This document shows positions 1 to 64,000 of a DNA stretch of 64,000 bases, piece after piece. The notes under the pieces are model-generated. The model was not told the origin of the DNA. It saw nothing but the letters and a program-made list of their open reading frames with translations, and searched no databases. Source of the DNA: Neocallimastix lanati (nom. inval.) (taxonomy: Eukaryota; Neocallimastigomycota; Neocallimastigomycetes; Neocallimastigales; Neocallimastigaceae); NCBI GenBank assembly GCA_016946835.1, contig JACVTC010000031.1, positions 340,501 to 404,500 on the forward strand, written 5' to 3'. Each line of letters begins with the position of its first letter. Within the stretch, counting starts at the first letter, position 1. Position numbers and translations under genes: made by a program.

Positions 1-1569
1 AAAATATTTATTTATTGAATTATTGGTATATAATTATTGTAAATACAATAACCTTACAAAGAACATAAAAGATAGATTTTTACATCTTTCTTTTATACTT
101 TGTAAGTTACATAATAATAGTATTTAATTATAAGATAATAATAATATAGTAAAATGAATATTAATAAAATATTAAAATAATAACAATATCGATATGTTTA
201 AAATATTTAATATAACTAAATAAATTTATAATTATATAATTAATTTGAATAATTAAAAATAGTAGTTAATATATGTGATGTAAACATATATATAAACATA
301 ATATAAATAAATACATGTGACGTCATATGTAGATAATTGAAATTATTAATATAAATCTTATTTACTAATATTCTCAGAATTATTAGGCCTAAGATAATTC
401 TTTAAATATTAAATAAGAATTTATATTAATTATTAATTATTTAAATATATATATTATTTATAATTAAATAAATAATATTTTTTAACTATTGAAATGTAAA
501 TAACTGAAATTGAGATTTCAATTCAGTTATAATTTCAACATTTAGATTTAGTTATTATTCGTTATTTTAGTTAATAATAAACTTACCTTATACAAATGAT
601 TTATACCTAATATTCTTAATCTACAAAAATTAAATTTTGTAGAAGTGAATAAAAGGATAAATACTGAATAAAATTGATTTAAGAAATTTAAAAAAAATAA
701 ATATGTTTTATTATTAAACACAAAAATGTTTTATTAAAAAATTTATTTTTATTTTAAAATTAATCTTTATTTATTTAATAATTAATTTTGTTTAAATTAA
801 TAAAATAATTGTTAAAACTAATAAAATAATAAAATGAAATATTTATTATTTATACTAATTTATTTTAAATTTTAATAATAAAATTGATTATTAATAACTA
901 ATAAAATATATAATAATTTATCAAAATAATTAATAATCATAAAAAAAATTGATTATTAAAAACTAATAAAATATCTATAATAATTTATTAAATAATTAAT
1001 AATAAAGAATAATTTATAAGAAATATTTACATGTTTTTATATTTTTCTTTGATTTTAAACTATTTACATTAAAAATAATAAAATTAATAAAAGAGAAATA
1101 AAGAATAATTTATTATTAAATTAAATAATATTTACAATTAAAATGTTAATAAAGATGAGTTTTAAAATGTTATTTTAATTACAATTTGTTTATAAAAGTT
1201 GAGTTATAAAATAAATAAAATAATCATTATTTTAAATAAAAGTAACTTAAAAATTATTTAACTAGTTAATTTTAATTTTGAGATGTTTATAAGTTTGTTT
1301 ATTTGTTATTTATAATTTATTAAATTTGTTTATTATTTTGTTTATTTGTAGTTTTAGAAAAATATTATTTATTAATTTATTTTAGTTTTTAATTAAAATT
1401 ATTAATGATTAATTAATTTATTATTATTTTATTTTAATTATTTTTATTTAATTAATTTTTCTTAAATATGGATTTAATTTTTTTTAGAATGGATTAATTT
1501 TTGGGTTAAGTTAGACAAGAATTTGTTCTTTATTATTTATTTTAATTTAATAATTTTGTTATTTATCAT
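1..1569. other. A+T-rich intergenic DNA, no gene seen
   Basis: Stops are dense in all frames. The stretch is almost entirely A and T with short inverted repeats, such as an 8-bp-arm hairpin around 380-405 and a 9-bp-arm hairpin around 506-536. I see no coding, RNA or repeat feature beyond these. Confidence 0.7.
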
Positions 1570-2529
1570 TGTAAGAATCTATAATTATTTTTAAATAAAA
1601 TAATTATATTTTCTTAGTTAAAGTTATAATTATAACTTTATTTAATTATATAATATTTATTCATTTAAATATTATTAATAATTTATTTAACCCATATTAA
1701 ATATTCATTAATTTAATACAACAAAATTTATTTAATTAATTATTATTTATACATTTATTAATAATTATAGTTTATTTAATTATACATTTAATTATTAAAT
1801 TTATTAGTTTTAGTTTATTTATTTAATTAAATTGTAAACAAATGTATTATGTATTCTAATATGTATTTTAATAATGTATTCTGTATTTTGTTTATTAATA
1901 TCATTATGTTATTTTCCTTATTTGTAAATTTATAATTTTATGATCGAAATATCTTTTATTATTTTATTCTTTTATTTTCGATCAATTACATTAGATTAAC
2001 GAATCGGTTAATTAGCCTTTTTCCCAATTACTTCTTAAAAGTAATTGGTTTTACCTAATTGATACGATGATTGATATGGATAGAATATCGATCAAAAATC
2101 TTATCTAGGTTTTTCTCTCTAATCTTTTCCTAGATAAGAGATTTGTTAAGATTAGAAAACATTTTTTAATTTAACCTTATTTTTCAAAAAAGTATAAATA
2201 AGGCTCTTGAATTCTCTTTGAGAAATCAAGAGTTATTATTATAACAATTATAATATAGTAATAACATTAATAAATATTTTATATTTCTATTTTAATAAAG
2301 CAAGTTTTAATAAAACAAATTTAAAAATAAAATAAAATAATATAATCTTTTTCCTTTGTCAATTCTGTGTTATTAGTTTATTATAATTAGTTATAATAAA
2401 CTCTTTCCTATAGAAGATAAGTATATTTATTTTTTTTGCTCTCTCAATTTAATAATAATTATTATTTAATTATTATTAAGTTGTAGTTAATAATTTAATT
2501 ATAATTAATTTTATAATTAAATTATTACA
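1570..2529 (+). mobile_element. Solo LTR of the LTR C/D family
   Basis: This 960-bp unit starts TGTAAG and ends TTACA. It is flanked by a perfect 5-bp target duplication, ATCAT (1565-1569 and 2530-2534). It is the reverse complement of a clear relative of LTRs C and D near 19165-20949: shared blocks include the region around 1940-2110 and the palindrome at 2204-2232. No internal region follows, so this is a solo LTR left by LTR-LTR recombination. The sense strand is plus, judged from a TATA box at 2193 upstream of the conserved start region. Confidence 0.9.
2193..2232 (+). promoter_or_regulatory. LTR core promoter: TATA box and conserved palindrome
   Basis: TATAAATA lies at 2193-2200. About 35 bp downstream is AAGAGTTATTAT, the sequence that in element A is complementary to the primer-binding site and so marks the likely RNA 5' end. 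Between them is a 29-bp imperfect palindrome (2204-2232, arms CTCTTGA/TCAAGAG). The palindrome recurs at 3691-3719, 6475-6503, 19444-19472 and 20330-20358. The start site is inferred. Confidence 0.6.
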
Positions 2530-2534
2530 ATCAT

Positions 2535-3371
2535 ATGTTATGGTTCGGGTTTTATTAGAATTTTTATTTAATTATTTATTTTTAATATTTTTCTGTCTAC
2601 ATTTTAATTATTGAAAAACTTCACTTATTTATACTTTTTGAAAAAAAATAAATATGTAAAGCCTTTCTACATTTTATTATCATATTAAAAAAAAAATAAT
2701 TTACTATTACTAATTAATTAAAATTTTATATTAATTTAAATTAACCAATTCATAAGTATTTTTATTTTAATAAATTTTGTTTATATAATTTTATATTATT
2801 TTTCATATACTAAAACTAAATTATTTAATATATACGAAAAGTAACAAACAAAATTTAAAAAGATTTTACAGAAAAATAAAGTTATTTTAATCAAGAATGT
2901 TAATATAATATTCTTATATTTTATATAAAATAAATTTAAAAACTATAATATATTTAATATTTATTATTAATCAATTAAGATTTGATTTTATTTGTGGGGA
3001 ATAAAAATATAAAATAATCAATTTAAAAATAAAATAAAATACTAAAAAGAATACAAGTTTAATATTGATACAATATAATAATAATATAATAATATATTTG
3101 AAAATAAAAATAAAATATTAATATTGATAATAAGCACTTTAATAAAATAATAAAATTTAAGGTTAAATTATAGATATTGATATTAATAATAAAAATATAA
3201 AATTATTGTTAATATTTTAGAAACTTTTAATAAAAATATAAAAAAAAATATATTTAGAAAATATTTTAGTATAGAAAATATAGTAAAGTAATATTAAGTA
3301 AAGAATAATATAATGGATTCTAAAGTAAGTTGAAATTCTAATTAATAATCCATTATATGTTCTTTCTTTAC
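2535..3371. other. Intergenic, with a 12-bp-arm hairpin
   Basis: No gene is visible. A perfect 12-bp inverted repeat (ATATAATGGATT at 3308-3319 and its complement at 3347-3358) sits 13 bp left of the first CACAT target duplication of the retrotransposon pile. Confidence 0.6.
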
Positions 3372-3376
3372 CACAT

Positions 3377-3858
3377 TGTAAGAAATTACTTATAAAATTA
3401 ATTATAAATAATTTCTTAACTACAAATTAACATTAATTATTACTAATTAACATTAATTTGAGAAAATAAAATTAAATATAATTAAATAAATATAAAATAA
3501 TATAAATAAATAATTATACTTAACTTAAATATAAGATAGAGTTTATTATAGAAAGTTTATAATAAACAATAACACAAAAGGAATAAAAGACACAAATATT
3601 TATAAAAAATGTTTTATTAAAAGGGTTTTGTTTTATTAATTAATTATTTTATTTGAATTATTATTTATTATAAAAATTCTAAAATAATAACTCTTGATTT
3701 CCCGAAGAGAACTCAAGAGAATCAAATATATATAAATTAATAAATAAATATTATTGGTTAAACTAAATACAATAATTTAATGTATTAAATTAATGTATTA
3801 AATAAGAAAGATAGATAAATTTTATAATAAAATAATAAATTTATCTAAGTTTCTTACA
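3377..3858 (-). repeat. Element A 3' LTR
   Basis: 482 bp, TGTAAG...TTACA on the plus strand. It carries the family palindrome at 3691-3719 and a sense-strand TATATATA at 3734-3727, about 32-39 bp before the inferred start at 3695. Confidence 0.9.
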
Positions 3859-3873
3859 TTGCTCCCTTTACTT
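3859..3873 (-). promoter_or_regulatory. Element A polypurine tract
   Basis: On the minus strand it reads AAGTAAAGGGAGCAA directly before the 3' LTR. It is the expected plus-strand DNA primer for this orientation. The same motif follows the older LTR end at 4273. Confidence 0.65.
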
Positions 3874-3959
3874 AATGAATTTGTATAAATTCATTATCAT
3901 ACAAGAAGTAGTAAGTTTAAAATAAAAATTATAATTAACCAAAAAAAATATAAAATTAA

Positions 3960-4272
3960 ATAATTTATTAAAAGTTTTGCTAACCTTAACTTTTTACATC
4001 TAGAGAAAAGATTAGCGGAAAAACTCTAGATGAATCAATATTAAGTAAAACCAATTAACTTGGGAAAACCTTAATATTGTTTTTTAACTAATATAAGTGA
4101 ATAAATAATTATAAATTAAATAAAATAAATATAATTACTAAGTGTATAAATAAATATAAAGTTAAATAAAATGACTATATTATTAAATGAATAAATAAAT
4201 ATTAAATTAAATAAATTATAATAACTAAGAAATGTAAATGAATTATTAATAAATTTATTTGTATTTCTTACA
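3960..4272 (-). repeat. Diverged LTR fragment inside element A
   Basis: It resembles parts of LTRs C/D (the block from CTAACCTTAAC to the TCTAGATGAATC region) and ends TTTCTTACA at 4272. It is again followed by TTGCTCC plus a T-rich stretch and a short hairpin, exactly as the real 3' LTR is at 3859. This is a second, older LTR end with its own polypurine tract. The left border is approximate. Confidence 0.55.
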
Positions 4273-4851
4273 TTGCTCCTTTTCATTTGAATTGTTCAAT
4301 GAAAGAAGAACAATTTAAGAAATAATAAATTAAGAAATATTAAAAAGAAATAAAATTTAAAAAAAATTAAAATAAATATTTAATTGCAATTTCAATTTAA
4401 AAAAATTGAAATTTAAATTTTGAATTAAAATTTATTTTAAATAAATAATTAAATGAACAATAATTTATAAATTTATATTATATATTATATATATTTTGTA
4501 TTAATAAATAAATAAATAATAATAATAATAATTAATTTTACAATATATATATATTGTATATTATTCATTAAATGAATGAAAATAATAATAATTTTAAATT
4601 ATATATTATATATTATATATTTTTCATATTTATTAAATAAATAATAACATTTTATTATTTATATTATATATATGTTATATTATTCATTAGATAAATAAAT
4701 AATAATTTAAATTATACATATGAATTATTTATTAAATAAATAAATAATAATATTTTATAATTTTTTATATTAAATTTTATATGTATATTTTGAAATATGT
4801 ATTATATAAATAATAATAATATTTTATAATTTTTATATTACATATATATAT

Positions 4852-4893
<42 letters not shown>

Positions 4894-5200
4894 GATATAA
4901 CGAGATATAGCTTTTGCCGATATCTGTTTTAACAAAGGGCAATTAGTAATTAACAATTATATTATATTATTAATAATAATATATTATTTCAATTACATAG
5001 AAGTGAATTTCAATTTTTATATCACTTCAGCCCTAGTGTTAATATCTATATGTGATCATAGAACATTGTAATTATATATTTAAATATATCTTATAATTTT
5101 TAAAATTTTATTTTCGTTCGTATGATCAATATTAAAAACTTTTTATTATTATTATTTATTATTATTATTACTTTATTTATCATAATTATAATTTTATTTA

Positions 5201-5201
5201 C

Positions 5202-5289
<88 letters not shown>

Positions 5290-5608
5290 TAATTTATTTA
5301 TTTTTTATTTTTATTTATTTTAAAGAAAAGAAAACTGAACAACTTATCTTTTAAATTATTAATTTATTTTATTTATTTTTTGTTTTTTGTTTGTTTATTT
5401 GTTTGTTTTGTTTTGTTTCCTGTTTTGTTGCTTTGTTTTGTTTTATTTTGTTATTTTGTTTTTGTTTTTGTTTTTTGTTTTGTTTTTGTTTTTTGTTTTG
5501 TTTTTGTTTTTTGTTTTGTTTTTGTTTTTGTTTTTTGTTTTGTTTTTGTTTTTTGTTTTGTTTTTGTTTTTTGTTTTTATTTTTGTTTTATTTTATTTTA
5601 TTTTATTT

Positions 5609-5643
<35 letters not shown>
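5201..5643. repeat. Microsatellite and T/G-rich tract within element A
   Basis: (ATT)n runs from about 5201 to 5290. TTTTGTTTTTTG-type repeats run from about 5380 to 5590 and end in a long poly-T (about 5610-5643). The open frames across this tract translate only to Phe/Val/Cys repeats and are not genes. A second poly-T lies at 4859-4889. Confidence 0.85.
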
Positions 5644-5647
<4 letters not shown>

Positions 5648-6148
5648 AGAAAATATATATATATAATGTATATAATGTTATATATAAAAACAATTATATA
5701 ATATTAAAATATAATATAAATATAATATTATAATAGATAAATATGTTATATAAAATAAAATAATGTAAAATAGTTAGTATTTAATATTGTTAATTTTTTT
5801 TGAAATTTATAAAGACTTATTTTTAAAAGTAAATAAGCAAAGCAAACAGAATAAGTGTTGTCATATTATTTTAAAGTTATGTTTAATATATATAATAATA
5901 AAGAATTGTTAGTCAATGTAATAATAAATTAAACAAAATAAATAATATATATATAACATAAACAATGAAAAGAAAAATAAAAAATAAACAAACAAAAAAA
6001 TTTATAAATTTAAATTGAGAGAAAGAAAAAATTTCGTAAATAATATAAAATGAATTTATTTAATTTAATTATTCCATTATAATTATAATTATTATTTTTT
6101 GTTATATTCATATTAAATTATTTATAAAATATTTTCTTCCTAAAAAAG

Positions 6149-6160
6149 AAGAGTTATTAT
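6149..6160 (-). promoter_or_regulatory. Element A self-priming primer-binding site
   Basis: On the minus strand this is ATAATAACTCTT, abutting the 5' LTR exactly. It is complementary over 12 nt to AAGAGTTATTAT, the inferred RNA 5' end in the LTR (complement of 6468-6479, equivalent to 3684-3695). This matches the arrangement known for Tf1/sushi elements, in which the RNA 5' end folds back to prime reverse transcription. Confidence 0.7.
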
Positions 6161-6642
6161 TGTAAGAAATTACTTATAAAATTAATTATAAATAATTTCT
6201 TAACTACAAATTAACATTAATTATTACTAATTAACATTAATTTGAGAAAATAAAATTAAATATAATTAAATAAATATAAAATAATATAAATAAATAATTA
6301 TACTTAACTTAAATATAAGATAGAGTTTATTATAGAAAGTTTATAATAAACAATAACACAAAAGGAATAAAAGACACAAATATTTATAAAAAATGTTTTA
6401 TTAAAAGGGTTTTGTTTTATTAATTAATTATTTTATTTGAATTATTATTTATTATAAAAATTCTAAAATAATAACTCTTGATTTCCCGAAGAGAACTCAA
6501 GAGAATCAAATATATATAAATTAATAAATAAATATTATTGGTTAAACTAAATACAATAATTTAATGTATTAAATTAATGTATTAAATAAGAAAGATAGAT
6601 AAATTTTATAATAAAATAATAAATTTATCTAAGTTTCTTACA
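6161..6642 (-). repeat. Element A 5' LTR
   Basis: 482 bp, reading the same as 3377-3858. It contains the promoter palindrome at 6475-6503. It is immediately followed by CACAT and then by element 1. Confidence 0.9.
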
Positions 6643-6647
6643 CACAT

Positions 6648-8168
6648 TGATACGGGCTGGGGTTGAAACACTAAGATATTCAAAACAAAAAAAATAAATA
6701 TTAACACATAACTATAAAAATAAGTTTGGAAACAAGAAAAAAAAAATTAAATTTTAAAATATTCTTTATTTAAATTTAAAATTAAAATTATTTGTTCCAA
6801 GTATTAAAAAGAAAGAAATTTATTCTTCTTTTTATACTTTTATTTTAATACATTTTATTTATTATTAATATATTCTTTATAAAAAAAAACTATTATAACT
6901 ATTTTATTTTAATTTTTAACTATTATTTTAAATTATTTTTTTAAAAAAAAAAATAACATTTATTAAATTAAAATATAAAAAATTAATTTGGAGCTTGTAT
7001 CACGAAGGGCATTCCGGGCGGTAGCTTCTTCTTGATATTGTTATTCAGAGAGAGAATTATACAGAATTGATATTTTCTGTATTTTAGATCATTTTTATTA
7101 TTGGAATTCTTCTGTATTTTAGTTCATTTTTATTTTAATAAAGATTTAATTTATTTTTAATTTTTGTTTTATTTTTAGTTTATTTCAAAGGTTTTAGAAA
7201 ATATTATACAGAAACTTATAATTCTGTATTTTACATCAAATATTTATTGAAATAGGTTTTTATTATTCTTAATATAAAAATAAGAATTAGTAATGATTTA
7301 AATATTATATAATTTTTAATAAGAATATTTAGTAATAATTTTTATTATATTTAATATTAATAAAAGATTTTTATTAGAATATTTAATAATTTTTATTATA
7401 TTTGATATTAATAAAAGATTTTAATAAGAATATTTAATAATAATTTTTATTATATTTAATATTAATAAAAGAATTTTATAAGAATATTTAATAATAATTT
7501 TTATTATAAAAGATTTTAATAAGAATATTTAATAATAATTTTTATTATATTTAATATTAATAAAAGATTTTTATTAGAATATTTAATAATTTTTATTATA
7601 TTTGATATTAATAAAAGATTTTAATAAGAATATTTAATAATAATTTTTATTATATTTAATATTAATAAAAGAATTTTATAAGAATATTTAATAATAATTT
7701 TTATTAAAAAGATTTTAATAAGAATATTTAATAATAATTTTTATTATATTTGATATTAATAAAAGATTTTAATAAGAATATTTAATAATAATTTTTATTA
7801 TATTTAATATTAATAAAAGAATTTTATAAGAATATTTAATAATAATTTTTATTATAAAAGATTTTAATAAGAATATTTAATAATAATTTTTATTATATTT
7901 AATATTAATAAAAGAAATTTATAAGAATATTTAATAATAATTTTTATTATATTTAATATTAATAAAAGAATTTTATAAGAATATTTAATAATAATTTTTA
8001 TTATATTTAATATTAATAAAAGAAATTTATAAGAATATTTAATAATAATTTTTATTATATTTGATATTAATAAAAGATTTTAATAAGAATATTTAATAAT
8101 AATTTTATTTTATTATTATTAAGAGTATTTAATAGGAAATACAAGGTATTTAGTGACACCCCGTATCA
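6648..8168 (-). repeat. Element 1 3' LTR, with tandem array
   Basis: 1,521 bp. From about 7290 to 8110 it consists of tandem copies of a unit of about 54 bp (core AAGAATATTTAATAATAATT), mixed with a shorter form of about 41 bp. In sense orientation the array lies in U3. A G+C-rich segment lies at about 7003-7022. Confidence 0.88.
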
Positions 8169-8180
8169 TAATCTCCCCGC
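8169..8180 (-). promoter_or_regulatory. Element 1 polypurine tract
   Basis: On the minus strand it reads GCGGGGAGATTA, directly between the integrase stop codon (8181-8183) and the 3' LTR. Its position and purine content fit the plus-strand primer. Confidence 0.65.
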
Positions 8181-9590
8181 TTAAGATGAGACTTCGTCCC
8201 CTGAAGTCTGATTATACCAAGTATAATAATGAACAAGATTTTTCTGGTGTACATTTCTGTCAGCTATTTCACCAGTGTAAATATCACAAATACAAGCGGT
8301 ATTATAATTCATTTGAACAATTCTAAAAGGACCAGTGTAAAAGGGGTCTAACTTTCTTCTTGAGAAATTTCTAACTAAAACTAAGTCCCCTGGTTCAAAA
8401 ACAGTATTCATAGATTTTTGTTGTTTTCTTCTATTTTCCCATAATTTATTAGCATTATCAATATTAGCAGTGGCTTCCATAATCCATTTATGATGAGTTG
8501 TAAATTTTCTAATTAAATATTCATCAAAGGTTTCATTTATATTTCTATCATTATATGCAATTGTTAATTCGAATGGTTGTAGATCAGTTCTACCATATAA
8601 GAGTTCAAAACTAGAAAATTTTGTAACTTCACTTTTGCAAGTTCTTAAGGCCCATAAAAAGCAACTGGAAGAATTTCATCCCAATTCTTTTCTGTTCCTC
8701 CAAGTAGTCTAATATATTTTATAATTTCTCTATTTCTATTTTCAACTTGGCCATTACTTTCAGGATGGTAAGTACTGATGTAATGAACATAAACATTATA
8801 TAAATCTAAAAATCCTTTTGTAGCATTGGAAGTAAATTGCGGACCATTATCAGTGATTAAAATTTCAGGAATGCCATGTCGAGAAAATACATTAGTAAGA
8901 AACTTAATAACGTCTTTAGATTCAATTGTAGGAAATGGTTCGGCTTCTACCCATTTTGTAAAATAATCAACTAAAACAATTATGTATTTATTATTTGATT
9001 TAGTGATAGGTAAGGGTCCTATAATGTCTAAACCAACTCGAGTAAAGGGTAAACCTGGTTTAGTAGCAAATGATTCAGTACCTCTATTAATTGGTTGTGG
9101 TCTGTTCATTTGACAATCATGGCAAGTTTTAATAAGTAATTCTACATCTTTGGACATGTTTTCCCAATAATATTTCCTTTTAAGTCTATCGTATGTTTTA
9201 TAATAGCCTTCATGTCCAACACTATGGGCAGCTAATAATAGTTCTATTTTCTCTTCTTTGTTTTCGACAAATTTACGAATATTTTCTCCGTCTTTAAAAT
9301 ATTTAATATTATCTATAATAATTATTTTCTTTTTCAAATATTCTTTAATAGCAATACTATTATTTAATTCTTCAACTTCAGTATTATTACTGTCATCATT
9401 AGTTGTAACAAAAATTATTTCATTTTCATTAAAATTATTTTCAATGGAATCTTTATTTAAAATATAATAATTTTCCAAATTATTATTATCTTTACTTTTA
9501 TTTAAATTAATATTATTTTCATTATAGTTATCATTAATTTTAGAATTACATATATTAAGATTTTTATTATAAGAATTTTCAGAAATATTA
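8181..9590 (-). pseudogene. Element 1 integrase region, frame-broken
   Basis: The main open piece is 9478-8645 (277 codons). It has a His/Cys zinc-binding domain ending CHDC, then the DDE core: LDIIGP, ITDNGPQF and the Glu of SNGQVEN. This is retroviral-type integrase that joins element cDNA to host DNA. The frame breaks at about 8652, where a T run within GCTTTTTATGG is 2 nt too long. Downstream the same protein continues to 8181, with a basic C-terminal domain (open from 8480) containing GPFRIVQ. Upstream, the frame is open back to about 9645, where it is out of register with the RT frame. No chromodomain follows. Catalytic residues are intact, so decay is recent. Confidence 0.85.
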
Positions 9591-9591
9591 A

Positions 9592-9784
9592 TTAAAGGAT
9601 TTTTATCAAAATTATTTTCATAAAAATTTTTAATACAATTTTATTAATATTGTTATAATTAAGTTTTTCAGAAAAATTTTTAATATTATTTTGATTAATG
9701 TTACAAAATTCCTTTGAAAATTTTTTAATATCGTTACTACTATTATTACAATTATTATCAAAATTTTCTAAATAAAAATTTTTG

Positions 9785-9848
<64 letters not shown>

Positions 9849-12800
9849 ATTTTTCATAATAACTATTAACACTGGAATTATTATTTAAATTTTTAAAAAT
9901 ATAATTATTATTATTATTATTATTATTATTTAATTTATTTAAAGAATTAATTATATTATTATCTAAATTATTTTTATTAAAATTAACGTAATTATTTTCT
10001 TCAGAAATATTATTTAAAGGATAATCATTTTTATTTGTATTATTCATTCTATTTATATTTTCAATAGAATCGTAATTAATATTTTCATTATTATTCAAAT
10101 GAATAAACAAAGTATTATTTTTAATTTCTTTATTAATATTTTTAGAGTCAGGAATTAATCGAGAAAGTGCATCAGCAATAACATTTTTCTTTCCTTGTTC
10201 ATATTTAACTACAATTTTTAACAGACTAAAAGTTATAACCCATCTAGCTTGACGAGCATTATTTGGTTCTTTATTATTAAATAAGCCTATTAAAGGTTTA
10301 TGATCAGTATATAAAATAGTATCATATTTATTACCACTAAAATATGGTTTAAATTTTAAACAATAATAATAAGCAGCTGTGCCTTCTAAATCAGTAATAC
10401 TATAATTTATTTCAGTAGGTTTTAAAGATCTACTAATGTATTGAATTGGATGTTCGATGTTATCTTTATCTTTCTGCATTAATACACCACCTATTCCATC
10501 TAATGAAGCATCCGTTCTAATTAAAAATTGTTTATCATAATCTGGATATTTAAGAATAGGAGCTTCAATAAGTTTTTCCTTAAGAATTTTAAATCTTTCT
10601 TCAGTTATATCATCCCAGATATATTTTATATTTTTCTTTAATAGTTTAAATAATGGTTGAGCAATTATAGCAAAATCTTTAATAAATTTTCTATAATATC
10701 CAATTGCACCTAAGAAAGATCTTAATTGAGTAATATTTTTAGGTGATTCCCATTTGGATATTACATCTACCTTTTTGGGTACTGGCTTTATACCTTCTGT
10801 GGATAAAATATGGCCTAATACTTCAACTTCTTGTTTAATAAAATGGCATTTTGATAAATTAGCCTTTAGACCATTTTCTTTAATAATATCAAAAACTTTT
10901 TGCAGATCCAATATGTGTTGTTCCAAGGTATCAGAAAATATTACTAAATCATCCATATAAATGAACATACATTTACCAATTAAAGGCAAGAATATTCTGT
11001 TTATTTCACGTTGGAAAGTTGCAGGAGCATTACAAAGTCCGAATGGCATAACTTTGTAATTATAATTTCCAAACATTGTTGTAAAACAAGTTTTATCTCT
11101 GTCTTCTTTTTCCATAGGAATCTGATGGAAACCAGAAAATAAGTCAAGCGTGGTTAAGTACTTAACTTTATTGCCTATAGAAAATAATATTTCTTCTATA
11201 TAAGGTAAAGGATATGCGTCTTTAATAGTAATATCATTTAATTTTCTATAATCCACTACCATTCTCCATTTACCATTCTTTTTAGGAACGAGAATAACTG
11301 GGAACGACCATGATGATTTTGAAGGTTCTATCAATCCATTTCTTAATAATTTACTTATTTCTTTTCTTAGTATACTCATTTGCTTCTTATTTGCTACTCG
11401 ATACATTCTTTGTTTAATTGGCATTCGACCACTTATGATTTTTATTTTATGACTTAGTAATTTCGATTTACCTAAATCATCTGTATCAAGTGCCAATACA
11501 TTTATATTATTTAATAATAAAAACTTTAGTTTGTTTCTAATTTTTGTTGGTGCTTTCGCCGCAATTTCATGAATAGTTATTTCCTTTACACTTTTAAAAT
11601 TCTTAACAGTATTTTCAATAGAAATATCAATATTTTTGATTACACTGTTTTCATAATTCTTTTTATCATTAATTTCATTTATTTTTGTTAATAAAGAATA
11701 ATTATTTTGTAAAGAATTTTTATTATCTTTTTTGTTACCACTTATAACGAAATCATTAATATCTTTAACATGATGATTAATTTCGAAAGAATTTTTATTA
11801 TTAACATCTTCATTAAAAATTGTGGAAAAATTTTTATCACTAATAGTATTATCAACATCTTTAGAAACTATATTATCATTATTATCATTACAAAAATTTT
11901 CAGAAGGTTTATCAGTATTAATATTATTTTTATTAAGGTTTTCAGAAAGATTATTAATATTATTTTTATTAAGGTTTTCAGAAAGATTATTAATATTAAT
12001 TTTATTAAAAATTTCAGAAAAATTATTAATATTATTTTTATTTCCAAAAATATTATAAGGATTATTAGTATTATTAATGCTATTTAAGTTTTCATAAATA
12101 TTATTAATATTATCTAAATCTTTAGAAATATTATCAGTATTATTAACATCATATAAATTTTTAGAGAAATTATTAATATTATTTTTATTATTAAAATTTT
12201 CAGAAGAACAATTTTTATTATTAATACTAATCGAATTATTGATATTATTTTTATTAATAGGTTTTTCAAAAATATTATTAATTCTATTATTAAAAATTTT
12301 ATTAGTAAAATTTTTATTATTAAAATTTTTATTAGATAGATTTTTACTAGAAAAATTTTTATTAGAAAAATTTTCGATATTATTATTATTATCGATATTA
12401 ATTTCATTTGGATTATCATGATTATTTATAGTATTAAAATTTTTGTTAGTATTATTATTATTAATATCTTTATTAGAAGAACAATTATTATTAGAAATTT
12501 TAGAAATTTTATCATTATTAATTTTACATCCAAATACATTCTTTAAATAATTATCATTATTATTTATATTGCAAAAATTATTTCCATCTTTATCATTATG
12601 ATTTCCAAAGGAATTATCAATATCATTATTATCATTATTTTCTTCATATAAAATTTGAATATATTTATCTTCGGTGGTTAATAAATAATCAACTAGCACA
12701 TCTTTATTCAATTCTTCTTCGAATTCATCTTTAATATCATCTTCTTCATCTTCTATTTCCGTCACACTTTCAAAACTTCCTATCTTTCGTATCTCATCTA

Positions 12801-13290
12801 TTTTTTGATACAAGGTGTGATCAGAGAAGTCCATAATAATCTTCATTCTAGCTAGCGCATCCACACCAATTAATACTTGGAAAATATCATCTTTTTCAAC
12901 CAATCTAAAGATTTCCTTAGAAGTAATATTTCCAATTGTTATTTCTATTTCATATAATTTTGAGATGAGCGTGGTATTAGTACAAGCTTGATATAAAGTT
13001 TCTTTAATAGCAGAAATTGGTTTAAATGGAATTTTATTATTTATTATGAAGGTTTTGGTGATCATATTAATAGAAGAACAGGAATCTAAATATACTGTAG
13101 TTTCTACGTTTTCTACCTTACATTTTGTTTTTACAATCTTATCTTTCTTAATTGTTGATAAGATTGTTTCTTCATCTTCTATAATTGTTGTAAACTTTAA
13201 GGCTTTAGATAATTCAGTTCTCAATTTAGGATTGATATTGAGCAACTGTCCGATGGTAATATTAGCGAACTTATTTCCAATATCGTCCAC
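9592..13290 (-). CDS. Element 1 pol: protease, reverse transcriptase, RNase H
   Basis: This open frame of 1,232 codons lies in the -1 frame relative to gag. Numbering is from 13290, which is a GTG, not a true start. A retropepsin-like segment lies at residues about 57-150, with LDSC (D69) where the family usually has D-S/T-G. An Asn-rich linker runs from about 200 to 565. Reverse transcriptase (about 630-850) has YMDD at 778-781. RNase H (about 905-1060) has the TDAS and DALSRL motifs. A second Asn-rich stretch reaches the end. The protein would cut the polyprotein and copy the element RNA into DNA. The Asn-rich insertions resemble those of host proteins. The frame ends at 9592, out of register with integrase. 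The frame extends upstream through one TAG at 13345. Confidence 0.9.
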
Positions 13291-13344
13291 TATATTATAA
13301 TTATCTTGATTTCCTGTTATTTTTAATTTTTTTGTAATATTTTC

Positions 13345-13796
13345 CTAATTGGATTTTTCTACCCTTTTTTCATTTGGAAGTTGTATTTCTTTAGCTAATT
13401 CTTTTATTTCTTTTGCTCTTTCTTTCTTGTTTCTTCTTTTTGCTTCTTCAATTGAGGGTTCATTTATAAAAGATGGATCAAGATGATTTAACGCTTCTGT
13501 TTCTTTTTGATTTTCATTTCCTTTATTATTACTATTAGTTTCATTTTCTGGTTCCATTTCCATTTGTTCCTGATTATTTGATGGAACTTTAATTGGTTGA
13601 GGATTTTCTTTTAAACTTTTCTTAGTTGCTTTCTTATATGGTTTATTTTCATTAGTTTTTCTACTTCTTCTTTCAGCTACAATGGCTATTTCTTTATTAT
13701 CTTCTATATTCGAAGATTCTTTAGTTCCAGTAAGCGAATTAGTTAAAAGAGTTGTATTGGTTTGATTTATGGGAGTATTCCTTCTCCCATTTAGAA
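13345..13796 (-). pseudogene. Element 1 pol N-terminal segment ending at an in-frame TAG
   Basis: After the predicted -1 frameshift at 13797 this frame stays open for about 150 codons. It encodes a charged, Lys/Glu-rich region (for example AKRRNKKERAKEIKELAKEI) with no recognised domain. It meets TAG at 13347-13345, and the same frame then continues into the protease. The TAG is either a nonsense mutation or a readthrough point. No second signal around it supports readthrough, so I favour mutation. Confidence 0.7.
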
Positions 13797-13803
13797 GTTT
13801 AAA
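13769..13803 (-). promoter_or_regulatory. -1 ribosomal frameshift signal between gag and pol (element 1)
   Basis: On the minus strand the heptamer T TTA AAC (13803-13797) stands in the gag frame, with the gag stop TAA one codon later (13793-13791). After a 6-nt spacer comes a perfect 7-bp stem ATGGGAG/CTCCCAT (13790-13784 with 13775-13769) and an 8-nt loop. The pol frame is exactly -1. Heptamer, spacer, stem and frame all fit the established X XXY YYZ rule. Confidence 0.85.
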
Positions 13804-15122
13804 GGTTGATTATTGTTATTAAAGAAATTTTGGTTATTATTAATAGGATCTATGTTATTATGATTAGGATTTGAACTGTTATAACTAGTATTATTATAAT
13901 TAGTATTAACATTAAAGTTTCCATTTGAGTTATAATTATTTACATTATTAGTATTAATATTAGAGTTTCTATTTAAATTACTAATATTATAATTACCATC
14001 ATAGTTATTATTATTGTTTAGGTTATGATTTCTGTTTGTATTGCTGTTATTTGTAATGTAGAGATTATTGTTATTAAGTCTTCCAGTAGCTTCCATATCA
14101 GCTAGTTCTTGATAAGTATAAGGACAATCTTGCATCCTATGACCAGGTTGATGACATTTAAAACAATTTAGATTAATATTATTAGACATAAAATTTTGAT
14201 TTCTTAAATTATTTTTAATTCCGGGTACTTTATTATTGCTAAAATTATTATTCATGTTGTTAAAATTTGGATTATTGTTATTATAATTATTACCACTATT
14301 ATAACCATTTCGGAAATGATTTATATTTCTGTTATTAATAGAGTTATTATAATTATTATTATAAGAATTTCGATAATTATTATTATAATTATTTGAATGA
14401 TTATAACCATTATTTTTATTATAATTATTATAATTATTATAGTTATAATTATTATAATTAGAGCGATAATTATTGTATTCATAATTATTAGGATTGTCAT
14501 AATTTCTATTATTATAATTATTACTATAATTATTTGGAAAAATAGAATTTAGACCTCCATAAGTATTGGTAAACATAACGACATTTCTATTTCTATTGGG
14601 CATTTCAGAAGCAGTCTCTGCAAGTTCAGCTATTTTAAATGCTTCTTCTAAATTAGCTGGTTGAGAAGTTATTACTTCCTTTCTAGCATATGGACGACTT
14701 AATAATGAATCCGTGTAATCATTAATAGTAATAAATGCTTGACTTTCTGGAGTAAGTGATCCGTATAATTTACCGTATCTCCAGTTAAAGTCTTTAATTG
14801 ATTCACCCTTTTGTATTTTGAGTGATTTTAGGTTAAAGCATTTTTCTTGAGGAGTAATATCTAAAAATTTTTCAATGGCAGTTTTAATATCCGTAATACT
14901 TGGATATATGATCATTTCAGCCTCTTCATCTTCTTCTTTAAGATCTTCAATTACTCCTTTTAATCGTCCAGGAACACACTCTTTTGCCCAAGCAAACATT
15001 TTTCTAGGGTCATCAATATCTGAGAGTTCCATTACCCTATTGAACTCTTCAGCCCATGATTCTATGTCCCTATCGAAACTACCAAGTCGTGGCAATAATT
15101 TAGCTATTTCGCTAATCTTCAT
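13791..15122 (-). CDS. Element 1 Gag (nucleocapsid)
   Basis: This is the structural protein of the retrotransposon particle. The N-terminal half, from MKISEIAKLLPRLG, has a Gag-like helical domain. One CCHC zinc knuckle is present, CFKCHQPGHRMQDC (CX2CX4HX4C). It is followed and preceded by long Asn/Tyr-rich repeats. I start at the ATG at 15122: an ATG further upstream would only add a poly-Lys read from a poly-T tract. The stop codon lies inside the frameshift signal, so Gag is the default product and Gag-Pol the minor one. Confidence 0.88.
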   Translation of the reverse strand: MKISEIAKLLPRLGSFDRDIESWAEEFNRVMELSDIDDPRKMFAWAKECVPGRLKGVIEDLKEEDEEAEMIIYPSITDIKTAIEKFLDITPQEKCFNLKSLKIQKGESIKDFNWRYGKLYGSLTPESQAFITINDYTDSLLSRPYARKEVITSQPANLEEAFKIAELAETASEMPNRNRNVVMFTNTYGGLNSIFPNNYSNNYNNRNYDNPNNYEYNNYRSNYNNYNYNNYNNYNKNNGYNHSNNYNNNYRNSYNNNYNNSINNRNINHFRNGYNSGNNYNNNNPNFNNMNNNFSNNKVPGIKNNLRNQNFMSNNINLNCFKCHQPGHRMQDCPYTYQELADMEATGRLNNNNLYITNNSNTNRNHNLNNNNNYDGNYNISNLNRNSNINTNNVNNYNSNGNFNVNTNYNNTSYNSSNPNHNNIDPINNNQNFFNNNNQPLNF

Positions 15123-15194
15123 TTTTTTTTTTTTTTTTTTAAAGAAAGAACACAAAAGAACACAAAATTGCTTAAATAGAAACGAATATAAAAA

Positions 15195-15234
<40 letters not shown>

Positions 15235-15738
15235 TGGATACATATTTTTTTTTTTTATTTATTTTATTTAAAATATAGTTTTATAAAGAAATTTATTTTA
15301 TAATATTTATATATATATATATATAGATTTTAACAAAAAAAATGATAAAGAAAATCTTTTTTTTTTTTTTTTTTTTTTTAAAAAAGGAAAAATAAATATT
15401 ACAGAGAAAATATATTTATATATTTTCTTTTATTAATAAAGAACAATAAAGAACACAAAATTTCTTTTATAGAAACGAAGATATAAATTTTTTTTTTTTT
15501 TTTTTTTTTTATTTAATATTATTTAAAAATTGTGTTTACAGGAAATTTATTTATAAGTATATATATAGAAATTTATTTTTTTTTTTTTTTTTTTTTTTTA
15601 GATTTTAACAAAAAAAATAAATGATAAAGTAAATCCTATTAAAAGGAAAATAATTATTATAGAAGATATTTTTTTTATATGGATTTTAAAAAAAATGATG
15701 AAGTAAATCTTATTAAAAAGGAAGACAAATATTAATGA

Positions 15739-15776
<38 letters not shown>

Positions 15777-16703
15777 CAAATTCCAAATGAAGAATAGTTT
15801 TTAGCGATAGAAAAGGCTTGTTAGTAGAATTATTATTATATAAATTAGTATATTTTTTTTTGTATATATTTTAATAAGGGACAATCAAATATATGTTATA
15901 ACTTTATTATTATTTTCGATTCCCGCAAGCATTTACTCTGCGTCTTTCGACCTCCACTATTTAACCGTCAGTTCCAAGTAACCTTTAACTGTTCCTGCCT
16001 ATTGAAACAAGGGCTTTATGGATTTTTCAATTAAAGGTCTGATGTTGAAACCTTATTAAATAGCGCTCTACTCCCCCGCTTATACAAGTAAACGCTCTTA
16101 TCTACTCTCTAATAAAAAGTTATTTTAATAATTTATTATACCTGAATTTAATCAAGCCACTAATAAATTACCATATATTGTATATTCCCGGAAAACGATG
16201 CTGATTTTAGAAATAATTAATAATAATAATTTTTATTTAATTAATAATACGGAATTACTTAATTCACCTATCCCAATCGATGAGCCTTTAGCTATAGAGT
16301 TTTTCATCTAACAGCCGCTCTCCCTGATGGTAGATACTGAATGAATTTAGTATTCTAATATTAAGAAAATAAAAATTTAAAATTAATAATTATAAAACTT
16401 ATTTATTATTGTTGAATAAAACTAATTATTCCAAGTTTTTCAATATCTTGAAAAATCCTCTTGATAGACTTTCCAGATAGAACAAACTCTCTTGATGGAA
16501 GTAATTATTTTAATAATAAATAAGAATTGAGCGGAAGTGCTCTTCTAAAATGTAATTTTTTTTTTTTTTGAATTATTATATATAAATAATATATATATAT
16601 ATATATATTTTTTTTTATATTATTATTATTTTTATTATTATTATAAGTAAAAATAAATGTTTTATTATAACAAATAAAATTTACGAATTAAGTTTCACAA
16701 AAA

Positions 16704-16736
<33 letters not shown>

Positions 16737-16902
16737 GTATAAAATTTGTGTAACTAAGAAAAAAAATTAAATAATTTTTCCAAAAAAAAATTAAAGTTTT
16801 ATAAATTTTATATTCCCTATAACAAAATAATAAGTTTAAATAAAAAAAATTATATGTTTAATATTTATTCTAATGTTTCTTTTCATCTTATAATGTGTTT
16901 CA
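15123..16902 (-). other. Element 1 5' leader
   Basis: About 1.8 kb lie between primer site and gag. Most is poly-T/poly-A. The segments at 15915-16120 and 16195-16350 are clearly richer in G+C than their surroundings and could be structured leader or packaging RNA. No coding potential is seen. The short Lys-rich frame at 15598-15786 is poly-T read backwards. Confidence 0.6.
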
Positions 16903-16919
16903 GGCGCCCGGATTCTCCA
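16903..16919 (-). promoter_or_regulatory. Element 1 candidate tRNA primer-binding site
   Basis: On the minus strand it reads TGGAGAATCCGGGCGCC, 11 nt inside the 5' LTR. TGG at the start and high G+C in an A+T-rich setting fit pairing with a tRNA 3' CCA end. I cannot name the tRNA. Eight of its bases (TCCGGGCG) can also pair with CGCCCGGA in the LTR at about 17300. Confidence 0.5.
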
Positions 16920-16930
16920 CTAAATTTTTA

Positions 16931-19160
16931 TGATACGGGCTGGGGTTGAAACACTAAGATATTCAAAACAAAAAAAATAAATATTAACACATAACTATAA
17001 AAATAAAAATAAGTTTGGAAACAAGAAAAAAAAAATTAAATTTTAAAATATTCTTTATTTAAATTTAAAATTAAAATTATTTGTTCCAAGTATTAAAAAG
17101 AAAGAAATTTATTCTTCTTTTTATACTTTTATTTTAATACATTTTATTTATTATTAATATATTCTTTATAAAAAAAACCTATTATAACTATTTTATTTTA
17201 ATTTTTAACTATTATTTTAAATTATTTTTAAAAAAAAAAATAACATTTATTAAATTAAAATATAAAAAATTAATTTGGAGCTTGTATCACGAAGGGCATT
17301 CCGGGCGGTAGATTCTTCTTGATATTGTTATTCAGAGAGAGAATTATACAGAATTGATATTTTCTGTATTTTAGATCATTTTTATTATTGGAATTCTTCT
17401 GTATTTTAGTTCATTTTTATTTTAATAAAGATTTAATTTATTTTTAATTTTTGTTTTATTTTTAGTTTATTTCAAAGGTTTTAGAAAATATTATACAGAA
17501 ACTTATAATTCTGTATTTTACATCAAATATTTATTGAAATAGGTTTTTATTATTCTTAATATAAAAATAAGAATTAGTAATGATTTAAATATTATATAAT
17601 TTTTAATAAGAATATTTAGTAATAATTTTTATTATATTTAATATTAATAAAATATTTAATAATTATTTTTATTAGATTTGATATTAATAAAAGATTTTAA
17701 TAAGAATATTTAATAATAATTTTTATTATATTTAATATTAATAAAAGAATTTTATAAGAATATTTAATAATAATTTTTATTATAAAAGATTTTAATAAGA
17801 ATATTTAATAATAATTTTTATTATATTTGATATTAATAAAAGATTTTAATAAGAATATTTAATAATAATTTTTATTAGATTTGATATTAATAAAAGAATT
17901 TTATAAGAATATTTAATAATAATTTTTATTATAAAAGATTTTAATAAGAATATTTAATAATAATTTTTATTATATTTAATATTAATAAAAGATTTTTATT
18001 AGAATATTTAATAATTTTTATTATATTTGATATTAATAAAAGATTTTAATAAGAATATTTAATAATAATTTTTATTATATTTAATATTAATAAAAGAAAT
18101 TTATAAGAATATTTAATAATAATTTTTATTATATTTAATATTAATAAAAGAATTTTATAAGAATATTTAATAATAATTTTTATTATAAAAGATTTTAATA
18201 AGAATATTTAATAATAATTTTTATTATATTTAATATTAATAAAAGAAATTTATAAGAATATTTAATAATAATTTTTATTATAAAAGATTTTAATAAGAAT
18301 ATTTAATAATAATTTTTATTATATTTAATATTAATAAAAGAAATTTATAAGAATATTTAATAATAATTTTTATTATATTTAATATTAATAAAAGAATTTT
18401 ATAAGAATATTCAATAATTATTTTTATTATATTTAATATTAATAAAAGAATTTTATAAGAATATTTAATAATAATTTTTATTATAAAAGATTTTAATAAG
18501 AATATTTAATAATAATTTTTATTATATTTAATATTAATAAAAGATTTTTATTAGAATATTTAATAATTTTTATTATATTTGATATTAATAAAAGATTTTA
18601 ATAAGAATATTTAATAATTATTTTTATTAGATTTGATATTAATAAAAGATTTTAATAAGAATATTTAATAATAATTTTTATTATATTTAATATTAATAAA
18701 AGAATTTTATAAGAATATTTAATAATAATTTTTATTATAAAAGATTTTAATAAGAATATTTAATAATAATTTTTATTATATTTAATATTAATAAAAGAAA
18801 TTTATAAGAATATTTAATAATAATTTTTATTATATTTAATATTAATAAAAGAATTTTATAAGAATATTCAATAATTATTTTTATTATATTTAATATTAAT
18901 AAAAGAATTTTATAAGAATATTTAATAATAATTTTTATTATATTTAATATTAATAAAAGAATTTATAAGAATATTTAATAATAATTTTTATTATATTTGA
19001 TATTAATAAAAGAATATTTAATAAGAATATTTAATAATAATTTTTATTATATTTGATATTAATAAATGATTTTAATAAGAATATTTAATAATAATTTTAT
19101 TTTATTATTATTAAGAGTATTTAATAGGAAATACAAGGTATTTAGTGACACCCCGTATTA
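16931..19160 (-). repeat. Element 1 5' LTR, with expanded tandem array
   Basis: 2,230 bp, colinear with 6648-8168. The U3 array (about 17600-19100) has roughly twice as many 54/41-bp units. The last bases read CCCCGTATTA instead of CCCCGTATCA. The right border overlaps the AACAT that flanks LTR C. Confidence 0.85.
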
Positions 19161-19164
19161 ACAT

Positions 19165-20021
19165 TGTAATAATTCTATTAAGAACTAACTCAAAATAGAA
19201 TTATTAACTACAACTTAACGACTAATTCATTAAGTTGAGAAAATAAAATAAAATAAATTTTTTTTACCTTTAAAGTAGAGTTTATTATAAAATTAATTAT
19301 AATAATAACACAAAAAGTAAGAAAAGAATTGTTTGTATAAATTGATTTTAAAAATATGTTTTTGAATAAAATATTTTTATTAATTTATTAAAGTTAAAAA
19401 TATAAAAATGTTACTATTATAACTATGTTTTTTATAATAATAACTCTTGATTTCTCAAAGAGAACTCAAGAGCCTTATTTATATTTTTTTATGAAAATAA
19501 GGTTAAATAAGAAAGGGTTTTCTAATCTTAACAACTCTCTTATCTAGGAAATGATTAGATAGAAAAACCTAGATAAGTTTTCGATCGATATTCTATCCAT
19601 ATCGATCATCGCATTAATTAAGTAAAACCGATTACTTCTAAAAAGTAATTGGAAAAAATCTTAATTAACCGATTTTCCAATCTAATGATCGAAAATAAAA
19701 GAATAAAATAATAAAAGATATTTCGATCATATAATTTATCCTTATATTAAAAATATAAAATTAAATAGTTAATAAAATACAGAATACATTATAAAATACA
19801 GAATAAAATACAATACAAAATACATTAGTTACAGTAGAGAATTTAGCATATTGTAAATATATTATTTAAAATTAATTAAATAAATTTTGTTAAATTAATG
19901 AATATTTAAAATTAAATTAAATAAATTTAATAAATATTATATGTAATTAAATAAAGTTATAGTTATAATAACAACTAAGAAAATATAATTATTTGCTAAC
20001 AAATAATTATAGATTCTTACA
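19165..20021 (-). mobile_element. LTR C, solo LTR
   Basis: 857 bp, TGTAATAATT...TTCTTACA on the plus strand, with AACAT on both sides (19160-19164 and 20022-20026). It is a relative of the solo LTR at 1570-2529 in opposite orientation. It contains the promoter palindrome at 19444-19472. No internal region is attached. Confidence 0.88.
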
Positions 20022-20026
20022 AACAT

Positions 20027-20949
20027 TGTAATAATTTAATTATAAAATTAATTAGAATTAAATTATTAACTACAACTTAATAATAACTAAATAATAATTA
20101 TTATTAAATTGAGAAAACAAAAAAAAGATAAATATACTTATCTTCTATAAGAGAGAGTTTATTATAACTAATTATAATAAACTAATAACACAAAATTGTC
20201 AAAGAGAAAAGATTATTTTATTTTATTTTTTTTTTTTAAATTTGTTTTTTATTAAAACTTACTTTATTAAAATAGAAATATAAAAATTTTATTAATGTTA
20301 TTACTATATTATAATTGTTATAATAATAACTCTTGATTTCTCAAAGAGAATTCAAGAGCTTTATTTATACTTTTTTGAAAAATAAGGTTAAATTAAAAAA
20401 TGTTTTCTAATCTTAACAAATCTCTTATCTAGGAAAAGATTAGAGAGAAAAACCTAGATAAGATTTTTGATCGATATTCTATCCATATCGATCATCGTAT
20501 CAATTAGGTAAAACCAATTACTTTTAAAAAGTGATTGGGAAAAACCCTAATTGACCGATTAGCTAATCTAATTTAATTGATCGAAAATAAAAGAATAAAA
20601 TAATAAAAGATATTTCGACCATAAAATCATAAATTTACAAATAAGGAAAATAACATAATAATGATATTAATAAACAAAATACAGAATACATTATTAAGTA
20701 CATATTAGAATACATAATATATTTGTTTACAATTTAATTAAATAAATAAACTAAGACTAATAAATTTAATAATTAAATATATAATTAAATAAACTATAAT
20801 TATTTATAAATGTATAAATAATAATTAATTAAATAAATTTGTTGTATTAAATTAATGATTATTTAATATTGAGTTTAATAAATTATTAATAATATTTAAA
20901 TGAATAAATATTATATAATTAAATAAAGTTATAATTATAACTTAACTAA
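20027..20949 (-). mobile_element. LTR D, left part, interrupted by element 2
   Basis: This is a second LTR of the C family, separated from LTR C only by AACAT. It carries the palindrome at 20330-20358. It is cut at ACTAA (20945-20949) by element 2 and resumes at 27277. Confidence 0.88.
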
Positions 20950-21600
20950 TGTTAAGTTGGTACTTAGATTAAAGGGTAAACTTGGTTGGAAGCCTTTAAT
21001 CTAATAACCTTTTGATATTATTTTATTTTTATAAATTGATTTATTCAAATATAAAATATTATTTTATTATTAAACTTTTAATTAACTATATTTTTATTTA
21101 ATATGTTTTATTATAAAGTTATCAGATTATTTGTAAATAATAATCTTACAAAGATTTAAAAAAGAATATTTTTTAGTTCTTTTATATTTTGAAAAACAAT
21201 ATAAAATATTTAATAATATATTTTAATAAATACTAATTTAAAGATAACAATATAAAATATAATTTTAATATATAAAGTAATAGAATAATACATATATAAT
21301 ATAAGATAATAAAAATATATAAAATAATATAATTAATAAAAAACAATTTTTATAAATAATATTCAACTATATTAATTAATATAAAAAGGGATAATGTTAA
21401 TTAATATGTAATACAATATTAATCAATTAATATATTAGGGGTTCAATAATGTATAAAAGGGATAATATTAATTAATATGTAATACAATATTAATTTGGTT
21501 ATGAACGGTACAAGGATTTAAGGAGTACAAATTATATTTATAATTAAATTGTTATTTTTGTGGTATTAAATATAAATTAATTTGTATCAAATCCTTGACA
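20950..21600 (-). repeat. Element 2 3' LTR
   Basis: 651 bp, same length as 26626-27276 and, as far as I can read, the same sequence. Confidence 0.95.
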
Positions 21601-21613
21601 ACGCTCTCTCCAA
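21601..21613 (-). promoter_or_regulatory. Element 2 polypurine tract
   Basis: On the minus strand it reads TTGGAGAGAGCGT, immediately before the 3' LTR. Confidence 0.6.
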
Positions 21614-21801
21614 GAATTCGCATTCCAGGCGAATTCAAGAATACTAATATTTTTGATATTAGTTTATTCAAAAGAGTACTCAAGAAGTATTTGAAATTCA
21701 CTTGAACATAAATGTTCAATTGGCCATGTGAATTTCAAATTAGTTGGAGAAATAAATTGTGTTGAATATATATTTTTAAAGAAAAAATTTTTTTTTTTTT
21801 T

Positions 21802-22989
21802 TTAATTACTATATGAGATCGAGACTGGTTTCCTATTATTATTAATGTATTTAATAAAAATATTTTGGTTTCTTGGATTATCTTCAACTTCAGAAGAAGA
21901 TACCCAATTATAGGAGGAACGATATTTATAACGGATTTTATATTCGTATTGTTTCTTCTTATAGTTAGTTCTAAAACCCGCAATTTCAATAATATCCTTA
22001 ATAGACTCAGGATCTTTATATCGTTTTCTAAACTTTTCAGGCACTGGTGTGAATGGTTCGAGTTCAGAGACGTGGAAAACATTATGATGCTTAGGAAAGG
22101 GTGAATTTTTAAGTTCAATTTCATAATTATTATTATGTAAAACATTGGTTACTTTGTATGGACCAAATTTGCATGGAGCTAGTTTTGAGCTTGATTCTAT
22201 ATTTAACGAAGGGGGAGCTTGAATCCACACCAAATCGTCAATGTTGTAAGAAGGAGCGGTAATTCTTTTTCTATCAGCAGAACGTTTATATAGCTCTTGG
22301 GATCGGAGAAGAACTTCTTTAACATGATTAAAACTTTCATAAACTTTTTGAACCATTTTATGATTAATGTTACAAGTAGGGAGTAGTGTATATTCATCCA
22401 TGTAAGGATGAAATCCATAGTTGATAAAAAAGGGAGTTTCGTTAGTGGAAGGGTGAATTGAGTTGTTATAAGCAAATTCAGCAAGTGGAAGAAAATCAAC
22501 CCAATCATCATGATAGAAAGATCTTGAGAAACAGCGAAGGTATTGTTCGATGAAAGAATTGCATCGTTCAACTTGACCTACGGTTTCATGGTGGTCAGTA
22601 GTAGCTATTTTCGATTTAATATTTAATAAGAATAGAAATTCTTGCCAAAGTTCACTCGTAAACTGTGAACCTCTATCCGTAATAATATCATAGGGTAGAC
22701 CATGGAGCTTATAGATATTATTGATAAAAGCTTTGGCTGTTTGTACGGAATTTGGAATATCTTTGAAGGGAATAAGGTGTATCATTTTTGAAAATCTATC
22801 AACTACAACCATAATCACCGCATTACCTTTGGATGGTGGAAGACCACATAAGAAATCAATTTCGATTGATTTCCAAGGTCTTTCTGGAACGTCAAGCGGT
22901 TGAAGTAACCCAAATTTTCGGTGCCTAGATTTTTTGTTTCTCATACATGTTTCACACGACTTTACAAAATTCTTAACATCATCTTCCAT
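21802..22989 (-). CDS. Element 2 integrase with chromodomain
   Basis: 395 codons from the first Met after the in-frame TAG. It keeps the CETC half of the zinc-binding domain (C12, C15) and the catalytic triad D45, D105 and E141, with 35 residues between the last two as in DDE integrases. A GPYKVTNVL-type C-terminal domain follows, and then a chromodomain-like segment (about 334-382) with YEYKIRYKY and a Trp in NWVSSSEVE. Chromodomains of such elements bind modified histone tails and direct insertion to silent chromatin. In an intact copy this would be the end of Pol. Here it is cut off from RT by the TAG at 23001-22999, nine bases before this Met. Confidence 0.9.
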   Translation of the reverse strand: MEDDVKNFVKSCETCMRNKKSRHRKFGLLQPLDVPERPWKSIEIDFLCGLPPSKGNAVIMVVVDRFSKMIHLIPFKDIPNSVQTAKAFINNIYKLHGLPYDIITDRGSQFTSELWQEFLFLLNIKSKIATTDHHETVGQVERCNSFIEQYLRCFSRSFYHDDWVDFLPLAEFAYNNSIHPSTNETPFFINYGFHPYMDEYTLLPTCNINHKMVQKVYESFNHVKEVLLRSQELYKRSADRKRITAPSYNIDDLVWIQAPPSLNIESSSKLAPCKFGPYKVTNVLHNNNYEIELKNSPFPKHHNVFHVSELEPFTPVPEKFRKRYKDPESIKDIIEIAGFRTNYKKKQYEYKIRYKYRSSYNWVSSSEVEDNPRNQNIFIKYINNNRKPVSISYSN

Positions 22990-22998
22990 CTTGGGCCA

Positions 22999-25371
22999 CT
23001 AAAAGTTTCTTGAGATCAACTCCAAAGTTCTTTTGACACCAAAATGACCCGCAGCAGGTTTCTCATGATAACGAGTTAAAATATCTAAACGAAGTTGATC
23101 TGGTATGTAAATAAGATTGTTGTATAATATTAAATCATTTTCTAATTTAAACTTATTCATTTTGCGAAATGGTTTATAAGGGAAACCTTGAGAGACATTA
23201 TTTTCAGAAAAATATATACGAAGATCCTCAGCAACCTTATCATTCTTTAAGTTTATTTTAATATTATTGAGAAGATCGTTAGTTATACTAATTAAACATG
23301 GGATTTTACCAATATTCTTACTGTCTAAGATAAACTCAGGTTTATCCTCTATATCTTCCTTTTGGTAGTCTGGTCTTCTGGATAACGAATCGGGTTTGCC
23401 ATTCTTTTTACCTTGGCGATAGATAAGTTCAAAGTCGTATTCTTGGAAGAATAGATGCCAACGATGTTGACGTTGATTACCTATCTTCCCTCCAAGGGTA
23501 TATAGAAGATTTCTATGGTCAGTAAAAACTTTAATCTTGAATTTAGCACCTAACAAAAGGTGACGCCATGATGAGAAAGCTTCTTTAATTGATAAAAGTT
23601 CCTTATCGGTAATCGAATAGTTTATTTCGGCATTGTTAAGACTACGAGAAAAATAAGCAATAGGATGAAGCTTATTATCATTATCATACTGGGAAAGAAC
23701 TGCTCCAATAGCAAAGTTACTAGCATCGCACTCAACAATAAAAGGTTTTGTTAAGTCAGGATGCATGAGGAGAGGGGAAGAAGTTAAACGTTTTTTGAGA
23801 ATTGAGAAGGAGGTATCACAATCTTTAGACCAAACAAACTTCCTTCCTTTCTTGGTTAAAGCATGCAAAGGTTTAGCAATAGCAGCAAAATTCCTTACGA
23901 ATCTTCTATAGTAATTGCAAAGACCAAGAAACCTTTGAACCTCTTTTACGTTTTTTGGAATGGGCCATTCTTTGATTGATTTGATCTTCTTTGGATCAGT
24001 GGACACACCAGAACCAGAAATGATATGTCCAAGGAATTCGACTTCCTCTTTATCGAATTCACATTTCGAAAGTTTAGCATATAAATTATTGTCAATAAGC
24101 TTTTTGAGAACCTCACGTACAGTTTGATGATGATCATCTAATGAATTAGAATAAATTAGAATGTCATCTAGGTAGAGTATTACCGATTTCTCTAAGAATG
24201 GACGAAGGACAGAGTTAATAAAAGATTGGAAGATTGCAGGTGCATTTTTAAGACCAAATGGCATTACTAAATATTCGTAATGTCCATACTTAGTACGGAA
24301 AGCTGTTTTATATTCATCGCCTTCCTTTATACGAATTAAATTATATGCGGAGCGCAAGTCCAATTTAGTAAAGTACTTGGCTCCTTTGACTCGTTCAATA
24401 ATGTCGTTGATGAGCGGTAAAGGATAGGAATTTCTAATAGTAACCGCATTTAAACGTTTGTAGTCAACGCAGAGTCGGAGAGAACCATCACTCTTTTTTT
24501 GAAAGAGAACAGGATAGCCGGCTGGGGAGTGAGATTCTCTAATAAATCCTTTCTTTTCGTTTTCCTTTATGTAATCTTTTAAAACTTCTGATTCTTCCAA
24601 TGTAAGCGGGTAGATTGGTCCATAATGTAAAGTAGCACCTGGTTGAAGATTGATCTCACAGTCCGATAAACGATGGGGAGGAAGCTTATCTGCTTCCTTT
24701 TTACTGAAGACTATTGCAAGGTCTTTATACTGTTCAGGAATACGCTCAATATCAGGTTCTTCAGAATCCTCTGATACCTTATTTGAAAGAAAAGAATAGA
24801 TTAAAAAGTTGTAATTATAGGGTAATCCGTCATAAAAATTAATTGAATTCGCATTTTGTTTAAAATTCTTTATAATTCTTGATTTAAATTTTGAGATTTT
24901 AAAAGTAGAGTAAAGATAATGATTATCATAACTAAAATGTATTTTATAGTTTTTCATAAATTGATTTCCAAGGAGTAAATCCACTGGAATATGTTTTGAC
25001 ACAAGGAATTTTTCTTTAAATTTGATTAAATGAAACGTATTGTTAATTTTGATTTTTAGTTGAAAATTTAAAGACACAAATTCATTAATGGAATCTGTAT
25101 CACCACTAATACCTTTTATATATATTTTATTATTAAGTTTTTGAGGTACAAGATTTAACCGAGAGATTAAATTGCTAGAAATAAAATTGCAGTAAGAACC
25201 ACAATCTAACATTGATTTGGTTTGTAATTTAATGTTTTTGTTCCTTTTGTTTATTGTTGGGATAAATGATTTAAACAAAAAGAAAGAATTAGGAAGAGGA
25301 GGGTTTAAAGTTGGATAATTATATTGAATAGTTTTAATCGGAGAGGACTTCTTGGGAAGTCCATTATCTAG
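22999..25371 (-). CDS. Element 2 pol: protease, reverse transcriptase, RNase H
   Basis: Entry is by -1 frameshift at 25371. The frame is open from there, and numbering below counts from codon 25278. The retropepsin motif is LDCG (D25, with Cys where Ser or Thr is usual). Reverse transcriptase (about 250-430) has VDYKRLN, MPFGLKNAP and YLDD at 369-372. RNase H (about 510-635) has D518 in ECDAS, E560 in TDKELL and D587 in TDH. The zinc-binding His pair of integrase follows near the end (HEKPAAGHFG). The frame stops at TAG where related proteins have an aromatic residue before Trp-Pro. The frame is otherwise intact. Confidence 0.92.
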   Translation of the reverse strand, partial: LDNGLPKKSSPIKTIQYNYPTLNPPLPNSFFLFKSFIPTINKRNKNIKLQTKSMLDCGSYCNFISSNLISRLNLVPQKLNNKIYIKGISGDTDSINEFVSLNFQLKIKINNTFHLIKFKEKFLVSKHIPVDLLLGNQFMKNYKIHFSYDNHYLYSTFKISKFKSRIIKNFKQNANSINFYDGLPYNYNFLIYSFLSNKVSEDSEEPDIERIPEQYKDLAIVFSKKEADKLPPHRLSDCEINLQPGATLHYGPIYPLTLEESEVLKDYIKENEKKGFIRESHSPAGYPVLFQKKSDGSLRLCVDYKRLNAVTIRNSYPLPLINDIIERVKGAKYFTKLDLRSAYNLIRIKEGDEYKTAFRTKYGHYEYLVMPFGLKNAPAIFQSFINSVLRPFLEKSVILYLDDILIYSNSLDDHHQTVREVLKKLIDNNLYAKLSKCEFDKEEVEFLGHIISGSGVSTDPKKIKSIKEWPIPKNVKEVQRFLGLCNYYRRFVRNFAAIAKPLHALTKKGRKFVWSKDCDTSFSILKKRLTSSPLLMHPDLTKPFIVECDASNFAIGAVLSQYDNDNKLHPIAYFSRSLNNAEINYSITDKELLSIKEAFSSWRHLLLGAKFKIKVFTDHRNLLYTLGGKIGNQRQHRWHLFFQEYDFELIYRQGKKNGKPDSLSRRPDYQKEDIEDKPEFILDSKNIGKIPCLISITNDLLNNIKINLKNDKVAEDLRIYFSENNVSQGFPYKPFRKMNKFKLENDLILYNNLIYIPDQLRLDILTRYHEKPAAGHFGVKRTLELISRNF

Positions 25372-25377
25372 TTTTTT
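25345..25377 (-). promoter_or_regulatory. -1 ribosomal frameshift signal between gag and pol (element 2)
   Basis: On the minus strand the heptamer A AAA AAC (25377-25371) is in the gag frame and directly followed by the gag stop TAG. After an 8-nt spacer comes a perfect 6-bp stem GGACTT/AAGTCC (25362-25357 with 25350-25345) and a 6-nt loop. The pol frame is -1 and open from this point. Confidence 0.87.
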
Positions 25378-26591
25378 GAGTTAATTTTTTGGACTTCGGT
25401 AACATAATTTTCTCGGTTGTTGTAACTGGAATTAACCTTAGATTTATTATTATGGAAGTTATTATTTTTACTATGATTGTAATAATTGTTATTCTTCTTA
25501 TTCTTGTTTTCACTATTGGGATAAGAATGAGAGTTCTTTCTCTTATAATTTTTATTGCTGGTTAATTGATTTATCTTTAATTTAGTTTCTTGAGAAGATT
25601 CAAACAATATGCACTTTGTTGTAATTTCTTCTATTTTCTCTGGAAACTTCTCCATTTTATTAATTTCTTCTTTAAATTTTGGATGAAGACCATTATAGAA
25701 AAATAATACTAATGGTTCTTCAGGCCAACCAAGATCAGCTGTTAGTTTACGGAAAGAATCGATATAGTCCTTAATATTACCATGAGAATGTTTAAGATTT
25801 ATTAAATTAATTTTCTTTAACTTTTTGCTGACAACATCAGGAAAAGCTTCTTTTAATTCATTAAGAAGAGCCTCTAGGGAAGCAGGAGGACTACTGGAAT
25901 ATTTTGTTTGGTACCAACTTCTAGCAGCTTCTCTTAATCTTGATTGCACAAAGTTGATTTTCGAATCTTCAGGCCAAGACTTACATGGATAGGTTTTAAA
26001 TGTGTCCCCACACAGTTGACAGAAAAGTTCGGTTTCAGAAATATCACCTGAAAACAAACCTGGATCGGGAACTTGAGGAATATTAATAGGGTAAGCAGAT
26101 TGCATGATAACATCATGATCATTGTCATATCTTGTAGTAGTTGAGATATTATCATCGAAAACAGAATGGAGGTTTACCGTAGGATTTCCAGATGTCAACG
26201 GTATCGACGAGGTAGCACCAGAAGAAGTATTTTCTACTTGAGTTTTATTACATAATTCATGCTTAAAATAGAGGGTAGCCTTTTTCAAAGATTCTAAAGA
26301 GGCCAATATTTCATTATTCATTTTATCATAAGCTCCGAATTGTTTCATTACCTCTTGATGGTAATTTTGTAAGTCTTCTTTGGAAACGAAGTTTTCATTC
26401 ACCCCAGAAACTATACTATTACAAGCTTGTGAGGTATCATTTCTTAACTGTTGAACACCTTCTGCTAAGGTGGTACAAGCTTGGGTGGCTTCGGATCGCA
26501 ATTGTTGTACTGAGTCTTCTTTATTCATATCCATTTCTTCATCCGATCTAGCTGAATACATTCCCGAGCGTCTTAGGCCAATTTTAGGCAT
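25368..26591 (-). CDS. Element 2 Gag
   Basis: 407 codons. A coiled-coil-prone N-terminal region (about 20-115) is followed by a retrotransposon Gag capsid domain (about 175-345), recognisable from ARSWYQ, LNELKEAFPD and LFFYNGLHPKFKEEI. The tail is Asn/Lys/Tyr-rich and basic. I find no CCHC knuckle, so the basic tail may bind RNA instead. The start Met lies only 24 nt after the primer site. The stop codon is part of the frameshift signal. Confidence 0.87.
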   Translation of the reverse strand: MPKIGLRRSGMYSARSDEEMDMNKEDSVQQLRSEATQACTTLAEGVQQLRNDTSQACNSIVSGVNENFVSKEDLQNYHQEVMKQFGAYDKMNNEILASLESLKKATLYFKHELCNKTQVENTSSGATSSIPLTSGNPTVNLHSVFDDNISTTTRYDNDHDVIMQSAYPINIPQVPDPGLFSGDISETELFCQLCGDTFKTYPCKSWPEDSKINFVQSRLREAARSWYQTKYSSSPPASLEALLNELKEAFPDVVSKKLKKINLINLKHSHGNIKDYIDSFRKLTADLGWPEEPLVLFFYNGLHPKFKEEINKMEKFPEKIEEITTKCILFESSQETKLKINQLTSNKNYKRKNSHSYPNSENKNKKNNNYYNHSKNNNFHNNKSKVNSSYNNRENYVTEVQKINSKN

Positions 26592-26615
26592 TCCAAGGAA
26601 GTTTCTAAAATAGCG

Positions 26616-26625
26616 GTAAGATTAT
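26616..26625 (-). promoter_or_regulatory. Element 2 self-priming primer-binding site
   Basis: On the minus strand it reads ATAATCTTAC, abutting the 5' LTR. It is complementary over 10 nt to GTAAGATTAT within the LTR (complement of 26816-26825). The latter lies about 30 bp after a TATA box, where the RNA should start. No TGG-type tRNA site is present. The arrangement matches Tf1-like self-priming. Confidence 0.7.
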
Positions 26626-27276
26626 TGTTAAGTTGGTACTTAGATTAAAGGGTAAACTTGGTTGGAAGCCTTTAATCTAATAACCTTTTGATATTATTTT
26701 ATTTTTATAAATTGATTTATTCAAATATAAAATATTATTTTATTATTAAACTTTTAATTAACTATATTTTTATTTAATATGTTTTATTATAAAGTTATCA
26801 GATTATTTGTAAATAATAATCTTACAAAGATTTAAAAAAGAATATTTTTTAGTTCTTTTATATTTTGAAAAACAATATAAAATATTTAATAATATATTTT
26901 AATAAATACTAATTTAAAGATAACAATATAAAATATAATTTTAATATATAAAGTAATAGAATAATACATATATAATATAAGATAATAAAAATATATAAAA
27001 TAATATAATTAATAAAAAACAATTTTTATAAATAATATTCAACTATATTAATTAATATAAAAAGGGATAATGTTAATTAATATGTAATACAATATTAATC
27101 AATTAATATATTAGGGGTTCAATAATGTATAAAAGGGATAATATTAATTAATATGTAATACAATATTAATTTGGTTATGAACGGTACAAGGATTTAAGGA
27201 GTACAAATTATATTTATAATTAAATTGTTATTTTTGTGGTATTAAATATAAATTAATTTGTATCAAATCCTTGACA
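26626..27276 (-). repeat. Element 2 5' LTR
   Basis: 651 bp. On the minus strand it runs from TGTCAAGG to CTTAACA and contains the promoter described separately. Confidence 0.95.
26825..26862 (-). promoter_or_regulatory. Element 2 TATA box and inferred transcription start
   Basis: The sense strand has TATAAAAG at 26862-26855. GTAAGATTAT starts at 26825, about 30 bp downstream. Its pairing with the primer site makes it the likely RNA 5' end, giving an R-U5 of about 200 nt. Confidence 0.55.
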
Positions 27277-27281
27277 ACTAA

Positions 27282-27325
27282 GAAAATATAATTATTTTAT
27301 TTAAAAATAATTATAGATTCTTACA
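27282..27325 (-). mobile_element. LTR D, right part
   Basis: This is the remaining 44 bp of LTR D after the ACTAA duplicate, ending TTCTTACA. The third AACAT follows (27326-27330), then 12 bp and the tRNA gene. Confidence 0.85.
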
Positions 27326-27342
27326 AACATGAAGCAGGAGAT

Positions 27343-27414
27343 GCCTGTTTGGCTTAGTGGTAGAGCGTCGCTCTTGTAAAGCGAAGGTCGGTGGTTCGAT
27401 TCCGTCAATAGGCA
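27343..27414 (+). tRNA. tRNA-Thr(UGU): tRNA-Thr, anticodon UGU
   Basis: All four arms fold. The acceptor pairs GCCTGTT with AATAGGC (one G-U pair), with A as discriminator. The D-arm GCTTAGTGGTAGAGC contains an A box. The anticodon stem TCGCT/AGCGA carries loop CTTGTAA, so the anticodon is TGT, reading ACA. The T-arm GGTGG/CCGTC has loop TTCGATT (B box). There is no intron, and CCA is not encoded, as expected in a eukaryote. It begins 12 bp after the last target duplication of the retrotransposon pile. Confidence 0.95.
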
Positions 27415-27418
27415 TTCC

Positions 27419-27423
27419 TTTTT
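27419..27423 (+). terminator. RNA polymerase III terminator
   Basis: A run of five T lies 4 bp after the tRNA 3' end, the usual Pol III stop signal. Confidence 0.8.
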
Positions 27424-27443
27424 AATAATTTTATTATTTGTTA

Positions 27444-27477
<34 letters not shown>

Positions 27478-27849
27478 CGATCGATTGAGAAGATGTAGTT
27501 GAGTAATGCTTTTTTTTTTTTTTTTTTTTTGTTTGTTTATGTTTTTGTATTTGTTTTTGTATTTATTTTTGTTCTAAAAATATAGATATAGTTATAGTTA
27601 TTATTATTATAGTTATTAATAAAAAAAAAATTTTTTTCTTTTTTTTGATTCAATCACAGAGTTCATATATATAATTTTTATAAAAAAAAAAAAAAAAAAA
27701 AAAAAAATGAATACCGTGAGCAAAAGCCAAAAGACTTTTTTCTTTAGAATTTTGTGTATTTTTTATTTAACAATTAATTTTTTTTTTTTTTTTAATGCAA
27801 TTTACGTTAATAGTAATGCTAGTTGCATTACAGATTCAATTATACGATC

Positions 27850-28095
27850 TTTTTTTATATATGACAATTAATTTTTATGATTGGATATATATTTAATTAT
27901 TACTAATAATATTTGTTATATTTATTATAATTTGTTATATTTGATATATTTGTTACATTTATTATTATTTATTATAGTTGCTATAATAATAACTCTTGAT
28001 TTTTCAAAGAGAACTCAAATGTCTTTTTTTTATATTTTTTTTTTTTCCAAAAAAAGGTTAAATATAAAATTCGTTTTCTAATCTTAACAAATCAA
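27850..28095 (-). repeat. Decayed LTR fragment, C/D family
   Basis: ATAATAACTCTTGATTTTTC at about 27987, the palindrome remnant (27993-28018) and the following AAGGTTAAA...TTTTCTAATCTTAAC blocks align with the middle of LTRs C and D in the same orientation. Both ends are lost; borders are approximate. Confidence 0.6.
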
Positions 28096-28938
28096 TGATA
28101 TTTACTAAATATTTTTGAAGTAAAATTTTACCATATTCATAAAAAATTTGGGTAAATAGTCATATCGTAATACAGATTTTGTTGTTATATATCATTATAA
28201 TTATAATATAAAAGAATTACATTACATTATAACAACAATAATCATTTTCATTTCTTTATAAATTAAAATTTTAATAAATAAAAATTTTTAACATAATTTT
28301 GAACCATCAAATGTTAAATCAATATTTAATAATATAATGAAATATTTCATTTTTAAAATAAAAAAAAAATTTTTTTTAATAAAATAAATAATATAAAATA
28401 TAGTATCTCAAATCTAGTATTATAATAATTTATAATATTTATTTATTATAAATCTATATTAAAAAATATTTTTTTTTACATAGTTCATATTAAATAATTT
28501 TATTGAATCTTTGATAATATATATTTCATATATTTATCTTCATAATCATAATGTAAAAAAAGAATTTTCAGTTACATATACTGTTTATATGAAAAATAAA
28601 TAATAACTGCTTTTTTTTTTCTTTCTTTCATATACACTATTATTGCTAATATTTGAATTTTTGTAAATTATTTTTATTATTATTAATATATACATATATA
28701 TACACTAATAATACATTAAAAAGATAAATAAATAATAAATTAGTTATAGTCATCGAATATATTTTATAATTTATATAAAAAAGAAAGTTTAACAATTAAA
28801 AAAAATTTTTTTTCCTTTTTTGATTTTTTTTTTATAAAAATTAAAAATAATTTATTATAGAGGAATATTTAAAATTAATTATCTTAAAATATTACTATAA
28901 TAAAATAGATATTAATATAAAAAAGTAAAATAATAATA

Positions 28939-28981
<43 letters not shown>

Positions 28982-29048
28982 GATATATAATAAATAATAA
29001 TAAAAAATGAATTTAAAAGATAAATAATATAAGCTATAATATATAAAA
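28096..29048. other. A+T-rich intergenic DNA
   Basis: No gene is seen. There is a short (AAT)n tract at about 28935-28980 and several poly-A/poly-T runs. Confidence 0.6.
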
Positions 29049-29700
29049 AACAAATATTGGAAAAAATTTTTGTACTCTCCATGGATATCACCTATTGATT
29101 TAATGGGTATGGCTTATTATGTAAATCCTTTTCTAAATAAAATAAAAAAGCAAAATAATACTATTAGTAAATTAGAAATTAATAAGTATATTCTTTATTC
29201 AACAAATTATGACAATATGACTAGAGAAAAACCCCATTCCTATTAGCGTTATCATTATAAATTACTACCCCAATAAAATTCTTTGGAAAAATAATGATAA
29301 TGTTAAAATATAAAAAAAATATTCCTTTTTTGATATACATAACCTAATTTAATAAAAATGGAGGAAGATTATTTTTATTTAGAAATAACGATTCTTATAC
29401 TTTTGAATTAATTTATTACTAAATGAATATTTAAATTTTTATTCTAAACCCAAATTTGAAATAAGAGGAGATTATAATGAATTTGACCTTAAAAAAAATA
29501 TACATTTAACCAATGGAAATGGTAATTTTAAAGAAAAACTTATAAATGGACGTTTCGACAACGAAATTAAACTTTTTTTCACTTGGAAAAAAAACATATG
29601 AGATATTTTATTAGAGCTTGATTATATGAATTCAGTGAAGGTATTTCTTTATCATGAACTCAATACTTCAATATTAATAATAAAGACAACTATCCATTTA
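29049..29700 (+). pseudogene. Unidentified gene relic
   Basis: The stretch is less A+T-rich than its surroundings and reads as broken coding pieces in different frames. One near 29060-29250 includes PWISPIDLMGMAYYVNPFLN. Another near 29430-29600 includes RGDYNEFDLKK and NGRFDNEIKLFFTW. Stops and frame changes separate them. I do not recognise the family. Confidence 0.35.
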
Positions 29701-30568
29701 TTTTTGAGCTTTTTTATTTTTTATTTTTTAACTTTTATTTTTATTTTTAATTTTTAATGTACTTTTCACCTACATGTATTTTTTATAATAATATTAATAA
29801 ATTTATGGAAGTGTATTCCATTTGCCTATACTACTAATAAAACTGGAAAAAATCCATTTTTATTATATTATTATCTAAAGATGATTGATTAAGTACTTAT
29901 TTAAGATATATTTTATAAAATTTCATATTATAAAAAAAATTTAATTTAAAAAAAAAAAAGTATTTTATAAGTTAATAAATATGTCTTAATGACTTTTTAA
30001 TTAATTTATAAAATATTTTACTCATAAAAATAAGAAATAAATAATATAATTATCTAATTTATTATGTTTTTTTTTTAAAAAAATATATATATATATATAT
30101 AAGTGAAAATAAATAATATAATAAAAATAAAAATTAATAATAAAAATAAATATGAAAAAAAAAATAAAAACTAATAATAAAAATTAATAATAAAAATAAA
30201 AATTAATAAAATATTATATTGGTAAATAATTTTTACAATTTTTTTTTTATATTTATGATTTTTATTTAATATTTAAATATACATTTTCAAAAATTAGAGA
30301 TAGATAGTTTTATATGAATATAATTAAAAAAAATAGATTTTTAATGATGATATAATTAATTATAGATGATAAACCTAGATTTTAATTATTTTCATTTTAT
30401 TATGAATTGTTAAATTAAGAAAAAAAATAAAAAAAAAAATTAAAATATCACTTTTTATTGATTATGATAATTGCTTAATAATAATTTAATGGTACAAATC
30501 TATAAAAAATTTTTAGGATTTATTACTAAAAAGTTAAAATTCTTAAATAATAAAAACTATTTATTTAT
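29701..30568. other. A+T-rich DNA downstream of the fusion gene
   Basis: No gene is seen. AAAATTAATAATAA-type repeats lie at about 30110-30215. Confidence 0.6.
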
Positions 30569-33475
30569 TTATTTCTCATCAATATAAACAGAAGAGGTAG
30601 TTATATCATCTCCTGTCCAAAGATAGAGTGCTAAAAGTGTTTCTGATTCTGTTCTTACGGAATGGACATGATCAGATGGATGAAGTAAGACATCTCCTGG
30701 TTTTCGAGTGGTAGTCTTACCATCCAAAGTCCAATATGAAGTTCCACTTAATATTAAATAGGTTTCAAGGGCTGGATGATAATGTGATGGATAAGTAGTA
30801 TGAGGGCCTATGACAAAGAATCCCAAACCATATTTATTAGAAATGATAGGTGCTTTGGGTCCGATTAATTCCGCCCAACCAATATGATGTTCAAGATCCT
30901 TTTTAGCAGTATAGCCGTATTCCCATGGTAAATAGTCAAAAACTTTGTAAAGAGCATCTATTAATTCCTGAGTTTCTGGAGATCCACGAGAACTAGCATC
31001 TTCCTTATATTGTAAAATGGCGGATTTAACTGCTTCCTTACTTATTTTTAAGGGTGTAGTAGTGGGTATTCCAACTGAAAGAACTTTGGGAATTTCAGAA
31101 GATTCATTTTCATGATCTTTTTTTGAGAGATATTTTTTTGTTTTTTCTAGAAGGTCTTGAGTTGCACTTATAGGAGTTTTATTATTATTACCGATAACTG
31201 TAGATTTTAATACTACACCAGTATTACCAATAGTGACACCAGTTTTCCAGAGAGCATAGGCTTGGGTGGCATTCAAACGTAAATTTTCTAAGGATTTTTC
31301 AATTTCATGAGCTCGTTTTCCTGATTCTTCAAAGCTTACCCCAGCAAAAGCCCTTTCAAGATCATCGGCTCTGTAGAAAATAAATGGACCATAACCGCGT
31401 TCTTCATACTTAGCATAACCGCCAATGACATCTTCTTCTAAAATTTGAACTTTCCAAATGTAAGTCAAGACTTCGGAATGAACACCAGCTTCTTTTCCTA
31501 AATTGATAATAGTATCTAGAGGTACACGTCCACCAATGAGTGATAAGACCGCACCATTTTCTTCCAAAAATTCTGGAGCTTGTTGTAGAGCTAAATAGTG
31601 TAAATCAAGTAAGGCATTATGGACATCTTCTGGGATGCTTTCTTTACGTTGTTCATAGTACTGAGCACTGTTATGACTTTGTTGAATTTCTTTATCTTCA
31701 GCAAGTGGGACATTAGGAAGATTTTCGTAGATGATATCAAATCGTGGATTTTCAGCAGGATTTTCCTTTCTTAATGGCTCAAAAAGATCACCTACATAAG
31801 CCTTAATTTCTTTCTCGCCAGGTTTCAAGAGATTATTACGAATATTTTTTTCAGCAGCTTTAACTACACCTTCTTGAAGATCACTAAAGGCAAGTTTTTT
31901 GGCACCAAATATTTCTGCACCTGATAAAACATCCAATCCAGTTCCGGTACCAAGCGAAAAGAATGATTTTACTTGTCCTGGGTTTTCCCTTTCTATTTTC
32001 TGGAAAGTAGGTATTCCTACAAAAGCAAGCCAATCTCCTGATATATTTTCATCATCAATCTCAGGAGGAAAAGCATTTTCTACAACAGAAATTGATAATT
32101 GCTCTTTAGTATGAGTGGACTCTTTACCGTTGAGATTAAAATATTTTGAAGCGTCGACTTCTACACGATATCCTTTTTCTTCTTCTTCGAAAGCTTTGGT
32201 GATAGCTTGATCAAAGTCTTCAATTATATCTTCTGGATCTTCAATACCTACCGAAACTCGAATCAAGTCATCTGGAACACCAGCAGCCAATCTTTGTTCC
32301 GGGGATAATTGGGAATGAGTAGAAGAAGCCGGATGAACGATACTGGTACGAGCATCACCAACATGAACCACTAATGCTGCTACTTTAAGACTAGCGGCAA
32401 ACTTCTTAATGGCTTCTCTTCCTCCCTTTAATCCAAAGGTTAAGACACCACTTGCTCCAGGATATTCAAAATATTTAGACACTTTAGAATAATTACGATT
32501 ATCTTCTAATCCTGGATAATTGACCCAGCCTACTTTATCATTCGTCTTGAGGTATTTTGCTAACTTTAAAGCATTATCGCTATGACGAGGCATTCGAAGA
32601 TGCAAAGTTTCCAAACCCAAATTGATAAGGAAAGCATTCATGGGAGCAATGGCTGGTCCGAAATCACGAATATATTGAGATCTAGCTTTGGTGATGAAGG
32701 CCTTTGGACCAAATTTTTCAGTGTAAGAGGTTCGAGCATATTGTTCATCCGGTTCCGTGAAATCTGGGAATTTTCCATTGGCCCAATTATACTTACCACC
32801 ATCTACAATTACACCTCCAAGAGCCACAGCATGACCATCCAAGTATTTTGTAGCAGAATGAATGACTATATCCACACCATGTTTCAATGGTTGGCAAAGA
32901 ATAGGAGTGGCTAGAGAATTATCTACTAGGAAAGGAATATCAAATTCACGAGCCACAGCAGAGAATTTTTCAAAATCAAGAATATCTAAAGAAGGATTTG
33001 CTAAAGTTTCCCCAAGAATTAATTTGGTGTTTGGTTTGACAGCTTTTCTAATTTCCTCAATAGGATCATCAGGGTTGACAAAGGTAGTTTCTACACCCAA
33101 TTTTTTAATTCTAATATTTAATAAAATGTATGTTCCTCCATACACAGCACTAGAAGCTACAATATGATCACCAGCTTGGACAATATTAGAAATTGCTAAA
33201 AATAATGCAGATTGACCAGATGCTGTAGATAAAGCACCAACACCACCTTCTAAGGCAGCTACTTTAGCTTCAAGAGCATTAGCAGTAGGATTTCCAGTTC
33301 TAGAATACTTATTACCAGATTCTTGAAGAGAAAATAAGCGAGCTACTTGATCTAAATCTTCATATTTAAATGTTGTTGATTGACAAATAGGAAGAGTTCT
33401 AGCTTCTCCGACTCCTGGTCTGTAACCTTCCTGTATACATTTAGTTCCAATTCCCCAATATTTACTTTCAGACAT
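30569..33475 (-). CDS. Fusion: O-acetylhomoserine sulfhydrylase, methyltransferase, DMSP-lyase-like cupin
   Basis: One intronless frame of 968 codons has three enzyme modules. (1) Residues 1-430 form a complete Cys/Met-metabolism PLP enzyme of the O-acetylhomoserine sulfhydrylase type. It has YSRTGNPT near 57-64 and the PLP lysine K210 in HSATKYLDGH, and would make homocysteine or methionine from O-acetylhomoserine. (2) Residues about 460-760 are a SAM methyltransferase: motif I SLGTGTGLD (507-515), acidic D532, and YENLPNVP (583-590) in the motif IV place. The segments IGGR (647-650) and WKVQILEED (674-682) and their spacing recall methionine S-methyltransferases (plant MMT, bacterial MmtN). 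(3) Residues about 805-968 are a cupin with H898, H900, E904, Y906 and H936/H938, the metal-site pattern of DddL-type DMSP lyases. No targeting signal is seen. Base composition and lack of introns differ from the neighbours, suggesting bacterial origin. Module 1 is certain, the methyltransferase fold probable, and the substrates of 2 and 3 inferred. Confidence 0.93.
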   Translation of the reverse strand: MSESKYWGIGTKCIQEGYRPGVGEARTLPICQSTTFKYEDLDQVARLFSLQESGNKYSRTGNPTANALEAKVAALEGGVGALSTASGQSALFLAISNIVQAGDHIVASSAVYGGTYILLNIRIKKLGVETTFVNPDDPIEEIRKAVKPNTKLILGETLANPSLDILDFEKFSAVAREFDIPFLVDNSLATPILCQPLKHGVDIVIHSATKYLDGHAVALGGVIVDGGKYNWANGKFPDFTEPDEQYARTSYTEKFGPKAFITKARSQYIRDFGPAIAPMNAFLINLGLETLHLRMPRHSDNALKLAKYLKTNDKVGWVNYPGLEDNRNYSKVSKYFEYPGASGVLTFGLKGGREAIKKFAASLKVAALVVHVGDARTSIVHPASSTHSQLSPEQRLAAGVPDDLIRVSVGIEDPEDIIEDFDQAITKAFEEEEKGYRVEVDASKYFNLNGKESTHTKEQLSISVVENAFPPEIDDENISGDWLAFVGIPTFQKIERENPGQVKSFFSLGTGTGLDVLSGAEIFGAKKLAFSDLQEGVVKAAEKNIRNNLLKPGEKEIKAYVGDLFEPLRKENPAENPRFDIIYENLPNVPLAEDKEIQQSHNSAQYYEQRKESIPEDVHNALLDLHYLALQQAPEFLEENGAVLSLIGGRVPLDTIINLGKEAGVHSEVLTYIWKVQILEEDVIGGYAKYEERGYGPFIFYRADDLERAFAGVSFEESGKRAHEIEKSLENLRLNATQAYALWKTGVTIGNTGVVLKSTVIGNNNKTPISATQDLLEKTKKYLSKKDHENESSEIPKVLSVGIPTTTPLKISKEAVKSAILQYKEDASSRGSPETQELIDALYKVFDYLPWEYGYTAKKDLEHHIGWAELIGPKAPIISNKYGLGFFVIGPHTTYPSHYHPALETYLILSGTSYWTLDGKTTTRKPGDVLLHPSDHVHSVRTESETLLALYLWTGDDITTSSVYIDEK

Positions 33476-34497
33476 TTTCTTTGATATTTACTATAAAATT
33501 CTATAAGATTAATTTATACTAATTTTTTTTTTTTTTTATAAACTGAAAATTGCTAATGGATTAGTAAAAATTTTTTTCTTTTAAGTTTCCTATAATATAA
33601 TTTTTCTATTTAAGATATTGCAATTATTAAAATTTTTGTTGATATTTAAAAACTAAATCTCTTATTATATAATTTTTAAAATAAATTAATTATTTTGGAA
33701 AGTTATTATGTTTATACTTTTATTTATTATTTATTTATTTGTAATATTTATTTTTTTATTTATTTATTCGTTAAATAAAAAAATTTATTATTTTTTTTTT
33801 TTTTAGAATGATGGATAACAAAAAATAAAATTTTTTAAAAGTGAAAATTTATAATATTTATACTAATTCGGCAGTTGTAATGATAATAATTTTCAACATG
33901 ATTTTTTTTTTTTTTTAATATTTTATGTTTGTTTATTTTTTTAAATTTTTGAAATTCGAGTGATTTAATTAAATTTAAAATAAAATAAAATAAAGTATAT
34001 ATTATCACCTTACATATTGCTCTTAAATTAAAAATTGGAAAAATTACATTTTTCCAATATATTACAAAAAATTGATAAAAAAAGAAAAAAAGAAAAAAAA
34101 GGAAACTGATTTCAAATCTAAAAATTTCTTTATTAAATATCATCAAAATAATCTATACTGATCATGTACAAAAAAAAAATGTTTATTTATAAATGATCAG
34201 TGTTAAGTATATTATAATATATTCATACAGAAAAATAAAAAAAAATAAATAATAATTATTATAATTTTACCAATAAGAAAATAAAAAATATATTTTATTA
34301 ATATATATATATATATATACATTAATAAAATATAATAAAATATATTTTAGACATATATATGCAGGTCTAAAGTAAAGGAAAAAAAAAGTTATTAAAATAT
34401 TATTAAAATATTTATTTAATAATATCTATTTATTTAATTAATTCATTAAATAATTAATTAATTAATTAACTATTTTAATTTTTTAATTTTTTTTAAA

Positions 34498-34626
<129 letters not shown>

Positions 34627-34984
34627 TAGTCAATAACAACTATAACAATTTTTTTTCCATCATTAACTTTTTATCACCAATAATAAAGTTAACAAAAATT
34701 GATTAAAAACTGTAAAGTTACAAATTTACTATTAAAATGATTTAATTGTTTTGTCTAATAATTAGTGAATCGTTGACTAATTAAAGTTTGAATGCATTAT
34801 ATGATCTAACCAAATTTAAAAATAGCTAAAATTAAAAATTTATGTGTAACTATTTTTTAATTACATTATAATTACAATTACAATTTTTATAAAATTATTT
34901 TGAAAATAAATAATAAATCAACTATTAATTTAATATCTTTTTTTTTAATTCATATTAATAATAATCTTTCCACAACCGAAACTT

Positions 34985-35364
34985 AAATAATAAATAATAA
35001 ATAATAAATAATTGAATAATAAATAATAAATAATAAATAATAAATAATAAAAAAATATGAATAATAATAAATAATAAATAATAGAATAATAAATAATAGA
35101 ATAATAAATAATAGAATAATAAATAATAAATAATAAATAATAAATAATAAATAATAAATAATAAATAATAAATAATAAATAATAAATAATAAATAATAAA
35201 TAAATAATAAATAATAAATAATAAATAATAAATAATAAATAATAAATAATAAATAATAAATAATAAATAATAGAATAATAAATAATAGAATAATAAATAA
35301 TAGAATAATAAATAATAAATAATAAATAATAAATAATAAATAATAAATAATAAATAATAAATAA
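34985..35364. repeat. (AATAAAT)-type microsatellite
   Basis: About 380 bp of AATAAATAATAA units, with interspersed AATAGAATAAT variants in two clusters. Confidence 0.9.
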
Positions 35365-36053
35365 ATGATGTTAAAGATTAGTTAAAAACTTTTCAATCAA
35401 ATCTTTTTATTTTCAATTTATTTTCATATTAATTGTATTATTATTATTAAGATAAAAAAAAAAAAGAAAGAAAAAAATTTGCTTAACAATTTTAAAAATT
35501 TTTTAATTTAGTAAAACTTTAATTATTAATAAAAATAATTTTTTTTTTTTTTTATTGATTTCTGCATTTAGTTCTATTTACTTGTTTTATTTAATCGTTT
35601 ACCATTTTGATAATCAAATAAAGAAATGAATTTTTTTTTTTTTTACTTTCGAATATTAACAATTACTTCTATTTAATAATTATTTTTATCTTTTTTTATT
35701 TTATATTTCATTCCTATTATTTGTTATTAATTTTTATTTTTAATTTTTTAATTTTTTTAATTTTTTTTGTTTTTTTGTTTTTTTGTTTTTTTTTTTAAAA
35801 AATTTAATTTAGTTCTTTTTAACCAAATAATTAGTGGACCATCACCCAATAAAAATTCAAATTTTGGATTGTATAAAATGATGTAAAAAAAAAAATTTAT
35901 CAAAATTTTTATAAAATTTAAAAAAAATATTTACATGACATATAACCCTTTTTTTTTTTTTTTTCTATTTTTTAAAATACATATAATACTTAACCATTAA
36001 TAATAATTTAGTACTATGAATAATAATTTGTCAGAATATGTGAAATGATCGAA

Positions 36054-37250
36054 TGTATTGTAACGTAATATAATTAGATTAATGCATAAGCCATATTGTA
36101 AGGATATAAATCATAAAAATTTAATCATTGTAATTCTCTATTATAAAATATATTAATTAAGTAAACATAATTATAAAACACAAATCTTTAACTTTTAATA
36201 GATTAAACTCCTTAAAAGAATTCTTTCAAGAAGAATTTCATAGCTGGACTAAGTTATAGTTTTAAAAGAAGAATATAGCCAGTGATATTATGGTAGAGAT
36301 TGCCATTATTTAATCTATTTGAGGAATGAAAATCAAGATTAATAAAAGATTGAGATTAAATAATCTAAATTTCGAAAAGTAAAAAGTCAATAAGTATTAA
36401 GTTATTATGTTATTGAAAATATGAAGCCCCCATACATAATACAGAATACTATTAAAGCAAAAAATATTAGAATATATAAAGGATATTTATATCTGTGAAA
36501 GAAAAACTAGATGGCGCCGAAGTTATTTCATTTATTAGATATATAAAAATAAACAAATCATGTGAACAAAAGATGGAGACTCATAATTAACAGTAAATCG
36601 GTAAACATTAATTAGAAATTATAGGCTATTTTTGATTATTATATACTATTTTATTGAAGAGAATGTCTGTTTATTAAGTAAGAATATAAATGAAATTTTA
36701 AATCAGAAAGTTTATTCCTAGGTTATCTAAGAGTATGCAAAACCAAGATGGTCATCTTTGTGTAGCCAATATTATTATGTATGAATCCAATATCCATGGA
36801 TTAATTTTTAGTATTTTTCGATGTTTTAACCATAAAAACATATAAGCGTTTAACAAGTTGTGTATGTCGTAGTATTAATATTTTAGATAAAATTAGTAAA
36901 TAATTAGTAAAAATGAACATATATATATATAATTAATGAAGATGAATATATTAAGAAATATTCTTGATATAAAATTAAATCTTCGTAATTTAAAATTTAG
37001 TAATAGTATAGTTTACACATATTCGTTTAGCAAAATAAATTATGTTATGATAATTAGTTTTGAAATGGAATTTCAAAATATATGAGAAAAAAGTGATTGA
37101 ATGCATTGTAATATTATGTAATTAAATTAATCTGTAAGCCACATTGCATGGATATAAAAAACATGTAGTTCATAAAATTTTAATCATTGTTAATTCTCTA
37201 TCATAAAATATATTAATAAAATAAACATAAGCTCAAATCCTTGACTTTTA
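36054..37250. mobile_element. Possible small LTR element (TRIM-like)
   Basis: Two diverged direct repeats of about 146-149 bp (36054-36199 and 37102-37250) begin TGTATTG/TGCATTG. They share ATTCTCTAT.ATAAAATATATTAAT and a CAAATC.TT.ACTTTTA end. They flank about 900 bp without coding capacity. No clear target duplication is visible. It may simply be a dispersed repeat in two copies. Confidence 0.35.
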
Positions 37251-37743
37251 GTACAATTTAATAAGAGTATCTTGCAATAATAATATTAAATTAAAACTAT
37301 TTGATAAAAAAAATACAATATAATATAATAATATTACAATACAATATTATATACATAATAAAATATATATTCTATAATACAAGTTAGATCATAAATTCAC
37401 TGATAACAAGCAATTAATAATTTTTAAAATTAATTCATATCTATGAGAATTAATAATTTAATTTTTACTATAATTATTGATAAAAATAATATTAACAAAA
37501 CAAAAAAATAATAAAAATAAATATATAATAATATATGCTTTATATGCTTTAAGCATATTATAATTTAATGGTATATTTATAAATTTTATTTTAAACACAA
37601 ACTTATCAAACGCAAATATTATCAAGAAAATAATTTTTTCTATTTTTTTTTAAAAAAAAAAAGAATAAATAAATAAATAAATAGTAGAATAACAAATGTA
37701 TAAATAAATTAAAATCAATAGTAGTTTATTGTGTTATTTTAAA

Positions 37744-37791
<48 letters not shown>

Positions 37792-38014
37792 ACTCTATTT
37801 CAATTTATATAATAATTTTAATATAAACAGTATTAATATTAAATTTAAAAAGAACTTTATATATTATATTAATAATAATTAATAAACATTTACATATATT
37901 ATAATAAAAATCAATATAAAAACTACTTATTTTTAAATTTTAACTTGTCTTTATTATAATCAATTACATTTTAACAAATTAATACCTTAGTATTTAAATA
38001 ATAATTTTTTTTTT

Positions 38015-38052
<38 letters not shown>

Positions 38053-38399
38053 TTATATTTAGTATTTTTGCATTTAATATTTGATTTAATTATATTTTTA
38101 TCACGAATTTAATAATATACATTATATAATAATAATAATAATTGTTAAGAGTTAATATTATTATACCATTTATATTGAATGTATTTAAGACATCTCTAAT
38201 TATATATGGCTTATATATCATTTGTATGATGGAAATTTTTCTCTTGTAGGGTTTAAATTTATTATTAAATAATATAAATTGTTTCATAATTGACTATGAT
38301 TCAATTAATTACTTCGAAAAGATTAATTTTGCTAATTTTCACTATTAGATTATTTTATTCATTGCCAAAATAAATATGGTTTTTAAGTAATCAAAGCAA
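37251..38399. other. Intergenic, with 45-bp poly-T
   Basis: No gene is seen. Poly-T lies at 37746-37790. The 65-codon open frame at 38090-38287 has no features. Confidence 0.65.
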
Positions 38400-39209
38400 A
38401 GAATTATTTAATTCGCGTTATTTTTATATTTTAGTTCATTTCGGCAAGGTGAATTGTTACACATTCCTAGAAGACGCCGACTTCCATGGCCACCGTCCTG
38501 CTGTCTAGATGAACCAATACCTTTTGTGATGTCTAAATGAGCATATATTCCTGCACTTTAACCCCATGATTGGTTCATCCCGCATCGCCAGTTTCTAGCT
38601 TGCCAAAAATGACCCACTAGTAACTCTCATTCAAATGTCCAAGAGTCTTTCGCTCCTATATTCAAATTTTGATGATCAATTTGTACGTCAGAACCTCTAT
38701 GAGCCTCCTTTTATGGTTTCCTCTGACTTCACCCTATTCAGGTATAGTTCTAGTTCATCATCTCTCAGGTTCCAATAAATATGCTATGACTCAGAACGCT
38801 CATAAAAAATCTTGATCGGTGGATGGTGCATCGAAAATCCCCTCCAAAATCACTTTCATTACGCATATGAGTTTTAACACTCAAATACTCGCATATTTAT
38901 TAGACTCCTTGGTCCGTGTTTCAAGATAAATCGTCTAAAACCATTTTTTCAATATCCTAAGCATAGGTAATAGTAGCACATGTGGGTAAGCTACATGACT
39001 AAACATAGTCAACAAGTTGTCTATGAAAAGCTATAACTTAGCACAAGTGTATCTAATCCCGAAGGATCTACGCTGAAGACCTCAATCTCTCCGATTATAG
39101 AGGTATAGGGCTATACAAACTTTCTCCGAAAAGAAAGCCACCTTCCAAATATCATTTAACAACAAAAGAAATTGATATTGACTTGTTCACAGAAAGAAAC
39201 ACGCTAAAA

Positions 39210-39250
<41 letters not shown>

Positions 39251-39756
39251 GAAAGCTGATAAAGTCAATACAACCCAAAATTAAGTCATTCGTAATTGAT
39301 TTTAGGAAAAGCAATACTGGTGTCAAACGCTTCTCTTTTAATAATTTTCATGTACTATTTAACTCTCTTTTTTTTAAAGCTCTTTTCATCCCTCCCTCAC
39401 AGTACTTGTTCGCTATCAATCTCTTGTCAATATTTAGCTTTAGATGAAATTTACCATCCATTTTGGACTGTATTCCCAAACAATCCGACCCTTTGAAAGT
39501 GTATCACAGAACTAGAAAGAATAGCCAAACACGGGATTCTCACCTTCTACGATGTCCCATTCCAAGGAACTCTAACAACTCCTCTAAACAGAAAACACAC
39601 CTTTAAACTACAATTCATCAGGGTAGAACCTTGAAGATTTCAAATTTGAGCTCTTCCGGCTTCATTTGATATTACTAAGGGAATCCTTTTTAATTTTTTT
39701 TTCCTCCGCTTATTGATATGCTTAAGTTCAGCGGGTACTCTTATCCGATTTAAGAT
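38400..39756 (-). rRNA. Decayed 5' part of a large-subunit (28S) rRNA gene
   Basis: Read on the minus strand, it begins near 39756 with ITS2/28S junction sequence, then TACCCGCTGAACTTAAGC and ATATCAATAAGCGGAGG. It continues colinearly with eukaryotic 28S to about 38400, near nucleotide 1,000-1,100 of the gene, where TGTAACAATTCACCTTGCCG is recognisable. Many positions conserved in all eukaryotes are changed. For example, the stretch after CCCTTAGTAA reads TATCAAATGAAGCC. Most changes are towards A or T. A poly-A run of about 38 bp interrupts it (about 39210-39247). Neither the rest of 28S nor 5.8S is nearby. This is an rDNA relic, not a working gene. Confidence 0.88.
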
Positions 39757-40049
39757 CATTACTCTATTAATTATTACAAATTAGTATTTATATTATTTAA
39801 ATTAAACATTTAAACCATAATTCAACAATATCATTTCAATGTCTTTCATTATCAATTAATTTGGATTTCATAGTTTTTATTTTTTAATTAAAATATTGAT
39901 TTTTCCTAATTCTTCTTTTTTTTCAAATTCCTGCACTTTTTCTTTTATAATCATTATAAAATAAGGAAATTTTCTTCTATTAATATATATATTAATTTAT
40001 AAAAAGAAGATTTTTTTTTTTTTTTTGAAAATAAATTATTTAACTAATT

Positions 40050-40292
40050 ATTGAAAGATTTTGATACATTATTTATTATATGTTCTATATTATTATAATA
40101 ATTCCAATTTTTATAATTTTTTAAATAGCAAAAAAATTTCAAAAATTGGTCATTATTATTTGTTTCACACCTAATTTTATCATAAATATCTATTATGTAT
40201 TCAGAATTTGTAAAAGGTAAGTTCGAAATCGCTTTATAAATATATATATATATATATATTATATTTTAATTAATTATTATATAATTCCTTTT

Positions 40293-40327
<35 letters not shown>

Positions 40328-41100
40328 AACTCCAATTCTTTTTTATAGTTCCAAATACAGTATTTAATATTTATATTAGGAAATATTTTTTCTACTTCAT
40401 TAGATATGCTTTTTTCTAAAATACAATAAATTTTTTTTTTGGTGTAATCATAGTATTATTGCTATACTAATTAGCTTTTTTTTTTTATTTCTTTAAATAA
40501 TATCTCATAAGTAGCTTGTTCTTTATTCTTTAATATTTAAAAAAAAAGTAGTATAAAAACTATTTAAATATTTAATATAAGTTCTAGTAATGAACTCTTG
40601 ATATTTAAATTTAGATGCAATATAAAAAGGACCATCCACAAATATATTTTCATTATATTTCGTAAATAATTGCGCTTGGAATGAAGATTGTAATATTATT
40701 AAATTTGAATTTTTGAATATCATAAAAATCACATTTCTTACTGTTTTATGATATTTTGATTCATCAGGAATTTCATCAAACTTTATTACATCAGAAGATA
40801 GTCGTTTATTTATATTTCTTGTTATTTGGGATTTAATTATTTTATATTCAGAACACATAAATCTCATTTCTTGTGAAGTTTCATTAAATATCCATTTAGG
40901 TTTTATACCCAAAAAAATTGAACTTTTTATAATTTCATCTTTAATTTTATGCTTTACTATTGATATAGATGTATCAATTTCTTTTTCAAGATGCTTATGT
41001 AAATAAACTTTTCATATTTTAAAATTTCCTTCTTATCGTTTAAAATAATGAAAGATTTACATTTATTTAAAGTTTTATATTCAATATTCTACACACTTTA
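40050..41100 (-). pseudogene. MULE-like transposase relic
   Basis: The longest open piece (40912-40523, 129 codons) contains FDEIPDE, MIFKNSNLIILQS and VDGPFYIASKFKYQ. I associate these with MULE-type (Mutator-like) transposases found in several copies in anaerobic fungi; the Asp of VDGPF would be catalytic. Reading on in another frame gives NKEQATYEILFKEI (about 40480-40525). Further pieces near 40320-40425 (NEVEKIFPNINIKYCIWNYKK) and 40060-40240 (NLPFTNSEYIIDIYDKI, NWNYYNNIEHI) belong to the same protein. Poly-T insertions, stops and frame changes separate them. No terminal inverted repeats were found. Confidence 0.65.
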
Positions 41101-42530
41101 GAATTATCTTTTTTCTTTTTAGATGAAAAATTAAATTTATATATATATATATATTTTTTTAATAATTATTTGTTCTTTTCCTCGATTAGTTTCACTTATT
41201 TAAATATTTTATTTTATAATTTTTAAAAAAAGGAAAAAAAATTTTTTTCTTTATTATTTATTATTAATGCTAAATTATTTATATATATATTAATTTAATT
41301 TTTTTATAACTTATATATATATTTTTTTTAGTTTTAATTAAAGGCCATTTTTATTAATGGCTACCTTTAAAAAATTCACTTTTAATTATATTTAATTATT
41401 TTAAATGTATTTCTATACCTTAATAATGTTTATCAATTATTTAAATGTTTATTTAAATTTTTTAATTTTAATATTATTAATTATTAAATATAATTATTAA
41501 GTAAATAAAAAAAATTAATTATTATAAATACAATAATTAATTTTTTTTTTATTAAAGTGTTTATTTAAATTAATCAATTTTACATTTACATTAAAAAAAT
41601 AAATAAAAATATGTAAAATAAAAAGAAATAATATTTAAAAAAAATTAAGATAACATTTTAATTTATATATATAATATACGTATAAAAAAGGTCTTTTTTT
41701 TTATTATAAAAAAAAAAAAAAATTAAAAGTGGACTTTTCTGATTGTAAGGGTTATGTAAATTTAATTTTTTATTTTTATTATTATTTTTTTTATTGTAAT
41801 TTATAATAATTTATAATTAAATAAATGTGATTCATTTCGGAACGTGGCTTCTAAATAAAAATTTAATTCGTAATTTAACGCCACCACCTTTTTTTAGTTT
41901 TTTTAAATTACTTTAAATAAATAAATAAATAAATAAATAAAATTAATAAAATATATAAATGGGTTAATTTTTTTTTTTTTTCTAAACTTCAAAAAAAAAT
42001 TTTCTTATAAGCACTTCATTTATAATTTTTACCTTAAAAACAATGAATTAAATAACTAAACATTAAATAAATAATAAATAATGACAATTAAATTAAATAA
42101 ATAACTAATAAATTATAAGAAATTAAATATATTTTATTTTTAACAATTAAAAATTGAAAAAAAAATTCAAAAATCGAAATAATATTTATTTAATATATAT
42201 AATTTAAGCCACTCTTATATAAGCAATTTATTTAGGTACGCCACATATCATACAAAATCACTTTCCAAAATGCAACACTCCCCTTCCTAAACAATATAGA
42301 CAAGATACTCAGGGCTTGAGAGGGTTGCACAAGTACTGTCATTTAATATATTTTTGAGGGAATTTCTAAAGCATGTGAGTGTATATGCATGTAGATATAT
42401 CATACAAAAGCAATCTTTCTGATTAATATTCAATTACCAAGTAAGCTAGTACGTTTCATTGGGTTAGGTTATAATTATCTCACTTCAAAGGGAAGTTAGG
42501 AACTGGAGAGGCAATACGAAAAAAAAAAAA
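41101..42530. other. Intergenic, no gene seen
   Basis: The DNA is A+T-rich with frequent mononucleotide runs. A slightly G+C-richer patch at about 42230-42510 leads into the protease relic; I find no tRNA or 5S rRNA in it. Confidence 0.55.
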
Positions 42531-42536
42531 AAAAAA

Positions 42537-42900
42537 TGTACAGAAAAATTCTCAACAATAATATGCATGTTAGTGAGCTAACACTGGAAAATGACATTGG
42601 AGTTGGATCAATACGTAACAAAATTAAAGGAACAGATGTTTCGAGGGTTACTTGTATAGCTTCACAAATTTTTAGTAATTCTAGTGATTGCTTTGATATA
42701 TTGGCTCCTCGTTATATCTTTGCCGTCTACCTATCTTCCTTATAATGATGATAAAAGTTTTTTACGATTTGGAAGGCAACGGAGGAATTCTTCTTTTTCT
42801 GCACTACTTGTAGCAGGGGTGACAGCCTGTTTAATTTTAGAACATCCAGAAATTACATGTAATAATTCTTTAATGAAAAAAAATATTACAGGAAATTTTT
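42537..42900 (+). pseudogene. Subtilisin-like serine protease relic
   Basis: The first frame contains NSSDCFDILAP (about 42675-42710), matching the subtilase FxNYG..VDIxAPG region. After a frame change, NSSFSALLVAGVTACLILEHPEI (about 42790-42858 in two pieces, NSSFSALLVAG then VTACLILEHPEI) matches the G-T-S-x-A-x-P-x-V-A-G-V-x-A active-site region. The catalytic Ser is preceded by Ser-Ser rather than Gly-Thr and the Pro is replaced by Leu. The N-terminal Asp and His motifs are absent. It is decayed and cannot encode a working enzyme. Confidence 0.6.
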
Positions 42901-42931
42901 TGAGGAGATTATTCTCGATAAATCTAGAATC

Positions 42932-42965
42932 CATGATAGTCCCAATAATTATTGGGACTATCATG
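42932..42965. repeat. Perfect 34-bp palindrome
   Basis: The arms are 17 bp (from CATGATAGTCCC) without a loop, followed by near-symmetric flanks (GAATC / AATTC). It lies just after the protease relic. It could form a cruciform in DNA or a hairpin in RNA. Its function is unknown. Confidence 0.85.
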
Positions 42966-43225
42966 AATTCACTTATTATAAAAAATAGTTTATTCGGCAA
43001 AAAATCAGTATATAGGTTGTGGAGTCTTTTCTGGTAAAAGATCTTATTTAAATAATGAATATTTTTCTTATGTAGTTATTTTGGTTCTAACAATAATTTC
43101 TTTGGTTCTGACTGTCAATGTGAATTTAGTTATTTCACCTCCAATAAACAACAATAATAACAACAACAATGGCAACAACAATGATAATAATTATAACAAC
43201 AGTAGCAAAATACAGCAAAAACGAA

Positions 43226-43545
<320 letters not shown>

Positions 43546-43559
43546 CAATGCTAGTCTTT

Positions 43560-46500
43560 AAAATTAGGATATTCATGTTATCTTACTGGCACTAAAGACC
43601 GCAGAAATAAAATAAAATAAAATAAAAAATATATAATAATTTTAAAGATTGCTGTTATGAGAAAAAAAAGAACAACATGAACTTTTGTGAAACATATATC
43701 ATATTATATTATATACATAATTAAATATTTAAAAATATTATTTTAATGATATATTAAAATTTAAGTAAAATATTTTTTTTATCTGAATCATAAATTTATA
43801 TTATTATCATATGCATATTGTTATTATAATTATATAAATATAAATTATTTTAAATATAAATTATTTGCTTTTGATATAATTTATTTATAAATAAATTATT
43901 ATAAATGATATTTTTTTTTATAAATTTTAATATATTATAGTTTAATATATTCTCTAATTGTATAAATATAGGACAAATAAATAAAAGGTATGAAAATTAA
44001 AAAATAAATATTATGAAAATGAATTATAAATGTGGTAAAAGAAATATAATTATATTAATTTTTTATATTAAGGCTTTTTGAAATCTTTTTTAATTTTATT
44101 TTTAATTTTATTTTATTTTATTTATTTTTTTATAAATATAATAAAATCTCAAGATTTCTTATTAATAAGATTGTTTCTATAATTGAAATAATAATAATTT
44201 ATACATTAAGTATTTTCCATGGTATAAATATTAATGAATGTTTCAAAGGAAATTGTATATTATTAAATATCTTTTATATAAATGATTTAATGCTTCTTAA
44301 AGACTAAAATATTAATAAATTATTTTTTACATTCAATTTTTTTTTTTTTTATTTCATTTCATTTTTTTTTCTTTTTATATATATATAACTATTAATTAAT
44401 TAATAATATATTGACACATATTCAATGAACAAAACAATAAAAGTATATATATATATATTAATAATAAAAAATTCTAATGAGAAATGGTTATTTCGTTAAA
44501 GCAAGAAAATATGAAATTTTGCTAAAAGAACTTAGAAGGTATGTATATAATTTAATATAAAATAGTCCAAAATAAATTGAGCTTTGAATTGAGATTCTTA
44601 AATCCTGATGTGGATATAAATATGATACTTGCCGTTTGGCAACATTTTTTAGAATTAATTATTATATTGATGATCATTGTCTATATTATTATTAATTAAG
44701 TTGTTGACCTTCATAAAGTTTGAAAATTTTTATAATAAATAAAATAATACAAATTTTTAAAAAAATTCTTGTTTCGTCCAATAATTTTTATTGATCTAAT
44801 ATGATAATAATATTTAATTTATATTATGAATAATGTTTGATTGATTAATATATAAATACTAGTTATATTGTTATGATTTTAATATCTACCTACAACAAAA
44901 TTATGCTGTTGCTTCCGGTTGGGAACAATAACAACTTTAATTTAGAGATATTAAGAAAATCATATATTAATTATATGTGTAGATGAAATAAATGGAACTG
45001 ATAAAGAAATAGAATGTATAAAAATTTTAAATAATAAATAATAAATTATAGATAATAAAAAATTAATATTCAATAATTGAATAATTAATAATAAATAATA
45101 AATAAAATAAATAATAAACAATAAATAATAAAAAATAAATAATTGAATAATAAATAATAAATAATAAATAATAACTAATAAATAATAAATAAATAAATAA
45201 TAAATAATAAATAATAACTAATAAATAATAAATAAATAAATAATAAATAATAAATAATAAATAATAAATAATAAATAATAAATAATAAATAATAAATAAT
45301 AAATAATAAATAATAAATAATAAATAATAAATAATAAATAATAAATAATAAATAATAAATAATAAATAATAAATAATAAATAATAAATAATAAATAATAA
45401 ATAATAATAAATAATAAATAATAAATAATAAATAATAAATAATAAATAATAAATAATAAATAATAAATAATAAATAATAAATAATAAATAATAAATAATA
45501 AATAATAAATAATAAATAATAAATAATAAATAATAATAATAATGGAATAATAAATAATAAATAATGGAATAATAAATAATATATAATTAAATAATAAATA
45601 ATTAAATAATAAATAATAAATAATATATATTTATGAATAATGAATAATGAATAATGAATAATGAATAATGAATAATGAATAATGAATAATGAATAATGAA
45701 TAATGAATAATGTATAAACTTTAATTTATGAAAAGTTCAAATCCATTTTTAAATGAAATTTTATTGGATGAAATTAAAGTTGCTAAATAAAAGATTTTTT
45801 CAACAAATCAAAATTAAATTAAATTAAATTAATATTACACTCTTATATATGTGGCTTGATTAATAGTATATTAATATATATTTATTTATATATAGTTAAT
45901 ATACTATGATATATTATAAAATACTTCAATAGAATTAATATTTTGTTATAGAAAGTTTTATTTTTAGATAAAATATGTTATGGTTATTATATATAATTAA
46001 TTTATTATACATTATTTATCATACATTAATTTGTGTACATTATTATACATTAAATATACATTTATTGATATACATTAAATTTTATATTAATTGTACATTC
46101 ATTGTTAATGAATATTAATTTCATATTTATTAATTTATTTCATATATATTATTATATTTATATATATATATTATTTATTTATTATAATATTATATATCAT
46201 AAATAAAATATATAATAAATGTAATATATGTACTATACTACTAAATAATAAAATGTTGATTTCCATATTATTAAATATTAATTTATTTTGAATCAACAAT
46301 AATAAAAAAAAAAAAAATTATTATTATTTTATCTTTATAATTTTTTTTTTTAAAAAAAATAACTTTATAACATTAAAATTTTCATTAATAATTAATATTT
46401 AAATTAGTAACAATTGTAAGTTTTACACCATTTAAATTGAGAAGAAAAGATAAAAAGCAATTGAGAAGATTATCAAAATAATGTATAACTGTTTGATAGA

Positions 46501-46919
46501 ATATTTTGATAATATTGAATTTTATCTAATTGGAAGTGAAAATATTTAAGATAGATTTGAAATTAAATCAAAACAAATATTACTTCATAAAATACACATA
46601 TTTATTCACATATATATTTTTTTGTATATACTTCACAAATATTATAAATTATTCTCTAAACATTGTTAAATAAGATTGAAGACAATTAAATATAATATTT
46701 ATTTTGTTTAATTATATATCTTATATATATATTTAATTTATTATTATAATTATAAATTGTTATATCAAATTTCCATTATTATTTTTATTTATTATATATA
46801 TATTTATAAAGATAATTTAAAATATATTTATTATTTTTTATTATTTTTATTTTTACTAATTAACAATATATAAATTATATATATAAAATTAATATTATCT
46901 TAACTATTAAGATTTCAAA
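43560..46919. other. Intergenic with large microsatellite
   Basis: Apart from the repeat at 45040-45715 no feature is seen. Stops occur in all frames, and poly-A/poly-T runs are frequent. Confidence 0.65.
45040..45715. repeat. Composite (AATAAATAATAA)n / (AATAATG)n satellite
   Basis: About 590 bp of AATAAAT-type units, ending in about 80 bp (45633-45712) where the unit switches to TGAATAA. Confidence 0.9.
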
Positions 46920-49904
46920 ATGTCTGATGGTAAATATATTATTTTTTTCACCTTTAGATAAGATTATAGTAAAAATACAAAGCTATATGATTTTAGTTTA
47001 TTCATTATTTTTCTTATTAATAAAATTTATAATTTAATAGGTAAGAAGAAGTCTAAGAAGGGAGTTACCATGAACTTAACTGATTTCCTCTCTGTTGGAA
47101 ATAGTAAATATTTTTATTTATAATAAGATAATGAATTTTATAAAGGATAAACGTATTAATATATATATATTTTTTTAAATTATTATTAAAAAGGTGTTGG
47201 TAATTGGGGTGATGATATTGAACTTCCAACTGGACGTATGTATTGAAATAAAAGATTTTTGAATATATAAATTTTTAAATATACTCAAATAATTAAATGA
47301 AAACTATTTGAAATCTTTAAAATAAAATAAAAAAAATAGCACAATCTGATTCTAGATCATATGGTGATAGTGTTTTTGGTAGCAGTAGTAACCGTTATGA
47401 TAATAATGATAGATATGACAAATATAATAACAACAATAATAATAATAATGAACATTATGGAGGAGGTTATGAACGTAATAATGATCGTTATGGTAACAAT
47501 GATCGTTACGGTAACAACGATCGTTATGGTAACAACGATCGTTACGGTAATAATAACCGTTATAATAACAATGACCGTTATAATAACAATGACCGTTACA
47601 ATAACAATGACCGTTACAACAACAATGACCGCTACAATAACAATGACCGTTACAATAATAGAAATAATGATAGATACTATGGTGGAAGACAAGGAAATCA
47701 AAGTAAATAATTTTTAAATTGATTTATTTTTTTTTTTGTTAATTTTTTTTCTTCTAATCTTTAAAACTTCATTTAATAACAATATTATATTTTAATAATT
47801 AAAAAGACCATGATTCATATGGACAAGGTAATATATATTATATATTCAGTTATTGATTAAATATTATTAATTTTTAGAAATATAAAAACAATTTAATTAA
47901 TTTATTATTTTATAATATAAATTATATTTAATTATAATATATATTAAAAGACCAAAGAAGACATTACCAAAATGATAGATATGGTGGTAACAATCGTTAT
48001 GATAATCGTGAACGTTTCGATCGTTATGATAACCGTGAACGTGAACCAAGACAAAGACCATCTCGTCCAATTCCAGAAAATCCACCATACACCGCTTACT
48101 TTGGTAATCTTCCAGAAGACACCACTGAAGAAAGTTTACGTTCAGTTATTGCTCCATTAAAGGTGTATATTTAAATTTTAAATTAAATATAGAATCCGAA
48201 TGTAATTATAAAATTAAATTTATTAATTTTTTAATAAATTATTATTTTATTATTTGAATATAATACATTATATAATTTTTAATTTTATATAAAAAAGGTT
48301 AAGAGTATTAGACTTATTACTCATGAAGATGGTAGATTGAAGGGATTCGGTTATGTTGAATTTGAAGATCGTGTTGATTTAGAAAACGCTATTAGGGGAG
48401 AAGAAGTTGTAAATATCACCTTATGTTATCGTTTATTAAAATAATTGTAAAATAGAATACCTTTTTGAATTTTTTCGTATCATTAAATGATATTGTATTG
48501 TTATTTATTTTTATTTATTTACTTTATAAATAGATGTACAAGGGTCGTATATTGAGAATTGATGTTGCTGAACGTGAGTATTAGAAATATATATAAAAAT
48601 ATGAGTAAAATATAATATTGTACTCATAAGTTCAATATTAATGATTTACTCGTAATTTTTTTTAAATATATATATAATTTAAATGACCTTTATAAATTAA
48701 TATCAAAATGCAGAAAAGGAAAAGCCAGAAAAGCCATCTGATAATTCTAACTGGAGAGCACGTTCTGAAAATAAGAATGGTTTTAGTGTATTTGGTAACC
48801 GTAATAATAATAATAATCAATATAATAATAGACAAGAAAATAATAACTGGAGAGTTCGTAATAATGGTACATATATTAATATAAACTTTTTTTTTCTTTG
48901 TTTAAAATTTTTCAGTTAAGAATAATAAAAAGAAATTGAAGTTGTAAATTTGTTTATAAAAGAATTAGATATATAATTATTTTAATATTTTACTGTAATA
49001 CTTATCTATATTTTTTAGATATAAATTAATATTTTATTTATTGATAATAAATGAAAATTATAATTTAATTTAATTTAATTTATTAATTTAAAAAAAAATA
49101 TTATTAATTTATTAATATATTATTTATTTAATTTTTTTATTTAATATTTATTTTTTTTTTAATATTAATATTTATTAAAAAAATTACTTAATAAATTGAA
49201 ACAATAAAAAAGATAATGGATCAAATCAAGGTAGAAAACCATTCGGTAATCATAGAATTGATGAACCACTTTCTTCTCCAGTTTCAGCTTCAGCTCCAGC
49301 TGCACCACCAAAGAAGAAAATCAATCCATTCGGTGAAGCTAAACCAGTTGATACTGCTGAAATTGAACGTAAGGTTGAAGAAAAGATGATTAAGGCTGAT
49401 GAAGAAATCTTGAAGAAGGATAAGGAAAATGAAGAAAAGAAAGAAGGAGAAAATGAAGAATCAAAGGAAGCTTCCGACACTCAAGCTCCAGCTGCTGCTC
49501 CAGCACCAAGAGAACGTCCAATGAGTCAACAAAAGACTCGTTCAAGCTACTATAATAATAATCGTAACAATAGACCAGCTGAAGAAAATTCATGGAGGAG
49601 AAGTACTAATTCTGCTCCAGCTTTCAAATCTACTGGTGTTTTCCAAAGAAACAACAACCGTGGAAGATACCAACAACCACGCAATAACTACAATCAAATG
49701 AGAAAAGAAGAAGAAAACCATAATGTTGTTGAAATAAAAAACACTTACCAAGTTCTTCAAAATGTAAATATATTATTTTATTTTTAATTTTAAATATTAA
49801 TATTAATATCAATAAAAGTTTATATATATTTAAAATAAAAAATATCTAATTCATTAAATTATTATATTTTATTATTTAAATATTTTTTTTTTTTTTAGGA
49901 ATAA
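46920..49904 (+). CDS. eIF4B: Translation initiation factor eIF4B
   Basis: Eleven exons with GT..AG introns join in frame to 523 codons: 46920-46929, 47041-47103, 47194-47235, 47340-47702, 47807-47827, 47951-48162, 48298-48408, 48534-48573, 48714-48866, 49213-49763, 49899-49904. The start KKKSKKGVTMNLTDFLS is the eIF4B signature. An Asn-rich region with about a dozen NNDRYGNN-type repeats follows (about 55-160). An RRM (about 212-290) has RNP2 YFGNLP (216-221) and RNP1 KGFGYVEF (252-259). After it come KKKINPFGEAKPVDT and a charged helix, as in eIF4B. The factor stimulates the helicase eIF4A during cap-dependent initiation in the cytoplasm. The DRY repeats stand before the RRM, whereas in the animal protein the DRYG region follows it. 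The first coding exon is 10 nt, exon 5 is 21 nt, and the last holds one codon plus the stop. Splice sites are read by eye. Confidence 0.93.
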
Positions 49905-52668
49905 ATAATTTATTTAGAAAATATATAGAGATAAATTTAATTAAGCACGTTATTTTTATATTAATTTATTTATATATTTATAACATATATAAATAAATCA
50001 TCATTAGAAAATATTAAAAAAAATATTCTTTTTAATTATACTTATTTATATTTTTAAAAATTTTTTTTTATAATTTTATCATAAATAAAAAATATAATAT
50101 AAATAATTTAAAAATATATGAAAAAAGGAAAAACAAGAAAATATTCAAATGATGAAAATTAAAAAGAAACAAAAAAAAATCGAAAAACAAAAAACAAAAA
50201 ACAAAAAATCAAAATCATTATCAAAAAAAAAGTAAAATTAAAAAAAAAAAGAAAAAAAAGAAACTAAATTATTTAATATTTAATTTATAAAATAATAATA
50301 ATAATAATAATAATCGCAAAACAATTAATAGTAAAAAAAAAATAGAGAAAATGAATAATAGATATATTTTTATTATCTATATTTTTTTATTTAATTTTTT
50401 TTTTTTATTTAATTCAAATAATAATTTTTAAATAATTATTGTCAGAATAATAAAAAAAAAAAAAAAGAGGAAAATATATGTTTATATATGTTAAAAAAAT
50501 AAGATATATAAAAATAATACATTTTTTTAAAAAAATAAATAATACTAATTATATAATAATAATAATAATACTAATAATGAAGAAAAAAATTATTTTATAG
50601 TGAAATTTTTTAGATTTTAGTTTTTTTTTATATAACATTTTTTTTTATTTTAAATTAATATACTAAATTTTATAAATTTTATTATAAAATTAATTTTAAT
50701 AATAATAGAGGAAAAAAAAATACATACACTCACATACACACGAAAAAATATAAAAAAGAAACCAATTAAATTGCATTTGCAAACAAACAAACAAACAAAC
50801 AAAAAAAAAAAAAAAAAAAAAAAAAATAAAAATTATTAAGATAAAAAAATTAATTATAAATATAATTATATTTTTTAAAGATTTACTTAATTTCTAGTTA
50901 TTATTCATTTGTAGTTATTGAGTTTTATTATTTACTTTTTTATTTTTTATTTTTATTTATTCATTTTTTTATGATATATAGATATATTTTCTTTATTATT
51001 ATGAATTAAAGTATTATTATTATTATTATTATTATTTAATAAGTATTATTATTTTTTTCTTTAAATGTAGTAAATATATTAATATTTTTTAATTACTTTT
51101 TTTTTTTTTTTTTTTTTTTAAACTTTAATAGATAAAAAAGGCAAGTTTGATTTAGCATTTTTTTGTTTTTATATATGGTAAAAATAGTATAATTATTTCT
51201 AAATATTAATTTGTAGTCATTAGTTAATTAAACTATTATTATTATTATTATTATTATTATTACTTATTTATTATATATTATGGGTATAAACAAATAACAA
51301 AGAAAATCTTTTTTTTTTTTTATTTTATTTTATTTTATTTTATTTTTTTATTTTATATAAATTTTCATCATTGTTTTGTTTTGTTTGGCTTACGAGTGAT
51401 TTTTTAATTACTTTGAAATAAATATTATTATTTATTATTTAAGGTGATATTCATTTATATTATAAAATGGAAAATTGTAACCCATTGTCTATAGGTGATT
51501 TTATTATATTATTATTTTCATTGGTATAATATTTAGGATAAAAAATAAATTTAATTATATGATAACAAATAAATTTTGATTTGTAAGGATTAAAATTGTT
51601 CATTAATATATATAATATTAAATATTTTGAGAAATATTATAAAATATTTAATATATTATTTAACTATCAAAAAAGAAAAAAAATATATATATATATATAT
51701 ATATCTATGAATAATTTTCATTTAAAATTTAGGATGATAAATAATTTTATCTAATAATTTATATTAAATAGATATTTAAATAAAATCATAAAAAAAAATT
51801 ATTAATTTATAATATGTAAAGTGACTTTCACCTGTATTATAAATAAAATAATACATTTTTATTTATTTATAACTTTTTTAAAAAAAAAAATAAAAAAAGT
51901 TTCAAATGGTTTATTGAATAAAAAAAAAAAAGAAATCTATTCATTCTATAAAAAATTATATAATATGGAGTTAGTATGTAATATTAAAGTTTAATTTATT
52001 AATATTAATTATTGTATTATTTTATATAATGATTATTATATTATAATTAAAAAATTTAAATATTTATCATATTTTTTAAATATATTTAATTATTTAATTA
52101 TATATATATACATTTTCCTTTTTGGTATGGATAATATAAAAATAATAACAATAATAATGATATAAATATATATAAAATAAAACGAATTTTTAATAATAAT
52201 AATATATATTTGATATTGTATTCTATAATTAAATCTATCATTCTTATTTAAAAAATTTTCCTTTTTATTATCTTTATATTTTAATCTAAAAATTGTTTAT
52301 ACCAATAGTTTATATTTTACAGAAAACTAAAAAAAAAAAGAAAAAAAATATATAATTGTTACAATAAAAATAATATTAATATGAAATAAAAATTAAAATT
52401 TATAGTAATCGTAATTAAAATAGCAATTAAAACAGTATACTACTGAATAAAATAATAAAATATGACTCCTTTTTGTTTTTATTTTTATTTGTATAAAGAC
52501 TACATTTAAAAAAAAAAAAAAAAATACTTTTTAATTATTATTTTTTAATTAATATATTTTTATTAAAAAATTCTTTAAACCCTCTTTTAACTTTTATTTT
52601 TCATTAAATAATTTTTTTTTTATGTATGAAATTTATTATTTCTTTCTAATAATTAATTACATTAATTC

Positions 52669-52699
<31 letters not shown>

Positions 52700-53160
52700 T
52701 ATAATTATTGCATAAATCAATCTAAAATTAGAATCTTTAATATTATTTTTCATTATAATACATACATTAATTAAATTTAAAATAAATGCATTTTATTTCA
52801 TTTCATTTCATTTTTTTTTTTTTTTTTTTAAAAAAAAGTATTCCATAATATGTTTTATATATATATATTTACAATTATATATAATTTATAAATAATACTA
52901 GCTATTTTTCAGTGAATAATAATTTTTTCACAATAATTTTTTTTATTCAAATTTAAAAAAAAAATATTAGTAATAATAATTACTAATATTTAGTTATTAG
53001 TGATAATACACAATAATATATAAACTTTTTTTTTTTTTTTTTTTTTTTACTTTTTAAATCAAAAATTATTTCATATTATGAATTAATGAATTCTTTCAAT
53101 TTCAATTATATATACTTCTTATAATAATTGTATTATTTTAACATTTTATGAATAATATCC

Positions 53161-53226
<66 letters not shown>

Positions 53227-53870
53227 ATGAAAAGCCATAGAATTAAAAGTTTATTGATAGTTTAAATAATGTTAATTAAATTTCTTAAGATTAATTAAAT
53301 AAAAAAAAAAATATTAAAATTTAAATTATATATTTTAATATTTAATTATCTATTAAAGTTAAAATTAATTAAAGTGTATAATTAATAATTTAAATTCAAT
53401 TAAATATTCTGTATAAATAATTTATAACTTTAATATTTGTACTATAATTTTTTGGCTATTTTTTATTTTATTTTATGTTAAAAGCTTTATTTTTGAGAAA
53501 GAGGATAATAAATTAGGGTTTTACAGAATAAAATTTAAATAAAGTAAAAATATTTTAAAATATTATATAAATTTTAAATAAAGTAAATAAGTGTAGAAAT
53601 TATAAAATTTATTATTTTTATAGTATTTTAGTTTATTTAATTTTATAAAGCATCCGTAGTTGTAAAAATTTAAAATGCTTTCAATTTTTTTTTTTTAAAA
53701 AAAATTTAAAAAAAGAAACATGAAATTATTATCCTTTTTTTTTTTTTTTAAACAAGAAAGTTTAAAAAAAAATGAACATAAAAAGTATATACCAAGATTG
53801 GTAGTACAATAAAAAATTATATATATATAATTATTTAATGATTAGAGTTATATAAATTAATTTTTTTTTT

Positions 53871-53915
<45 letters not shown>

Positions 53916-54855
53916 CTTATTAATTATTAGTATAATTACTTCAAATGATGTATAAATTAATAAGGTGTAATAGTGGCAAAGCGTGACAAAGAGATTAAAA
54001 AACAGATGAATAAAACTAATCTATTCTAATCTTTAATAATAATAATATACTCTTTTTATATTATATATTTTATTTAGTTAAAAAAATATTATAATCTAAT
54101 AAGTTCTACATAATAATATCCAATTAACACCTTATAAGAGTAATAACAATTTAAAAAAAAAAAAAAATCATAAATTATTAATATTATTTTTTCATTGAAT
54201 TAATTTCAAATTAATATTCCTTTTTTCTTTTGTTTTCCAATTTAAAATTATATGTATATTTTATTCTATTTTATTTAATTTTATTTTATTTTATTTTTTT
54301 TTTTTTTTTTTTGAATTATAAGGTTTTTTTTTTTTTTTAAAAAAAAAAAAAAGAATTTCTTCTTTCATTTTATTTTAATTTTCTTTTATATAGGTTTTTA
54401 TAATTCTTAATATTATTAAATATATGAAATATTCAAATAAAAATAATAATGTTACGTAACACTTTGACTTTGAAAAGGAATTTTAAATAAATACATAAAT
54501 ACATAAACACATAACTATATATTTAAATTCAAATAAAAAAAAAACAATAACAAAAAACAAAAAAAAGATGTATTTTTTTATTATATATAATTAAATTTTT
54601 TTTTTTTTTTTTTTTTAAATGAATAATACATAGAATAAGTATATTAATTAAATTTTTTTTTTAATTAATTTTTAAAATTTTATTTTATTCATCATCCATT
54701 AAATTAAAATTTCTTTATCTTATTTGTAGAAAATGTTAATATGTAAAAAATCAAATAGAAAATATTGTGTTCAATAAGACTTCCATATTAATTTAATTAG
54801 TTTTATTTTTCATAATTATCATTTCATTTTATTTTATTTCCTTTTATTTTTTTTT

Positions 54856-54887
<32 letters not shown>

Positions 54888-55640
54888 CTTTTTTATTAAT
54901 ATTATTATTATTATTTTTTCCCTTTGTTTTTCTTTAAATAAAAAATATTAATATTTACATTTAAATATAAGAAGTATTATATTTATAAGAAATATTTCTC
55001 AATTTCATAAAATATTTAATGTAACAGAAAAAAAAAAAATAAAAATAAGAATTTCAAAATAAGAATTTCAAAATATATTTAATGGGAAAAAATAATATAA
55101 TATTTTAAATTACTATTTTTAATAATGGAAATATTTATATAAACATTTATCGTAAAACAGTGTGGAAATATATACATAACAATAATTAATTATAAGATAT
55201 TATTCTTTTAAAGAACATAATATACATATATATATATTTTATATATTTTATTAAACATATTTATCTATTCTATAAAATAATTATATATTTATGGCATTTA
55301 ATACATTATTTCGATATTAAAAAAAGAAAGATAAATAAATATACAGATAATACCACATTATATTCGATATTCTATTATACTATTCTTTTTAAATAAACAT
55401 TTTACTTTATTTTTAAAAAAGTCTTAAATTATATTTCTATTTTCTAAATTTAAGACAAACATAAAACATTTTAAATACAGACTAAAAAAAAATAAAATAT
55501 AAATTATATATCAAAATTAACACAATTAAATAACGACTAAAAACATAGACATTATATATTACGACTTCTTTTTTTTTTTTTTGTTGTTTTTTTTTTCTAA
55601 AATTTAATAATAAATATATATATATATTTAATCATAAAAA
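49905..55640. other. 5.7 kb without a recognisable gene
   Basis: Extremely A+T-rich, with many mononucleotide runs (for example poly-A at about 50802-50826, poly-T at about 53866-53910 and 54857-54887) and (ATT)n at 53166-53223. No open frame, tRNA or repeat family is recognised. Untranslated ends of the flanking genes must lie here. Confidence 0.65.
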
Positions 55641-56084
55641 ATGAAAACTAATAGAAGATATAATAATATAACAATTGATATAAGAAAAAGAGATACAGGT
55701 ATATATTTTTGCATCTTAATTAAATCTATTAATTTAACAATATATTGTTTTATAATAAGATATTATTAAAGAATATATTTTCTCTTCCTCATATATTTAA
55801 TAATATATGATAATCAATTGTATTATACTTCATTCTTATATAGGAAATGACTATTCTGATGATAGTACCAGCTTCTCTGAAGAAGAAAATGTAAATATTA
55901 ATATAAAATATTAAATTTTCTAGTAGGAATATTATTTGGATATACATAATATTATTCCTTGATTTATAAATTATATTTTATATTAATTATTTATATATTT
56001 TAATATCTATATACTGATTATTATTATTATTATTTTATTTTTATTTATACTTTTATTTTTATTTTTATTATTTTTATTTTTCTT

Positions 56085-56153
<69 letters not shown>

Positions 56154-59100
56154 GTGAATTTTATTAATTTTATGATTACAATAAATTTATATTGTAATGT
56201 CATTATTATTATTATTTTTACTTTTATATTTCATTCATTTAAAAAAAATTATGTAATACAATCTTAATATTAGGAATTAACCTATTCATCAAACAATGCA
56301 AGTGATTCACGTTTTTATCCTTATCAAAAAAGTCAAAACAATAATAATTATTCATATAAAGATAATAGCAATCATTATAAAAAACTTATTTATAATAGAA
56401 ATAAAAATATTAGGGATTATTTGAATGGTACAAATATCTATCTAAATAAATTTTTTATTTTTATTTTTAATTATATATATATATATAAATATATATTTTA
56501 TATTTTTTAATATAGAAATTTAAAAATTATAATAAAGATATTTAAAAAAATTTTTTTTTTTTTTGTTAATTGATTATTATAACTTTATTTATTTATTTAT
56601 TCTAGGTGATAATAATGGTTATAAACTTTTAAAACCGGGAGAAAATGGTACTTATATTGAAAAAGATTCTGGTATGAAATTACGTGATTATTGGATTTTT
56701 TTTGCTAAAACTGTAACATGTTGTATTTGTCCTATTTGTTTAACAAAATGTGGTATGCCATCCAAACCAGTACAAATGGCTTGGCGTGAAAAGGTAAAAA
56801 AAAAAAAAAAAAAAAAGAAAAAAAAAATTATTCAATTTTTTTAATATAATATTAATATTCATATCACAAGATATATTATATTAATAAAAAAATATTACAA
56901 TTGTATTTATATTTATTAATAATAATTTTTTTTTTTTTATTTTTATTTTTTTTTGTAAAAAAAATTTTTTTAATTTCATATATTTAATAATCATATTACT
57001 GATCGATAATTAAATAATATTAAATATTATTATAATGAAAAATATATTAATATATAAAAGATAACAATGGTATTTTTATATTTAGTGATGATGGCATTGA
57101 CAGGTTATTTTACTTTTGGACTTCAAAAAACTTTATGTCATACTTCTGTGAATGGATTTAATCCATGGAGAACAGTTAATAAAGATAATACATTTACAAT
57201 AAATAAATTAAAAGGTCCTATTATTCGAGGCTATACCTATGATTATAATGAATTAAAAGAGTTAGGACTTCAAATCCCAGAAGTTTATAATAATACTAAT
57301 TTAAATTCTATTTATTTACCAAAAAGTGATGGTTATTTTAAAAGTTCTTGTAAAAACTTTGTCAGTAATGTAGATACTTGTCATATATCTGAATCAGAAG
57401 AAACAAATATCCCTTGTCAAGATATAAATATATTAAATCGTGTTAAAATTAAACCAAGTAAGCAACTCTATACATGGGATGATCTTGAACTATTTAAGAA
57501 AAAAAATAATAATGCAGTAAAAGATATAAATCAATGGGATGTGAGACCCAGTAACCAAGAAGATTATAATATAATTATAAATTCTAATTTACTGGTATTT
57601 AATAGTGCTGTTTTAAATATTACCAATATTCTTAATGATTCTCAATATAGTAGTTTAATTACTAATGATTTGAAAGAAACATTAAAATTATTGATTGGAA
57701 AAGATGCTACATTATATATTAATAGATTATTAAAATATAGTACAAATCCTCATATAAAATGTCTTATGGTAAAGTATTAAATAATTAAAATTATAATAAT
57801 AATAAAAAGAAAAATAAAAAAAAATCTTTATAATAAATTTATAATATTAATATATATATTATAATAATTTTATAATAATATTAATAAATATATATATTTT
57901 TTTATAATAATATTATAATATTAATATATATATATATTTTTACAATAAATTTATAATAATATTAATTTATATTTATTTTTATTATATATATGTATATATT
58001 TTTATTTATTAATTTATTTATTTTGTATAAACTATTTGTAATGCAATAAATTAAAAAAAAAAAAATTTTTTTTTCTTTTTATTTGACTTTTAATATAATT
58101 AAATATATTAAAATTATTAATATCGTTATAATGAATTTATAATTAATAATAATTAATAATGAAGGAACAATTTATTGTTGGGTATATTGATAAAAAGACA
58201 GTTGGATGTTTTGTATCTCAAGTATATATTTATACCACATTAGTTTTAATTTTGGGTGTAGTTTTAGTTCGTTTCTTTATGGCTATTATATTTAGATATT
58301 TTATGGCTCCAAGACTTTTCAAAAAGAAAAATTATAATACCAATATGAATGGTCCTAGAACTAATTTTAATACAATTCGTGCCATTAGTTATCACTCAAA
58401 AGATGCTGCTTTAATGAATTCTAGTAATGAAACTTTAATGTGTCTTGATAAATTTATGAGTCAATCTGATTGTGAAGTTTCTAGTAATATTGTTCGTGGT
58501 AGCGAAGATACAATTAATGATGAAAATCAAGAACTATATACAATTTGTTTGGTTACCTGTTATTCTGAAGGTGAACAAGGACTTCGTAATACATTTGAAT
58601 CCTTGGCGTGTACAAAATACAATGATTCAAAAAAATTACTTTTTATTATTGCCGATGGTTTAATTAAAGGAGAAGGTAATGACCTATTAACCTCCGAAAT
58701 TATTTTAAATCTTATCACTGAAAACTATCATCAATATAAACATCCAAACACTAAAATGCCGGAACCTCAAAGTTATGTTTCTATTGCTACAGGAAATAAA
58801 CAAAAGAATATGGCTAGAGTGGTAATATATTTATTTTTAACTCAAATATATATATTATATTTCCTTTTTTTTATTTTTCCTTTTTTTTTTATTTTTATTT
58901 TTCCTTTTTTTTATTTTTCCTTTTTATTTTTATTTTTATTTTTCCTTTTTTTTTATTTTTCCTTTTTTTTTTAATTTTTATTTTTCCTTTTTTTTTTAAT
59001 TTTTATTTTTCCTTTTTTTTTTAATTTTTATTTTTCCTTTTTTTTTTTTTTTTTATAATACATAAATAAAATATAAATTTAAAGTTAATTATATATAATT

Positions 59101-62097
59101 ATTATTTATCTATAAGTTGTATTTAAATTATGTAATATTAATTTTTTTTTCTTTTTGTTTACTATTAATAAAATTTATTATATAAATATGTATATATCAC
59201 ACACACACACATATATATATATATATTCATATATGCATAGCATGCTGGTATGTATACCTCATTAGATCATACTCATAAATGTCCAGTTATAGTAGTGGTT
59301 AAATGTGGAAATCCGGAAGAAGCTAATGATCCAAAACCAGGAAATCGTGGTAAACGTGATTCTCAAGTTATTTTAATGAATTTCTTAAACCGAGTTATTT
59401 TTAATGATCGTATGAGCCCTTTAGATTACGAATTAACTTATCAAATTCAAATGACTGCTGATGTTTTTCCAGATCAATATGATTTAGTACTAATGGTAGA
59501 TGCTGATACCAAGGTGAAACCAGAATCTTTGAATTATATGGTAAAGGCTATGGTTTGTGACGAAAAAATTATGGGATTATGTGGTGAAACTAGAATTTTA
59601 AATAAGACGGCTAGTTTTGTTACTGGAATTCAAGTTTTTGAATATTATATTTCTCATCATCTTAGTAAAGCATTTGAATCAGTTTTCGGTGGTGTCACTT
59701 GTCTTCCAGGATGTTTCTGTATGTACAGAATTAAATCAAGAAAACCAAATACTAATTACGTTGTTCCTATTCTTGCTAATCCAGATATCATTGCTGAATA
59801 TTCTCAAAATGTAGTAGATTCTCTTCATAAAAAGAATTTATTATTATTGGGTGAAGATCGTTTCTTAAGTACTCTTATGTTGAAGACTTTCCCAAAAAGT
59901 AAATGAAATAATTATATAAATATATAAATAAAAATAAAATAAAATAAAATAAAATAAAATATTATATATATATATGTATTATATGTATATGTTTATATTT
60001 TATGTATTATTTGTATATGTATATTCATATATATATTTGTTTTATTTTATTTAATTTAAATTTATTTAATTATTATAAATTAGATATATTTTATAATATA
60101 GCTTTTTTTTTTTTTTTTGTTATGAACCTTAAATATTAATGTATATAATATATATATTATTTATTTTTTTTTATAATAATAATAATTATCTTTTTAGGAA
60201 AAATGATGTTTGTACCTCAAGCTAGATGTAAAACTATTGTACCAGATACATTTAAGGTTTTATTATCTCAAAGAAGAAGATGGATTAATTCTACTATACA
60301 TAATCTTGTAAAATTAGTATTTGTTCATGATTTATGTGGAACATTTTGCTTTTCTATGCAATTTGTAGTCTTCTTTGAATTATGTGGTACAGTAGTTTTG
60401 CCAGCCGCTTTAAGTTTTACTATCTATATTCTTCTTTCCTTTATCTTCACTCATAGTGTTGAAATTTTACCAATCATCTTGCTTTTTGCTATTTTGGGTT
60501 TACCAGGAATATTAATTTTTGTTACCTCTAAGGATTGGCATTACGTTTTTTGGATGTTGATCTATTTAATTGCTTTACCAATTTGGAATTTTATTTTACC
60601 ATTATATGCTGTTTGGCATATGGATGATTTTTCATGGGGGGAAACCCGAAAAATTTCTTCATCAGGTCAGAGTAATGATACAACATCTAATATCGAATTG
60701 GATATCACAAGTGATGAAAATAAGGATAAACGAGTGCCATTCAAACATTGGTCAGAGTATGAATTTGAACGTATTCTTGATTCAAGACCAATACGCTCTT
60801 ATTCCTCTACTCCAAAGGAACGTGGCTCAATAAGAACAATCAGCCTGGGTAACTTATTGTCTTCTCCATTAATGAGAAGAGCTTCCACTTCAACGCTCAA
60901 CTCTCTTAACAGTTCAATGTATTCTACACTTATTTCAAGTTATAATAATAATGGTGGATCCAATTCTAAGATGAATTATCATGACTTATATCAACGTTCT
61001 CAAAATGCCAGTTCTGAATTATTCAGTTTCAAGCGAAATTCTGATATTGATAAATTTGAAGGGATTTTCGGTAAATCGGATATATCAGAAATTAAAAAAT
61101 CGGATATGTCCAAGAGATCTCTTTATCTCGATAAAAACATATTAAATTCATCAGAATACTTGAATGGCAATGAACTATTATTTAATATTGAATTATCTTC
61201 CAAGATGAAAAATCATTACGATAATCCATCCAATACCGGATCTTCCAATAAAAACAGTAATAGTAATAGAAATAGTAAGCATTTCAGCTCTCTTAATACC
61301 TTTACTTTAGATGGTAACTCCAGCAATGGTAATAGTAATCGTAATAGCGTCATTAAGGAGAATTTGAGTAATATCAGTTCTAATGACGCAAGAAATAATT
61401 TAAATAGGAATAGTAGAAAACGTTACTCTGATCTCACATATATTAATAAAAGTGACAAAAGTTCACCTCAAGAACCTGTTCAAAGTTACAAAAATAGTAA
61501 TGGTAATGGTAATGGTAATGGTGATAATAATGATAATAAAAATGATAACGGTGTCAAGAGTCGTTATCATTCTCATCCTAATACTAATATAAATAATAAT
61601 CCTATTATTCCGAACGACTTAATTATGGATAGTATTTCCGATAATAAAGTTACTACTTCAAATAGAAATCGTTATTCTGATGCTATGAATGACTTTATGA
61701 TAAATAGTAAATCTAATAAGAATAGTAATAAGAGTCATAATTCAACTATTTTGAATGGGGATCAGGCTGCTACTACAAGAACTATTAAAAATAATTATAT
61801 TTATAATGATCCAATGGATATAAGCTCTTATATTAAAAATGATAATAATATAAATAAAAATAGGCCAAAAAGTCGCTCAAACAATAATAATAATGATTAT
61901 AATTCATATATTATAAATGACTTAAATATCAATAATAATAATAATAATAATAATAATAGTAATAGTAATAATAGTACTATTAATGATAATAAAAATAATG
62001 ATAATAATAATATTATTAATGCGAATAGCAATAGTATTAATATTTATAATAAAAATAATTCAAATATAATGAATGGATTTAATACTACTACTACTAC

Positions 62098-62132
<35 letters not shown>

Positions 62133-63731
62133 GTAATAGTAATAATAATAATAATAGTAATAATAATAATAGTAATAATAATAATAATAATAGTAATAAT
62201 AATAGTAATAATAATAATAATAATAATAATGATTCAAATATAATGAATGATTTTAATACTATTACTAATAATAATAATTATAGTAATAATAATAATAGTA
62301 GTAGTAGTAATAACAATATATATAATATAAATTCAACAATAGAAAGCAACCCGACTAGGAATAATACGATATTAAACAAAAAAAGTAACAGAAATTCAAA
62401 AACAATAAATAATCTTAATATTGATAATAGAAATAGATCATCAGATAACATTTCTAATATCATGAAAGAGCTTGATATTAAAAATAACAAAAATAATACA
62501 ACAGATAATAAATCATTTAATAGTATGGCAATCTTTAATGAACTCAATAATGATATTGATAATATATTGAATTATCTCAATGAAAAGGAACAAGTGAAAA
62601 ATGAAGGTAGCAAGAAACAAGAGCAACAACAACAACCAAAGACTTCTGAGGGTAAAAATAAAGAATCCAGAGATAATAGAAGAAATAAAAATAAAACTCA
62701 AAGTTCAAGAAAGAACGACGAATCTAATATTCTGAATGATACAACAACAGAGGCAAAGAAGAAGCATAAATCCAAGAGTAAACAACACAATTCCAGTAGT
62801 ATAAATAGTACAACTTTAAGTTCGTATGATGCTGGATCTGTAAGAAGTAAAAGTAAATCACGTGATTATAGTAAAAGAAAGGATAGAAATAAAGAGAAAA
62901 GTAGAAACAAAAGTAGAAAAGGTAGAAGTAATGATAAAGCAATTGATTCTAGCCTTGAAAATGTGAGAAATAAAATAAATGGTAATAATAAGGATAATAA
63001 TAATAATGATGATAATAATGATGATAATAATAATAGAGATATTAATGATTATAATATTATGAAAAATGAAAATGAAATAGAAAACACAAAAAATATAAAT
63101 ATTAATAATGATAGAAATAATCAAATTAATCATATGATAAATGATTATAGTTTTAATTCTATTCAAAATTCAAATTCAAATTCAAATTCATTTTCAAATT
63201 CAAATTCAAGTAACAACCCATTTAATTATAGTCCTCAAGAAATTGCAAATATCTTAAATCCACAAAGAAAAGATTCTTCATTTTCAAGAAGAGAGAGTGG
63301 TAGTGAAGAAAGCACTCCAAATCGTAATAATGGTAATCCAAAAGAAAACAAATCAAATAGAAAATCTAAATTAAATAAACGTCATAGCAGAGTTCCAAAC
63401 GACGTAAATGAAATAGCTTTATCCCAAATACATAACGATGATAATAATATATCCAGTAATGATAATGTTATTAGTAATAGTAGCATAAGTAGTTATAGTG
63501 AAGAAATTAATTACAACCCTTATAATATTTCAAATATGATCAATTCCAATGATATGGATTTCTTTATGAAAATTGATAATTATAATGACCTGAATAATAG
63601 TTACATAATTCCAAATAATGATGATATTATAGAATATAAGATAAATTCTAATCCTAATTTACTGAAAAACTATGAAGATGAAGGAGAATTATTTGGTAAT
63701 AGAAATAGAAGTAATGATGATGATAATAATG

Positions 63732-63765
<34 letters not shown>

Positions 63766-64000
63766 TCATCACTCTCAAACAATTCAAAATGCTAATAATA
63801 TAAATAATGAAATTTTAGAAAATAAAACTATTACAAGAACTAATAATGGCTACAAACCTCTCATGGTGAATAATTTCAGTATGGATGGAAGTAACTATAG
63901 TTTTAGTAGTGTCAATTATAATATGAGTCAGGATGAATCTTCAATATACAGTAATAATAATCCATTCATGAAAAACTTAGAAAACAATAAGTATCAAAAG
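55641..64000 (+). CDS. Class IV (CHS3-type) chitin synthase with giant Asn-rich tail, 3' end outside window
   Basis: At least eight exons with GT..AG introns join in frame: 55641-55698, 55844-55890, 56274-56427, 56606-56793, 57061-57768, 58165-58821, 59241-59898, and 60198 to the window end. The 2,091 codons seen make a membrane enzyme that polymerises UDP-N-acetylglucosamine into cell-wall chitin. The N-terminal cytosolic part precedes a membrane segment (about 152-170). A lumenal region (about 175-385), whose LYTWDDL recalls the cytochrome-b5-like part of CHS3, comes next. A second membrane segment lies at 404-428. The glycosyltransferase domain follows: ADG (548-550), VDAD (690-693), GEDRFL (808-813) and QRRRW (848-852). 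Three membrane helices and [12 protein letters not shown] (964-975) complete the CHS3 core. The following 1,116 residues are Asn/Ser-rich low complexity with short charged blocks and no domain I recognise. They have no stop to the window edge. Confidence 0.93.
56084..56156. repeat. (CTT)n then (ATT)n microsatellite in a chitin synthase intron
   Basis: About ten TCT/CTT units pass directly into about 14 ATT units within the second intron. Confidence 0.9.
58858..59054. repeat. Pyrimidine-rich tandem tract in a chitin synthase intron
   Basis: TTTTCC(T)nATTTTTA units repeat about ten times after the donor of intron 6. They are read through as a Phe/Leu-rich open frame that is not exonic. Confidence 0.85.

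Follow-up and report, generated by a model that had tools for sequence, protein, structure and literature searches.

Dimethyl sulfide is discussed mostly as a marine gas that comes from DMSP. The DMSP-lyase cupins remove a proton from the alpha carbon of a metal-bound carboxylate, and a sulfide is expelled from the beta position. In DddQ, which falls with DddW and DddK in the Pfam family DMSP_lyase (PF16867), six residues – Tyr120, His123, His125, Glu129, Tyr131 and His163 – are reported as essential in the excerpted text of the source (PMC4437653). Among S-methyltransferases the closest described systems are MmtN (Roseovarius indicus; 7VVV, 7VVW and 7VVX), which is specific for methionine, and the N-terminal half of plant MMT, an enzyme in which an aminotransferase lies C-terminal to the methyltransferase. 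The fusion of an S-methyltransferase with an enzyme that acts at a consecutive step has a precedent in DsyGD, a bifunctional DMSP-synthesis fusion according to the excerpted text of PMC11306096. MetY belongs to the sulfhydrylases of NCBIfam model TIGR01326, the scope of which covers O-acetylserine as well as O-acetylhomoserine.

The gut fungus Neocallimastix lanati carries a gene that brings relatives of these enzymes together in one chain, and every part is a member of, or similar to, an established kind. The arrangement departs from that of the described systems. DsyGD, so far as the excerpt goes, is a two-domain synthesis fusion, whereas the fungal protein has three domains and ends in a lyase-like cupin. 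Where plant MMT has its aminotransferase, the fungal C-terminus is a cupin, and the PLP domain, which belongs to another family, is at the N-terminus. The methyltransferase, unlike MmtN, is placed between a sulfhydrylase and a cupin; the cupin, unlike DddQ, DddW and DddK, stands beside or is fused to two other enzymes, and its carriers, judged by record names, are mostly non-marine bacteria together with gut fungi.

In the literature searched we found no published description of the three-part protein, of the trio as a conserved bacterial operon or of its presence in gut fungi. Neither a search that combined DMSP lyase, cupin and O-acetylhomoserine sulfhydrylase nor one for Neocallimastigomycota, horizontal gene transfer, methionine and sulfhydrylase returned a paper, and no description of the trio appeared in the titles and abstract openings of the matches listed, from a scope that excluded most subscription journals and all bioRxiv preprints.

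One frame, three domains

A preliminary description of the window (the whole stretch of 64,000 nucleotides analysed) had proposed that one uninterrupted frame of 968 codons joins three sulfur enzymes. The frame is borne out: it lies on the minus strand (33475..30569), opens with ATG and runs without interruption or intron, and the plus strand at 30569-33475 holds stops throughout. Its parts are as follows.

30569..33475, minus strand: whole gene, 968-aa fusion of sulfhydrylase, MmtN-like methyltransferase and DMSP-lyase-like cupin (predicted); second copy on contig C666, fused proteins P0001-P0003
32201..33445, minus strand: O-acetylhomoserine/O-acetylserine sulfhydrylase domain (predicted), residues 11-425, PLP lysine K210 (PF01053; TIGR01326; 8sf5)
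31181..32152, minus strand: MmtN-like S-methyltransferase domain (predicted), residues 442-765; SAM motif 507-515; YENLPN at 583
31061..31180, minus strand: linker of variable sequence, residues 766-805 approximately; the two own copies are 29% identical over 31 of its columns
30632..31018, minus strand: DMSP-lyase-like (DddQ-type) metal cupin (predicted), residues 820-948; Y895, H898, H900, E904, Y906, H938

The gene has a GC content of 36.7%, against 10-14% in its 2-kb flanks, and its contig measures 1.49 Mb within an assembly of 199 Mb. Frames for a chitin synthase and for retrotransposons occur in the same window. K210, SLGTGTGLD at 507, H898, H900, E904, Y906, H936 and H938 all fall where the preliminary description had placed them, and its three domain identities hold, with Pfam and NCBIfam matches, folds and residues in agreement; as a whole, its interpretation is partly supported.

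The N-terminal domain is a predicted OAH/OAS sulfhydrylase, for which thiol transfer would be the expected reaction. It matches Cys_Met_Meta_PP (PF01053) over residues 11-425 (E 3.5e-122), passes the curated cut-off of TIGR01326 (557.2 bits against 495.1) and matches 8sf5 with 437.9 bits. The PLP-binding lysine, K210, sits in SATKY, an instance of the S-x-T-K pattern that we take to be the PLP-lysine motif of OAH/OAS sulfhydrylases. The score above the cut-off and this motif are shared with MetY; the PLP enzymes of the trios nonetheless form one clade (42 rows; support 100, starred) apart from the other PLP enzymes of the same loci, canonical MetY standing outside that tree.

The C-terminal domain is best modelled as a DddQ-type metal cupin. 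Residues 820-948 match DMSP_lyase with E 1.7e-21 (77.1 bits against a gathering score of 27), and the best fold match is DddQ; the earlier suspicion of a DMSP-lyase-like cupin is thus upheld, the best matches being DMSP lyases rather than sugar or storage cupins. Through an alignment with 4la2, the six residues listed as essential in the DddQ excerpt correspond, in the order given above, to Y895, H898, H900, E904, Y906 and H938, and all six are invariant in the 32 of 32 trio-type cupins aligned. Another candidate relative, 3jzv – presumably an MTXu-5-P methylsulfurylase – ranked only 49th in Foldseek (E 9.3e-8) and was set aside.

For the middle domain, which the preliminary description had placed with MMT and MmtN, fold and sequence part company. 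MmtN chains occupy the first nine ranks among its fold matches, in support of that placement. By sequence profile, on the other hand, the best matches are PrmC/HemK-type methyltransferases, at scores far under those models' cut-offs; MmtN compares with the domain at a non-significant E of 1.3 in a single-sequence phmmer search, and was not found at E <= 0.01 when the PDB was searched with the domain's profile. Direct alignment with hhalign gave a probability of 84.5% (E 7e-6), and 91.2% (E 1.2e-7) in forced global mode. We regard the domain as a predicted, MmtN-like S-methyltransferase.

Its likely acceptor is another matter. In residue columns read from a sequence alignment, in which local errors are possible, the SAM features of MmtN (GxGxG and Asp69) are kept in 42/42 family members, the column of the SAM residue Cys121 holds Asn in all 42, and the columns of Ser101 and Leu102, which contact the SAM adenine, are gaps in all 42. 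Of the residues that bind methionine, Glu127 is replaced in at least 41 of 42 members (the five commonest letters being L 26, I 7, V 5, A 2 and T 1), Arg132 is Arg in four, and Glu250 is Glu in 19 in a poorly aligned region. MmtN's Cys121, Glu127 and Arg132 are thus not conserved in the fungal domain's family, and with the methionine-binding residues mostly not kept, methionine, the acceptor first proposed, is unsupported.

Recurrence of the fusion

The preliminary description had recommended looking for the same domain order elsewhere, and it recurs. The same genome has, on contig C666 (0.99 Mb), another fused copy, which is 980 aa long and 71.8% identical to the window copy over 957 columns; the two share 65-82% identity in the domains and 29% over 31 columns of the linker (residues 766-800). 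A protein search with residues 440-968, scored on the 7996 candidates with most words in common, yielded at least four proteins: P0001 is near-identical to the window protein, with at least one residue different; P0002 and P0003 have the same fused order, with 64% identity over the last two domains; and P0004 joins the methyltransferase to an EamA permease. Anaeromyces robustus and Piromyces sp. E2 have methyltransferase models that are marked as partial, and these pieces cluster with the fused fungal proteins (support 87). The frame is no chance product, matching as it does Pfam domains and the relatives of the middle domain. Nor does the window copy appear to be decaying: its near-invariant columns are altered only mildly (7/157 in the PLP domain, 2/44 in the methyltransferase, 1/20 in the cupin). 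Residue 751 is Asn in the window copy and His in 36/42 family members.

The trio as a bacterial operon

In bacteria the same three enzymes occur as separate, adjacent genes. A search with the middle domain found 343 relatives at E <= 0.001 (49-68% identity among the 120 listed), and scanning genome contigs with an alignment of this domain gave 81 relatives, of which 80 loci were kept; the weak matches L081 and L082 were left out and 78 loci counted. The scan relied on two peptide patterns, so that the set is a sample, and its counts are not independent events since it includes many close relatives (17 Fibrobacterota). We defined a direct trio as a sulfhydrylase match at most 400 bases upstream and a cupin match at most 500 bases downstream of the methyltransferase, all on one strand. 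By this definition the order sulfhydrylase, methyltransferase, cupin is found in 28/78 loci from five phyla (Pseudomonadota 13, Fibrobacterota 9, Verrucomicrobiota 3, Bacillota 2, Acidobacteriota 1); a further eight loci with an adjacent cupin have the sulfhydrylase 0.6-2.8 kb upstream, giving 36/78. The cupin is adjacent to the methyltransferase in 60/78 loci, further away in three, and missing in 15 from the sequence retrieved – an upper bound, as some contigs end near the methyltransferase. Two of these 15 have a sulfhydrylase, one adjacent and one at 1 kb. A search of plasmids for copies of the methyltransferase returned no match. The earlier statement that no protein with this domain order is described therefore stands for the fusion in the literature searched, but the order itself exists as separate bacterial genes.

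The fungal gene looks like this three-gene operon, putatively acquired by horizontal transfer and fused into one protein. Quick domain trees with SH-aLRT support only place the fungal PLP domain with two Butyrivibrio genes (99, starred), the methyltransferase with two from the same genus and with metagenome relatives (100, starred), and the cupin with Butyrivibrio and metagenome cupins (88, not starred); by path length the cupin's nearest bacterial rows are those of Fibrobacter. Both the fungal methyltransferase (43 rows; 100, starred) and the cupin (31 rows; 99, starred) fall within a clade made up of Oxalobacter, Fibrobacter and Butyrivibrio, and many of its members, by isolate name, come from rumen or sheep-gut assemblies; in the PLP tree the Oxalobacter genes fall outside the corresponding clade. 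Because the three domains share a like source and order, these trees suggest that the operon was transferred first and fused afterwards; and because the fungal genes are nested and free of introns, the direction was probably from bacteria to fungus. If confirmed, this would be a case of an operon acquired by a eukaryote and held together through fusion.

Neighbouring genes

The surroundings of the bacterial genes include four recurrent settings, for which neighbour families were named from one or two scanned members each and otherwise by phmmer similarity; since most NCBIfam matches are under curated cut-offs, the labels denote families and not tested functions. In the first setting (A) the trio is accompanied in some loci by SsuA-like binding proteins, the two scanned being under the curated cut-off. 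In eight Fibrobacter loci metK immediately precedes the methyltransferase but is encoded on the opposite strand, in six of them between the methyltransferase and the sulfhydrylase; the other two contigs end before any sulfhydrylase. Four loci (L009, L021, L022 and L065, the last without an upstream sulfhydrylase) have encapsulin-like, class V aminotransferase and serine acetyltransferase genes near the methyltransferase, as judged by phmmer and, on L021 only, by Pfam. Sulfate-activation genes (CysD/CysN) were considered as neighbours and rejected, the proteins of L021 being an SrpI-like type 2A encapsulin and a class V aminotransferase. Where a serine acetyltransferase accompanies a trio, it is located alongside encapsulin genes and may be part of that group.

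In setting B metQ, metN and metI lie directly upstream of the methyltransferase (10/78 loci: L027, L042, L043, L047, L048, L049, L058, L059, L060 and L076); in L050 they are downstream. Setting C (L061, L071, L079 and L080) lacks the cupin and combines LysR, EamA and a PALP enzyme; such an enzyme follows the methyltransferase in 5/15 cupin-less loci, these four and, more weakly, L073. The best models for the PALP enzyme of L071 are cystathionine beta-synthase, cysteate synthase and cysteine synthase, all under cut-off; ACC deaminase, also considered, is not among the 25 models listed for it. Enzymes resembling cystathionine synthase and cysteine synthase form a beta-replacement class. In setting D, that of Rhodoblastus, the cupin is followed by two PLP enzymes.

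Exporters and corrinoid proteins complete the picture. Six loci that lack the cupin have EamA exporters close to the methyltransferase, and a LysE-type exporter (one checked) follows the trio in five Fibrobacter loci. In all four Verrucomicrobiota and Acidobacteriota trio loci (L032, L040, L055 and L063) the sulfhydrylase is immediately preceded by an MtaA/CmuA-like gene, and at most 9 kb away are a B12-binding protein and a RACo-type activator; these assignments come from phmmer, with one member of each checked.

A possible route to dimethyl sulfide

A critical issue is what the three enzymes do together. The fusion and the gene order make it likely that they catalyse three consecutive steps. 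Our favoured reading, which we hold tentatively and with somewhat less than even confidence, is of an operon-derived fused enzyme that turns a thioether amino acid into a sulfonium and the sulfonium into dimethyl sulfide, with S-methylcysteine as the favoured carrier. The PLP domain would use an O-acetylated amino acid, with O-acetylserine favoured, as acceptor for a thiol (methanethiol or sulfide); the MmtN-like domain would use SAM to convert the thioether sulfur – that of S-methylcysteine – to a dimethylsulfonium amino acid, 3-dimethylsulfonio-alanine (2-amino-DMSP); and the metal cupin would remove the proton next to the carboxylate so that dimethyl sulfide leaves, together with aminoacrylate, which would go on to pyruvate and ammonia. 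The architecture, the predicted folds, the residues, the conserved gene order and the grouping with bacterial genes are directly supported; the substrates, the direction of reaction and dimethyl sulfide as the product we infer.

The choice of carrier turns on chemistry. S-methylmethionine has its sulfonium on the gamma carbon, and 3-dimethylsulfonio-alanine, formed from S-methylcysteine, has it on the beta carbon. The preliminary description had cautioned that S-methylmethionine is badly suited to beta-elimination by a cupin; the caution is chemically sound, and it is for this reason that we favour S-methylcysteine, for which alone the sulfonium would occupy the same beta position relative to the carboxylate that it has in DMSP. 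TIGR01326 sulfhydrylases and the PALP enzymes of setting C are both able to use serine-type acceptors, and the presence of the latter in cupin-less loci, with the scope of TIGR01326, points to a three-carbon (serine-type) acceptor. The EamA genes (near the methyltransferase, and fused to it in P0004) and the LysE-type exporters argue for a product that is disposed of, and the corrinoid sets for dimethyl sulfide as a currency. Against the S-methylcysteine route, the metQNI genes speak for methionine; the serine acetyltransferases may go with the encapsulin genes; the loci with no cupin, or only a distant one, make methyltransferase and cupin separable; direct methylation of methanethiol would be cheaper; corrinoid proteins that turned dimethyl sulfide back into methanethiol would seem futile if the trio makes the one from the other; MmtN's methionine-binding residues are mostly lost; and the middle domain resembles, in sequence, PrmC-type enzymes more than MmtN.

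It is conceivable, if unlikely, that the route runs through methionine, as first proposed: the PLP domain would build it from O-acetylhomoserine and methanethiol, the middle domain would convert it to S-methylmethionine, and from this the cupin would release dimethyl sulfide. The fold match to methionine-specific MmtN, the inclusion of O-acetylhomoserine in TIGR01326, the ten loci with metQNI upstream and the metK genes adjoining the methyltransferase on the other strand are all in keeping with this. Yet the family does not conserve MmtN's Glu127 and Arg132, conservation of Glu250 is in doubt, and on chemical grounds a sulfonium gamma to the carboxylate renders DddQ-type beta-elimination inapplicable: the cupin could act only by 1,3-elimination, to 1-aminocyclopropane-1-carboxylate, or by some other chemistry foreign to DddQ.

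Equally, there is a small chance that the cupin belongs to the lyase-like group but has a different reaction, the product of the protein being a non-volatile sulfonium or thioether. A 2018 paper by Lei et al., to go by its title, reportedly counts enzymes of unknown function in this cupin family, and we reckon it on the side of this alternative. Methyltransferase and cupin are separable, 15/78 loci having no cupin in reach and three only one further off, and some of the 15 have an exporter instead. Weighing on the other side is the invariance, in every trio-type cupin aligned, of the residues that the DddQ excerpt gives as essential.

A scavenging role seems rather improbable. An imported thioether not open to direct cleavage, such as 3-methylthiopropionate, would be activated by methylation (here to DMSP), the cupin would free dimethyl sulfide, another enzyme would convert this to methanethiol, and the sulfhydrylase would make methionine. 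SsuA-like proteins near some trios and the corrinoid sets in four loci would suit such a role, and Rhodospirillum rubrum, according to the excerpted text of PMC12552129, reduces dimethyl sulfide to methanethiol, a methionine precursor. However, the two SsuA-like proteins scanned are under cut-off, the fungal protein contains nothing to demethylate dimethyl sulfide, and 3-methylthiopropionate is not accepted by MmtN (PMC9135737).

That the gene is an artefact of bacterial contamination, misassembly or a chance fusion of three frames, as its raised GC and intron-free frame might suggest, has a negligible probability given contigs of 1.49 and 0.99 Mb, chitin synthase and retrotransposon frames in the same window, and the recurrence of the fusion in a second, diverged own copy and in proteins from other contigs, which leads us to reject contamination and misassembly.

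Returning to the S-methylcysteine route, a broader possibility, itself doubtful, is that the trio – fused in gut fungi and present as an operon in no fewer than five phyla of bacteria – constitutes an unrecognised pathway from S-methylcysteine through a DMSP-like sulfonium to dimethyl sulfide, free of DMSP and largely non-marine, in gut, soil and phototrophic bacteria (by record names). Its presence in such bacteria, with the fungal fusion, points to a dimethyl sulfide route outside the sea. Gene surveys could miss it: among the matches listed, several sources label the Fibrobacter methyltransferases as 50S ribosomal protein L11 methyltransferase. The fusion suggests consecutive steps, and the substrate is thus testable with one recombinant protein.

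The middle domain also occurs on its own in the fungal genome. Among the matches listed its relatives are found in Anaeromyces, Piromyces and Neocallimastix, and the genome that carries the two fused copies has five stand-alone copies with 50-55% identity, one of which (own_L088) stands in the methyltransferase tree beside P0016, a protein of Neocallimastix californiae.

Other contexts of the MmtN-like domain

The MmtN-like domain of the fusion gene also occurs alone in the fungus's own assembly: five stand-alone copies (50-55% identical) lie on contigs C566, C688 and C741, with three inside 27 kb on C688. In fungal proteins that consist of this domain alone, SGVIP replaces the GGRVP segment that aligns with MmtN, the methionine S-methyltransferase of known structure, and their acceptor may therefore differ. 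A further arrangement is seen in P0004 (607 aa), recovered by searching with residues 440-968, where an EamA-type permease and an MmtN-like domain are joined in one protein; this union suggests that the product of the domain can be exported.

Among bacterial loci with an MmtN-like methyltransferase gene, L032, L040, L055 and L063 have neighbouring sulfhydrylase, methyltransferase and cupin genes and, beside them, a set of corrinoid genes: a MtaA/CmuA-like methyltransferase, a B12-binding protein and an activator of the RACo type. This set may demethylate dimethyl sulfide. Four loci carry encapsulin, class V aminotransferase and serine acetyltransferase genes near the methyltransferase (L021:3715-7228, SrpI-like type 2A encapsulin, by Pfam and NCBIfam; L009, L022 and L065 by phmmer), a combination that resembles a sulfur-storing compartment.

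Other features of the window

8645-13290, minus: retrotransposon-like frames (reverse transcriptase, RNase H, integrase)
21802-26591, minus: retrotransposon-like frames (reverse transcriptase, RNase H, integrase, gag)
57067-59906, plus: three adjacent chitin-synthase-type frames (Chitin_synth_2 and CHS4 matches)

Both retrotransposon-like clusters lie on the same side of the fusion gene. Two of the three chitin-synthase-type frames matched Chitin_synth_2 above cut-off and the remaining one matched CHS4 below that model's own cut-off; the three are apparently exons of a single fungal gene.
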